Assembly (NCBI GenBank): GCA_001972305.1 | Contig: BDDD01000361.1 | Coordinates: forward strand, 465,140 to 529,139 | Source of the DNA: Cephalotus follicularis | Lineage: Eukaryota > Streptophyta > Magnoliopsida > Oxalidales > Cephalotaceae | Reading direction: 5' to 3' | DNA length: 64,000 nucleotides | Shown here: positions 1-64,000 of the stretch, in pieces | Layout of the letters: every line of letters begins with the position of its first letter | How positions within the stretch are numbered: the first letter of the stretch is position 1 | The notes under the pieces: model-generated | What the model saw: only the letters and a program-made list of their open reading frames with translations | Databases searched by the model: none | What the model was told of the DNA's origin: nothing | Translations under genes and position numbers: made by a program

Positions 1-47
1 TCATCCATCAATCCACATACACTGAAAAGGTTCTTAGTCGATTCAAC

Positions 48-857
48 ATGGACAAAGCTTATCCTCTAAGCACTCCAATGGTAGTCCGATCTCTTGAAGT
101 CAAGAAGGATCCATTTCGTCCTCAAGAAGAAGGAGAAGAAATCCTTGGACCTGAAGTTCCTTATCTTAGCGCAATTGGAGCACTATTGTATCTTGCAAAT
201 TACACAATACCTGATATTGCATTCTCTGTCAATTTACTAGCAAGATATAGCTCGACACCAACGAGAAGGCACTGGAATGAAATTAAGCATATAATGCGCT
301 ATCTGCGTGGAAGCACTGATATGGGTCTATTTTATCCAAGGGGCACAAAATCAACATTGATTGGATATGCTGATGATGGATACTTGTCTGATCCCCATAA
401 AGCAAGATCACAAACCGGTTATCTCTTTACATTTTGTGACACTGCTATATCATGGCGATCAACAAAACAGACAATGACAGCAACTCCTTCGAATCATTCA
501 GAAACCCTTGCAATTCATGAAGCAAGCCGAGAATGTATATGGTTGAGATCTATGATTCAACATATACAAGAATCATGTGGACTATCTTCAATTAGAAATA
601 ATCTCACTGTAATATATGAAGATAATGCTGCTTGCATCACACAACTCAGAGGAGGATATATCAAGGGTGATCGAACAAAACATATTTCACCAAAATTCTT
701 CTACACCCATGAGCTTCAGAAAAATGGTGATATTGATGTACAACAAATCCGATCCAATGACAATTTAGCGGATTTATTTACGAAGTCATTACCAGGTACT
801 ACATTCAAGAAGCTCAGACATGATATTGAGATGCATCAGATTAAAGATCTTCATTAA
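48..857 (+). pseudogene. Copia RT tail and RNase H (fragment of polyprotein)
   Basis: This 269-residue reading frame is the C-terminal part of a plant Copia polyprotein. It shows the familiar blocks RYLRGSTDMGL, GYADDGYLSD, SQTGYLF and SWRSTKQ of the RT/RNase H junction, then the RNase H end with EDNAACI, KHISPKFFYTHE and NLADLFTKSLP. In the intact family this part degrades the RNA strand during reverse transcription inside the virus-like particle. The 5' part of pol lies outside the window. The lineage within Copia was not determined. Confidence 0.85.
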
Positions 858-1004
858 TACAGTTCAAGAACTTGTGAAGTTTTGTTTCAGGGGGAGACTG
901 TACTCTTTTTCCTTCGCAAAGGTTTTTATCCCAATGGGTTTTTCCTAGTAAGGTTTTAACGAGGCAGTCATAGTCATATGGAATAGAAATTCAAGTGGGA
1001 GTAT

Positions 1005-1260
1005 TGTAAAGAATTCAACAGATGAATAGTTGAATTACTATTCCAACAACAAAACACTATTACAATAACCAAACACTATTCCAACAACCCCCTAAACTCC
1101 TATAAATAGGAATGTAATGTTAAGAAGAAATGAAGGAATTCATAATAAGAAATCTCTTATTCTCTCTCACTTTCTCTCTGAAATTCTTTATAGTACAATC
1201 TTCAGTTGTTAGTTAATCCAAGAAGTTTATAACTATATATATATAGTTCTCATTTCATTT
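1005..1260 (+). repeat. 3' LTR of the Copia element (end uncertain)
   Basis: It begins TGTAAAGAATTC directly after a purine-rich tract. It holds a TATA box (TATAAATAGG, 1101-1110), a CT-rich leader near 1153-1180 and an AT-rich end. The 3' boundary is uncertain, somewhere about 1195-1270, because no second LTR is present for comparison. Confidence 0.6.
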
Positions 1261-1894
1261 TTCTTTGATGAACTATATAATATTTACATTTACATAGATA
1301 TGAATTCTGCATTGATTTGGCAACTTAAAATGTAGCTAATGAAAATATCATTATGATAAGGGCTTCGCCATTGTAGCTAATGAAGATATCATAATAAGCC
1401 TCATTTCTCTTGCCTTTAAAACATGGAATAAATTTTAAAATCTCCCTTGGTTTCACGGGTATTGGAATCATCCTAACTGGTGTGTATTTGACAACCTTAT
1501 TTTGTTAGATTCAACGTTCAGGTATCACAATTAAGTTCATATTGTTGGATGGGTCAAAGAGGCCTGTAAGGTTTATTATCTACTGAGCATATTACTTATG
1601 ATTACGTTACTGCACGTACGTTAATTAGATTACCATATAACAACATAATACACTAACTATATTAGACATATCATCCATCACAATCTCGATGTGATGTTGC
1701 TCAACAGTTGCAGTCTCTCTTTTCAGCTTCAGCAATAGACTTACTTAGCTTCACTTGAGATGCTTCATTTCTTTTATACGTGTAATTAATACATTGTTCT
1801 CATGTTGGTTAATGATATTAAAATCTTGATTGCAATGTTTTCAGTTGCTTTTGTATCTGCAAATGAATAATTAAACTAAAGTTTTGTTTATATA
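1261..1894. other. AT-rich intergenic DNA
   Basis: No gene or clear repeat was recognised. Short ORFs only, and no signal beyond AT-rich composition. Confidence 0.5.
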
Positions 1895-2614
1895 TGATAT
1901 GGGAGAAATCTATTTATACTAAGAGGGACACGTGTCTTCTGCGGGTTTAGCCAATTGTCCAAAGGATCTTGAAGCTCATGAAGAGCTCGGCTGAGGAGCA
2001 CTTACGTGACATAGGGCGTCCTCCTCGGCTCCAGAGCCGAGGACCCCTTTTCCTGAGGAGCCCACGCTGAGGCACCAGTGCCAAGGATCTCCTTCAAGGC
2101 ACCAGTGCCGAGGACCTTCTCTATCCGAGGAGGTGTCGATCACACACATAGCAGAGGACGTACCCCACTGCACAGACACCGAGGACCTTCTCCTCGGCGG
2201 TATCCAAAAAGACCTCTTCCTCGGAAGAATGGCAGAGGACCCGGCATCCTAAGCATATGCCACTGAGGAAGCACCAGAAGCTGAAGACCTTGGAGAGAAA
2301 GGGAAGCAAGAGTCCCATCACCTCGGCAACAGTACCATGGTTCACCTCCTCGGCAGCCTTGTTGCAGAGGACCTCCTCTTCATTTATGGCATAAGGCCAT
2401 GAGGTCTGCGTGATTTCTGGGGATACGCCTTCATCCAAATAAGGAAGTAGTTGTATAATGAACTACCAACAAGGAAAGTGGCAACATATTAGGCGGAGAT
2501 CAAGGGAAATGACCGAGATCCTTGGCATTTCCTTAGGGGACAACTATCACCTCCTCTTTTCACGCTCAAACAGTTACACTCCTGCACTATAAATACTAGT
2601 TCAGCAGTCAGAAC
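1895..2614 (+). repeat. Left LTR of Tat element 1 (incomplete)
   Basis: It starts TGATATGGGAGAAATC and matches 13227-13946 closely by eye. It contains a G-box-like CACGTG (1929-1934), many CCGAGGAC/CCTCGG-type motifs and a TATA box (CTATAAATAC, about 2587-2596). It is shorter than the second LTR copy. Confidence 0.85.
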
Positions 2615-2809
2615 ATTACGCCATGGATGTGGATCCTCGTGAGGAGGTCAGAGGAGAAGAAGAGGCGCAAGTGCGTTCCAATGCACCGCACATAGCTAGT
2701 ACAGCCTGAGGAAGCAGGGTCGATCCCACAGCCACAGTGGCTGGAAGGTCACGTGTCTCTAGCAAGGCTAGGAACATAGAAGACGTGGAGCAAGCAATGA
2801 ACAGAAAGC

Positions 2810-4024
2810 TTGCTGAACATCAGCGCCCACCCCTTCACATCCGAGATCATGGCAGAGGGTGTTCCTAGTGGATTTCGCTTCCCAAGCCTTGACAAATATG
2901 ACGGGTCCACGGATCCCATCCAACATTTGCGCTCTTACATTCAAGCCATGTGGATGTACCAGGCCTCGAACGACACGCTCTGCCGAGGATTCCCAGCGAC
3001 ACTGACTGGAGCTGCCCAGTCGTGGTATTTTACCTTGGCAAAGAATTCGGTGGAGAACTTCGACCAGTTTACGGAACTGTTCGTAACCAAGTTTCTCAAC
3101 AGCACTACGCAGAGGAGGAATTCCACTCACTTGATTAATGTGGTGCAGGGCAAAGATGAGTCGCTGAGAGATTACCTCACCATATTCAACAGGGAGTCTC
3201 TCACAATGAATGATCTGGAGCCATCCTTCGCTATGGCAGCCTTGAATAACGGGCTGAGGAGCAACTCATCCTTCACTTTCTCTCTTCTGAAGAAACCGGC
3301 CAAGGACATGGCAGACCTACTGAGGAGAGCAGAGAGATATGTTAATGTCGAGGAAGAGATGACCGCCAGGAAACAAAAGACGCCCTGGTCAGGCCATCAG
3401 GAGGAGAAAGAGGGGTATTCACGAAATGCTCCTGAGAGGAGAGAGAAGAGGAAGGAAAGGCTAGACTTGTCCAAGGAAGACCATAGACATAAACTCTCCA
3501 GATGAGAGAGCTCATCCAGAGGAGGGGCACCGATCCCGTCCTAACACCACTTTGCCCCCCTCCTAGACACGCGCACTAGAATACTTGCAGTGTAACAAGA
3601 CAAGGTCCCCATCCAGTGGTCAGAGAAGATGAGGTCACCTGCCGAGAAGAGGAACACAGAAAAATACTGTCGCTACCATCGTGACCACGGTCACGACACT
3701 GAGGAGTACAGGCAGTTGAAGAATCAGATCGAAGATCTGATTCAGAAGGGGCACCTGCGCAAGTATGTTGACAGGGATGCTCCCCAAGGAAGAAGGGAGC
3801 AACGAAGAGAAGAGGCTCCTCGGCAGCAAAAGGAGCAGCAACAGCAAGAACCCAGAGGTGTCATCCATACCATCTCTGGGGGGGGTCGCGTCTGGTGGAG
3901 AGCACAAAAACGTGAGAAAAGCCTACGGGAGACAGTCCCTTGCTGTACAACAAGTCCATCACAGCAAAAGGCTGAGAACAGGTGGAGACGAGGAAGCGAT
4001 ATCCTTCTCAGAGGCGGACTATGA
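2810..4024 (+). pseudogene. Tat element 1 gag
   Basis: The segment encodes a Retrotrans_gag-type capsid region: GFRFPSLDKYDGSTDP, AQSWYFTLAKNSVENF and a block ending RRNSTHLINVVQGKDESL, then DLLRRAERYVNVEEEM. A later block has the Tat gag pattern [14 protein letters not shown], a histidine/cysteine-rich stretch where other elements carry a zinc knuckle. Gag forms the virus-like particle. The minus-strand gag at 30.4-32.0 kb is its closest relative in this window. It is no longer a single open frame. Confidence 0.85.
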
Positions 4025-4029
4025 GGGAG

Positions 4030-4449
4030 TACGACTCCCTCATGATGACCCAGTGGTGGTAACTCTCCAAGTGGCTCTCTTCACTATGAAGAGGATTCTC
4101 ATTGACAATGGCAGCTCGGCCGATATCCTATACAAACATGCATTCGATCAGCTGAGGATACCGGCAGACCAGCTCAAGCCTGTAAAGACCCCATTGGTCG
4201 GCTTCGCAGGTGAGATGGTATATCCTCTGGGATCCATCGACTTGTCCATGGTTTCAGGCACAGCCCCACGTCAAACCCAGGTAGAGATGACGTTCCTGGT
4301 GGTTGATACCCCAAGCCCGTATAATGCAATAATAGGGCGACCAGGGCTCAACCTATTGGAGGCGATAGTGTCTACGAGACACTTGTTGATGAAGTTCCCC
4401 GCGAGGTTTGGCGTGGGGGAGGTCAGAGGAGATCAACAGATAGCGAGGT
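4030..4449 (+). pseudogene. Tat element 1 aspartic protease
   Basis: Retropepsin-like region. The active-site block is ILIDNGSSADILY, followed by the hydrophobic block VGFAGEMVYPLGSI and the second conserved block NAIIGRPGLN. The protease cuts the polyprotein during particle maturation. The matching stretch in Tat element 2 has LIDSGSS. The inserted LTR-like block begins directly after this region. Confidence 0.8.
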
Positions 4450-6815
4450 TGTAACACCCTGCGCCCGCAGGGCGGACACGTGGCATTACTCTCAATCCAA
4501 TACACCATACATGGTCGAGACTAGTAATATAAAAATGCGGAAAACTTAAAACTTTACAATACGTATCAGTTGCGAAAGATACAAAACATTACAAGCCTTT
4601 TCAATACATAACGGTCCTTTAAATAGCATTACAATATAGTACATATCCATCTTTCATTACAATATCACAAAGCAATACATTCCAAAATCTACTACAATGT
4701 CTCACAACCAACTCCACGGTACCAAAGCAGTCATGCGATCAATGGTCTTCAGTCCTTCTGCCCACTACTACCTGTTGCCCTACCTATGCCGCACACAAAG
4801 GTACAACACAGCCCCACCCTGAAGGATGGGGTTAGCCACACTGGCTGAGCAGAAACCCCATGCAGCATGTATGCATGTACAATGTGCAATATCGGTGACA
4901 ATTTATACAATATCAATGTGCGGTGTACAATATCAATGCATGACATGACAAATGTACATGTACAATTGGCGATCAGACTACTCGTATGACAATGGCCCAT
5001 AACAGAGCATACGGGTAGGATCTATAACAATCAATCAATTAATAGCAGACATTCAATGGTGGTGTATGAAACACCCAATCAATCAATCAATATCCTATAG
5101 AACATGTGACCAGTGTCAATACAATGTCAATCAGTTAGCAGTGATCAATCCCACGGAAGGTAGTCCTTCGAAAAGGGTGGGAGATCTATCTACGGTTCTT
5201 AGACTGATCAAGTCTGGAATGCATAGATCTTCCAGCCTATGGCTGGGCCAATACAATCTTGATGAGCTACAACTGAGGGAGCTACTGATGCCGTTAGGGA
5301 GCTACGACCCTCAGCGAGCGTCAATCGTCAATCAATCGTGCTCGTCAGCATGACAATACAATAAAAGAAATGGTCGACGGAATAGGTGGACATAGTCAAC
5401 CTAACATGCCGACGTAAACCACAAGGTCGCTCTATAGGATCCATACAATACTATCAATCATTCAATCGAGTCAGTACAACATTAAGTAAAGTCAATGAGT
5501 GGTGGTGCCTAATGGAGAAATGGGAACGTGTGTCCATCTTACCGACTTAGACTCAAAACAACACTTACGACTCAAGCAATCGATCGACGTATCAATACAA
5601 CGTCGATGCAAGGCCGATAAATGGTGGTGCCTAATGGAGGGATGGAGACGTGTGTCCATTTTACCAACTTAGACTCACAACAACACTCATGACTCAATCA
5701 ATCAATCAATTAATCCGATCATTTAAAACTGTTTTCAAACACTTGAACACCTCAAGTGAGGCTCTAGTCAAGTGGCAATGTGAAAAGAAGTTGAAAACCA
5801 GCTTTAAAACGGTTAAAAACTCCTTTCAGTACATTAGGCATCGATGTCTTTGGTGAAAGACATCGACACCTTTTTAAAATGGTGGAAAGACGTCGATGTC
5901 TTTAAAAGACATCGATGTCTTTCCCTATTTGTGTGGAGACCTGGCCGAAGACGTCGACGTCCTTTAAGAAAGGCGTCGACGCGTTTCGATAAAAATAGCC
6001 TGAGAATGCACATCGATGTTCGGCATCGACGTCTTTCCGGGGGAGAGACATCTCGAGGCAAAGACGTCGACGTCTTTGAAAGGCGTCGATGTCTTTGCTG
6101 CAGAATCAAGGATATAGCACTCGTATGAGAAAGACATCGACATCTTTGGGCTAAGGGTCGATGTCTTTTCCGGGCAAAGTCGATTTTGTGCAGAAAATAG
6201 GGCCAATCTCGGGTCAAAATCCAATTTAAAGCCATTATTTGAAAACCAAAGTTTATAATCAATCATTTGAGGTTACTAAGACTAGTTACAACCTTCCAAA
6301 TTCAATTTCAATCATTCAATTTAACAATTAGGTCAAGGGTTTTCTATAAACCCTAAAAACCTCAATTCAATCACTCAATCACTCAATTCAATCATGCAAT
6401 TCAATCAATCAATCAATAAAACAGTAGGCAATTCAGTAAAGAAGTCCTACCTTTCACTGAAGCTTCAAAAGTTGAGCTAACGATCGATCAATCGGCTGAA
6501 AACGCCCAATAATCCGCTACTTTCTTGTTCAATCGGTAAGCCACCACTTGTAATCACTGTCCTTGTCGATGGAGATGCAATTCCGGCTGCAAGGGAGGAA
6601 GATGGAGGCTCCAGCTAGAGAGAGAGAGGGAAAAGGATAGAGAGAGAAGAGAAAATGAGAATAATGAGAGAAAAGAGAGAAAGAATTGACTTAAATAGTC
6701 GATTCGATCAACTCTCCGAAACTCGGCCCAAAATCCCGACTATACATGCATATAACCAATACAATATCAATAGGTATAAGAATACCTCAATTCAATATAG
6801 TTCAGTACGGTCCAA
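4450..6815 (-). mobile_element. LTR-like block inserted in Tat element 1
   Basis: This 2.37-kb block is unrelated to its host element and lies between the protease and the RNase H part of pol. On the plus strand it starts TGTAACACCC. On the minus strand it has the layout of a plant gypsy LTR: a TATA-like box (CTATTTAAG, about 6690-6700), a CT-rich stretch (about 6600-6670), a leader and a possible splice donor near 6450. Its right boundary is set only by where host similarity resumes. No target duplication was found. It is probably a solo or partial LTR; the family is unknown. Confidence 0.55.
5838..6175. repeat. Array of CATCGATG/CGTCGACG palindromes
   Basis: About a dozen copies of a palindromic core lie in some 340 bases, including two perfect 18-bp palindromes: AAAGACATCGATGTCTTT (5905-5922) and AAAGACGTCGACGTCTTT (6060-6077). 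Half-copies are spread between. Unlike a simple satellite, spacing and strand vary. Confidence 0.85.
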
Positions 6816-6821
6816 TATGAC

Positions 6822-7688
6822 TTGGAGGAAACATTTGAGGTGCTGAGGAGATACAACATGAAACTCAATCCATCCAAGTGTACATTTGGGGTCACCTCTG
6901 GCAAGTTCCTCGGATTTATGGTCTCCAGCAGAGGAATAGAGGCCAATCCAGAGAAGATTTCAGCGATTCAATGCATGAGGCCTCCTCAAACCATCACGGA
7001 CATGCAGAGGTTAAATGGGAAAATAGCAGCCCTGAGCAGGTTTGTATCGAAATCAGCAGAAAAATGCCTTCCTTTCTACAAAATACTCAGAGATCCCAAG
7101 GGGTTTTCTTGGTCTGACGACTGTCAAGCAGCCTTCGACAAGTTGAAGGAATACCTGGCTTCCCCTCCTCTGATCTCAAAACCTAAGGATGGGGAAGACT
7201 TGTATTTGTACCTTGCAGCCACCTCGGGCGTAGTGAGTGCGGTGCTAGTCAGAGAAGAGGAAAAAGTTCAAAAGTTGGTGTACTATGTGAGCAAGGCTTT
7301 GAATGATGCTGAAGGAAGGTACCCTGAGGTAGAGAAATTTGCATATGCTTTGATCACCTCGGCCAGAAAACTAAGGCCGTATTTCCAAGCCCATACAATC
7401 AAGGTCCTGACTGACAAACCGCTTAAACAAGTTCTCGCAAAACCTGACACCTCAGGAAGATTAATCAAGTGGTCAGTCGAGCTAGGCGAGTATCATGTGA
7501 AGTTCGAAGCCAGACCAGCAATGAAATCACAGGTACTGACCGACTTTGTTGGAGATAATATACCTACGCAGTGTATGGAGAAGAACCCTTCCGAAAGCGA
7601 GAAGGGGATATGGAAATTGTTAGTGGATGGGTCTTCCTGCGTCACTGACAGTGGAGCGGGGTTGGTATTGACAAGCCCAGATGGTTAG
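6822..7688 (+). pseudogene. Tat element 1 RT end and RNase H
   Basis: It encodes the thumb/connection end of gypsy reverse transcriptase (VLRRYNMKLNPSKCTFGV, KFLGFMVSSRGIEANPEK) and the first RNase H (LYLYLAATSGVVSAVLV, YYVSKALNDAEGRYPEVEK, TDKPLKQVL). In the live family these copy element RNA into DNA and remove the RNA. The nearest relative here is the minus-strand copy at 28.1-29.6 kb. It is a fragment of pol. Confidence 0.85.
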
Positions 7689-7691
7689 ACA

Positions 7692-7901
7692 TTGGAGTAT
7701 GCTCTGAGGTTCAAATTTAAAGCTACAAACAACGAAGCTGAGTGGGAAGCTCTGATAGCTGGGCTGACGATCGCAAAGCACTTGGAGGTGCAGAAGATAG
7801 AGGCCTCCAGTGATTCTCAGCTAGTGGTTGGTCTAGCAAATGGAGAGTATGAGGCCCGAGAAATACTTGTCCCATTTTCAGAGTATCAAGTCAGCTTTTA
7901 A
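7692..7901 (+). pseudogene. Tat element 1 second (archaeal-type) RNase H
   Basis: It shows FKATNNEAEWEALIAGL and the later block EASSDSQLVVG. This is the extra RNase H domain that Tat-group elements carry between the normal RNase H and integrase, and it supports the Tat assignment. The preceding strand (LLVDGSSCVTDSGAGLVL) lies at the end of the neighbouring frame. Confidence 0.75.
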
Positions 7902-9312
7902 GCTCCTAAAAGTTTTAAAAGTACCCAGAGCTGAGAACGCCCAAGCAGACCAGTTATCAAAACTAGCAACGACGGAGGAGCTAGAGAGAAGTCAAACCGT
8001 GCTAGTAGACTACCTGGATAGGCCTACCATCTCTGAAGCAGATGTGATGGACATAGATGTACCCCAGCAGGCAAACTGGATGACTCCCTTTATTAATTGG
8101 CTGAGCAATGGAATCTTACCCGAGGACCCCGCGGAGGCGAGGAAGCTGGTCGATAGAGCAAACAGATTCCAACTCCGAGATGGGATCCTCTACAAAAGGT
8201 CTTTCTCTTTTCCTTGGCTAAGGTGCATGACCCCCCTAGAGGCCGATTACGCTCTGAGGGAGGTCCATGAAGGAATTTGTGGAAACCACACAGGGGGCAG
8301 ATCGTTATCTCATAAGCTATTGAGGCAAGGATACTACTGGCCGACTATGCATCAAGATGTTATAGACCTAGTGAGGAAGTGTGACAAGTGCCAGAGGAAC
8401 GCAAACATAAGCAGAAGACCTTCTACACCTTTGACGTCTATCACAGCCCCGTGGCCCTTTGCACAATGGGGAATGGACTTCGTCGGACCATTACCTATGG
8501 TGACAGGCCAGAGGAAGTTCCTCATTGTAGCAGTAGATTATTTCACTAAGTGGGTGCAATTCGAACCTCTTGCCACAATTACAGAGAAGAACACGGAGAG
8601 CTTCGAATGAAAGTCAATCATCTGCAGATTCGGAGTCCCGAGGACAATTGTCACAGACAATGGAAAGCAATTTGATTGCCAAGCTTTCTGTGACTTTTGC
8701 AAAGAGTAGAGGATAGAACGCAGGCTTGTCTCAGTAGCCTACCCCCAAAGCAATGGACAAGCCGAGGTGATCAACAGAGAAATCATCTCAGGCTTGAAGA
8801 AGTGCTTAGAACATAGCAAAGGAAGATGGACGGATGGGCTACCAAGCGTTCTATGGGCATACAGAACAACTCCTCGGACTACAATCGGTGAATCCCCATA
8901 CAGTCTATGTTTCGGGGTAGAGGCTATGATACCAGTGAAGATTGGAGTACAATCCCCAAGAGTTGTACATTTCACTGAAGACAATAATGAAGAAGGTCTC
9001 AGATGCATCCTCGATCTAGTGGAAGAACTAAGAGATAATGCTGCGATCAGAGTTGTAGCCTACTAGTAGAGGGTGAGTCGCTACTATAACAAAAGGGTAA
9101 GCCCCAGACCACTAAGACAAGGAGATCTAGTCCTTCGCAACTCAGCCATCGCAGACCCCACCGGTACCAGAGGAAAACTTGCCCCTGCCTGGGAAGGACC
9201 ATACAAGATCAAGAGGGTCCTCCGCCCAGGAACATTCAAACTTGAAACTTTGGGGGGTAGGGAGATTGCCAGAGCTTGGAATGCCAAGCATCTGAGGAAG
9301 TATTATCAATAA
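7902..9312 (+). pseudogene. Tat element 1 integrase
   Basis: The N-terminal zinc-binding HHCC region (HEGICGNHTGGRSL, then CDKCQRNAN) is followed by the catalytic core entry WGMDFVGPLPM, a DNGKQF-type second acidic block near 8655, QSNGQAEVINRE near 8750-8780 and VLWAYRTTPRTT. The C-terminal tail reads LVLRNSAIADPTGTRGKLAP and ends at KYYQ. Integrase joins element DNA to the chromosome. The sequence is no longer one open frame. Confidence 0.85.
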
Positions 9313-10155
9313 ATGTAAGTTGTACAAATTCAGATATCAATGAAAGAAATTCTTTTTCAAAACTTGTGTTCCATATTATAGTTTTAAGTTTGCAAGGGAC
9401 CGGAGGTCCAATGTTCACGTCCTTAAACCTCTGAACAACCACCGATCAACTCCCTCAGTTTTTACCCTAAGTATGCTTAACCCCCCAAAAAAAGAAAGCC
9501 AAGAGAACCCGAGGTCTCAGACAGACTAAAGCCTCCTTCCGAGGAGCACCCTAAAGCCTCTTGCTGAGGATCATCCGAAGACTTCCAAGGAAACACTAAG
9601 AATCCCCAGGGAGCAAACTCTGATTGGCAATACCATGGGAACTTCTCCAACCAGACCTAAAATCGTGACTTGAAAGGCGAAACCATGGGAACTCGCAACG
9701 ATCAAGCTCGTCGGACTAAGCACTTTAATATAAGTGTCCCTATGTGGACTGTAAGCTCAGCCGACCTGTCGTAAGAAACCTAATAGGTCTGACGATACTC
9801 CACTCGGCAAACTCATAGGAACTTGTCTGAGGAGACCAAGAACTTAGTCTGTAAATGAAATAGAATCTATGAAAACAAGTTATAATTACTTAAGCACTTT
9901 TGGGATGGGGTGTCCCACGAGGACCACTAAACTTAAGTGTTCTTTTCTTCTAGAAGTCAGTAACTAGGACAAAGTTAGAGTTCCTAAGGGAATTGTTAGC
10001 ATATACATACATGCAGAGGTCAACCACACAATGCAGAATGTTAATCAAAAGCAAAATCAGAGAATGCAAAAAAGTCTTTCTTTATTTATAGAGAAAAGGA
10101 ATTACAAGTCCGTTGAAAGACTATTACACGATAAAGACAAATGAACAACTAGGAC
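9313..10155. other. Spacer between integrase and antisense gene of Tat element 1
   Basis: No coding signal was found. It contains imperfect repeats of a GAGGAGCACC...AAGCC type near 9540-9600 that resemble the 24-bp tandem units in the same place of Tat element 2. Confidence 0.5.
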
Positions 10156-12609
10156 TCAAGGGGGATCTTCATACTCGGGTGGAGGAGCGAAGAAGGCTTC
10201 AATAGATGGCAGAGGAGAAGCCTCAAACCCAGGAAGGGGGTGCATAGGAGCCTCAAACCCAGAAGGGGGGTCCACTGGAGCCGATGGAGGAGGAACAACA
10301 GAGGGGTCTAGTGCAGGGTCCGAGCTCAGAGCAGGATCTGCAGGAAGAATAACCAAGTCTGGTGAACCTGGAATTGACAGCTCGTCCACCATGGCAGACG
10401 AGACTCCCTCCTCCAATTCAAGACGTATCTTCTCTTCATCCGCATCAATTCCCTCTGGATAGAAGTCGAATGTCTTGGCAGAGGGACCGTACACCACTCC
10501 ATCCAGTGGGACGTCAGGACGCAGGGAAGAGACCCAGTTCCTGCAGGCATAGAAGCCTCGGCGGAAGTACTCGGCTGCTTCCTTAAACACTGCCTCCTCG
10601 AACTCGTCCGAGACTTTGAACTCCTCCACGGAGGATCTCATCAGCTCCTTGAACTCCTCCGAGGTTTTGAAGTCTGCCACGGCCTTGTGCCGTTCCCTCC
10701 TCAGCTGTTCCTGATCCTTCCTCTGTTGGCGATCAAGCTTTCCCTCTAGGTCAAGGCACTTCTTCCTGGTGTGTTCCAACTCTGCCTCTAGCTCCTTCCT
10801 GTCAGCCCTCTCCTCTTCCAAATCCTCAACTACTTGCTTCTTCTCCTCAACCAAGGACTCCTGAACTTTTAGAACCTCGTTCAGTTGAGCTTGGGCTGAG
10901 CGGGCGGTCTCCTCCAATGTAGCCATGCTTGCCCTTAGCTCCCTGTCCCTGGCCACTTCGGCAGAGAAGTTGTCCATCAGCAGTTGAGTGTTGTTCAGAG
11001 CCTGTCAGAGGAGCATATATGTCAGTAACTGTGAAGAGCAAAGACATAAGAAAAACTAAGGCAACGGGGAAAAAGATCGGGTACCCTCAAGTTACTCCGC
11101 AGACACTGGGTTACCAACTGCTCGTTGGACCATTTCTCCCTTGCTTCCATCTCCAAGGGGAAGAAGACCAGACGACTGACAGCCTGGGGGACCCCAGGAG
11201 TATTCAGGTGCAGCTTGGTGTAGTCCATGTCCTCAAACTCGTTCAGCAAGTCCTCTGCCTCCCGAGTTGGAGGTATGATGATTGGATCCTACGAACTTGC
11301 TACGAGGGCAGCGACGTCCTCGACCTCCTAACCCCTTTTGGCTCCCTCAGCACCCTTCCCCTTCCTGCTCCTCTTCATTAGAGGAATGTACTCATCAGCG
11401 GGGGAGGTTTCGTCTGCAGTCCTCTTTCCTGCCTCCTTCCTCTTCTCAGCAGCAGCAGGCATCCGAACGGGTGGAGAGGTCTTGGTCTGCAGCCTTGACA
11501 CCTCAGCTACAGTGGTCTTCCCCTTCGGCTTTGGCCCACCTGCAGCAAGGGTCTTCCTCTTGTCGGTAGCCTTAATGATGACAGAGAAGTCACGGCGAGG
11601 AGCCATAGCTGAAAGGAGACATAAAGATCAGGGTCAAAGATTTGAAATACAAGAAGAATAAGAATAATGCTAAATTGAGGAGTGGAGGAGACAAAGGTTT
11701 TATACAGCTTTCCTCCGACATTGGGGGCAAGGGACAATCTTGATCTCCCTCTCCCTCTGAGATATCCTTCTCGGCTCCATCCGAACGAGATCCTTGTCTG
11801 AGGACCACGCTCAGCCCAGCTTGGAGCAGACGATCCTCACGAACGGTGGAGTTCACATCCTCTGGCTCAAGGGCCAAGAGTTTATTGAAGTTGACCTTCT
11901 CCGCCGAGGTCAGGCGAGATCTCCTGTTCAGAGATGTCGTGTCCAGAGAATCGCACCAGGGAGAGGGAGTGAACCCTTCGAAGTCCTTTATCAAAAAATA
12001 CCTCTTCCTCCAATTTTTTATCGACTTGGTAGGGTTGAGGAGAAGTTTGCTCACCCCACAACGAGATTTGAAAAAATACCCATTTTTTTTGGGCGTGGCC
12101 GAGAGGACGTGGAACTCTTTGAAAAGGTTCACTGTCGCGTCCACCTCTGACTCTATACACTTGACGAGGAAGCTGGTTATGAAGCTCCAAGACTGGGGCT
12201 GAAGAAATGAGGGATGAAGACTAAAATTTTCTAATACCGAGATTGCAAATGAGGGAATTGGAACCCTCAGACCATGAGAGAGTGCCCCTTCGAAGATCAA
12301 AAAAAGACCTTCTCTACTCATAGTAACCATCCAAGGATCCGAGGGAAGGCAGTAGGCTAACCCAAAAGGAAAGTTATACCTCTCAGAGAGTTTTTTCACC
12401 TCAACACGGCTGAGGGTGCTTACATCGAAACAACTTTCAGAAGGAGGGGGATTAGCCCCGGCAATGGGAGCAGCAGGGTCACCCACCGCAGCCCCTAGGC
12501 TACCTTTAATACCAAGTGGTCTCTTGGCGGTGGGAACCACCATGGCCAAGGACTCCACTGCTAGGGGAGAAGGAGAAGAAGACCCACTGGATTGTTCTTG
12601 ACTAGCCAT
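10156..12609 (-). pseudogene. Antisense gene of Tat element 1 ('putative gypsy type transposon' domain)
   Basis: Three coding blocks lie opposite to gag-pol. The first (12609 down to about 11720) has PFGLAYCLPSDPWMVTM, LFLIFEGALSHGLRVP and WRKRYFLIKDFEGFTPSP, the domain databases call 'putative gypsy type transposon'. The second (about 11606-11330) is basic and low-complexity. The third (10977-10156) is a coiled coil rich in Glu/Lys/Arg followed by SSLRPDVPLDGVVYG and a Pro-rich tail. Pyrimidine-rich stretches between blocks look like introns. Retand-like Tat elements are known to carry such an antisense gene; its role is unknown. Tat element 2 has a parallel gene. Confidence 0.8.
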
Positions 12610-12811
12610 TAGCTTAAAACGAGGAAGAAGAAACTGCTAAAGAAATCTGAGAACGACTTAGAACGGCAAGAAGATGACAGGAACTTACCAAGAATTTTGA
12701 TGAAGAGTGATGAGATAGGGTTCCAAAACACAGCAAACTTAGAAGGCTCTGAACGACAATGTAAGTACTGGAAATTAATGGAGCGAAAGGTTTGCTTAGA
12801 GAAGAATACCA

Positions 12812-12820
12812 CCTTTTATA
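12812..12820 (-). promoter_or_regulatory. TATA box for the antisense gene of Tat element 1
   Basis: TATAAAAGG on the minus strand lies about 200 bases upstream of the first antisense coding block, with a splice-donor-like GGTAAGT near 12684-12690 between them. This fits an independent antisense promoter with a spliced leader. Confidence 0.5.
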
Positions 12821-13226
12821 GACTTGTAGCTCGGATCCTGGCCCTCCACCTCACACAGATCAACCGGCTGGGGAACGGACCGTCAAATCAGACTCGGGAA
12901 ACGAAGACACAGAGGCGGGAAATGCTCAGTTAATGCCACGTGTAAATTGCGTTCAATACACAACTTAAATGCTAATAATTACGGCCCGTGACACGAGGCC
13001 TGTTAGCAGAAATAGGTACAGACCAGAGGGCAAGTTTTAATCCTCTGCTCAGGCAGACTATGTTTTGTGTTAGAGGATCACCAAAAGCGATACTTTCAAC
13101 CTCAGCTCATTTGCACAAGGAAAAGCTAGCTTAAAACTCTGCAGAGGAGACCAGCCCGGGTCACGACTCCCAGCTCTAATCCTTCTCCTCTGACCGCGGT
13201 CAGAGAAGAAGGACCAGGAGGGCTGA

Positions 13227-14183
13227 TGATATGGGAGAAATCTATTTATACTAAGAGGGACACGTGTCTTCCGCGGGTTCAGCCAATTGTCCAAAGGATC
13301 TTGAAGCTCATGAAGAGCCCGACCGAGCAGCACTTACGTGATAGAGGGCGTCCTCCTCAGCTCCAGAGCCGAGGACCCCTTTTCCTGAGGAGCCCACACT
13401 GAGGTACCAGTGCCGAGGACCTCCATCAAGGCACTAGTGCCAAGGACCTTCTCTATCCGAGGAGGTGTCGATCACACACATAGCAGAGGACGTACCCCAC
13501 TGCACAGACACCGAGGACCTTCTCCTTGGCGGTATCCAAAAAGACCTCATCCTCGGCAGAATGGCAGAGGACCCGGCATCCTAAGCATACGCCACTGAGG
13601 AAGCACCAGAAGCTGAAGACCTTGGAGAGAAAGGGAAGCAAGAGTCCCATCACCTCAGCAACAGTACCATGGTTCACCTCCTCGGCAGCCTTGTTGCAGA
13701 GGACCTCCTCTTCGTTTATGGCATAAGGCCATGAGGTCTGCGTGATTTCTGGGGATACACCTTCATCCAAATAAGGAAGTAGTTGTATAATGAACTACCA
13801 ACAAGGAAAGTGGCAACATATTAGGCGGAGATCAAGGAAAATGACCAAGATCCTTGGCATTTCCTTAGGGGACAACTATCACCTCCTCTTTTCACGCTCA
13901 AACAGTTACACTCCTGCACTATAAATACTAGTCCAGCAGTCAGAACAAAGGTCAGCCATTTTTACTCTCAAAGAACCTTGTTTTCTCTGTGCAAAGGCCT
14001 AACTTGAGCGTCAGAGTGTCCCCGGGAGAACATCCTCTTGGACCTTCAACGTGTTTGCTCTTCTGTGCAGGGAAAACATCTACAACCCTTTACTTTCACC
14101 TCGGAGCATCAAGTAGCGTTTCCAAAAACAAATCAAGCCATTACATGAGGGGTACTATTGTGGGAAGAATTTCTGCATCAACA
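13227..14183 (+). repeat. Full LTR of Tat element 1 (957 bp)
   Basis: It starts TGATATGGGAGAAATC and ends GCATCAACA. It holds CACGTG (13261-13266), a TATA box (CTATAAATAC, 13919-13928) and a leader. A purine-rich tract (GGACCAGGAGGGC) lies just before it, as expected for the 3' LTR of the copy to the left. A primer-binding site follows it, as expected for the 5' LTR of a copy to the right, so it served both. Confidence 0.85.
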
Positions 14184-14185
14184 GT

Positions 14186-14199
14186 TGGCGCCGTCTGTG
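14186..14199 (+). promoter_or_regulatory. Primer-binding site after the full LTR
   Basis: TGGCGCCGTCTGTG follows two bases after the LTR end. The same site, reversed, lies at about 32080-32094 in Tat element 2, next to its LTR. Confidence 0.75.
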
Positions 14200-14228
14200 A
14201 GAAACGCAGCAAAAAGCTATCAACAATC

Positions 14229-14311
14229 ATGCCTCCGAGAAAGAATAACAACAAGCTTGGAGCCACAGGCAGTCAGCAACAGGAGGTTACAGCTCCTCTT
14301 CCAGAAGCTGT
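14229..14311 (+). pseudogene. Start of a second Tat gag
   Basis: A gag start (MPPRKNNNKLGATGSQQQ) follows the primer-binding site and resembles the gag start of Tat element 2 (MHLRRNNNNSIANGSQ). It stops where minus-strand Copia sequence begins. It belongs to a further, mostly absent element copy. Confidence 0.7.
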
Positions 14312-14800
14312 CCACATATACATTTCCATGTCTATATCCTATAAATTTAATTTGATCATTATTTATATCTATCACTTTACAAGAATCCTTTTCAAAAGTG
14401 ACTCTACAATCCTTATCACGTAATTGGTTTATACTCAAGAGATTGTGCTTGAGTCCATCAACAAGTAGAACATTATGAATAGAGGTTTTATTGTTACCTA
14501 TGGAGCCAAGACCTTTGATCTTTCCTTTTGAATTGTCTCCAAAGGTTACATCTCCTCCTTCCTTTGATTCGAATTTGACGAAGAGACTCTTGTCGCTCGT
14601 CATATGCTTGGAGCACCCACTATCCAAGTACCATTGAGTCTTCTTGGATAGTGCCTTCAAGCACACCTGCACACACAATTTTCAAATATTCGTTTGAGGT
14701 ACCCAACAAACCTTGGGTACTTTGGGGTTAGTCAAGATGGTTCCTTTGGGAACCCAACTCTTCTTTACTCTAGAGAAATTCAAATCATTCAATATATTCT
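14312..14800 (-). pseudogene. SIRE-like Copia protease region
   Basis: The block VKKSWVPKGTILTNPKVPK is a linker commonly seen between gag and protease in plant Copia elements. After it come the protease active site TQWYLDSGCSKHMTSDKSLF, GDNSKGKIKGLGSIG and the pre-integrase block NLLSINQLRDKDCRVTF. It ends at the junction with the Tat gag start. Confidence 0.85.
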
Positions 14801-14833
14801 TTGTAAAAACAAGAGGTAGAAGTATGGCCATTC

Positions 14834-16987
14834 TGATGGAAACGGATAAACCGAATCCGGTGCCAAAAAATGAACTTAGGCATATAAGGTGTAGAACAAA
14901 ACAAAAACATACAAAATAGCAGCGAAAGAGCACCCAATAAAATCTAAAAATAGTCCATAAGGCATGTCCACAGACCATATGGATCACCACATCATCACAT
15001 TAATTGAATTAGTGTCACCAATGGTAACCAAAAGTGACACACACACAAGACTACAAGGGAGAGATAAGGAGTTCATTACCACACGGTGATGGCTCCTTCT
15101 TTCTTTGCCGCACCAAGCTTACGAAGACTCCCTTCCAAAGCTTCCAATGCGTTCTGCTTCTGATCCAATTCGAAGCCTAAGAGCTCCAATCACCAAGATG
15201 TAAAATAAAGTTCTCTCACACTCTCTCTAAGCTTAGGAAAGGTAAATTGATATTGACCAATGAAGTCAAAAATCAATCCACCCTAGATAAGTTCTTGCTT
15301 GGTGTATCACAGATGAATGGAACACTCACAATCTGCAGAGAGAAAATCGAATTTCTCTTGCCCAGCAAAAACTCTACCACTCCTTTCATTTTCTACAGAA
15401 AATGCTTATCACTAGCCTCCTCCTTCTCTCTCCCACTCTCTCATTCATTTAGGATTATGGTCCTCACTCCTAGGGAGTCTGTGGCCATGATCCCCACGTT
15501 CCCATAACATGCAAGAACAGGATATGGATGCTGGAGATGAGAGAGAAAACGTGCCCACGAAGTGAGTTCGTGCACAGGTTGCACGTCTTGCTCAAAGACG
15601 TCGATGCTTTCCAAAAGACATCGACGCTTATGTAATGTGGCACTAAGAACATCGATGCTTTCTAAAAGACATCATCGCCTATAAAAACGTTAAGCATCGA
15701 CGTCTTTCTAAAAGACGTCGACGCTTTGTCTGGCAAGTGATGCAATTAGAGTCTAACTCTTTTAGTGATCTCGTATACCCTTCGAATATTTGTTAAGTAA
15801 GATCAAACATATGTGTTTCCACAAAATACAAAATCCACATTTCCGATATTTGACACCAAAACTTAATATGTCCAACATACTAAAGAACTGATCATTATAA
15901 GGCAATGACCCTTTAAAATCTTGGTTAAAACAAGAGGTGTTCATAAATTACCGAAATACCCCTAGGGTCCGGTTTAGCCATTCTAAATGGTCCTTGACCA
16001 ATTTAAATGCTATTGGAATAATATCCAAATGGAAAAATTAATCTAATTAATTTTCCCATACACCTCATAAACCCTAGATTTTCTAAGTCGTCGGTTCACG
16101 TGTACTATAATCCCTCGTCATGCTTGGCCCCGATTGAGGTCTAGGGTAAAGATTTGTGTCAACCCTAGATAATACCTCAATGGCTAAAATATCTGATCAT
16201 TACTAGGACCTTTGGTAAACTCTCCAAAAATCTAATTTCCAGTCTACCTCAACCTTGGCCAAGGATTTCATAAGTCCAAAGTATAATCAGACCATAATAG
16301 GGTCGATCACCTTCGCTCAGGTATGACAATCCCATATTGCGCACTCACTTATATTCGTATAGATTCGATCATACCCAAAGACCACCCGATTGCCAGCCCT
16401 GCGTAAGGACTGGGTAAGGTGGAGATCAAAGCATAACCGTCTCCATACAATATAGAGTAGTCGCTCAGGTCTAAGGATCAGACGAGTTTGAGAACTCGCT
16501 AAGTGATGATCACTTATACACAACCGCAACAAGTAGGAGTCACTACTGACACGAGAATAGCGACTATCCAAATAGTGAGTCCAGTTCAGTGTACACGCTC
16601 CCAACGCGCACCCCGTATTTGCCCTAGTGTCCAACACAGATGGTAGTGAGAGAATCCATCCTCCAATTCCATGAGCAGGCAACATACGGGAAAGTCTATC
16701 CGGTTCACTAATGCCCATAAAGTGAACCTATGACTTTGAACTAATTTAACATAAGGAATAAGGTAACCAGTCTCACAGCCTCCATGCCAGGCATCCAACC
16801 TTATGTCAGGGCATCACAAGTATAAGTAGGTAATTAATAAACTACATCAATTAAGTGATAAAATACAAGTGATATAGCCATAACAAATTAGCACGCATCA
16901 TATATATAAGGAATAAGATTGTTTCATACAAGAATAGATATAAAACGACAGTCCATCCAATGACTTGTCGGGTCACTATATCTAACA
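14834..16987 (-). mobile_element. Solo LTR (2154 bp) inserted in the SIRE-like gag
   Basis: The block has TG...CA ends on both readings (minus strand TGTTAGATATAGTGACCC to CGTTTCCATCA). It is flanked by a perfect 5-bp target duplication, CATTC, at 14829-14833 and 16988-16992. It holds no element coding region. The interruption falls within the zinc-knuckle array of the Copia gag. LTR-LTR recombination is the usual origin of such solo LTRs. The family was not identified. Orientation is provisional. Confidence 0.85.
15598..15727. repeat. Second CGTCGACG-type palindrome cluster
   Basis: Units such as AAAGACGTCGATGCTTT and AAAGACATCGACGCTTA recur about six times in 130 bases inside the solo LTR. 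They resemble the array at 5838-6175 in core sequence and A/T-rich spacing. Confidence 0.75.
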
Positions 16988-17980
16988 CATTCTTACCACA
17001 ATTGTTGCAAGATACAATTATTCTTCTTTTATACATACTATTTCTTTTATAAAAACAAGATGAAGATACATAACCGTATTTACCACAATAAACACACGAA
17101 GCATTTATCTTTTTCTTATATATGGAATTTTTGTTATGATAGCATGATGAAGTTGTGTGTCCATGTTTGCCACAAAAATTACAAAAATTATTTATATTTT
17201 TCTTAAACATGGCATTCTTTTTATGAAAGCAAGTAAAAGATGTATGTCTATTTTTACCACAATAGTCACAAGAAATTTTTGCAATTTTCTTCTTAATTTG
17301 AACATTTTCAACTTTTTCTTTTTCTATCCTTTCTTTCCTTTCAAAGAATGTTTGATAAAACTTAACGTTTTTCATCTCCTCATATCCTAGTCTGGCCTTA
17401 TCAAAAACACACATTTGCATGCCAAGAAGATTTTCAAGTTTCTCACTACTATTAGAAAACTTTGAGAGAGTTTTCTTTAATGCATCTATTTCTTCTTTAA
17501 GGTTTGTATTCTCCTTTTCTAAATATGCTACTTCATTTTTTAGACGATCTACTTCAATTTCGTTTGAGTTATCTTCTTTAGCCAAATTAATTGATTTAAG
17601 TTCATCGTTTTCATTCACTAAAGTCTTGACCTTTTTCTTTAAAGATGCAATCATAGAACTATATTTCTCTACTATTAAGACAAGTTCATCGTATGTTACC
17701 TCATCACTTTCTTCCTCTTCTTCTTCCTCCAAGACACATCCGAGCTAGACTCTTCTTCTATCATTATCATCATAAAGATTTCTAGGCTTAGGAACAACAT
17801 CCCCATTTTCAAGTGTGACGGTAGGGAGATTTGGACTATCAACTATGAGGTCCCATAAGTTATAATCAAGGGATTAAATGAAGATGGTCATCTTAGCCTT
17901 CCAATGGCCATAGTTATTGTCATCGAAGAAAGGGGGTTTTGAGATATTTTGGCTCTCTCCTACATTTGTGTTCATTGTCA
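16988..17980 (-). pseudogene. SIRE-like Copia gag
   Basis: The gag start lies near 17980. Its main readable block is a long Glu/Lys coiled coil (about 17700-17400) followed by zinc knuckles of the C-x2-C-x4-H-x4-C type: CDYCGKNRHTSFTC and CNFCGKHGHTTSSC, then a related unit CVYCGKYGYVSSSC. Knuckles bind element RNA for packaging. The solo LTR interrupts this array. No longer intact. Confidence 0.8.
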
Positions 17981-18027
17981 TCCTAGATCGTTAAAGGCTC
18001 TAGCACTTAAGAATTATAAGCCTACCG

Positions 18028-18039
18028 CTCTGATACCAA
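18028..18039 (-). promoter_or_regulatory. Primer-binding site of the SIRE-like element
   Basis: The minus strand reads TTGGTATCAGAGC directly after the LTR end. TGGTATCAGAGC is the usual initiator-tRNA-Met complement used by plant Copia elements. Confidence 0.8.
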
Positions 18040-18040
18040 T

Positions 18041-19181
18041 TGAATAAACTACAAAGGGGGGGGGGTGAATTGTAGTTTCTACAAATTTAATTAACTTTTT
18101 GCAATTCTAAGTTAAAATCAATGAACAAGATAAATATGCAATCGAAAGCAAATAAGTAAACTAATTTAAAGAGAGAGAGTTAGAGAATTTCCAAACACGA
18201 TTTTAGAGTGGTTCAGCTTAACTCTTGCCTACGTCCACTTTTCCCAAAGATCTCTTTGAGTTTCCACTAGTTTCCGAATAAAATTTCGGGTGCTATTCGG
18301 TACACCTTTGTGATTGACCTCAATCACTTACAATCTTCTTTGGGTTCACTCCCCAATCTCTCTTAGGGTACACTCCCCTATTACAATCAAAGTGTAAAAA
18401 GAATAATGTTTGTTCTTAACCTCTCAAAGGTTGGATTTTACAAGATAATATCTCTCAATCTAAGTGGGAACAAATATGTGCTTAGACACAAGACAAGAGC
18501 TTTTGAAATAGGCTTGATGATTTTGAATGCTTGTTGTATTTTTTCTTGATTGATCTTTTTTTGTATTGTCTCTTGTATTCTTCTTTTTGTCTCTCTTTGA
18601 AAACCTTTGTATATAGTCGTTTCTTGCTTTTGAAATCCGTTGGATGTGTCTTGGAGTGTGTTACTTCAAAGACAGCGCATTAAAATCAAGTCAGTCATTG
18701 TTCCAGCCGTACAAAGCGTCGACAGTTTGTCTTAAAGCGTCGCCGCTTATATGACCGTTGCAAGTTTGAATTTGAAATGCTCTGCTCGAAGCGCTGACGG
18801 TCTAAACTTTGAGTCGCCGCTTTGTCTTAAAGCACGGACGGTTGATGTAAAGCGTCGCCGCTTTTGTCAAATTGAATTGCATCATAAGTCACTGGTTTAA
18901 TCCGCGGACAAAGGGTGTCAAAGCGCAGACACTTTGAATTAAAGCGCAAGTACTTTCATTTCGGCGTCGACGGTTTGGACACTTATTCCTTTTCACTGGA
19001 ACGCTTCAACGGTTGACGCTTTGTTCCTTGCTTAGACTATTGCACAAAGCGCTGACGCTTACTTCCTGAGCGTCGACATTTTAAGCTGTTTCTGCAATTT
19101 TTGTTGTTTTGCACATTAAGTAACTTTGTTAGACACAAATATGTTATCATCAAAACTAGGATTGAGACATAAATGTCAACA
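18041..19181 (-). repeat. 5' LTR of the SIRE-like element (1141 bp)
   Basis: The minus strand starts TGTTGACATTTATGTC at 19181 and ends TTTATTCA at 18041, next to the primer-binding site. It includes a G11 homopolymer near 18056-18066. The LTR has no partner in the window. Confidence 0.75.
18705..19075. repeat. Third cluster of GCGTCGAC/GCGTCGCCGC motifs
   Basis: About ten degenerate units of the type AAAGCGTCGACAG, AAAGCGTCGCCGCTT and AAAGCGCTGACGC lie in the upstream part of the SIRE-like LTR. They resemble the two other clusters at 5.8-6.2 and 15.6-15.7 kb. Confidence 0.7.
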
Positions 19182-19381
19182 TAAATAAATCGACTTAATT
19201 CATTTATTGAAAGGGTTATACGGGTCGACACATGCAACATGTTTAATAAACGAGTCAGGTTAGGGTTTGAGTTTTTTACACTATTAATAAATGAGTAGGG
19301 TTAGGGTTGACCTTTATATTGTTGTAACTATTCTCCGATGCGACACGAACCTGACTCGTTAACACGAATTGCCAGCCCTAG
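19182..19381 (-). mobile_element. hAT-like MITE fragment (TAGGGCTGGCAA end)
   Basis: The minus strand starts TAGGGCTGGCAATTCGTG at 19381 and runs into Arg/Thr-codon-like repeats (ACGAGTCAGG, CCTAACC). This end and composition are widespread among plant non-autonomous elements, probably hAT-related. The other end is absent because the Copia LTR joins it at 19181, so the Copia element probably inserted into it. Confidence 0.5.
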
Positions 19382-20466
19382 CACCAACTCTTGATGCAAA
19401 AAACTGGATCTTCAATCAACATGACAACTGGCAATCTAAATCTTCTCTTCCTTTGCATGCAAGACATGTGAAAACAAAAAAGTGACCAGAAATGAACTCC
19501 GAAAACACCATGCTTACAGGAAGAAAGAATTGTGTGTTTAAATCTCAAGAGAATATATGAATTGCTCAAGAGTTTTAGAGTCAAACATAGACGTTTGTGA
19601 ATAAAGGATTTATAGTGGAGTAGGTATGACTACCTTAAGAATTCTTATTATCGTAGATCTCTGAATATATTATGATGTTTTTCCTTTTTTATGACTTTTA
19701 GGATAATCTTACCTCCTTGATTTTAGGGATTTGACGTTATCTAGAAGTGAATCTTGCTAAAATATTTAATATGGTCAGAATATTTCTCATTTATATCTAG
19801 TCTTAAATTTCACCCATATCAATACTAAACTTATCTCTCTAGAGGATCCTGGTAAAAGAAGACTTGATCAAACAATAGGATATTTTGGTTCTACAACATT
19901 TCTTTGTTTTACCATCCTTAATTAGAAATAAGTTAATCATTAACTAGTCACAATTATCTCAATAGTTGGGGAAGCATCCCATTGAAAGTGTGAGTTTACA
20001 TACTTCAATCAAAATTTTAACTCCCCCTACATCCACTCACTAGATTATATCCCCATTTCTCAACTTCGGTGGGTACCCTTCTCCAAAAAAAATGATAATA
20101 ATAATAACTCAATAGCTATTGTTACAAATCAAAACTGAAAAGTATATATATGTGCCTTGATATTTTAAGGTCAACACACACACAAGCAATACTGTCTATC
20201 CATACTGTTGGAGTCTTAAATTGAAAAAAAAAAGGTCTTTCATCTTCTTATTGTTTATTTTTTAATTATTATTTGAGAAACTAGTGAATGACCATAAAAA
20301 TCTCTGCACAACACACATCACATCACCTAGCTATTGTAGGAGAAAGTTTGGCAAAATAGTAATAGAACCCACCAGTAACTGTCTGGTCACTACAAAACAA
20401 TTTTCACGCAGAAACTTGGTGGATCATTCATGTAGATATCCATCCCCACATCCTTAGCTTCAACAG

Positions 20467-20503
<37 letters not shown>

Positions 20504-21781
20504 TAACTACTAGTTTTTGTTTTTTGAACAAGAACTTCGTACTTTTTTGACGGGGAACTTAATTGGCTACCCGCAATCCAAGTAGAACACTGTCACATCT
20601 CAGCATCAGAGAAAAGGAAAGGAGAGATGTTTGTGAGGTAAGTGCAGAGTCAATAACGAAATGTCATATTCTTGCACATACACACGAGTTGTTACCTAGC
20701 AGGTTACTGTTAGAGCAACAACTCATATTTAATGGGACGATGAGAGTAACGGCCATGGTGTATAAATGTTATATGTGCCTTCTCTTTCCTGTCACCTGTC
20801 TAATAATGCAAACATTTAGGGGAAAATGTTGTCGCTAATTGAACAATTGATGCGATGGCACGAGTAATGACTAATGAAGCAGAGGCCTGTATTTGCAACA
20901 TCATCAATTTCTTTTCTAGCTTTTTTAGGACAGAGATATATAGTTCCTGTCATTTGTGATGCATCATAGTCATGTACTCTTTTCTATGCATGTAAGTTCA
21001 TTTAATTAGTGATTGCGTGTATCCCTGAGACTATTTTAATCCTAAATATTGCATGGTAGAATTACTCGAAGAAGATTACATAATTGATGAGTGAAATCTT
21101 GCTCTAACAATCAAGAATGAGTGAATAAAGTTTTTGGTTCTTTTCATCTATGCTTGTTAAGATCGTAAGAAACATGATTATGCGTTCATCCATAGAGTAG
21201 CAGCACTCAAAGTTGTGAGTCTTAGCTGTTCATAGAGGTGATATACAAGATGATACAAAGAAACTCAAAAGCAGTACACCTACGTGAGACCACATAAAAT
21301 AACCATTCATTAAAAACAACTAGTAAATAAATCCTAACAATGTGAACGAGGATGCTTAACTAAGCTTGGTTTTTAACTCGGTCCAGCTACTACTTTTATT
21401 ATGTCGTGATTATTAACTCATTATGCCCCTAAACATTTTTTTAACTTTTTTGTGTTAGAACAAGAAAGGAGGTTACGTTACTCAATTTTGGGACTTCTCA
21501 CTTTGAAAGCGATGACACCGGGCTACTAGGCACTCGGCATTATGCCTATAAACTTAATTGTATTTCATGACATAATAGTTTATTCTTCATCTATTCTCAT
21601 TGTTTTTTGTTGAACAATACTTAAGTAGACACAATTAATGATTTGAGGTTATATCATATGATAATTTAAAAAATTGATAATATAATTTTATATAATTGAT
21701 TGTGTATACATAAACTTTGTCCACCTAAAAATTATTGTTGTAATTAAGGATATATTTTTTTGTTTAAACGTATTTATATAG
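19382..21781. other. AT-rich intergenic DNA
   Basis: No gene was recognised. It contains an (ATT)n microsatellite at about 20468-20503 and otherwise low-complexity AT-rich sequence. ORFs are short and without known motifs. Confidence 0.5.
20468..20503. repeat. (ATT)n microsatellite, about 12 units
   Basis: Uninterrupted ATT trinucleotide run visible directly in the sequence. Confidence 0.95.
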
Positions 21782-22259
21782 TGCTGATACAGAAAACTTC
21801 TACTCAACAGTATCTTACGTGGAGGATTTTGATTTGTTGATAGAAACGCTTGATTGCTCCGAAAAGATGATGATTGTTATGTTCCCTGCACAAATAAACA
21901 AATACATCGTAGGTCCAGGAGGTTGAACTCTCGGGGACACTCCGATGCTTAAGTTAGACAATGCACAGGAATTCAAGGTGTTTTAGTAAGCAAAAATGGA
22001 TGATCTGTGTATAATCGTTGATTCTTGTATTTATAGGGCTGAATAATAACTATTAAGCATGGATTTCGGAGTTGATATGTATCTCCTAAGGAAATGCCGA
22101 GGATCTCGGGCATTTCCCTGATCTCCACCGGATATAGCGTCAATAGGCCATTATTCGTTATGCTTTGAATTTGGTAACGCCTAACCACGTGTTTTGGTCT
22201 CTGGAGGACATCTGCCTCAATCTTACGAGGACACGTGGCAGAGTTTATTACCCGTATCA
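21782..22259 (-). repeat. 3' LTR of Tat element 2 (478 bp)
   Basis: Minus strand TGATACGGGTAA (22259) to CTGTATCAGCA (21782). A polypurine tract (CCAGAGGGGCATA on the minus strand) lies directly upstream at 22260-22272, as expected for a 3' LTR. It holds CACGTG motifs and a TATA box, and shares blocks with the LTR of Tat element 1 (GGCATTTCCTTAG). Confidence 0.85.
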
Positions 22260-22609
22260 TATGCCCCTCTGGTCTCCATTCTTTGGGCTTACCAGAGGAT
22301 GGGGACCATATGTGGCCTGGCTTCAAAATATGGGCGTGTTGCCCGTGGATGAGAAAGGCTTGATCCTCTGTTGGGCCTGACAACCTAACCCAGATTGGCT
22401 AATTAAGGTGATATGGCTCGCCAGATGTCCCATCCGGTTCGCATCCCATCAATTAATGCTAATCATGACGGGAAGTGGAAGGGTTTTGCACGCCTTGGAC
22501 TCTTCGGTTACCGCGCATAGACCCTTCGTTTCCCGCGTGTTACACGTCCAGCTAATCTCCACCGTACATATCAAAAAGAATCCAAAGGTTAGAGGGCAGT
22601 CCCTAGCTC

Positions 22610-22619
22610 TTTAAATACC
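22610..22619 (+). promoter_or_regulatory. TATA-like box for the antisense gene of Tat element 2
   Basis: TTTAAATACC lies about 220 bases upstream of the antisense ATG at 22838, in the same relative place as the TATAAAAGG of Tat element 1. Confidence 0.45.
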
Positions 22620-22837
22620 TCTTTCACTTGGGAGAAAGGTTCTTTACGCTTTCTTGCCTTCCAAATCTCTAAACTTTCTGCAACTCCCCTATTCTCTCAA
22701 CCTTCAAACTCAGGCTTCGTTTAGAACCTTATCATCAAAAGGTGATTTTTCCTCTTTTATCTTCTTTTTCTCGTTTAAGTACCCCAAAGTTTTACATGTC
22801 CATTGTATCCTCGTCTTCTTTTCTCTCTGAAAGCGCC

Positions 22838-25505
22838 ATGGCCAAAACTAAACAAACCAAGAGGATTATTAGACGTCCCGAGAAGGTAGCCCGAGCATCA
22901 GCGGGGGTTACCATTGTTGAGCGTCCTCTCAATATTGAGGTGGAGATGGAGGCCGCGGCTGTCGGGGCTCTCAACGTCGGTCAACAGAGGCTGGGGTCCA
23001 AGTCTTTAGGACCCACTTTGACCAGACCAAGCTGCGCCCGAAGAAGGTGGCTAAGTTTGTCAAAGATTATTCTATCCCCAGCAGCTTGGACTATGAGATC
23101 CTCGTTTATCCCCGGACGGTTATGGAAAGTAAACCTGGGTATTTTGTTGTGTTCCATGATACTCTTGAGCATGGACTGAGGCTCCCTCTGCCTCCCTTTT
23201 GCCACGACTATCCTCGGGTTTTATGAAATTCACCCATCGATGCTCCAAGCACAGTTCTGGGGATTCATCATCGGTTTCCTAGTAAGGTGTTTGGAGTCCA
23301 GGGTGACAGCCACCGTGGGGCTGTTCAAGGAGTTCCACATCTTGAATGCCTCTCCTAAAAAGCGCGGCTTCTACTTCAAATCTAGCACGAGTCATAAAAA
23401 GCTACTGGCGGAGAACACCAAGACAGTCAAACACTGGAGGGAGAAATATTTCATCGTCAAGAATCTCCCCGGCTTCACACCCTGTCCTTGGAGTGATACC
23501 CTGAATACTTTGCATTTTAACCAGAGGAGGTCATTGACCAGGGAAGAGAGGGCTGACCTGGAGAAGCTTCTGGTACTCCCTCCCGAGGACGTGGACGTGG
23601 TGGTGTTTGAGGATCGCTTGCAACGACTTGGGCTAAGCATGTCCCCGGGTCGCAGGGCTAGCCTGGAGCTGGATGAGGTGGTCCCCTAGGGGATTGAGAG
23701 AGGGAGAAACCTGGATGCCCGAGATGAACCTGCGTCCTCGGTGACTATCCAAAGAGAGAGCCGTATTATGTTTTCCCTTGGATTTTTTTTAATTTTCCTT
23801 CATTCTTTGCTTTTGAAGTTTTTCTAACCATTCTCTGGTGATTCCCTACAGTGATGGCATCACAAGACTTAACCATGGACCTCGTAAGGGCTGGTCGCGA
23901 GCACACATGAGCTGCTGATCCCGATGGGAAAAGGCGGGAAGCTCTTAAGAGGCAAAAGGCCTTGGAAAAGTCCAAAGCTATAGCAGAGAAGAGGGCAGCT
24001 AAGCAGGTTGCTGCTATGGCCAGAGTAGAGGAGCTATCCCGGGTTGTGTCCGAGGAGGCCAGGTATGCGGCCGAGGAGACTGAGAATGCTGAAGCCGTGG
24101 TGGCAAGAATCAAGGAGGCCGCGGAGGCCAGGGACAAGGAGGCCGGGAAGGCAAGGGCAAAGGAGGTCGCGGAGGCCAGGGCCGAGATTTCACTCGGTAA
24201 GAGGCCGGCTAATGTCAAAATTGCTTGTCCTTCAAAAAGGCAGAGGACAAAGGAGGGGGACGCACCTTAAGACGAAGCCACCGAAGTGCTCTTTTATGAC
24301 CCTGACCTCCCATGACCATCTGAGGAGCTCGGGCAAGTGAGGGAGATCCTCAGAGCACTTGGCAATCCTGGCGTTTGTCTGAAGATGCCCGGGGTCACCG
24401 TTGAACTTGGTAAGGCGGGTATTTTTTCCCCATGAGTTGATGGTAAGGAAGAAATGGACCGTTGGTCAAACATGGACCAATCTCTTCCAGAGTTGTCTCA
24501 GGGTATGCAAGCTCTTCCCAACTTTCTCCTTTAAACAAAATTCTTGCTTATTTCTAAACCTTTTGTTTCATCTTCAGGCAATGGTCGATGCCCACCTTCT
24601 GATGGAGAGATCTGACCAGGACACCGGCTTGAACGAGAAGCTCGAGGCTGAAAATGTCGAGCTTAAAAAAATTGTTGGATATAGCTCGTGCTCAACTGGA
24701 TGACGTGCTCGGGGCCCAAGAGACCATAGTTGCTGAGAAGAATCAGGCTCTTGAGGAGGCAACAAGGGAGATGAAGATCAAAATAGCTGTAATGTGCCAA
24801 AATTTTGAGCTCGATGGCAAGCTGAGTGCCTATGGTGAAAGGATGGCGAGGCTCCAAGAGCTTGAGGAAGCTCGGACTAAAGCCGCCGCGGAAAGAGCTG
24901 CCCTAGACTTCAAGGCATCCTCGGAATTTCAGGATGTTTTGGACCAGGATGTGGACAACTATAAAGCCTCTGAAGATTTCAACAGAGAGGTCTTTAAGAA
25001 GTCCTCGGCCAATTTTCATCGGGGGTTCTATACCTACCAGAACATGGTCGAGTGTCTCCCGGAGCTATCGTTGGACTCCATCATATGTGGTCCTTCAGTG
25101 GTTGAGTATGACTTCCTCCCTGATGGCGTTGATGAAGACGAGAAAGAAACTCTTCAGGCTTACGATGAGGAGCAAAGTCACACTCAGGAACAGGGGTGGT
25201 CGCCCAATGGTCGTGAGATGGTTCTCTTCACTGCCCCTACTGAGGAGGAAAACTTTGAGCCCTTGGGTGCGAAGCCTCTTTCTCGAATTATTGTCGAGGA
25301 CTCAGCTCCTGAGCATATGACTGTGGACCCTCTTGCGCCAGTAACTGAGGATCCCCAACTTGAGCCTATGGCTGAGGATTCTCCACCTCTTCCAAAGGAA
25401 CAAAGATCTGAGGACCCTCCATTGCCTCCTTTTGAACCAACAACTGAGGATCCTCGACCACCTCCTCCAATTGTACTTGACAACCCTTCAGGGGATGAAA
25501 ACTAG
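22838..25505 (+). pseudogene. Antisense gene of Tat element 2 ('putative gypsy type transposon' domain)
   Basis: Three coding blocks run opposite to gag-pol. The first (22838 to about 23689) has GFIIGFLVRCLESRVTATVG, YFKSSTSHKKLL and WREKYFIVKNLPGFTP, matching the gene at 10.2-12.6 kb. The middle block (about 23853-24510) is an Ala/Glu/Lys/Arg repeat helix with AEARDKEAGKARAKEVAEAR units. The last (about 24580-25505) is a coiled coil, then NFHRGFYTYQNMVECLP and an acidic Pro-rich tail. Pyrimidine-rich stretches ending in CAG (near 23850 and 24578) look like introns, and AATAAA follows at 25577. Role unknown. Confidence 0.8.
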
Positions 25506-26089
25506 AATAGCTTTTTTTTCTTTTTCCTTGCCTTGTACTTTTTTCTTACTTTTGCAATGTAATTTTTTTGTACTAATAAAATACAAAGCTTTTTTCACCT
25601 CGGATCTCCTTTACAAGCTTTTATTTGTGTTGTATGCTTGAGCTATATCCGAGCATTTGCGATTCCCTTAGGAATTTTAACTTAGCCTAACTTATAGACT
25701 TTTTATTGTGGCCTTACAATTTTCATGCCTAATTACCTAAGCTTCGTAGTCCCCTTAGGACACTTTGTTTCCAAAGCGCTTAGGCAAAAGGACTTAGTCT
25801 TTACGAGTTCTGCTGTGTTCATAAACCAAGTTTCAGGTCTGCTCGGGCAAGTTCTTATGGGTTTGCCTAGCAGGGTCTCGTCTGGTCCATTATATTCTAG
25901 ACCAGGTCGCCTGAGCTTGCAGTCCACGTAGGGACACTTATTTCAAAGTGCTCAGTCCAACAAACTTGATAGTTGTTAGTTCTTATGGATTCGCCTCTCA
26001 AGACACGATATTGGCATGGTCGGGCAGATAAGTATCGATCAGTGTTTGCTCTCTTGGGAGTCTTGTTGCTTCTTTAGAAGTCTTTAGTG

Positions 26090-26205
26090 CTCATCGGAAG
26101 GAGTCTTAGGTGCACCACGGGAGGAGTCTTTAGGTGCTCCTCGGGAGGAGTCTTTAGGTGTTCCTCGGGAGGAGGAGTCTTTAGGTGCTCTTCGGGAGGA
26201 GTCTT
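26090..26205 (+). repeat. Tandem repeat of about 24 bp, five units
   Basis: Units of the form AGGAGTCTTTAGGTGCTCCT recur five times, the last ones slightly varied. The array lies between the integrase end and the antisense gene, and a weaker counterpart is seen in Tat element 1 near 9540-9600. Confidence 0.9.
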
Positions 26206-26438
26206 TATTGAATTGAGACATTGGTCTGTTTGGATTATTTCCTTGGAAGTATGGTTGGACATGCTTTTTATTGAAGCTTTTTAGTTTAGGGAGTTGATCG
26301 GCGGCTGTTCAGAGGTTTAAAGAGATAAACATTGGGCCTCCGGTCCCTTGCAAACTTGGAACTGTGATCTTGCACACATTTTTTTAGAGAAAAAATTCAA
26401 TCTTATTAACATTCTTAAATTTGTACATCTTACAAAAG

Positions 26439-27536
26439 TCATTGGTAGTACTTCCTCAAGTGCTCGGCATTCCAATCTCTAGGAATCTCCTTGCCCTCCA
26501 AAGTTTCAAGTTTGAATGTTCCTGGGCAGAGGACTATCTTCACCTTGTATGGTCCTTCCCAATTAGGGGCTAGCTTTCCTCTGATACCGATTGGATCTGC
26601 AACAGCTGAGTTGCGTAGGACCATGTCTCCTTCTCCTAGTGGTCGGGGGTGTACCCTTTTGTTATAGTAACGGCCAACCCTCTATTGGTATGCTGCAACT
26701 TTGATAGCTGCCTTATCTCTGAGCTCTTCCACTAATTCGAGGAGGGTCCTCAATCCTTATTCATTATTTTCTTCGCTGAAATGCACAACCCTTGGTGACT
26801 GTACACCAATCTCCACCGGTATCATAGCTTCAGCTCCAAAACAAAGGCTGTATGGGGACTCACCAGTTGTGATCCGAGGAGTGGTTTTATAAGCCCATAG
26901 TACACTTGGTAGCTCCTTTGTCCATCTTCCCTTTCTATCCTCAAGGTGCTTCTTCAAGCCTGAGGTGATTTCTCTGTTGATCACCTCGGCGTGGCCATTA
27001 CTCTGGGGGTAGGCCACCGAAACCAATCTATGCTCTATTCTCCATTCTTTACAAAAATCACGGAAATCCTGGCAATTAAACTGCTTCCCATTATCCAAAA
27101 CTATTACTCTCGGGACTCCAAATATGTAGATGATTGATTTCCATACAAAGATCTCCATGTTCTTCTCTGTGATCGTGGCCAGAGATTCTACTTCTACCCA
27201 CTTGGTGAAGTAGTCCACTGCCACAATGAGAAACTTCCTCTATCCTGTTGCCACTGGCAATGGTCCGACGAAGTCCATCCCCCATTCTGCAAAGGGCCAA
27301 GGGGTCGTGATAGATGTTAGCGGTTCTAAGGGTCTCCTACTTATATTGGCATACCTCTGACACCTATCACACTTCATTACAAATTCTATGGCATCCTGGT
27401 GCATGGTCGGCCAAAAATAGCTCTGCCTCAATAATTTGTGGGACAAGATTATGCCCCCCGTGTGATTACCACAGACTCCTTCATGGACTTCCCTTAGAGC
27501 ATAATGGACCTCCTGGAGAGTCATACACCTCAGCAA
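26439..27536 (-). pseudogene. Tat element 2 integrase
   Basis: The HHCC zinc-binding region (HEGVCGNHTGG, then CDRCQRYAN) precedes a catalytic core with DYFTKWVEVE, LDNGKQFNC and the SNGHAEVINRE block that carries the catalytic Glu. The C-terminal tail GKLAPNWEGPYKV ends at KYYQ. It matches the plus-strand integrase at 7.9-9.3 kb. No longer one frame. Confidence 0.85.
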
Positions 27537-27642
27537 AGGAAAAGAGAATGACCTTTTATAGAGGATCCCGTCTCAGAGTTGGTATCGGTTTGCTCGGTAC
27601 ACCAGTTTTCTCGCTTCAGCCTGGGCAAGATTCCGTTCTCAG

Positions 27643-28524
27643 CTAATTGATAAATTGAGCCATCCAGTTTGGTTCCTGTGGTGCATCTATGTCCATCATG
27701 TCTACCTCCGAGACGGTGGGTTTGGCCAGATAGTCCATCAGTATTGTCTTATTTTCCTGCAACTCCTCCGTTGTTGCTAACTTGGACAACTGGTCTGCTC
27801 GAGCATTTTCTACTCTGGGCACCTTCAAAACTCTAAGCATTTGGAAGGCTGACTTCAAGCTCTGAAATTATGTTAAATACTTAACCATGGAATCTTCTCT
27901 GGCTTCGTACTCGCCACTCACCAAACCAACTACTAGCTGAGAATCACTAGAGGCTTCTATTTTTTGAACCTCCAAGTGTTTCGCAATTGTCAGCCCAGCG
28001 ATCAGAGCTTCCCACTCGGCCTCATTATTTGTGGCCTTGAAGCCAAACCTCAGAGCGTACTCCATGGTTTAGCCATCTGGACTTGTTAATACCAACCTTG
28101 CTCCACTACCGGAGATGCAGGACTAGCCATCCACGGATAACTTCCATAATCCCTTCTCTTCCTTAGAGGTGTATTCTCCCATACACTCCATAAGTGTATG
28201 ATCTCCTATAAAATCTGCCAAGACCTGTGATTTTATTACTGGTCTGGCTTCAAACTTTACATCATACTCGTCTAATTCGACGAACCACTTGATCAGCCTT
28301 CCCAAGAGGTCTGGCTTTGCTAGTACTTGTCTTAGTGGTTGGTCGGATAGGGCCTTGATAGAATGAGCTTGGAAGTACGGCCTCAACTTCCTTGATGCTA
28401 TAATCAGAGCATAAGCACATTTTTCTACCTCTGGATACCTCCCATCAGCATCGTTCAAGGCTTTGCTGACATAATATATCGGTCTTTGAACTTTCTCCTC
28501 TTCTTTGACAAGTACTACACTCAC
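27643..28524 (-). pseudogene. Tat element 2 double RNase H region
   Basis: The first RNase H (28524-28123; YYVSKALNDADGRYPEVEK) is followed by the second, archaeal-type RNase H (28065-27868; FKATNNEAEWEALIAGL, EASSDSQLVVG) and the linker up to 27643 (KVPRVENARADQLSKLATT). The doubled domain is a Tat hallmark. Confidence 0.8.
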
Positions 28525-28667
28525 TGCGACTGTTGTTGCTGCAAGTTACAAATACAAGTCCTTCCCGTCCTTAGGTTTTGATATCAGAGGAGGGGGAGCC
28601 AAGTATTCCTTCAACTTGTCGAAGGCTGTTTGACATTCTTCCGACCAAGAAAATCCCTTAGGATCTC

Positions 28668-29576
28668 TCAATAATTTGAAAAAATGGGACACTTCTCTGC
28701 TGACTTTGAGACAAACATGCTCAAGGCTGCTATTCTTCCATTCAACTTCTGTATATCCCTGATGGTTTGAGGAGGCCTCATGCTCTGAATTACCGAAATT
28801 TTCTCCAGGTTGGCCTCTATCCCCCTGCTTGAGACCATGAACCCGAGGAACTTACCAGAGGTAACTCCAAAAGTACACTTAAAAGGATTGAGTTTCATTT
28901 TATATCTCCTTAACACTCCAAAAGTTTCCTCCAAGTCTATAATGTGGGGGCTCCTTTCTGGCGTCTTGACGAGCATGTCATCAATATACACCTCCATGTT
29001 TCTCCCGATCTGGTGTTCAAAGATTTTGTTGACCAACCGTTGGTAGGTCACCCCAGCATTCTTCAAGTCAAAGGGCATGACTTTGTAACAAGACATGCCT
29101 CTGTCAGTGATTAAGGTTGTCTTGTTCTCGTCGGGCCCATACATGGGGATTTGATTATACCCCGAGTAGGCATCCAAGAAGCTTAGCATCCTATACCCCG
29201 AGGTCGCATCCACCAACTGATCAATCTTCTGGAGGGGGAAGTGATCCTTTGGACAAGCCTTGTTGAGGTATGTGAAGTCAATACACATCCTCCACTTACC
29301 GTTTACTTTCTTGACTAGGACCAGGTTAGCCAACCAGTCAGAATAGTGCACTTCCCTGATGAACCCCACTTGTAATAGCTTGCTCACTTCCTCAGCTATT
29401 ACTTGCTGCCTCTCTGGAGTGAAGTTCCTTTTCTTCTGCCTGGTCGAAGGCCCCATAGGATCCACACTTAGCGTGTGCACCATCACTTCTGGGATGATCC
29501 CAGGGACCTCCTCTGCCGACCAAGCAAACCCATCTTTATTATTTTTGAGGAACGTTATCAGTTCCCCTTTCTCCAC
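28668..29576 (-). pseudogene. Tat element 2 reverse transcriptase
   Basis: Full RT core in order: VHTLSVDPMGPSTRQKKR, the RKVNGKWRMCIDF-type block (here KKVNGKWRMCIDFTYLNKA), FLDAYSGYNQIPM, the catalytic YIDDMLVKT motif and KFLGFMVSSRGIEAN. The aspartates of YIDD are present. It copies element RNA to DNA in the live family. Confidence 0.9.
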
Positions 29577-29765
29577 ATCTCCAAGTTATGAGCCGACTTG
29601 GATAATTCTTTCTTCATTGCCTTCCTCCAAGGGCACCTGTAACACTTCTTCCACAGGTTGTGGACGCTCGGGTTCCACATCCCCTCTTAACTCCACATTT
29701 GCTATGGACAAGGCCTTCTCTTTTCCCTTGTCCATCAAGGCAGTTTTGTAGCACTGCCTCACTAC

Positions 29766-30260
29766 CTATTGATCTCCTCTAACTTCCTCCACGCCAAACC
29801 TCATTGGGAATTTCATCACCAAGTGCCTCGTAGACACTATTGCCTCCAACAAGTTCATACATTGACGCTCGATTATGGCATTGCACGGGCTTGGTGTGTC
29901 CACTACTAGGAATGTCATATGCACCTGGGTCTGACGTGGGGTCGTGCCTGCAACCACAGATAGGTTGATGGACCCCAGAGGATGGACCATCTCTCCTACA
30001 AAGCCAACCAATGGGGTTTTCACGGGCTTGAATTGGTCGGTCGGTATCTTTAGCTGATCAAATGTATGTTTATAAAAGATATCGGTCGAGCTCCCACTAT
30101 CAATCAGGATCCTCTTCATAGTGAAAAGTTTCACCAGAAGAGTTACCACCACTGGATCATCATGAGGGAGACGTACTCCCTCATATTCTGCCTCGGAGAA
30201 GGATATCACCTCATCATCTCCACCAGTCTTCAACCTCTTGCTATGCTGAATCTGTTCCAC
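29766..30260 (-). pseudogene. Tat element 2 aspartic protease
   Basis: Retropepsin-like: active-site block ILIDSGSSTDIFY, then VGFVGEMVHPLGSI and the later block NAIIERQ. It parallels 4030-4449 of Tat element 1. Confidence 0.8.
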
Positions 30261-30399
30261 AGCAAAGGATTGCCTTCTATAGGCCTTTCTAGATCTATTA
30301 TGGTCACCACCAGACGCGACCCCTCCAGATATTGTGTGGATGACACCTCTGGACTGATGCTGCTGCTCCTCTGGCTGCTACGGAGCTTCCTCTCTGCGC

Positions 30400-32050
30400 T
30401 CTCTCCTTTGCTGAGGAACGTTCCTATCCACATACTTGCATAGGTGCCCTTTACGAATCAGGTCTTCTATCTGATTCTTTAGTTGCCTGCACTCCTCGAT
30501 ATCGTGCCCGTGGTCACGATGGTACCGACAATACTTTTATGTATCTCTCTTTTCACCTGAGGACCTCATTGGTGCAAGCCATTAGATGGGGACCTTGTCC
30601 TTCTCCACTGCAAGTATCTTGGTACGTGTCTCCAAGAGAGGGGCGAAATTGTTGTAAGCCGGGATGGGTGCCCCTCCCCTTGGTGACTCCTCTCTATTGG
30701 AGAGCTTGTGTCTGAGGTCATCCCTATGGAGTTCGGACCTCTCATTCCTCTTCTCTTTCTTCCCGGGAGCATTTCCTGAATGCTCCCAATTCTCCACCTG
30801 ATGACCCGACCAGGATGCTTTTTATTTCCTTATTGCCATCGCCTCCTCGGCATTGACATACCTCTCTGCTCTTTTCAGCCATATCTACCGTAGGCTTCTT
30901 CAGCAGAGAGAAAGTGAAGGTGGAGTTGTTCTTCAGCCCACTATTCAGAGCTGCTAGAGCGAATGACGGTTCTAAGTCTTTCACCGTGAGAGACTCCCTG
31001 TTGAATCTGGTAAGGTAGTCTCTTAGTGACTCATTTCTCCCCTGCACCACGTTAATCAAATGGGTTGAGTTCCTCCTTTGCGTGGTGCTATTGAGGATTT
31101 TGGTGACGAACAGTTGCGCAAACTGCTCGAAATTCTCAACCACTGCCAGGGTAGAATACCACGATTGGGAAGCTCTAGTCAATGTTGTCGAGAATCCTCG
31201 GTAGAGCGTCACGTCTGAGGCTTGGTGCACTAACATGGTTTGGATGTAGGTGCGCACATGTTGGATGGGATACATGGACCTATCATACTTCTTGAGACTC
31301 GGGAACCAGAATCCACTAGGGATACGCTCCTTTATGATCTCGGATGTGAAGGGGTTGGCACTAATGTTGTGCACCTCAGACATATATCCCCTTGGCTGCT
31401 CGCTCCTCGGAGCCTTTTTCCATCTTCGTAAGCCTTATGTTCATTGCTTGCTCAACGTCTTCAATGTTCCTAGCCTGGTTAGAAACCCGTGACTCCCCTA
31501 CCAGTGTGGCTGTGTGGTCCAACCTACTCCCTCACACTGTTCTGGTCCTGTGCGAGGCATTGGAGTGCACACGTATCTCCTCAGCATCCCCCTGGCGATC
31601 CACTTCCATTGCTTGGTGCTCGGGATGCTCTGATCGGGGATTGTTGTTATGATCCCGGGCAGTTGAGGACTCTACCCTCTGAGATGTATTAATCTCATCT
31701 CTCCTCCTCAGGGGTGTATCAACTCATGATCGCCTCGAGGGGAGCATGCCCCTCCTCGGTGAGTTTCCCCTTTGCCCACGGGGGCATTGGTTCTCCGGGG
31801 CTGACCTGTGCTGTCCAGACTATCCTCGGACAACTTATTGAGCAAATCCGACCTGAGCCTGGTTGGTCAGGTTATTCACCAACAAGTTGGTTAGGCGCTC
31901 CATCCCCTGTAGGAGCTGACTGAATTGCTCCCCAGTGATGGGAGCTTGCTCAGCAGCGGCAGCAACCTGACCAGTGGCAAGTGGGTTATTTCCAGTAGCA
32001 GCCTGGCTGCCATTAGCTATTGAGTTATTGTTGTTTCTTCTCAGATGCAT
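30400..32050 (-). pseudogene. Tat element 2 gag
   Basis: The gag start (MHLRRNNNNSIANGSQ, 32050) lies just after the primer-binding site. The capsid region (31383-30742) has GFWFPSLKKYDRSMYP and RRNSTHLINVVQGRNESL. The His/Cys-rich block with [13 protein letters not shown]-type residues lies near 30530-30470. It parallels gag at 2.8-4.0 kb. No longer intact. Confidence 0.8.
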
Positions 32051-32082
32051 GATTCTTGATAGCTTTTCGCTGCGTTTCCCAC

Positions 32083-32094
32083 AAACGGCGCCAA
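32083..32094 (-). promoter_or_regulatory. Primer-binding site of Tat element 2
   Basis: The minus strand reads TTGGCGCCGTTTGTG right after the LTR end CTGTATCAACAG, the same site as at 14186. Confidence 0.75.
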
Positions 32095-32095
32095 C

Positions 32096-32201
32096 TGTTG
32101 ATACAGAAAACTTCTACTCAACAATATCCTACGTGGAGGACTTTGATTTGTTGAGAGAAACGCTTGATTGCTCCGAGTAGATGATGAATGTTATGTTCCC
32201 T
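32096..32201 (-). repeat. Remaining 106 bp of the 5' LTR of Tat element 2
   Basis: TGTTGATACAGAAAAC to GTTCCCT matches the first 106 bases of the left LTR (from 21782). It then joins an LTR facing the other way. Confidence 0.85.
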
Positions 32202-32205
32202 CATA

Positions 32206-32695
32206 TGATACGGGTAAAATTTAACCCATAAACTCTGTCACTTGTCCTCGGACTATTGAGACAGATGTCCTCCAGAGACCAAAACACGTGGTCAGGCGTG
32301 ACCAAATTCAAAGGATAACAAATAATGGCATATTGGCGCCATATCCAGTGGAGATCAGGGAAATGCCCGAGATCTTCGGCATTTCCTTAGAGGATACATA
32401 TCAGCTCTGAAATCCATGCTTAACAGTTATAATTCAGCAACTATAAATACAGGAATCAACGATTATACACAGGTCAGCCATTTTTGCATACTAAAACACC
32501 TTGAATTTCTGTGCATTGTCTAACTTAAACATCGGAGTGTCTCCGGGAGTTCAATCTCCTAGACCTACGATTTATTTGTTTATTTGTGCAGGGAACATAA
32601 CATTCATCATCTTCTCGGAGCAATCAAGCGTTTCTCTCAACAAATCAAAGTTTTACACGTAGGATACTGTTGAGTAAAAGTTTTCTGTATCAACA
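32206..32695 (+). repeat. Inverted full LTR at the right end of Tat element 2 (490 bp)
   Basis: TGATACGGGTAA to CTGTATCAACA on the plus strand. It is preceded by CATA, the same four bases that precede the true 3' LTR next to its polypurine tract. So this copy comes from a 3' LTR and is inverted relative to the element body. TATA box CTATAAATAC near 32442. Confidence 0.85.
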
Positions 32696-35668
32696 TATAA
32701 CAATATTGTTTTTTCAACATTATTTTTTTTTATACATATTTAATTTTTTTTCAACATTCTATTAACAGGCGTTAAGATAAAAGGAGGCCTTTATGATTTT
32801 TAAAGTACAAGAACATAATGTAGTCAGAGTTTTACCTCGTGAAAAGACTGGTTTATGATTTATATATATGAGTTAATAACCTTATTTCTTTTTCGTAAGT
32901 TACTAATTCTCACATAAAGATTATAGAATCTCAAAGTTCTCAATATTAATATATACCAATAAAATTTTATCAGTTCAATCCAAGCATATAAATTTAGTAT
33001 TATTATTATTTTTAATTAAAGAATCACTACGGATCTTAATTTTTAAAGCATCTTGCATAACTTTCTGTGTGATCGTGTTACTTTTACCACAGTAAATGGA
33101 AAGAGAGTCTAGCTATTTTTAGATTTATAGTAGGTTTCCACAACAAATGATGAGGTTATGATTATTTACCAGAGTAATTGGTCATAGTGAAAACAGCATA
33201 ACGGAGCAAGAATATCTCTAACAAATGATTTTGCAAACAACAGAATTCACCAACCACAGCTTTTCTTTACTAATTAATCAAAATAATCATAGCTAACCTC
33301 ACTAACCACTCCAACTTTCCTCGATATTCATAATTTAATTAAATCACTTTTTGAGGCCAAAGTCCCAATTGACGGTGTGATTCCTCAGACAGTGACACAT
33401 CATGAGTAATAATGTAAAGCCTAACAGCCCCATTAATAAGGCAGAAGCTAACATCACAGGTGCTAATAATTATTGCCATTGAAAAGTCAAAAGGCACTCA
33501 AGTTTAGATAATAATTGTCCCATAAAAAAATCTAAATTTAATAAACATTTTATTAACAAATTCTCTAACAATAATATCAGATTGATTAATTTTAATAATT
33601 AACTAATAAAAAATAATTTTAACAATTGTGAGTAATAAGAACTTATTTAACAAAATGTGAAACAGTAGCTTTGAGTTAATGTAGCAAAGCAACATATTAC
33701 GATAAAGTACGTATTAGGATAAAGACATATGGCAAGATACCTTAATAATTTGACTTACTTTTGCATATATAGCTTCTACTTTCATATATTCTCCTTTAGA
33801 TAATAGTCTATTTTTATGCATTAGAGGTGGCCAATATATCTCCAGCGATTTTTGGTTATTTATTTCTTTTTAATATAGTATCCAGAAAAAGTTAACATAC
33901 GGATTTGATATCATAATCTGATAGCATTACCTGAAAAAAGAAATTAAAAACGCCTTTTTCTCTCTCTAAAAAAAATTGTCCTATGAACTCTTTTTATTTT
34001 TCTCTCAAAGCGTACACCGTTTAACACCGGATGAGACACAGATCTGCGCTTCACAAAATAAAACACAATTTTATTTCTGATTTTTTTATTTTGTGTAATT
34101 TTTTATTTTACCTTCTTATTTATCTTTGTTTTCTTTTGATTTTTACAATAAAATCTGATAATATAGAGATCAGATATGATAGTGATTGTCTATATCCGAT
34201 CTTGTTTGTATCCCGATCTGCTTTTGTCTTGTTGACATCTTTATGGATGTTTTATTATCGTATGAAGATCAGAGTTTCACTCGCCTTAACCCATCTGCTT
34301 CGCCTGGACTCTTCGAAAAGATGCGGGTTAGTACGGTTGGGTTTGGAGTGTCCTCTATGACCGTAAATGATCACATGTCAATATCAAACGGCAAGAGTAT
34401 CTCCAGAAGTTCAAACGATCGTGTCTTTTTTCGATTGGAGTCTCTAATTAGAAGTATTGGCGTGCCTCGCTTAATGTGAGTATTTCTTGACTTTTCCAAG
34501 TTTTGTTTATTGTTGTGTCTCGCTCAATACGAGTGAATATCGATCAGTCAAATTTCTATTTGTAATGGCATATCAATTGGTTTTTATAATTTGGCTAGTT
34601 CAATTATCGTTGAATGAAATTATCTATGTTCATCAACAACAAAAAAAAAGTGATTTAGACAGTATTATATTGCATACATAAATTACCCTTAAAAACAAAG
34701 TACTACCACAATTAAGCAAATCTCATGACCTTAAGAGGAACGGTTGGAACGATAACTGCGAGGCGTGGTTTTTAAATTGGAAAGACTAAGTTTTACATAA
34801 AATTTTAAGTTATTGTTGAACATAAAAATTTTAATACGATAAAAATTAAATATTTATACTCAAAATAAGTTAAACTAGTTTTGACATGGTTTTTATAATT
34901 AAAAATAAAATAAAACTTTAAAATACTTTATTGCTTAAGTTGAGCTCTCTCTCTCTTTCTTTTATCATAAAAAATCATATAAAACATATTGTCAACGGTA
35001 CAACTGATAGCTAGAAAAAAATTTAGTGTTATCAAAATATGAAATAATAGATTATCTCTTCAATACATTTTTCGTCACATACATTGATGAAAGACACATG
35101 TTATATTTTTTTTATGAAATAAAAAAAAAGTGTTTGATGTGTAAAAAATATATGCGATAATATACTTATCATTTCATGCTACGATAGTACGTACTAAAAG
35201 TTTTTTTTCTTGATAGCTTCACTCTCTCATGGTAGCTTCGACGGTAATTATAGGTACTTTTTCATTTTGTGTCTCCCATGGTTTTGAAATCATTTTTAAG
35301 TTTTTTCCTCTTATCTTCATTTTTTAACTTGCTTTGTTTGTAGGTCATNTATATATGATTAGTGTGATAGGCTTAGCCAGTGACATGAGTAAGGAGAGTG
35401 TTCTCTTTGTATTTCAAGTTAAGTTGCGTTATATGCTCATCACCAATAAATTGCAAAATTCATTACTAGCTTTTTTGGTGATTCTTCTCCAAACAAAAAC
35501 CAATGATTTACAAAAATATCATAAATCATTCTTTTCTTTAGTTTTTTATTCTTTATATTTTTTTTTCCTTCTTTTGGTTTTTCAACCCCTCTAACAGTGG
35601 CAGTAACTTAATAAGATCATATTGATAAAAAAGTAAAGGATGAAATTCTACCATTCCTGTTAACATAT
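32696..35668. other. AT-rich intergenic DNA, with an unidentified reading frame near 34.0-34.5 kb
   Basis: Mostly low-complexity AT-rich sequence. At 34031-34479 two overlapping plus-strand frames (109 and 97 codons) lie in less AT-rich DNA, with no recognisable domain; they may be a worn transposon fragment. One undetermined base (N) lies at 35349. Confidence 0.45.
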
Positions 35669-36069
35669 TGTTGAGAATTTTGCATTCCTTGTTCACGAAC
35701 AAATCAATATGAGAAAATACACAGACAAATGTAATAAGAAAATCACACACAATAACACATAAATTTACATTATTTAGTCCAAATTGACCTACGTTCACGA
35801 AGAACCAATCAAGATCTTCAATTCTCTATCAGTCAAGAATTAAATCTTCACCATAATTCTCTCAGAGATTCCTATCCTAGGCACTGTCTATTTTACAACC
35901 ACCTTAACACTATCTCTCTCACCCACCAACAGGTTTACAACCATATAAATAAAGAAATTATATAGGAAAACCTAAACCCAAAACTGCAACTACCCAATTT
36001 TCATACAAATTGACCTAACACGACCCAAATACATAAAATCCCGGTAAAAAGAATACAAGACAAAAAACA
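35669..36069 (-). repeat. 3' LTR of the old Copia element
   Basis: TGTTGAGAATTTTG to AAAAAACA on the plus strand. On the minus strand it is preceded by AGCCAAAATGGATAT, resembling the polypurine tract of related Copia elements. It aligns with 41016-41408. Confidence 0.8.
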
Positions 36070-36291
36070 ATATCCATTTTGGCTTGAATTCTGGTAGTCA
36101 TCATGAAGTATCACTGGTTGTCTTCAATTCCATAAACATTTTCATGCTCTGTATGTTTGCCATGACCGACCAACATAGACCCACACCTCCATGTAGGGTG
36201 CACACGTTCTCGTCTGGGGCATCCAACACTACTCAATATTGTGTAGTACGATGTGGCTCCACCTTTCTCATTCAATCATAGAGATTAGTGT

Positions 36292-38915
36292 TGTAACGCC
36301 CCGTAATGTTTTCTTTTTGAAGATAAAGAAAGTTTGAGGATAAAAAGCTTAAGTTAAAAGAAATCAAGGACTTAAAGCTAAATAATAGAGAGTTTTGGGA
36401 GTTAAGTGTTAAGCTTCCTTGAGAAGTTTCCAAGTTCCAAGACAAATGATGGTTGTGTGAGGCGTGCATGGCGTGCTCAGTGTTTTGGCATGCTATGTTG
36501 AGTGTTGACAGAGCCTAGTTCGGCAGTTTAAAGGAGGAAGTTTCAGTATAAGAAGGTTAGAAGTGAGAGAGAAAGAGTTTTTAGTTTCCCTTTCTTCTTC
36601 TTTTCCTTTCACGGGCGGAAGGAGAGTTTCAGTGAGACCTTCCAAGCGCAGGAAGACGAAGTGTCAGACGAGAAGAAGAAGAGAAGCTTGTCGCTAGAGA
36701 AAGCAGTAAAGAAGCAGTTAACGTCAGGGGACGTAGCAAGAACTGTGAGTGAGACATCATTTCCTTTACAAATATTTATGTTCGTGTTATTTTCTTCTTG
36801 AAAATCTTACATTAATTCAGTTCCAGTGCAAAGCAAGTGAGTTTGGTCGGGAATCTCTTCCCTAGCGTTTTTATGTAAGCCATTCTTTGTGAGTGAAGAG
36901 CTTTAAGCCGAGTAGAGATGCTCAGTTCCTTTCTAAGTATCAGTTATCCTCAGGTAAGGTAACAGTATGTGTTCAACCCCCTCCTCGGCCTACTATTGTC
37001 TATGATGGGAAGTCAAGCGAGTCTGCCCCCGGGTTCCATACCTGGATCTCCTTACACTATTGTCTATGATGGTGTACAGCGGCTGAGTGTAGCAGAACAC
37101 GAATGTACATAGCTCCAACCTCCTCGGTCTACTATTGTCTATGATGGGAAACCGAGCGAGACTACCCCCGGGTTCCATACTTGGATCTCCTTTACACTGT
37201 TGTCTATGATGGTATTTAGGGTTTGAGCACAGCAGAGCTAAGTTGCCAGATAGTAGAACATAGAGCCTTTCAGTAAGTTTTCCAGAGGAGGACCTGGTCA
37301 TCAGTTCTCAGTTAAGTTAAGCAAAGATAAGCAAGTTCAGAGGAGAACCTTGGTTCTCGGCAAGTAAGCTGCCAGTTATGGCTTAGGCCAAGATCAGCTC
37401 AGCGCCACTATAAGTTGGCTACTATGTATACATGCAGCATAAGACCACTATAAGCTGGAAACTATATTATGTAAAGCAAGCAAGATAAAGCAAGTTCCAA
37501 GTCTAGTTCTTGTCCTCCTCGGCATTTTTGCCTAGTTGGATCCTTCTTCAGAAAATTCTTTCTAACAGTTGAAATCTTAAGTTTTATTCAGCTTTTCTTA
37601 AGCACTCTAGAGTATCAGCTAAGCAGAGGAAAGAGTAAGTCTTTCAAATTACTTTGAGCGTTTCTTTATTGTATGCCATGACATATATGTTGTTATAGTT
37701 CTCTTCCCCGGTTGGGATGTTACACATGTTCATGGTAAGCTTTCTTTCAGCGCATTCATTTCAGAGGAATGCAGCAGAGGATGATTTGATCTCAGTCACT
37801 TAGTCAGTTTGACTAATCCCCTCACAGGTTGTTTTGCAAACCAGTCGGTAAGAGGAGTTCCTCCAGTTCAGCAGTAGAAAGCTTAAGCAAAGGTAGTTTT
37901 TGTGCTCGGCACCTCGGGAATCAACTCGGGCGTCTAGCATGCATAGCATTGGGCATTCTTTTGGGTTCCTATACCTTCTTTTTTGTTGTAGAGTAGCCGA
38001 GAGCTTATCTTTTGTATATGATATGTTAAAGTAAGAACCTTATGTTGCTTCTTTTGTTGAGCTTGAGAGTCCTCGGATAGTATAGCAGAGCAGGCAATGA
38101 GCTAACGTTTAAACATTTTACCAAGGATCCAGGGAGTCCTCGTGTAGTTAGCTATTTGATGTTTTAATGTTGAGATATCTTAGTCCGAGGTGAGGAGGAG
38201 TCCTTGGATGGTTTTATGAGTATGTAAGGCTCAAGGTGGAGTCCTCGGATACAAGTCAGAGGAGACAAGTAAGAGAGGCGTTGTCCCCGGATGCCTTAGC
38301 AGAGGAGAAAAGAGAGGGAGACCTCTGATGGCTTTAGAGATAGACGTGAGGCTAAATGTTGAGTCCTCGGATGTATGCCAGAGGAGAAAAAGAGATAGGT
38401 CAGAGGACGACTTGAGGTTTCTTACAGCAGAGTATAATAATGTTTTCTAGCGCTACAGTGTTTTAAGTTAAGTTAAACTATATGTTTTGATGCTAAGGTT
38501 AAGCGTTATGTTGAGGAGCGCTCTTTGGAGAAGAGCAGAGGAGAAAGGCTCGTGGAGGAAGCGTGTCCTCGAGCGTTTAGCAGACCTGAAGTTTAAGTGA
38601 TCATGTGAGGAGCACGTGGGTGTTCTCCTCGGGCGTTTAGTGACACGGCCCGTTTTGGAGTTTTGGTTAAGCAGTGATGAGGACACAAGAAAGTGGGGAG
38701 TTTGGATCCTTTGTCCCTTTGAGTCCTCTACCCCTTTTTTTGTCTCACAGAGTTGCGCGCCCAGCCCAGGCCTCCTCGTCTGGCCTTTGTGTAGCAGATC
38801 CGAGGATCAATCTTTGTAGTTTTAGCGAGCAGTTAAGCAGAGCAGGGTTGTTGGCAGGAGTGCCATCCCCGACAGAACACATCAGCCCAGAGCAGAGCAG
38901 GAACGGGTCCTGTCA
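36292..38915 (+). mobile_element. Solo LTR (2624 bp) inserted in the old Copia element
   Basis: It starts TGTAACGCCCCG and ends GGTCCTGTCA, with a perfect 5-bp target duplication AGTGT at 36287-36291 and 38916-38920. Plus-strand layout suggests an LTR promoter (TATA-like GTATAAG near 36546, CT-rich leader 36587-36618). No coding region was found. Length and the TGTAAC start suit a gypsy chromovirus, not proven. It holds internal duplications and many GTCCTCGGATG-like motifs. Confidence 0.85.
36982..37219 (+). repeat. Duplication of about 139 bp inside the solo LTR
   Basis: Two units (from 36982 and 37121) share TCCTCGG...CTACTATTGTCTATGATGGG and the following CCCCCGGGTTCCATAC. ATTGTCTATGATGG occurs four times, twice per unit. 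Confidence 0.85.
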
Positions 38916-38972
38916 AGTGTCACCCTCAAGATCAAAAACAAACGTCACACCTTTCTTCCTCGATCTACATCC

Positions 38973-39660
38973 TCATGCATCAACTATAGCACTTGTTTGG
39001 GATCTAACAAAACCTTTACATGTTTGAACAATTCTCAAAAACTTGTATAGTTTTCCAATCATCGTCCCATGCAGCTTCACCAATACTCCTTTGGTGAGCC
39101 TCATGACTCCATCTTCAATAGCACATCTGCGCCCTCTCGAACAAAGAGTGCCCAATGAAATCAGCTTTTTTCTTAGATTTGGCACATGTCAAACATCAAC
39201 CAAAGTTTTCACGACCCTATCAAACATGAGAAACCATACCAATCCAATCCTAGCAACTTTGCACTCTATATTATTTTTCATCTTGATCGTACCACCATCA
39301 CAAGCCTGATATGTGCTGAACTGCTCCCTAACTGCACAAATGTGAATTGCATAACCAGAATCTAAAATTCAATATGAGCAATCATACGTAAAGGTGTAGC
39401 AAGTTACAATTCATCCTCCTCTGATGCCCCAACAATCGCAACCCCTGATGATTTTTCTTTCTCCTTCAAGAAGTTCTTGTAATGAGAGAAGTCTTTCTTT
39501 ATATGACCCTCCTCGTCGCACACAAAACATTTTATGTTTCTGTTACGAACTTTCGACTTCGAGCACACTCTAACTCTACTAAACCAATCATCTCGGTCCT
39601 CTTATCTACTTTTCTGACCACCACTAGCAATAACCGAGGCATTACCCTCTCCTGACATCA
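38973..39660 (-). pseudogene. Old Copia: knuckle/protease to pre-integrase region
   Basis: The readable block (39185-38973) is a GAG-pre-integrase domain start, MPNLRKKLISLGTL, then GVMRLTKGVLVKLHG. Sequence to about 39660 corresponds to the zinc-knuckle and protease part but is not open. The solo LTR begins shortly after, reading downstream. Confidence 0.65.
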
Positions 39661-39678
39661 CCTTGGTCCTACACTTAT

Positions 39679-40164
39679 TCATTGTCCATTCATCAATAAA
39701 GAAGCAACCATCTCGCCCAGATAGAAAGTATCTTTTCCAAACAACAGTGTAGTGACTATGTGAATATATGATATAGATAGTGATGATAATAAGAGAAGTG
39801 CATGATCTTTATTCTCTATCTCCACTTCCAAAGATGCAAGCTCTACCAGAATCTTGTTGAACTCACTCAAATGCGCCTTAAAACTCGATCCCTCTTCTAA
39901 CTGAAGGTCATATAATTTTTTCTTCAAGAACAACATATTTTGCAAAGACTTGGACTTGTATCTGCTCTTTAATATTTCCCAGACATCTAACAAATCAGTT
40001 AAACCAATGACCTCCCGCAACATGGTATTTGCAAGATAAAGCTGAATTGTAATGCATGCCAAATCCCCCATATCTTGTCCCGACTCATTAGTCAACTTTT
40101 TCAACTTTTCTGTCACATTCTTGGGATCTCTAATCAGTCCTTCTAGAATCAAAATATTCTTCAC
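39679..40164 (-). pseudogene. Old Copia gag (UBN2/Retrotran_gag_2 type)
   Basis: It shows ACITIQLYLANTMLREV, VWEILKSRYKSKSLQNML and KKKLYDLQLEEGSSFKAHLS, the usual blocks of plant Copia gag, then NKDHALLLLSSLSISY. It corresponds to the middle of gag. The N-terminal part would lie toward 40.9 kb and is not open. Confidence 0.85.
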
Positions 40165-41001
40165 CCATTGCTCTCGTTACGTGAAGTCATTATGGTCATT
40201 GAATGGTACCATGAAAAAACTCAAACAATTTCCTACCATCTGAAATGTTCCACCTCTTCCCACGGTCCTAGCCACTTGCTCTAATTGTCCTGATCAACCT
40301 CAATTCAACTCACGAATTGTTCTTCATCACCCAAACAAAGCTAAAATGGTACGAACCTACAGAAACCACATAATCTGAGCCGAATCTCACTAATCTGATA
40401 TGTTCACTACGTTTGGAACGTCCAAAAATATTAATATTGACTTCGAAATCACCCAATTCTGACTTCGATAACCCTAGATATCGTAATCGAAATTATGAGC
40501 AATCACAACCGTTCAAAAAAAGATTTTTTTTATTGTTTTTATGTTTTCTCCCCACAGCAGTAGTCTTTCACGCGCACTTACCGGCACTCATAGTGCGTGC
40601 GCCCAACTCTAGCAATGGTTGGCTGCGAGACCGACGGCGTTCTAAAGAGAGGCTGACGGTGATTATTCCGATGGTGGGTATGACTTCTGACGTGGTATGT
40701 ATAGCCGAGATCTAACAATCAGTGAAACCAGATCTCTCTACAATGCGTTCTCTCTCCTACGACGACCCTGACAGCGGAGATGACTCTGGACGAACGACCG
40801 ATACTTCCTAATCACGATGATGGCTCTGTACAATGATGAAAACTCTGACCGACGATGAAACATGAAGACGGCTTCTATGTTGACATCAGCAGTATGATGG
40901 TGATGTCAGCGTGAGTGCTATGTTTTTTTTTTTTTACTTCTAATTTTTGTGTCTTTCTTCTATTTATCCTCCACAATCTCGTGCCTTGATCAATCAACCT
41001 G

Positions 41002-41013
41002 GCTCTGATACCA
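41002..41013 (-). promoter_or_regulatory. Primer-binding site of the old Copia element
   Basis: The minus strand reads AGTGGTATCAGAGCC two bases after the LTR end, complementary to initiator tRNA-Met. Confidence 0.85.
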
Positions 41014-41015
41014 CT

Positions 41016-41408
41016 TGTTGGGTATTTTGGATTTCCCGTTCACGCATGAATCGATATGAGAAAAACACATACAAACGTAAAACCACACACAAGAATACAT
41101 ATATTTATGTGATTCGAACCAAATTGACCTACGTCTATGAAGAACCAACCATAAAGATTTTCTATTCTCTATCAATCAAGAATTATATCTCCACCACAAT
41201 TCTTTTAGAGATTTTTTTAGGCATTGTCTGTTTCACAGGCACACTGTCTCGCACACCCACCAGCATGTTTACAATTACACATACATAGACATTATATAAG
41301 AAAACATGTAGCTTAAACCGCGACAACCCATTTTACATATAAATGGACCAAATCTGACCCAAATTCATGAAAGCCCAATAAAAAAAAATATAAGACAAAA
41401 ACCTAACA
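41016..41408 (-). repeat. 5' LTR of the old Copia element (393 bp)
   Basis: TGTTGGGTATTTTGG to AAAACCTAACA on the plus strand. TSD CATAT follows at 41409-41413. Confidence 0.85.
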
Positions 41409-43132
41409 CATATTTCACATGTCCTATTTAAAAGAATATCTAACACTATAAATACATAACACCTTATTCTCTTTCTTGACCTGAAATTGATTTGTGCACC
41501 GTTAAAGGATTAACAAAGTGAGTAATGCTATATTTCTTTCAACATTTTTACATACTTCTTTTGCTTACTGAAATGATAATTCACAGAATACAAAGACGCT
41601 TAGATAATAAAATATATGGTGAGTTTAATATATTTTATGAGTTGATCAATAAATAGAGTGACAAATCAATTTGGATAAAAAAAAAATTGATAATCGTGTT
41701 GTGACATCTAATATTATTATCAATAATAAAGATTGAGGATTTTTAGAGTCTCATGAAGCAGTTTAGCTTTTGTTGGGTTCAACATTCCTGGAGAAAAGGC
41801 AAGGCTTGTGCAGATTACTTGGCCAATCTTAGTTTTTCTTTGACAGCCATTTTCTTATCTTTTTGATAATCCCTCCCAAGGGATCCGTTCAGATAGGGTG
41901 GATATCTTGTTCGTGAGAGTCAAGTCCGTGTGTTTGTGCATATTTCGGACGTACAAAAAAAAAATCAATATAGAGATCGAAGCCAAACTTAATAGCATCC
42001 TAGCAAGATTTTAACTCTTGATATAAAAGAAGCTTGAAATCTTAACTCAAACAAATTGGACAATAATTACTATTTTTTCTCTTTCCTATATTCAGTTTGA
42101 AAAGTTATTGAGTGCCCTGAGTACACAATGTGACTATTCACTAAATCAAATAATGTGCATAATCATGTAAGCTTAATAATTAAGGTTTGGTGCAGTATTA
42201 TTAGGATAGTGCATAAGCCTAACCACGTAATTCACTGAATGCACCTAAATTTTTTTCTGTTATGTGTTGGTGAACAAAAAACCAATGTTTGACTTAGACA
42301 GCAACGTAGCCTTGAATTTGAACGGAGAGGCTGGGCTCATTTTTTTTTATCTTTGTTTATGGACTCAACAAACAAGGAGCTATTATTTAGTTTCACATGA
42401 ATGATGAACCTTTTTTGTCCTCCTATTTTGCTAATGGAGTTTATTGTCAGAACTTGAGGGTCCTGCTATGAACTTTTCTTTCCCAGGTTCATAATATCAG
42501 GGATGCTTCCATGGCCTCCATAACCCTTAATTTGGTGGATTTGATTGCCATTAAGCAATATGTCAAGTATAATGAGAAATATCAATTTACAAGCAAACCC
42601 AAAAAGAAATTCAAACAGTTTCAATCCTAAGATCCGAACAAAAGATCAGTTCAAGGACTCGTGGTTAATTAGGAAATGTTCTTACATCGGTTCTATCCAA
42701 CTGTGAATTAACTACATTTAAACTTAAAACTCAATTATTATCTCTCAATTGCTATAGAATCAGTACTGATCTTTTAGTTGTTACTCTCATCCTTCAACAA
42801 TAAGAAATCTACAATTCCAAAAATGGATACATCAGTTCTTTTTACAAATCGGTATTACTATTGAGTAGATAATTGGTAATTTCAGTGACAGAAATTGCTA
42901 TAAGAAGCTTAATAGTAGAGTGACAAAAACCTTCTAAAAAACCAATGCTGAAATGCCTTCATGGTAGAATGACAAGAGCTTCTAAGCTGAAAAACATTTT
43001 AGCATGTTTCAATTGGACTATCAACATGGTAAATCCTCGCAAAAGAAATCTGCTAAATCTATATCAACACATCATGCCATCATCGATTACAAAAATGCAA
43101 AAAAAAAAAAATATATACGACACTTTTTTTTT
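41409..43132. other. AT-rich intergenic DNA
   Basis: No gene or mobile element was recognised. It lies between the old Copia element and the 3' end of the Aux/IAA gene. Confidence 0.5.
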
Positions 43133-43238
43133 TAAGCACAAGTATTAAAAAGTAACTAAAAACAATAGACTTAAAAATAGCATTTAGTACTAAATACTAT
43201 TTTTAGGACTATTGTTTTTAGTTACTTTTTAGTGCTTA
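43133..43238. repeat. Foldback (MITE-like) inverted repeat
   Basis: The arms (TAAGCAC...TAAAAAGTAACTAAAAACAATAG and its complement) pair almost perfectly over about 45 bases around the palindrome TTTAGTACTAAA. A short outer pairing ACTTTTTTTT/AAAAAAAAGT extends to about 43120-43255. It lies about 380 bases past the stop codon of the Aux/IAA gene, near or in its 3' UTR end. A MITE is most likely; a hairpin-RNA source cannot be excluded. Confidence 0.8.
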
Positions 43239-43619
43239 TACTATAAAAAAAAGTACTATAGTAACAATTTCAAGAGGCATTTGGCTAATTGTGAAACCCC
43301 TTGATAGAAAATGGAACAAAGTTTTGATAGCACAGCAGATGATGAAGCATATAAGCCAAGTGGGTTCTCATCAAACACAAAAGATATATGAGCTCCACAA
43401 TAACTGCTTAATGACAAAAAGGCTAACACGAAATTCTTCATGCAACCAAAACATAGCCAAGACAAAATACGCTTCTCAATCATGAGTAGCACTCAAGCCT
43501 CAGCAATTTTATCAGTTCATTACTTCCATAATTTGAGCTTCTTCCCACTTTCCCCATGCCTGCAAAAGTTCACTTAGAAGTTGGCAGAAAGAAAGCAGTC
43601 ATAACACCCCGGACACTCG

Positions 43620-46600
43620 CTACATTCTGTTGTTGGATTTCTCTGCTGCTCTTGGAGCTATGGGCCAGTCCAAAAATAATAATATTCATTATAAGTTCCA
43701 AGCTCTGACAGTCACCCATCAATTGCAATTTTACAAATTTAAGTGCAACGAGAAACAGAATTTAAGGAAAAATGAATGCTAGACAAATCAAAATCATAAT
43801 CTAAGATACTACCGCGAAGCAATTTTCCCTCGTCTGCCCTGGGCATCACAGATATTCACGTCATACCAAACTATCGGGTCCAATAACATTATAAAACAAA
43901 TCCCGCACCGATATATTTGAGCCATCTTCAGACTAAGCTCAAAGCCCAGGGTAACAACAAAGCAGCTTAGCTGCACACAACTCGTTTTGCATGATGCACC
44001 TTCAATAAGAAGGGCTCCATGAAAAATTGTTAATGCAAGAAAGTATAAATCCATGGTTTTTAGTATCCTGACCAAGATGTAATGCTATTTGTTAAGTTTA
44101 TTACAACCAGTTCATGTTGTAGGGTCAACTTAGAGTCTCAGATGATCCCTGGTGTCTTCCAACTCAATACCTAATTTTGTTGATAGCATTCATTATCAGC
44201 AGGCACTTAATGTGACACCATGAATGTCAAATTACATAAATATGACAGTTTACCCACCCCAAGTACAGATCAGTACTTTTTCTTTTTTTATTTCCCCCAT
44301 TTGTTTCTATATACTTCTCTTCTTTTGAACCCGAATGCAAGACAGTAGGCTCACGCCCACATAAACACAGTCTATCAGTGATATGACCTTAAATGCTATG
44401 TTTGTCAAATAAGTTTTACACACCTAAGCCAATGGCATCAGAGCTCTTCATGATCTTCAGCCTCTTGCATGAATCAATAAACATCCTGTGATTATACAAA
44501 TTGGGGTAAGGAGCACAATTGTACATGGCAATCAAAGCAGGAATTAGACCATTGACCATGACAATATATCTTGAAACGCTTCTTTGGAACTAAGAGAGAA
44601 AAGTTTAGTTCATCAATAATGATAGTTAGCAATCCAATCAGTGATCAACAAGGAACACATTGATAAATCAAGACCAAGTAATCTGTGTGTATTTAGAAAT
44701 AGTAGATCAATCAAAAAATTGCAAGGCCAGCTACCATCGGCAGTTAAGTTTTACTAAAGAACAAAACTGCAAAGCATTTCATTTTGATATTCTCTGGCCT
44801 ACATCTTTTCTGTGGTTGAGATACTTCCATGCTACAAAGCTTACTTAATCAAATATTACACCAGACTCGAAATTCTGAACACGGAAACTACATAAACAAA
44901 TTTCAATCTTTTCCCTGAACAGCCCGAATATGAATTTGTTAACATGATTAAACTATATCTGGCATACTTAATTAAGAAGATCAAACTTTTCTGGCATTCT
45001 GACAAAGATTTTGCAACATTTTACCAGAGACTTATATAGTAATCGACAAATAAATCTAGTTTTTAATATTTAAGGAAGCAGTAATTTAAACTAAATGATC
45101 AGATCCATAACTTCAAAAATTATATCAGCTGTTGTATTTCATTTCATAGGAAATTATGCAACTAGTTGTCCAGTGTATGCCATGAACTTATTGTATTAGT
45201 ATAAGGAAAGGAGAATGGACAGATTTAATTAGATATTGCCTTTTGTAGCCCAGGATTTTCTCACAAATAAGCTGCTTTTTTCAGGAAAAGAAAAAGAATA
45301 TGAGAATAGTTTTTGAAAAACAAATAAAGAGAAAATTATAAACCAGAAAGTGAATAAATCATACCCTACCAAGTCAAAGGAATAGGTAGCTATATCTTCC
45401 GATTAGAAGGCACTTCAGTAAAAGTATTACATGACAAACAATCAAGACATGCATGATATGGTTAAAGTGAAATGGAAAGGAAGGCGTTTACTACTCCTAG
45501 ACCACCTCTTGCATTTCCCTTTATGCTTACGTACTTCATCATTGAAGATGATGATCACGTGAAATATCCTCAACTTTGAATTATATAAAACACAAATGAA
45601 CAAAATAGAATATGTATCCTTTGGGCGAAATAGCACAATAGGGAGTGGTTTCAATAGAAGTTGCAAGAAAAAGTACTCTAATTCACTACATGGACCCATG
45701 CCCGCTTTAGTTTGATTATCCTAGTATTGATTAGAATCTTAAGTTTTTTTTTTTTTTTGAAAAAAAAAATACAAATAAAATTGTAGCTTGTGCTTGTGTA
45801 AGATTAAATTAAAACAGCAGGAATAAACTATTGGTCACGGAGTTGTCACGATAAGTCATGTATAAAACCCAAGCAATGCATCCAAAGCTCTTCCATGCTG
45901 ACAAACTATTTAGAAGTCTGATCATAAACATCAATACTAACAATAGTTCAACAATTTCCCCAAACCACCATCATTAAGAATTCTGAAAACTTGAGCGACA
46001 AAGGTAACAAATGACATTCAAGTAGGTAAAAGCTTACTCCCATGGGACATCCCCAACAAGCATCCAGTCACCATCCTTATCCTCAAACGTAAGCACATAT
46101 TCTGATCCATGCAGAAGATCCCTCAGCTTGCTCTCACTCAGTTTTTCCCTTCCTGGAGCACCATGTGTTCCACATTGACCTAAAATCAGAACAGAACTGT
46201 AGTAAGTAAATTCATGCCAACAAGGTGTACAAGGTCACATTCGCATGCATCAAAACACTATGGATTACCTATGGTAAAACAGCTGAACATCTTCTCAAGA
46301 GCAGTAGACAGTTCTTGATAGGTGGAGTAATTTCTCAAATCTACCTTTCTCAGGTAAGGAGCACCATCCATACTGACCTTGACAAAGAGAGCTCCAGGCC
46401 CAGGTTTTCCATCAACTTCGTCATTGTTCTTTGAAGTGGTAGCCAACGTATTCTTCCTAAATGATCTAATCGGAGGCCAGCCAACAACCTGTGCCCTGTC
46501 ATTGATGACGGGCATAAAGAAACCATAATTAATAAATCATAACATCATTTTACCATAACCTTTCCCTTAAAATGTTAGAAAACCCTCTTTCAAGGAAGTA

Positions 46601-47273
46601 ATACTTACTTGGCAGCTGGTGCATTGCTGTTGTTATTAGTGGCACCCATCTGAATAAGGTCAATTTCATTGGAGGCACGAGACTGTTCCTGTAGCCCATT
46701 GGAGCCCCCCTCTTTTTTTGTGCCTTGTTGAGCCCCAGAAGGCCTGGATGACATCATCACATTAATCCCTGAATTACAAGAATACTTACCTTGTCCAGCA
46801 GGCTGCAGAGATTCGGAATCAGGTCCAGCTACATGAAACATCCAATTTTTTTCTGAATAAACAGAACCTTTCACCTTGGAGAACTCATCCATGGTATCAG
46901 AGAATACTCTTTTGTTCCCCAAAACAACATTCTTCTGGGATGGTGAACAGATTCCATCCTTTGAAGGAAGCAAAGGAAACAGCAACTTCTCATCGAGTTT
47001 CCCTGAGCTCCGCACACCTGGTTCTCTTTCAGGGGATTGTGATCCAGGCGGACCAAGCCTCAACTCAGTCGCCTTCAAATTCAGATTGCTCTTGCTGCCC
47101 TCCTGCAAGCTTGAGACTGCAGAGCTGTCAACAGAAGAGCAATCTGAAAGCCCTAGATAATTACGTTCTTTAAATCCTGATCCATTCTGGGAGATACACT
47201 CAATAGAACATGAAGAAGTCACCAAAGAGATATTGCTCGGCCCTTCCTCCACGCCCAGCAGTGGTGGAGACAT
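43620..47273 (-). CDS. IAA9: Aux/IAA auxin-response repressor, IAA8/IAA9 type
   Basis: Five coding exons on the minus strand: 47273-46609, 46495-46269, 46179-46038, 44485-44424, 43657-43620 (1134 nt, 377 residues), all with GT...AG introns and matching phases. The start [10 protein letters not shown] is typical of this clade. Domain I (EAR motif, which recruits TOPLESS) is [14 protein letters not shown] at 70-83, where family members I recall have LGLPG, so the third Leu is Pro (codon CCG). The degron [14 protein letters not shown] (224-237) is intact, allowing TIR1/AFB binding and auxin-triggered breakdown. The PB1 domain (about 257-350) has the basic face [18 protein letters not shown] and the acidic DKDGDW motif (331-336), used to pair with ARF factors in the nucleus. 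C-terminus [15 protein letters not shown]8 versus IAA9 is not settled. Confidence 0.93.
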
Positions 47274-48480
47274 CAGGCACTAAAATTCTCAAAACAACTT
47301 CTTTAACTGCTCAGAATGAAAATAACCCAGATTAAATTTGCTGCAAAATATCCCCGAAAAACAGACATTATGTAAAGGGGGAAAAAATTCAAAGATCAAA
47401 TAGGAATTAAAAATTGGTAGGCCTTAAATTGACAGAGACCCAAGAGAAAACCCATCGCTACATTAACAATCTTCTAATCATTTCAACGTTTAAAAGCAAA
47501 CAAGTGTTGTTTACAACATTGTTAAATTTATTTTCTTTTAATGCACTCTTCATTTCGTTAGTGTTTCCTGCAGATTAAAATGGTTATTAAGGAAAAACAG
47601 TCAAATTATGAAGAAATCTGCTTACTGCAACACTAAACCAAAGCTGATAACATGCAAACTTTAAGATGCCAAAAGAATGAGCTTAATATAACTAACATGG
47701 CTTCAACTACTTTGCCAAGACTAAATCATACTGATTTTAAATGTTAAAATATTTTAGAATTAATTTGAATGTTTAACCAACAACTTTACCAAAACCAACT
47801 TTAAAGTTCTAGAACAAAAATACTAGAAAGCTTAAATTTTGTTCAACTTCTTTTAAAGTCAACTGTCATAAATAATTTTTTTTACTTTTCTGGATGAGCT
47901 AAAAAAATTTCTTCTCTTGAAAATTTAGCACAGTAAAGGAAATAATGGCCCTAATCTCATTTTCCTTCTCTTTTCCTTCAACTTTCTCAGCTACCAAACA
48001 AAACAAACAGACAAAAAAAAAACAACTTAGGACCCAAAAAATTGAGCCAAAAAAACAAAAGCTTAAGAGATCCAAAAACCGCAAAATATAAAACAAAAAC
48101 TAGTATATTAAAATGCAAGACAAAAACTAGTATATTAAAATGCAAGCTCGGTATTTAACTAACCAACAAAAAAGAAAAAAAAACACAGACATTGAGAGAG
48201 ATACTTACAAGGTCAAGATCTCAGCATACACACAAAGTCAAATCTCAAGCGAGCGAAAAAAGCATGCAATAAAAAATTAAAAAAAAAATAGCAAATGTTA
48301 ATGAGATAAGGTGTGTTGGAGATGCAAAAACACGTACCTTAAATACGTATGGGGATCAAAGAGAGTAGAAGAGTGGGTTATATGAGCTAAATTTGAAGAA
48401 ACTGAACGAATTGCAGATAAGCAACAGGAGAGAGAGAGGAGTCTAAGGTCCTTCCATTAAGCCGAAAGCAACAACAGCTT
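47274..48480 (-). other. 5' UTR of the Aux/IAA gene with a predicted 1.06-kb intron
   Basis: Upstream of the ATG the minus strand has an acceptor TTTTAG (47285-47280) just six bases before it. A strong donor AAG|GTACGTG lies at 48338/48337, after a CT-rich leader (CCTCTCTCTCTCCTG near 48425-48440). A second possible donor (TTGTAAGTATC) lies near 48206. IAA8/IAA9-like genes often have an intron before the start codon, so a leader intron is likely, though not proven without cDNA. The intron is AT-rich and holds a 27-bp tandem duplication. Confidence 0.6.
48093..48146. repeat. Exact 27-bp tandem duplication in the leader intron
   Basis: Two copies of a unit starting ACAAAAACTAGTATATTAAA and ending ATGCAAG are identical and adjacent (48093-48119, 48120-48146), suggesting a recent duplication. 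Confidence 0.95.
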
Positions 48481-48504
48481 ACAACAAGACGAGAAACTCG
48501 AAGC

Positions 48505-48510
48505 TTATAA
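48505..48510 (-). promoter_or_regulatory. Candidate TATA box of the Aux/IAA gene
   Basis: TTATAA on the minus strand, about 30 bases before a CT-rich leader. Transcription would start near 48475. Only 66 bases further upstream begins the MITE-like element that carries the Pack-MULE. Confidence 0.45.
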
Positions 48511-48782
48511 AATTAAAAGGGTAAGGGACAAAATGGAAATTACACCACAAAACCAGTGCTGCTGTTTTACTACTAGCGTTTGGTTCGAAAGAAAAAAACA
48601 TTCACGTAATAACATATTCCCTTAAGAATTTTATTTTATTTTTAGGAATTTCATTTTTATATTCTATTTGGATTAATAATATTGATTCTTATAAATATTT
48701 TATTTCATTATTTGATTCAGTACAAAAATATAATAAGAATATAAGTAAAAATCTTATAATATATTATATATCATATTCAAAA

Positions 48783-50106
48783 GGGTAAAATACGAAAATA
48801 CGTCTAGATTTTATATAAGATGACACTTTAACCATTCATATTTTAATAAGGACATAAAAACCACTGATCTGTTATAAATCATACATGTTGACACCTAACG
48901 TTAGTTGACCGTGCAAGGCTCCGTTAGCCACGTCAGTAATCCACTTAAAACTATATTTAATTACTATTTTACCTTCTTTATCATCCTCCTCACCAAATAT
49001 CTCAGCAAACCAGAAGCAATATATACAACACAGTGCAAACATCAAAAATACAGCAAAAACCACTGTAAGGCACAACCTCCCTCAAAGATACAGCAAACAT
49101 CAAAAAAATAAGGCCATGGAGACCTCCAAAAAAACCTGCTGCCACACTGCAAGGCAGCTACCAGCACAAACCACTGCCCTCAAGGCTATCGGGAAGATGC
49201 AGATTGTCATCAGTGTATTCAACAGCAATACAAACAGAAGCTTTGTTTCCAAATCAGTGGGTGTTTATTGCTTACTTACCAATCTGAAGCTCGATTCTTT
49301 GAAGCTTTAGCCATACACATGTGTCCCAAAGCATGCTGGGCAAGTTCCACATATGGGACTGTGACAAAAGCTTGGCCCCTCATTCTTCCCTCCTCCAAAA
49401 CTAACCATACCAGCCGATTCTTTTATGAATATATTTACTGAACTTTCTAAAAAAAAAATATCTCACACATTTTCTTTGGCTTTAGCTTTGGCCTCGGCGA
49501 ATTCATCCTGGGTCTCAGCTAACAAGCCAGTGGGAGCTCCGACGAGAGCCGTCTCACCCTCGGGGACGACGATGGCAGCGAGGATTCTGTCGAAGAAGGT
49601 CCCGACGTCCATGTCAGCTTTATCGGACTAGACGATGTCGCTCTTGCCTTGGAGTGAGCGTCGCCCTCGGATTTGATCCAGGAGACGATCTTACCTTCGG
49701 TCATGGTGGAGTTAAGGGCGGGCATGAAGATTTCTCTGATCTTGGCATGGACGGCTGGGATGCGTCTTGGGCGGAGTGATTTGGAGGGAAATGGAGGGAG
49801 GAAAGAAGGGGAGATGGAGGAAGGGAAACAAATTGTGGCTGTTTTGGAGAGGAAAGGAGCGGGGGCCATTAATTCTTTCTCTGCATAAGAGAGAGAGCTG
49901 TAAAATGAGAGGGGAATGAAACGGGAGAGAAGGGGAAATTAGAGGGAGGAAAGGGGCTGAGAAGACGAGGGTATTTATGTCTTTTCATTTATAATTTAAC
50001 AGTTGTTAACGGCGTTTAATTTTTTGTGTCAAACTATCCTTATTAAAATATGAGTGGTTAAAGTGTCTTCTTATGTCAAACTTAAACGTATTTTTGTACT
50101 TTACCC
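48783..50106. mobile_element. Pack-MULE (1324 bp) carrying part of a plastid PDH-E2 gene
   Basis: Long terminal inverted repeats of about 85-90 bp start GGGTAAAATACGAAAATACG on the left and GGGTAAAGTACAAAAATACG (complement) on the right. They share ACACTTTAACCA and CTCATATTTTAATAAGGA-like blocks. The flanks TATTCAAAA (48774-48782) and TATTCAGAA (50107-50115) match at 8 of 9 bases, the 9-bp duplication typical of Mutator-like elements. No transposase is present, so it is non-autonomous. Inside lie a fragment of a nuclear gene (49468-49960) and an unidentified stretch at about 49000-49330. Confidence 0.85.
49468..49869 (-). pseudogene. LTA2: Captured 5' end of plastid pyruvate dehydrogenase E2 (dihydrolipoyl acetyltransferase)
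   Basis: The minus strand starts MAPAPFLSKTATICFPSS, a Ser/Pro-rich plastid transit peptide, then KIREIFMPALNSTMTEGKIV and SWIKSEGD, the start of the lipoyl domain of the plastid E2 subunit. Further down, a different frame encodes the lipoyl-lysine site SDKADMD and PEGETALVGAPTGLLAET, then an Ala/Lys-rich linker. So the frame shifts once inside the lipoyl domain, and a stop (TAG) stands just before SDKADMD. The catalytic domain is absent. A CT-rich leader (49870-49960) was captured too. It is a dead gene fragment, though its promoter-proximal part may still be transcribed. Confidence 0.85.
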
Positions 50107-50783
50107 TATTCAGAATAAGTTATTTTTGATAAAAAAAAAAACTATATAAATACACATAAATCTATCTATATGTATAAAGAGAGAGATTAATCATATTACT
50201 ATATAATTAATTGATAAAACAATAGGTAAAATAGGTATTTAAATTTTATTTTTATGAGAATATTGGATTTTCATCATTTTTGTAGGAATCACATTCTCAT
50301 ATTTTATGGATAAGTGATTGTCATAGGATTATCGTATGTGGGAATATAACATTCCCATAGAAAATACCCCGAACCAAATGCACCGGTAATGTAGGTGTGT
50401 TTTTTCATCCATTTTATATACGAGATAGTATCTATTGTCACTTGGTAGTTTACCACTGATACGAACGAACCCAGCCCAGCTGAAATCCGTCGCGCTCATT
50501 ACGAGGCCAAGCCTCCCATCAGATACTCACCTCGTAGGTTCAGCATATCATAGTTTCAGAAATACATTTTTAAACAAAAGGATTTCTTTAAAAAGTTGAA
50601 AATAATTCTAACTCTTAAATTTTTACGAAAATCGGGCATGTAGTATCCGTTTATCGGACTATACCCCATGTAAAGAAAAAACACAATTCAAAATCGACAC
50701 TCCCGAAGGAGGAAATCAACAATTTATAAATGGGCTCAGCCCTCAGCAGACCACAATTTAAAACAGAAAACAAGTATGGGTTG

Positions 50784-53630
50784 TGTCAAGCCCGGACCCA
50801 GCCCGGCTGGAATCCGTCGTGCCCGCTACGAGGCCAAGCCTTCCAACAGAGACTCACCTCATAGGTTCAGCAGAACAGAGATTCAGAAAAGCATTTTAAA
50901 ACAGAAAGTTTCTTCAAAACAGAAAAGTTTCTTGAAAAACTTGAAAATAATTCTAACTCTTAAAATTTTACGAAAATCGGGCATGTAGTATTCGTTTATA
51001 GGACTATGCCCCCTGTAAAGAAAAACACAATTTATAAAATCACACTTCCGAAGGAGGAAAAAGTTTGTAATGCGCTCAGCCCTCAACAGACCACAATAAA
51101 AACAGAAAACAAGTATAGGTTGGGCTCTGCCTCAACCATATTATCAAAAACTTAAAACCTGAATAGGGTTCAACCCTTTTTAAACAAAACCAAAACAGTT
51201 TTATAAAAACACAAGAAATACAGAAATTTAAACACTAATAAAATGATAATATGCATGTGTTGACTCTGGTAGCATGTCCTTTATATGGTCTCACCTCAGC
51301 AGACAAACAGACTCCAACTGATAAAGCGCAGCAGACTAACCTGTCAAAACTAAAAACAGAAAACAGAGGAGAGGGTTAGTCCACAGGACTAGTGAGATGG
51401 AACAAAAAGACTCCGCAGAGTTTTACTCGCATATAAATATATTTGCAGAAATGTATTACTAAAGTATAAAACAACTGAAAACAGAAATTCAGAAACAGAA
51501 ACAAAAGCCAAAATCTGGTTTATAAAACCATGTAAGACATTTTAAACAGAATATAAATCCAAAACCAATTCTAAAACCGAAATTTCCAGAAGTCAACAGA
51601 AATTCATATCATTCCTTTCAAACAGATTAAATCCTCAGATTTTCATATGTACATATATATATGATAGTAACAGAGTTTAAACAGAAAAATATATAAAGAT
51701 GCCATGGGGTCTACTAAGTAAGGTCGACGTCTGGGCCCCGTCGGGCCGAACGTCCAGCAGAAATAGTGGCAAGGACACCGTCGTATCCAAGCATCAGCAG
51801 AAAGTCATACACGTGTAGACAAAGCCTCTCATGGGCATCAGATATATATATATATATAATACAATACCGAGATCACCATGCATCTAAACATACTTAACAG
51901 ATTTCAGAAAACAGAATTTCAGAATTTCAGAATACAGAGACTCATCTGAGTCATCAAAACAGATTTAAACAGATAGAGGAATCATTTTTCTCATCGTATA
52001 CAGATATAGCAGAAAATAGTGTCATAGTATGACTATAACCGTGCGAGCATTTGAAAACAGTTAATGAAAGTTTCAGACATTAAAACTTAAACAGATTTCA
52101 GAACAGAAACAGATTCAAGTTTCATTCATATACGGAAAGCAAAACGTAAAACGTTTGAAACATTCAAACCATTAAAAGAAACTCCAGAGTAAAAAGGTTA
52201 AAGAAAGTGTTCCACTCACAGTACAGACGAGCGAGTCCCTTGACTGGTCGCCTCCATGGCCGACCTCAAAGGCAGGATCCTCTGTCAACAGACAGATAGA
52301 CAGACAACAGACCATCAGAACTCAGACAGATAAAAAGACTATCAGAACCTAAGCATGCACAAAACCGTGCAATGCGTTATGCAATGAAATACGTGCGGAT
52401 GTCAGAAAACCATAACGACCTATCCGGTCGACAGAAACAGAAGTTTGATTATCAAAAACATCTTTTAAACCTTCAATTTAAACATCCATTCGAAAACATT
52501 GAAGAAAGTCCAAAATCATTAAAGTTAGTCCAAGTGGTTGTTCAGGTTATCCAATTCGAGTCATATAAGCAATTTAAGTTCATATGCAACAGAAACAGAT
52601 ACAGAAATATAGAAAACAGCAGAAAACAGAATTAACGGAACAGAGTTCGGAATTTACCGAAAGCTGATGAAACGGAGCACAGAGTCGAAATCCCGCAGCG
52701 GAACTGGAACGGATCACATCACCGCAGAGAACGGAGTCCGGATCACATTCCGAAGTTTCTCGCCGGAGGGTCGCCGGCGCGTGGGCCCACGCGCCACCGC
52801 TGGCCGGCGAGTGACAGCCACGCGCGTCGCCGGTCAGCCGCAGAGGTCGCATCTGGAGCGCTGGAGGCCGGGGAGCACGGATCTGAGGCGCGTTGGGTCT
52901 GGCGCCGCCACATATGGCCGGAACGGCCGTGTTGACCATGGATGTCCTTCATCGATGATCGATGTTGCCGACGTCGTCACGGGTCGAGGCCGGTACCGTT
53001 CGAACGGCCGCAACACCAGGAGTCCGAATCTGGGCTCGCCTTGCCGTGACGACCACCGAAGACAGAGAAACGACGGGAAACAGTGGCGGAGATAGAAGTG
53101 CTCGCCGGGCGCAAACGGCGCGGTTGCGGACGCGGGGGAGGGGTGCGGTGTGCTCGGGACGTCCTGGCGGTCCCGTTGGTACCTTCGTCGGCGTCAGATC
53201 GGCACTGACGCCGGCGGCAGAAGGCTAAAACCGGAGAGAGACGGGAGAGAGGAGAGAGAGAGCGGGAGAGATGAGAGAGAAAGTCCAAATTTTTATTAAA
53301 AAATTTGCATTTTCAAATATATATATAATTTTCACCATAACAGAAAGAGTTTTGTCCAGAATTTAATCGTTACAGACAGAAATTGGATATTTAGGGCATA
53401 CCACTTGGGCTATTTTTCTGAATCAGCAGTCATTTCAGAAAAATATCATTTAATTTACGGAAAGGCAAATTCATTTCTTATGTAAAAAACAATCAGAATA
53501 AAATCATAAAAATTTAAAATAATGCCATGATGCATATCTTGAATGCCAGAAAACAGATTAACAGACCGACAGACAGACAGAAGCCATGTAGGCTCACAGA
53601 TACAGACCGTACAAGGACACGGATGTCACA
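50784..53630 (-). mobile_element. Solo LTR, family X, copy 2 (2847 bp), nested in copy 1
   Basis: TGTCAAGCCCGG to GGATGTCACA, flanked by a perfect 5-bp duplication GGTTG (50779-50783, 53631-53635) that lies within copy 1. On the minus strand, a TATA-like tract near 53315-53330 is followed by a CT-rich stretch (53230-53285) and a GC-rich leader (52680-53225) that contrasts sharply with the AT-rich remainder. A frame of 103 codons (53288-52977) in the leader is alignable with one in copy 3 but shows no known domain. Confidence 0.88.
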
Positions 53631-55689
53631 GGTTGGATTCCGCTTCAAACATATTATCAAAACATAAATAAAACAAATAGGGCTCAGTCATTCTAAACAA
53701 AACCAAAACATTTATATAAAACATAAATAATGCATAATTTAAAATGTTGATATAGTGAATGATATGCATGTGTTGACTCTAGTAGGCATGTTCTTGTAGT
53801 CTCACATCAGCAGACAGATTGACTCCAGTTGACAGAGCTCAGCGGACTAACTGTTAGAACTAAAAACAAAAACAGATAAGGGATTAGTCCACGGGACTAG
53901 TGAGATGGAACAAAAGACTCGGACAGGGTTTTTACTAGCAATAAAACATATTTTTACAGAAATGATACAATCAGAAGTATAAAACAAACTTAAACAGAGG
54001 TTCAGAAAAAGAAAGAAAATCAGAACTCTGATTCATTAAAACAGGTTAAAACATCTTTAACAGAATATCAGAAGAACATATTAAAAAAATCCAAAACCTG
54101 ATTTAATAAACATATTATAAAATAAGTTTAACAGAGTCAGCAGAAAAAATCAGGTCTTTATCTTAACAGATAAATCAGCAGAAAACTCAGATATATGTAA
54201 TAGTTAACAGAGTTTAAACATATTAAATATATAAAGATACAGTGGGTCTACTAAGTAATGTTGACGCCTGAGCCCCGTCGAGCCGAACGTCCAGCAGAAA
54301 TAGTGGCAATGACACCGTCGTGTCAAAACATCAGTAGAAAGTCATACACGTATAGACAAAACCTCTCATGGGCATCAAATAAGTAACAAATACAATACCA
54401 AGATCACCAGTGCATCGAAATATATTTAAACAGAATCAGCAGATACAGAAATCACCAATACCTCAAAACAGACTTAAAACATATTCAAATAGACGGAAAA
54501 CATATTCAAACTGATACAGAAATCATTTTCTTATCAATTACAGATATATCTAAAAATAGCGTAATACTATGACTATCATCATGCGAGCATTTGAAAACAT
54601 TAAAAAAAAAGTTTAAGACATCAAAACTTAAACATCCTTCGGAAACAGAGTAAATCCAAATTCTTTCAGATACGAAAATAAATAAATGAAAACGTTCAAA
54701 CATTCAAACCATTTAAAAGAACTTCAGAGTTAAAGAGTTAAACAAAGTCGTTCCACTCACAGAACAGACAAGCAAGTCCCACGACGGGTCGCCTCCATGG
54801 TCGACCTCAAAGGCAGGATCCTCTGTCAACAGACAGACAGACAACAGACTATCAGAACTCAAATACATACTATGACATAAAATGCTTTATGCAATGAAAT
54901 GCATGCAAATGTCAGAAAACTATAATCGACCTATACGGTCAACAGCAGCAGAAGTCCGATTGTTAAAAACATCGTTTAAACTTTTAATTAAACACTCTTT
55001 CGAAATCATTAAAATAAGTCCAAGTGGTCGTCCAGGTTATCCAATTTTGAATCATATAAATCATTCGAGTTCTTAATATCGCAGAACAGATACAGAAATA
55101 CAGAATTCAATGAAAAACAGAATTAACGGAGCAGAGTTCAGAGTTTACCGAAAGCAGACGGAACGGAACACGGAGCCAGAATCATGTGGCCGAACCAAAA
55201 CGGATCACACCCACACGAAAAACGGAGTCATAATGTTGGACGCCTCTAAAACGTGCTACCGGAGGCTGCCGGGGAGTGAGCTCACGCGCCCCCACTAGCC
55301 GACGCTTGTCAGCCACAGGCTGTCGCCGGTCAGTAGCAGAGAAAGTCGCATCTGGTGCGCCGGAGGCCAGGGATCACGGATTTGAGGGGCGTTGGTCACG
55401 GCGCAGCCGCATCTGGCCGGTTACCGTGACGGTCACCGGAGAAGGCGGATCGACGCAAAACAGAGGCGAAGAGAGAATAGCTCATGGCGCGTGCATGGAG
55501 CGGTTGTCGGCGTCAGGGTGGGGTGCGGCTTGCTCCGGAGACCGAGGCGGTCCCGTCGATGCCTTCACAGGCGTCGTTTCGGCAGTGACGCCGACGGCAG
55601 AGAGAAGAGAGAGAGAGAGAGAGAATGGGAGAGAGGATAGAGAAACTTGGGAGAGAAAGAGAAAAGCCAAAAAATGATAATTTGTTGGC

Positions 55690-55691
<2 letters not shown>

Positions 55692-55741
<50 letters not shown>
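55692..55741. repeat. (TA)n microsatellite, about 24 units
   Basis: Uninterrupted TA run inside LTR copy 1, at the place of the short TATATATA tract in copies 2 and 3. Confidence 0.95.
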
Positions 55742-55744
<3 letters not shown>

Positions 55745-56049
55745 CCACAACATATTGGATTTTTGTCTAAAATTTAATTGATACGAACAGAAATTTGATA
55801 TTTAGGACATACCACTTGACCTATTTTTCAAATCCAGTAACCATTTCAGTAAAATATCATTTAATTTACAGCAATGAAACATTTATTTGTTATACAGATA
55901 AAACCGTCGGAATAAAATCACACTGGTAACAATTTATTAATGTCGTGATGTATATGTCATGAATGCCAGAACAAAAGACTAACAGCTAGACAGACAGACA
56001 GAAGTCACGTAGGCTCACAGACACAGATTACTGGGATACGGATGTCACA

Positions 56050-56528
56050 ACCACCTTATCTTATATCACTTAATTAATTTACACTTAAGAGTCTATAAAG
56101 AATATATATTTTCAAGATATCTTGTTATAAATTAATTAAGTGTTATAAGATGGATACTCTCTCTTTTATAGTTTGCTACCAAGTAGTAATGAATATTGTC
56201 TCTTTATATATATTTATAACACTTTTATTAATATTTTTTATCTTCTGATGTAATCGTACATATGAATAATACTTAAAAATAAAATACATATGTGATCTTA
56301 TTATTTTTTATGAATGAATACATGATATTTAGTATTTTTATTTACTCATTCATATGTGACCAAAATATTGGAAAATTTTATTCATTCGTAGGTGACAAAA
56401 CATCCAAAAAATATATTCATTGAAATAAATTTTTCGGATGTCTTGATCATCTTTGAAAATTTTATATCCGAAACTCGAAGAACAAAACCAAATAAAAAAA
56501 TGTTTTGTTTGGGTTATTTGGATGTTTG
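56050..56528. other. AT-rich DNA between two LTR copies
   Basis: Nothing recognisable. It is the original spacer between two independent insertions of the same LTR family. Confidence 0.5.
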
Positions 56529-59220
56529 TGTCACGTCCGGACCCAGCCCCGCTGGAATCCGTCGCGCCCGCTACGAGGCCAAGCCTTCTATCAGAGACTT
56601 GCCTAGTAGGTTCAGCAGAACAGAGTTTCAGAAAAGCATTTTAAAACAGAAAGTTTCTTCAAAACTGAAAAATTTCTTGAAAAACTTGAAAATAATTCTA
56701 ACTCTTAAAATTTTACGAAATCGGGCATGTAGTATTCGTTTATAGGACTATGCCCCCTGTAAATAAAAACACAATTTATAAAATCACACTCCCGAAAGAG
56801 AAAACAGTTTATAATGGGCTCAGCTCTCAACATATCACAATTTAAAAACAGAAAATAAGTAATGGGTTGGGCTCTGCCTCAACCATATTAACAGAACATA
56901 AAGCTAAACTAGGGCTCTGCCCTTTCAAACAAAACAAAAACAGTTATATAAAACCATAAGAAATGCAAAAATTAAATTGTTTATGCAATGATGATATGCA
57001 TATGTTGACTCTGGTAGCATGCCCTTTTTGGTCTCACCTCAGCAGATAGACTGACTCCAGCTGACAGAGCTCAGCAGACTAACCTGTCAGAACTAAAAAC
57101 AGAAAACAGAAGAGAGGGTTAGTCCACAGGACTAGTGAGATGGAACAAAATACTCAGTAGAGTATTTGCTCGCAATATAAAAATGTCCATGCAGAAAAGA
57201 TACAAAAGTATAAAACAATTGAAACAGAATAAAATTCAGAATCTGTTTTATAAACAGATCTAAGACAACTTAAACCGATTTATAAACAAAAGTTACCAGA
57301 ATCAACAGAAAGTTAAAATCTTTTCTCAAACCAGATTTAATTCCTCAGAATCTTAGATACATATACTATCTAACAAAGTTTAAGCAGAATAAACATATAA
57401 AGATGCAATGGGTCTACTAGGTAAGGTTGACGCCTGGGCCCCGTCGAGCCGAACGTCCAGCAGAACAGAAGGGCAATGATACCATCGTATCAAAGCATCA
57501 GAACAGAAAGTCTACCGTGTAGACAGTGCCTCTCATGGGCATCAGATATATAAGTAATACAATACCGAGATCCCAGAGCATCAAGATATATGTAAACCGA
57601 TTTCAGAAACACAGAATACAGAATCTCAGATTTTCTCAAAACAGACTTCAAACATATTTAAACAGATACAGAGATCGGCAGAGCCGTCAAAACAGATTTA
57701 AACAGATTCAGAAATCGTTTTCTTATCAAATACAGATATAACCAAAAATAGCGTCATACTATGACTATAACCATGCGAGCATTTGAAAATATTAAAAGAA
57801 AGTTCAGACATTAAAACTTAAACAGATTTCAGAAATGAACTAAAACCAAGTTCATTCAGATACAGAAAACAAATAAGCGAACACGCTTAAACATTCAAAC
57901 ATTTAAAAGCATCTCAAGATAAAAGGGTTAAAGAAAGGCGTTCCACTCACAGTACAGACGAGCGAGTCTCTCGACTGGTCTCCTCCATGGCCGACCTCAA
58001 CGGCAGGATCCTCTACCAACAAACAGACAGACAAACAGATAACAGACTATCAGAACTCAGACAGACAACAGACTACAGACATATCAGACTCAAACACGTA
58101 CAAACACGTGAAAAGCTTTATGCAATGAAATGCGTGCAGATGTCAGAAAACTATAACCGATCAATCCGGTTAACAGAACCGAAGTCAGATTATTAAAAAC
58201 GTCTTTTAAACCTCTTATTAAACACTCTTTCGAAATCATTAAAGTAAGTCCAAAATCATTAAAACTAGTCCAAGTTATCCAATTTCGAGTCATATAAGGA
58301 ATTCAAGTTCATTATACAGCAGAAACAGATACAGAATTACAGAAATCAGCGGAAAACAGAACTAACGTAAAAGAGTTCAGAATTTACCGAAAGTTTACGG
58401 AACGGAGCACGGAGTCAGAATTCCACAGCGAAACTGGAACAGATCACATCACCGCGGAGAACGGAGTCGGAAAACTGTCAGAAATTTCTCGCCGGAGGGT
58501 CGCTGGCGCGTGTGGCCGGAACGGCCGCGTTGACCGTGGCTGCCTTCGTCGGCGATTAGCGCTGCTGACGTCGTCAAGGGTCGGGGCCGGCACCGTTCGA
58601 ACGGTCGCGACGCCAGGAGTCCGAATCTGGGCTCGTCTTGCCGTGACGACCACCGGAGACGCCGGAACGAAGCAAAACAGTCGGAGAGAGAGAAGAGCTT
58701 ACCGGGCGCTCACGACGCGGTTGCTGGCGCCGAGGTTGGGTCCGGTGTGATCGGGAGGTTGAGGCGGTTCTGTTGGTACCCTCGCCGGCGTCAGATCGAC
58801 ACTGACGTCTGCGGCAGACGGCAGGATGCAGAGAGAGACGGGAGAGAGGAGAGAGAAAGTGGGAGAGATGAGAGAGAAAGTCCATAATTTCATAAAAATT
58901 TGCATTTTGACACATATATATATATAATTTCCACCATAACAGAATGAGTTTTGTCCAGAATTTAACCGTTACGGACAGAAATTGGATGTTGAGGACATAC
59001 CACTTGGCCTATTTTTCGAAATCAGCAGCAGTTTCAGTAAAATATTGTTTAATTTACGAAAATACAAATTTATTTCTTATGCAGAAAACCATCAGAATAA
59101 AATGATAAAAATTTAAATAATGTCTTGATGCATATCATGAATGCCAGAAAACAGATTAACAGACAGACAGACAGACAAAAACCCCGCAGGCTCACAGACA
59201 CCGAGGACACGGATGTCACA
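56529..59220 (-). mobile_element. Solo LTR, family X, copy 3 (2692 bp)
   Basis: TGTCACGTCCGG to GGATGTCACA with a perfect 5-bp duplication GTTTG (56524-56528, 59221-59225). Collinear with copies 1 and 2 throughout and in the same orientation: TATATATA near 58915-58927, CT-rich stretch 58820-58880, GC-rich leader 58380-58820. A 113-codon minus-strand frame (58915-58574) parallels the frame in copy 2. Confidence 0.88.
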
Positions 59221-60177
59221 GTTTGAGTCAATTATTACAAGTTTTGTTAAAAATTGATCCTCCCTCGGTATTTCAAAAAGCGTTAAACCCACTAAAACAC
59301 TAAGGAGTTTAAGTGCTGAAACACATGGGCCTCGGAATCAAGGCGCATAGGCGAGTCTTAAGGACGCTTTAGGCGCTCATTTTTAAAATACATCCGAGTT
59401 CGATAATAGGTTTTATACCTAAAAACTTGAATTTATAAGTTTTTTATGTTAAAATTCAATGTTTTACCATTGGTTTTTGTCCAACTTTGGAAAATACCCA
59501 AATTACCCTAATTCGAAATATCCAAAATTATTTCAATTTTGGTATCGAATACCTATATTAAATTCCATTTGATTTTGGATATAAGTATCCAATATCAATT
59601 TAACTTAAAACAAGTAATAGCTCAATACACAACTTTTGTACTATATTCAATAAGATATCTTTAAATATCTATTTGTGTTTGGAAATCGATATCTATAATC
59701 TCAATAAATTTAATATCAAATCTAATATTTGAAATCATAAGTTAAATTCGTAAGACTAATTTGAGACTCGTGCTCCGGTAAGTTATAGGAGAAGATATTC
59801 ATACCCAAAATTTGTTAACTACTAAAATTTTGTAGTATGAAAATATAAAATATGATGTATTGTAGTTACAACTTACAAGTACTCAAAATTATTTTAGTCC
59901 TAATTGTTATGAATGTTGATAAAGAGGTGGCACCAGCACAATAGTAAGTTGTGAAGAACTGTTCATAATATTATTTGTTTTGGGGTTGGTCAAGAATTTA
60001 ATCAAAAAATATTTTATTTCACACCTGTATAGAGGGTTATTTTAATAATTTCTAGATAAAATTTCATAAATTCAAACGTTTAATTTAACGTTCGATCTAT
60101 ATAGATCATTCTTATAAATTTTTAAAATAATTAGATAATTATAGATATTTTTTTTGTATAAATATACAGAAAAATTC
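59221..60177. other. AT-rich intergenic DNA
   Basis: No gene. A short GC-richer stretch at about 59345-59385 has GGCGCATAGGCGAG and TTTAGGCGCTC, of a kind seen in worn plant MITEs; not assigned. Confidence 0.45.
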
Positions 60178-60415
60178 AACTTAGAGGAGTTCCCGTGTCA
60201 ACCACTTCCATTCCTCTCATTAGACCATCTGTAGCACTCATAACCACAGCTCGAACTCGATTATTTCCTAATAATTGATGTACTTCACAAGTCACATTAT
60301 TTTGTTGATCGACGGTATCTCAACCCTTATCTATGAGAGTGTTGTAAATATTCGTGGGAAAAGCTACATCCAGTACTGGACCAATGATTTGGGCGATACG
60401 TCCTAAGTTTTTCTT
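60178..60415 (-). pseudogene. atpB: Plastid atpB fragment in nuclear DNA (NUPT)
   Basis: The minus strand encodes [43 protein letters not shown] and [19 protein letters not shown], the N-terminal part of the chloroplast ATP synthase beta subunit, about residues 18-95. Compared with the usual protein, four residues (GKMP) are missing and one codon has become a stop, so it is a decayed copy of transferred plastid DNA. It ends sharply on both sides in AT-rich DNA. Transfer through the mitochondrial genome cannot be excluded. Confidence 0.88.
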
Positions 60416-63400
60416 ATAAAAGAATTATAGTGAAACTCATATAACTGTTAAAATATTATAAAATAATTATAAATATCAATTAATTTAAAAATTTACTAAA
60501 GTGATTTATATATAAAAAACATTAAATTAAACAATTAAATTTATAAAATATTATTTAAAGTTTTTGAAATTATGGAAGGTTTAAAAGAAATAGTATTGAA
60601 TTTAATTTAGTGAGGAATCTGATCTGGGCGCTGCCATTGTTTAGCGAGAAAGATTCTGACCGATCGATTACTGTTTACTCCATGGAATACCTGCCGTTAT
60701 TACAGGTGGAAATACCTTTGTTTTTTGAAGATCAAATGTCCACTATACCCTTTTTAATTTCTTTTCCTTTTTTAACTAGGCATTAAAAGGATTTGGGAAA
60801 CATGTGGTCATTCCCTTTTTAAGTTTGGTTTAATCTCTCAATTCTTATCATAAATATAAATTAATTCACTAATTTAAATAATTAATCTAGAATATTTACT
60901 TTATTCAATAATTTAGTCTATTTTAATAAAATAACAAAAATCATTAATAAAATATCATATATTTGTCATATAAAGTTTGAAAACTACTATTAATATCAAA
61001 ATATCATTTTTTTCGTACATTTAGCTTCATCAATTAGCTAAATTGTAAAATTATAAACATAACATGTACGTGAAAGAGAAGTGAAAGTAAATGTTGTTAC
61101 ACATATGAAAAGAATATTATTTTGACATTAAAAATACTTTTATTCCTCATGTGATCAACACATGATGTTTTTGCAAATGATTTATGTTATTTTACTAGAA
61201 AATATATTGAAATGGACTAAATTATTGGATAAAGTGAAAATTCAAGATTACATTGTTTGTTTTTCAAACTAATGGTCTAATTTGTGATTGTGACCAAAAC
61301 TTGGGCACTAAATGTTATTTACTCTTTTTCAAATAAAATGATAGAAATTTCTTTAGACAAAATTAGATTCATTACACACGACAATAATAGTCATAACTAT
61401 AATGAAACGAACTAGAAGACAATTCGCATATGCAAAGACAAGCAAAGCTATGCATACAATAAAAAAAAATGAAAAAAGAATCACAAATTTATATCACAAT
61501 AAAAATTAAAAAAAGTGAATATGATGAACCATAATAAGCATATATTGAATCAAGCTTATGTGGTGATGATTTCAACCATTGAGCTATTTTTTGTATATAT
61601 AATTAAAGCGACTAATAACGTTATATATTTTAGTAATAATTAGAGATATTTAATCGACTTAAAAATCTGTATAAATGATCTATATGTATAAACTATCGAA
61701 TTCAATAATTAAATTTATAAAATATGAACCATAATAATCTCCTTTTTGATTAATCAACCACCTAAGATTGATCCACCACTAAGATAATCCATTATATTCA
61801 TTTTTTCTACAAAAATTAATGTAGAGTTTACACTAGAAACATTGCCGTCTAAAAATAGTTTTATCAAAAACTCCATAGGGTAATCTATTTAAAAAAAGGC
61901 ATGTTGACGTAGCTCTAGTCAACTTCTTAGTAATTCATAGTTTTTTTTTTTTTTTAATTCGTAAAATTCTTGTAAGATAGTGTTAAATGAGACAAAAGAA
62001 AAACGGCATATAGACGTAGCCCTAGTAACTTCTCAATATTATCAAACATTCATGTAACAGTATGCGGGGCCACAAATTTTATGAAGAAAACAAGAGTAAC
62101 ATTTCATGTTTCAACATATTTATGCAATAATCATGAGGTTGATTCGGGTTGTAGGATTTGAAATCTCTGTTAAGAAGATTTCTAAGTTAAAATCTTTTCA
62201 CATTTCTTTGTCATTATAATAAGGGAAAAAGTCATCTTTTTCAATTTATACAGTACGAGAGGTTATATATACGTCTCGAAATTTCATGATCCATAATATA
62301 TTTATAAAGTGATTGAGGTTCGGATCAATTACTTGATTAGAAAAAAACATTTTTATCGTTAACTTTTTTATTGAGTGACATATCAATTCATAACAAAAAA
62401 ATAATTATATTATAATAAAAGATAGATATGTAATTATTGGATATGTCTTATATTCAGAAACTCAGTTTGATTCAATCCCAGTATTCGACAAATTTTTATT
62501 TATGCGATGGGTTTATTCGTACTTTTAAGTATTAGGTTTTACCTATATATATGTACTTGTATACACGACTGAAGATTAAGCCGTATTCATAGTATATTTC
62601 TGATATATTCTATGATTTTTTCTTATATTAAGTTTTTTCATGTAAAATTTTGTGATCTTTACAATTTTAATATTGATTAATATATGTGTGTATATGATTT
62701 TACTAACAATAATGCGACATATTTTAACCGATTCATATTTGGTTAAGAAGAGCTCAATACATATTTTGTATAATGAAAAAAAAAAACAGAATTACCCATA
62801 CCGAAAAAGAGCATTCTTCATGCAAATTGGACAAATACTATTAGGCAACTTACCAAAAAGAAGGGAAAAAAAAAAACAGATGTCAATATTTCATGTAAAT
62901 GATTGAGCATGCACCATAATTAGAACAGAGGACGTAGAGAAATATTAAAATATCCAATATTGTTGTGTAATACCACAGAAAAATAGCAATAGCATTTTTT
63001 AGCCAGTTGGGTTTCAAGATCTGTTTTTTTTTGGTACAATGACAGGAAGGATGACGTGGGTTGATACAAGGTGGACATTGTATTAACTTATATTTCCTCA
63101 AATAGGAAGTTGAGTTACACATAACAGCCGGCAGTAATCGGAATGTAAAAGAAAAGATAATTGAAATCTGATGTGCCAGATTTTTTTATCTTTCCCAATA
63201 CCTAATATATCAAATTCAACTACTCCATCACTACATTCATAAGCAACTAGCTAGACACGGGGCCCCCAATTTGTTAGGGCAAAAGGTTCCCAAGAAATGG
63301 GTGAATAGTATGATTTGGAAGAAAGTAAGGAAGAATAGTAATTACCTATATTTTTCAAACTCAATTTTTCTTAAATTAGTATTTGGTAAAATTTTAACAA

Positions 63401-63719
63401 AAATACTTTTTTTTAATGAGTAAATGCATTTTTTAAACTGGACTGGTAAGATCAGTTAGAAAAATTCTTTTGTCAATCACATATTTATATACCATTTATA
63501 ATTTCATGTCCATTTGAGTTATTTAAATATCTACAGCAATTTTAAAAATATATTTACCAAACACATATTTACTCCAGAAACACTTTTCAGCTTTTTCACA
63601 GTATTTTTGACAACAGTACTTTTATGAAACACACTGGTGGTGATGGCACGTGAATATGATATAATAATAAATTAAATAGGTTTAATCTAAACTTTATTTA
63701 GTTATATTAATATTAATTC
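60416..63719. other. AT-rich intergenic DNA
   Basis: No gene recognised. Two related stretches near 61900-61945 and 62005-62050 share GGCAT...GACGTAGC.CTAGT...AACTTCT, a partial duplication. A less AT-rich stretch lies at 60615-60750, origin unknown. Confidence 0.45.
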
Positions 63720-63855
63720 ATAGAACTTGATTTAAGTTCGAGTTATATTTGGGTCAACTCGAATCCGACCTACTAAATACAACAGAACTTGATTCAAACT
63801 CGACTCAAATACGATAAAGACGCGATTCATTAATACCAATTACCACTCTTAATAT
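63720..63855. mobile_element. Possible MITE end related to the one at 19.2-19.4 kb
   Basis: The minus strand from about 63855 reads TAAGAGTGGTAATTGG followed by degenerate TCGAGTTTGA/CTCGAAC units. It resembles TAGGGCTGGCAATTCG at 19381 in start and composition. The match is weak, and the other end is not defined. Confidence 0.3.
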
Positions 63856-64000
63856 AATTTTTATTTTTTAATATATTTTTATTGATATTTTAATATTATT
63901 TATCATTTAAACATTATTTTATTTATGTTTGGACGGATCCATTTTATGTTTTTTTTCCTTCGGTCCAACCTGAACCCACCCAGGCTCAACCTATATATAG

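Follow-up and report, generated by a model that had tools for sequence, protein, structure and literature searches.

A Pack-MULE holding the captured start of a plastid PDH-E2 gene and a nested LINE fragment, inserted in an older repeat near an Aux/IAA gene of Cephalotus follicularis

Structure of the element

A non-autonomous MULE of 1324 bp was identified at positions 48783-50106 of the window, the 64,000-nucleotide stretch of Cephalotus follicularis DNA that was analysed (contig BDDD01000361.1, positions 465,140 to 529,139 of the forward strand). Very probably it is a member of a multicopy Pack-MULE family that captured the start of a plastid PDH-E2 gene, and this copy holds a nested LINE fragment, was inserted into an older repeat and carries the E2 piece as a neutral passenger. 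Its identification as a Pack-MULE is well supported; the element is of an ordinary type and has an internal history that is in part unusual. The initial annotation had proposed a Pack-MULE with a PDH-E2 gene start; this core was retained, while the LINE fragment, the older host repeat and the broken E2 frame had gone unnoticed.

The element starts at 48783 with GGGTAAAATACG and ends with GTACTTTACCC at 50106. Long terminal inverted repeats, as expected of a Pack-MULE, were located at 48783-48852 (plus strand) and 50037-50106 (minus strand), the left and right ends agreeing at 61 of the terminal 70 nt. The inverted arms as a whole measure 87 nt (48766-48852 and 50037-50123, 82% complementarity) and overshoot the element borders slightly; they are shorter than the 100-500 bp typical of MULE terminal inverted repeats and longer than the threshold of 50 bp, both as given in the accessible part of PMC3310237. 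Target-site duplications of TATTCAAAA (48774-48782) and TATTCAGAA (50107-50115) match at 8 of 9 positions, within the two mismatches permitted for the 9-11 bp duplications of Pack-MULEs. Subterminal MULE sequence follows at 48853-48994 (plus strand), common to many members up to about 48981 with the final stretch present in fewer, and at 49971-50036 (minus strand). The GC content was 0.54 in the E2 segment, 0.36 in the remaining element, and 0.35 and 0.38 in the 5-kb flanks. Elsewhere in the window, GC-rich islands stand in AT-rich DNA at 52600-53200 (0.61-0.67) and 55200-55600 (0.64).

The element has no transposase of its own. Its longest frames, of 139, 133 and 109 aa, matched no Pfam family at E up to 0.01, and a 74-aa window frame piece matched none at E up to 1; the same scan also misses the broken E2 frame, which means that a small decayed remnant of a transposase might escape it as well.

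Genomic copies and insertion site

Querying the 1.58-Gb genome with the whole element returned at least 109 matches when the best 40 of 354 candidates were scored. Near end-to-end copies with 85-90% identity were found at C523, C502 and C718, the match at C718 stopping at element position 1294 of 1324. The E2 segment alone, with all 37 of 37 candidates scored, gave 44 matches at 36 loci: 26 in the MULE family of the window (end sequence GGGTAAAGTACGAAAATACG), each assigned by at least one family end, 8 in a second MULE family, one probable parent and one paralog. Sixteen copies were submitted to the duplication test and 12 were testable, three having reached the left sequence limit and C718 also being left out. 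Every testable copy had a duplication of at least 7/9: six were 9/9, four 8/9 (including that in the window) and two 7/9, although C4778, in the 8/9 class, lies inside a TTA repeat and is a weak case. Because the ends and the 9-bp duplications recur in other copies at separate sites, the pairing of inverted ends in the window is not due to chance. The paired ends, the duplication and the coordinates given in the initial annotation were correct, and the family copies possess both features whose absence it had named as evidence against its reading.

Some members of the end family have tandem ends on both sides: C756, and by position C231, C1176 and C41. The C756 element (C756:204748-210582) is about 5.8 kb long with a perfect 9-bp duplication, ATTTTTTAA. 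It was considered as the autonomous partner and rejected, as it has no frame longer than 170 aa and four of its longest frames had no Pfam match. A search for MULE transposases yielded at least 150 matches (150 of 982 candidates scored), none tied to the window-family ends, and revealed no autonomous element bearing those ends. One MULE transposase domain (C718:30569-30853) lies about 1.5 kb from an element copy, which may be chance.

The insertion site was characterized with the joined MULE flanks as query. At least 41 non-self matches were obtained (best 40 of 376 candidates scored), of which 38, at 69-77%, run uninterrupted over the insertion point, a few of them being near-duplicates of one another; the other three are short second pieces. 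As these 38 copies cross the insertion point, the MULE was inserted in an older dispersed repeat, and its borders are confirmed. The repeat spans 48575-50383, with outer ends GCGTTTGGTTCG ... CGAACCAAATGC placed approximately and by eye. The insertion target is thus this older repeat and not the promoter proper. "MITE-like" is a weak label for the repeat: a clean MITE was rejected, as local inverted alignment of its two flanks scored 23, below the shuffle mean of 25. Further to the right, at 50460-51400, a near-repeated stretch (GGACTAT.CCCC.TGTAAAG and nearby) was seen by eye, also beside the copies at C88 and C2416; it is probably a high-copy repeat.

Origin of the E2 piece

The captured E2 sequence is on the minus strand and consists of a coding piece (49476-49869; from codon 1 to codon ~133, including the transit peptide and the lipoyl domain) and a CT-rich leader of about 100 nt (49870-49970), delimited by alignment to an E2 gene at C4950. 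Identity of 49476-49970 to the start of that gene was 88% including the leader and 93% over the coding part alone. The alignment begins 121 nt upstream of the parental ATG and ends at codon ~133 in a single open, intronless stretch. The initial annotation had stated that lack of similarity to plastid E2 genes would count against it, and had called for a search for an intact parent; the C4950 gene answers both. It encodes MASSPFLSKTATICF... with Biotin_lipoyl and E3_binding domains, catalytic-domain exons are present downstream, and it is located elsewhere in the genome without MULE ends. It is the probable parent of the captured fragment. A paralogous E2 gene is present at C421. The CT-rich leader and transit peptide had been recognized previously, together with what was taken for the start of the lipoyl domain; the piece in fact covers the full length of that domain.

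Compared with the parent, the window copy no longer has an intact E2 frame: 1 nt and 3 nt are deleted at two places and one TAG is present. The window frames are without Pfam match, and the piece is assigned to E2 from its alignment to C4950 and from the sister copies. Across 20 copies the coding piece was 93.0-99.1% identical to the parent, several copies being partial and the top value covering 106 nt only. One difference from the parent is present in 17 of 17 copies, which fits a single capture.

The closeness of the E2 part to the gene would also be expected if E2 had been duplicated segmentally or as a pseudogene, with inverted ends by chance and no transposon capture. This reading has practically no probability left: the ends and duplications are recurrent at many loci, paralogous repeats are uninterrupted at the insertion point, and E2 homology stops where the MULE subterminal sequence begins. 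Capture by a Pack-MULE is therefore preferred.

Internal history

About one third of the element, at approximately 49005-49458, is, from its layout and genomic matches, a 5'-inverted LINE 3' end with poly(A). The inverted 5' part of this truncated LINE 3' region occupies 49005-49417 on the minus strand; 49064-49417 is 93% identical to a sequence at C1723, and 49005-49063 is less clear. The direct 3' end of the same LINE and its poly(A) run, likewise matching C1723, follow at 49418-49458 on the plus strand. To the left lies a remnant of the LINE target duplication (AAATATCTCA, 48995-49004), and to the right the second copy of this duplication runs into the deletion junction with the E2 segment (49457-49475). 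A twin-primed LINE insertion is expected to leave an inverted 5' part followed by a direct 3' part, poly(A) and a target duplication. All of these parts were present, the duplication being reduced in the window copy. In the class A copies (C835, C4778 and C1072) the LINE unit is bordered on both sides by (AT)ATCTCACACATTTC, measuring by eye 14 bp in C835 and 16 bp in C4778 and C1072. Relative to class A, the window subfamily has lost part of the left LINE duplication and some 210-255 bp between the LINE and E2.

The frame upstream of the LINE end in C1723 had at least 150 matches in the genome (150 of 1129 candidates scored). A relative at C27 contains RVT_1 and zf-RVT domains in two frames, and the LINE assignment rests on this relative because the 78-aa LINE tail itself had no match in Pfam. 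An earlier candidate, that the first insert was a captured spliced gene, had been suggested by gapped matches and was ruled out by the LINE 3'-end evidence.

In longer members of the family E2 continues as far as codon ~160, where other sequence is attached. The inner fragment of class A had no match in Pfam; it is probably itself repeat-derived, because 41 matches were found in the genome, the three class A copies included. A subtilase piece is present in the class B copies (C1409, C125, C1277, C2589, C1367 and C2416), and its best match is a 788-aa frame at C80 (97%). The C1409 copy (C1409:155967-157790) has a 340-aa open frame in which the E2 transit peptide and lipoyl domain are fused in frame to the subtilase piece (Biotin_lipoyl E=3.2e-12; Peptidase_S8 E=8.6e-12). 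The copy at C5678 carries a piece of an FSH1 serine hydrolase (E=3.4e-11).

The eight loci of the second MULE family (ends GGGTAAATTACACAAAAAC) hold two E2 scraps. Both ends could be located by pattern in three of the eight (C3082, C788 and C1550), all with perfect 9-bp duplications. Compared with the parent, GAG is changed to CAG in seven of the eight loci, C21 having TAG there, and 6 nt are lost in seven, C1550 having a larger loss that covers them. In the same alignment the class A and B copies have CAG in 9/9 and the 6-nt loss in 7/9, with a larger loss in the other two. The paralog at C421 has, by eye, the parental state at both sites, so CAG and the 6-nt loss appear to be derived in the transposons. 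Most likely, judging from these common changes, the E2 piece was handed from one MULE family to another, in a direction that is inferred from length.

A more far-reaching proposal would be that the family is a working exon-shuffling line, in which transit peptide and lipoyl domain are fused in frame to new partners, such as the subtilase of C1409, transferred from one MULE family to another, and in the window provide a new upstream start for the Aux/IAA gene. This proposal is considered very unlikely.

Substitution pattern of the E2 fragment

Several open frames suggested that the E2 fragment might be kept by selection as a small functional plastid protein, with a transit peptide and a solo lipoyl domain. 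A 135-aa frame ending in the LINE duplication is retained in C523, C502 and C718, and in C523 it matches Biotin_lipoyl (E=2.4e-11). Among 17 copies the E2 frame is unbroken in eight, which leaves a little room for function, and broken in nine, including the window copy. The substitutions do not favour selection. Differences found in single copies, with the parent taken as ancestor and with C2557a and C2557b near-identical and hence not independent, amounted to 24 synonymous, 77 nonsynonymous and 5 stop changes in the 17 copies, against a context-matched neutral expectation of 29.8, 71.4 and 4.8. For all events the counts were 42 synonymous (54.5 expected), 121 nonsynonymous (108.2) and 6 stops (6.3). 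The departure from neutrality is an excess of nonsynonymous changes, opposite to purifying selection, which was rejected as there was no deficit of nonsynonymous or stop changes. A selected function is highly improbable.

Mean pairwise distances were 8.0% for E2 (17 copies), 9.7% for the left end (15 copies) and 9.4% for leader plus right end (17 copies). A greater conservation of E2 than of the MULE ends was considered and rejected, these values not being clearly different. For the LINE part the distance was 4.3% (7 copies). The E2 fragment is best regarded as a neutral, decaying passenger that probably has no function.

Position relative to the Aux/IAA gene

The neighbour outside the element is an Aux/IAA gene, with coding exons at 46037-47279 on the minus strand. 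AUX_IAA was matched on two exons (E=1.8e-36 and 1.6e-21), and the 5' exon fell below the Pfam cut-off (E=0.011). It is presumably IAA8/IAA9-like. Since a TATA-like stretch lies near 48505, the transcription start is predicted at about 48475, some 0.3 kb from the element. The E2 segment and the gene are on the same strand, and the orientation and distance proposed in the initial annotation agree with these results. Such an arrangement would allow an effect of the element on the gene.

The corresponding explanation is a regulatory change, in which the E2 leader or the MULE ends start read-through transcripts or draw silencing to the promoter. Besides the proximity, a TATAAAT-like stretch just upstream of the leader in the window copy (C361) and in C523, C502, C3325 and C1844 is in its favour, and it was absent in C718 and in four copies of other classes in which the leader was found. 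MULE terminal inverted repeats with promoters driving internal sequence are reported in the accessible part of PMC3310237. Against it, the capture starts so close to the parental ATG that it probably took in little or no parent promoter, four AATAAA and two ATTAAA motifs, which resemble poly(A) signals, are present on the minus strand in the interval from E2 to the Aux/IAA gene, and an older repeat already stood between the MULE and the proximal promoter. A regulatory change at this gene is given a very low probability.

Conclusions

The preferred explanation remains a Pack-MULE copy with a neutral passenger. An ancestral non-autonomous MULE would have taken a copy of the first part of the plastid PDH-E2 gene that today lies at C4950, comprising the leader and the approximately 160 codons seen in the longest copies, probably in a single event. 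Mobilisation in trans by a MULE transposase would then have distributed the family to at least 26 loci. A 5'-inverting, twin-primed insertion may have placed the LINE 3' end in one lineage, and a later deletion, if the order of events is as proposed, would have joined the LINE to E2 codon ~133 and given rise to the window subfamily. Thereafter the window copy would have been inserted into the older dispersed repeat upstream of the Aux/IAA gene.

Pack-MULEs were reportedly the subject of a study by Jiang et al. in 2004, which PMC8903248 cites. The Pack-MULEs of rice, tomato, Arabidopsis and maize, as described in the accessible parts of PMC8903248 and PMC3310237, are likewise non-autonomous, with inverted ends, a 9-bp duplication, several copies and gene fragments, which in certain members come from two or more loci. 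The window element differs in its nested 5'-inverted LINE end and in the presence of its E2 fragment in a second MULE family. The PM-ZIBP family of tomato is likewise multicopy, with a gene fragment and with single-TIR and tandem-TIR members, the tandem layout being described in tomato and Arabidopsis (PMC3310237, accessible part). It captured another gene, whereas the window copy is single-TIR and E2 in the tandem members C756, C231, C1176 and C41 is putative. Pack-TYPE and Pack-CACTA elements also capture and shuffle coding DNA (PMC8903248, accessible part) but belong to another superfamily; the window ends and duplication length are MULE-like. A literature search on Pack-MULEs and pyruvate dehydrogenase returned, within the text available, a single paper, which concerns flax Ty1-copia.

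The locus is a clear stack of events, namely an older repeat, a MULE within it and a LINE that the MULE encloses, and a probable parent of the captured piece has been located. It points to the second-hand passage of a captured gene piece between MULE families, and it might be used as a natural experiment on the effect, if any, of a captured leader on an auxin gene next to it.
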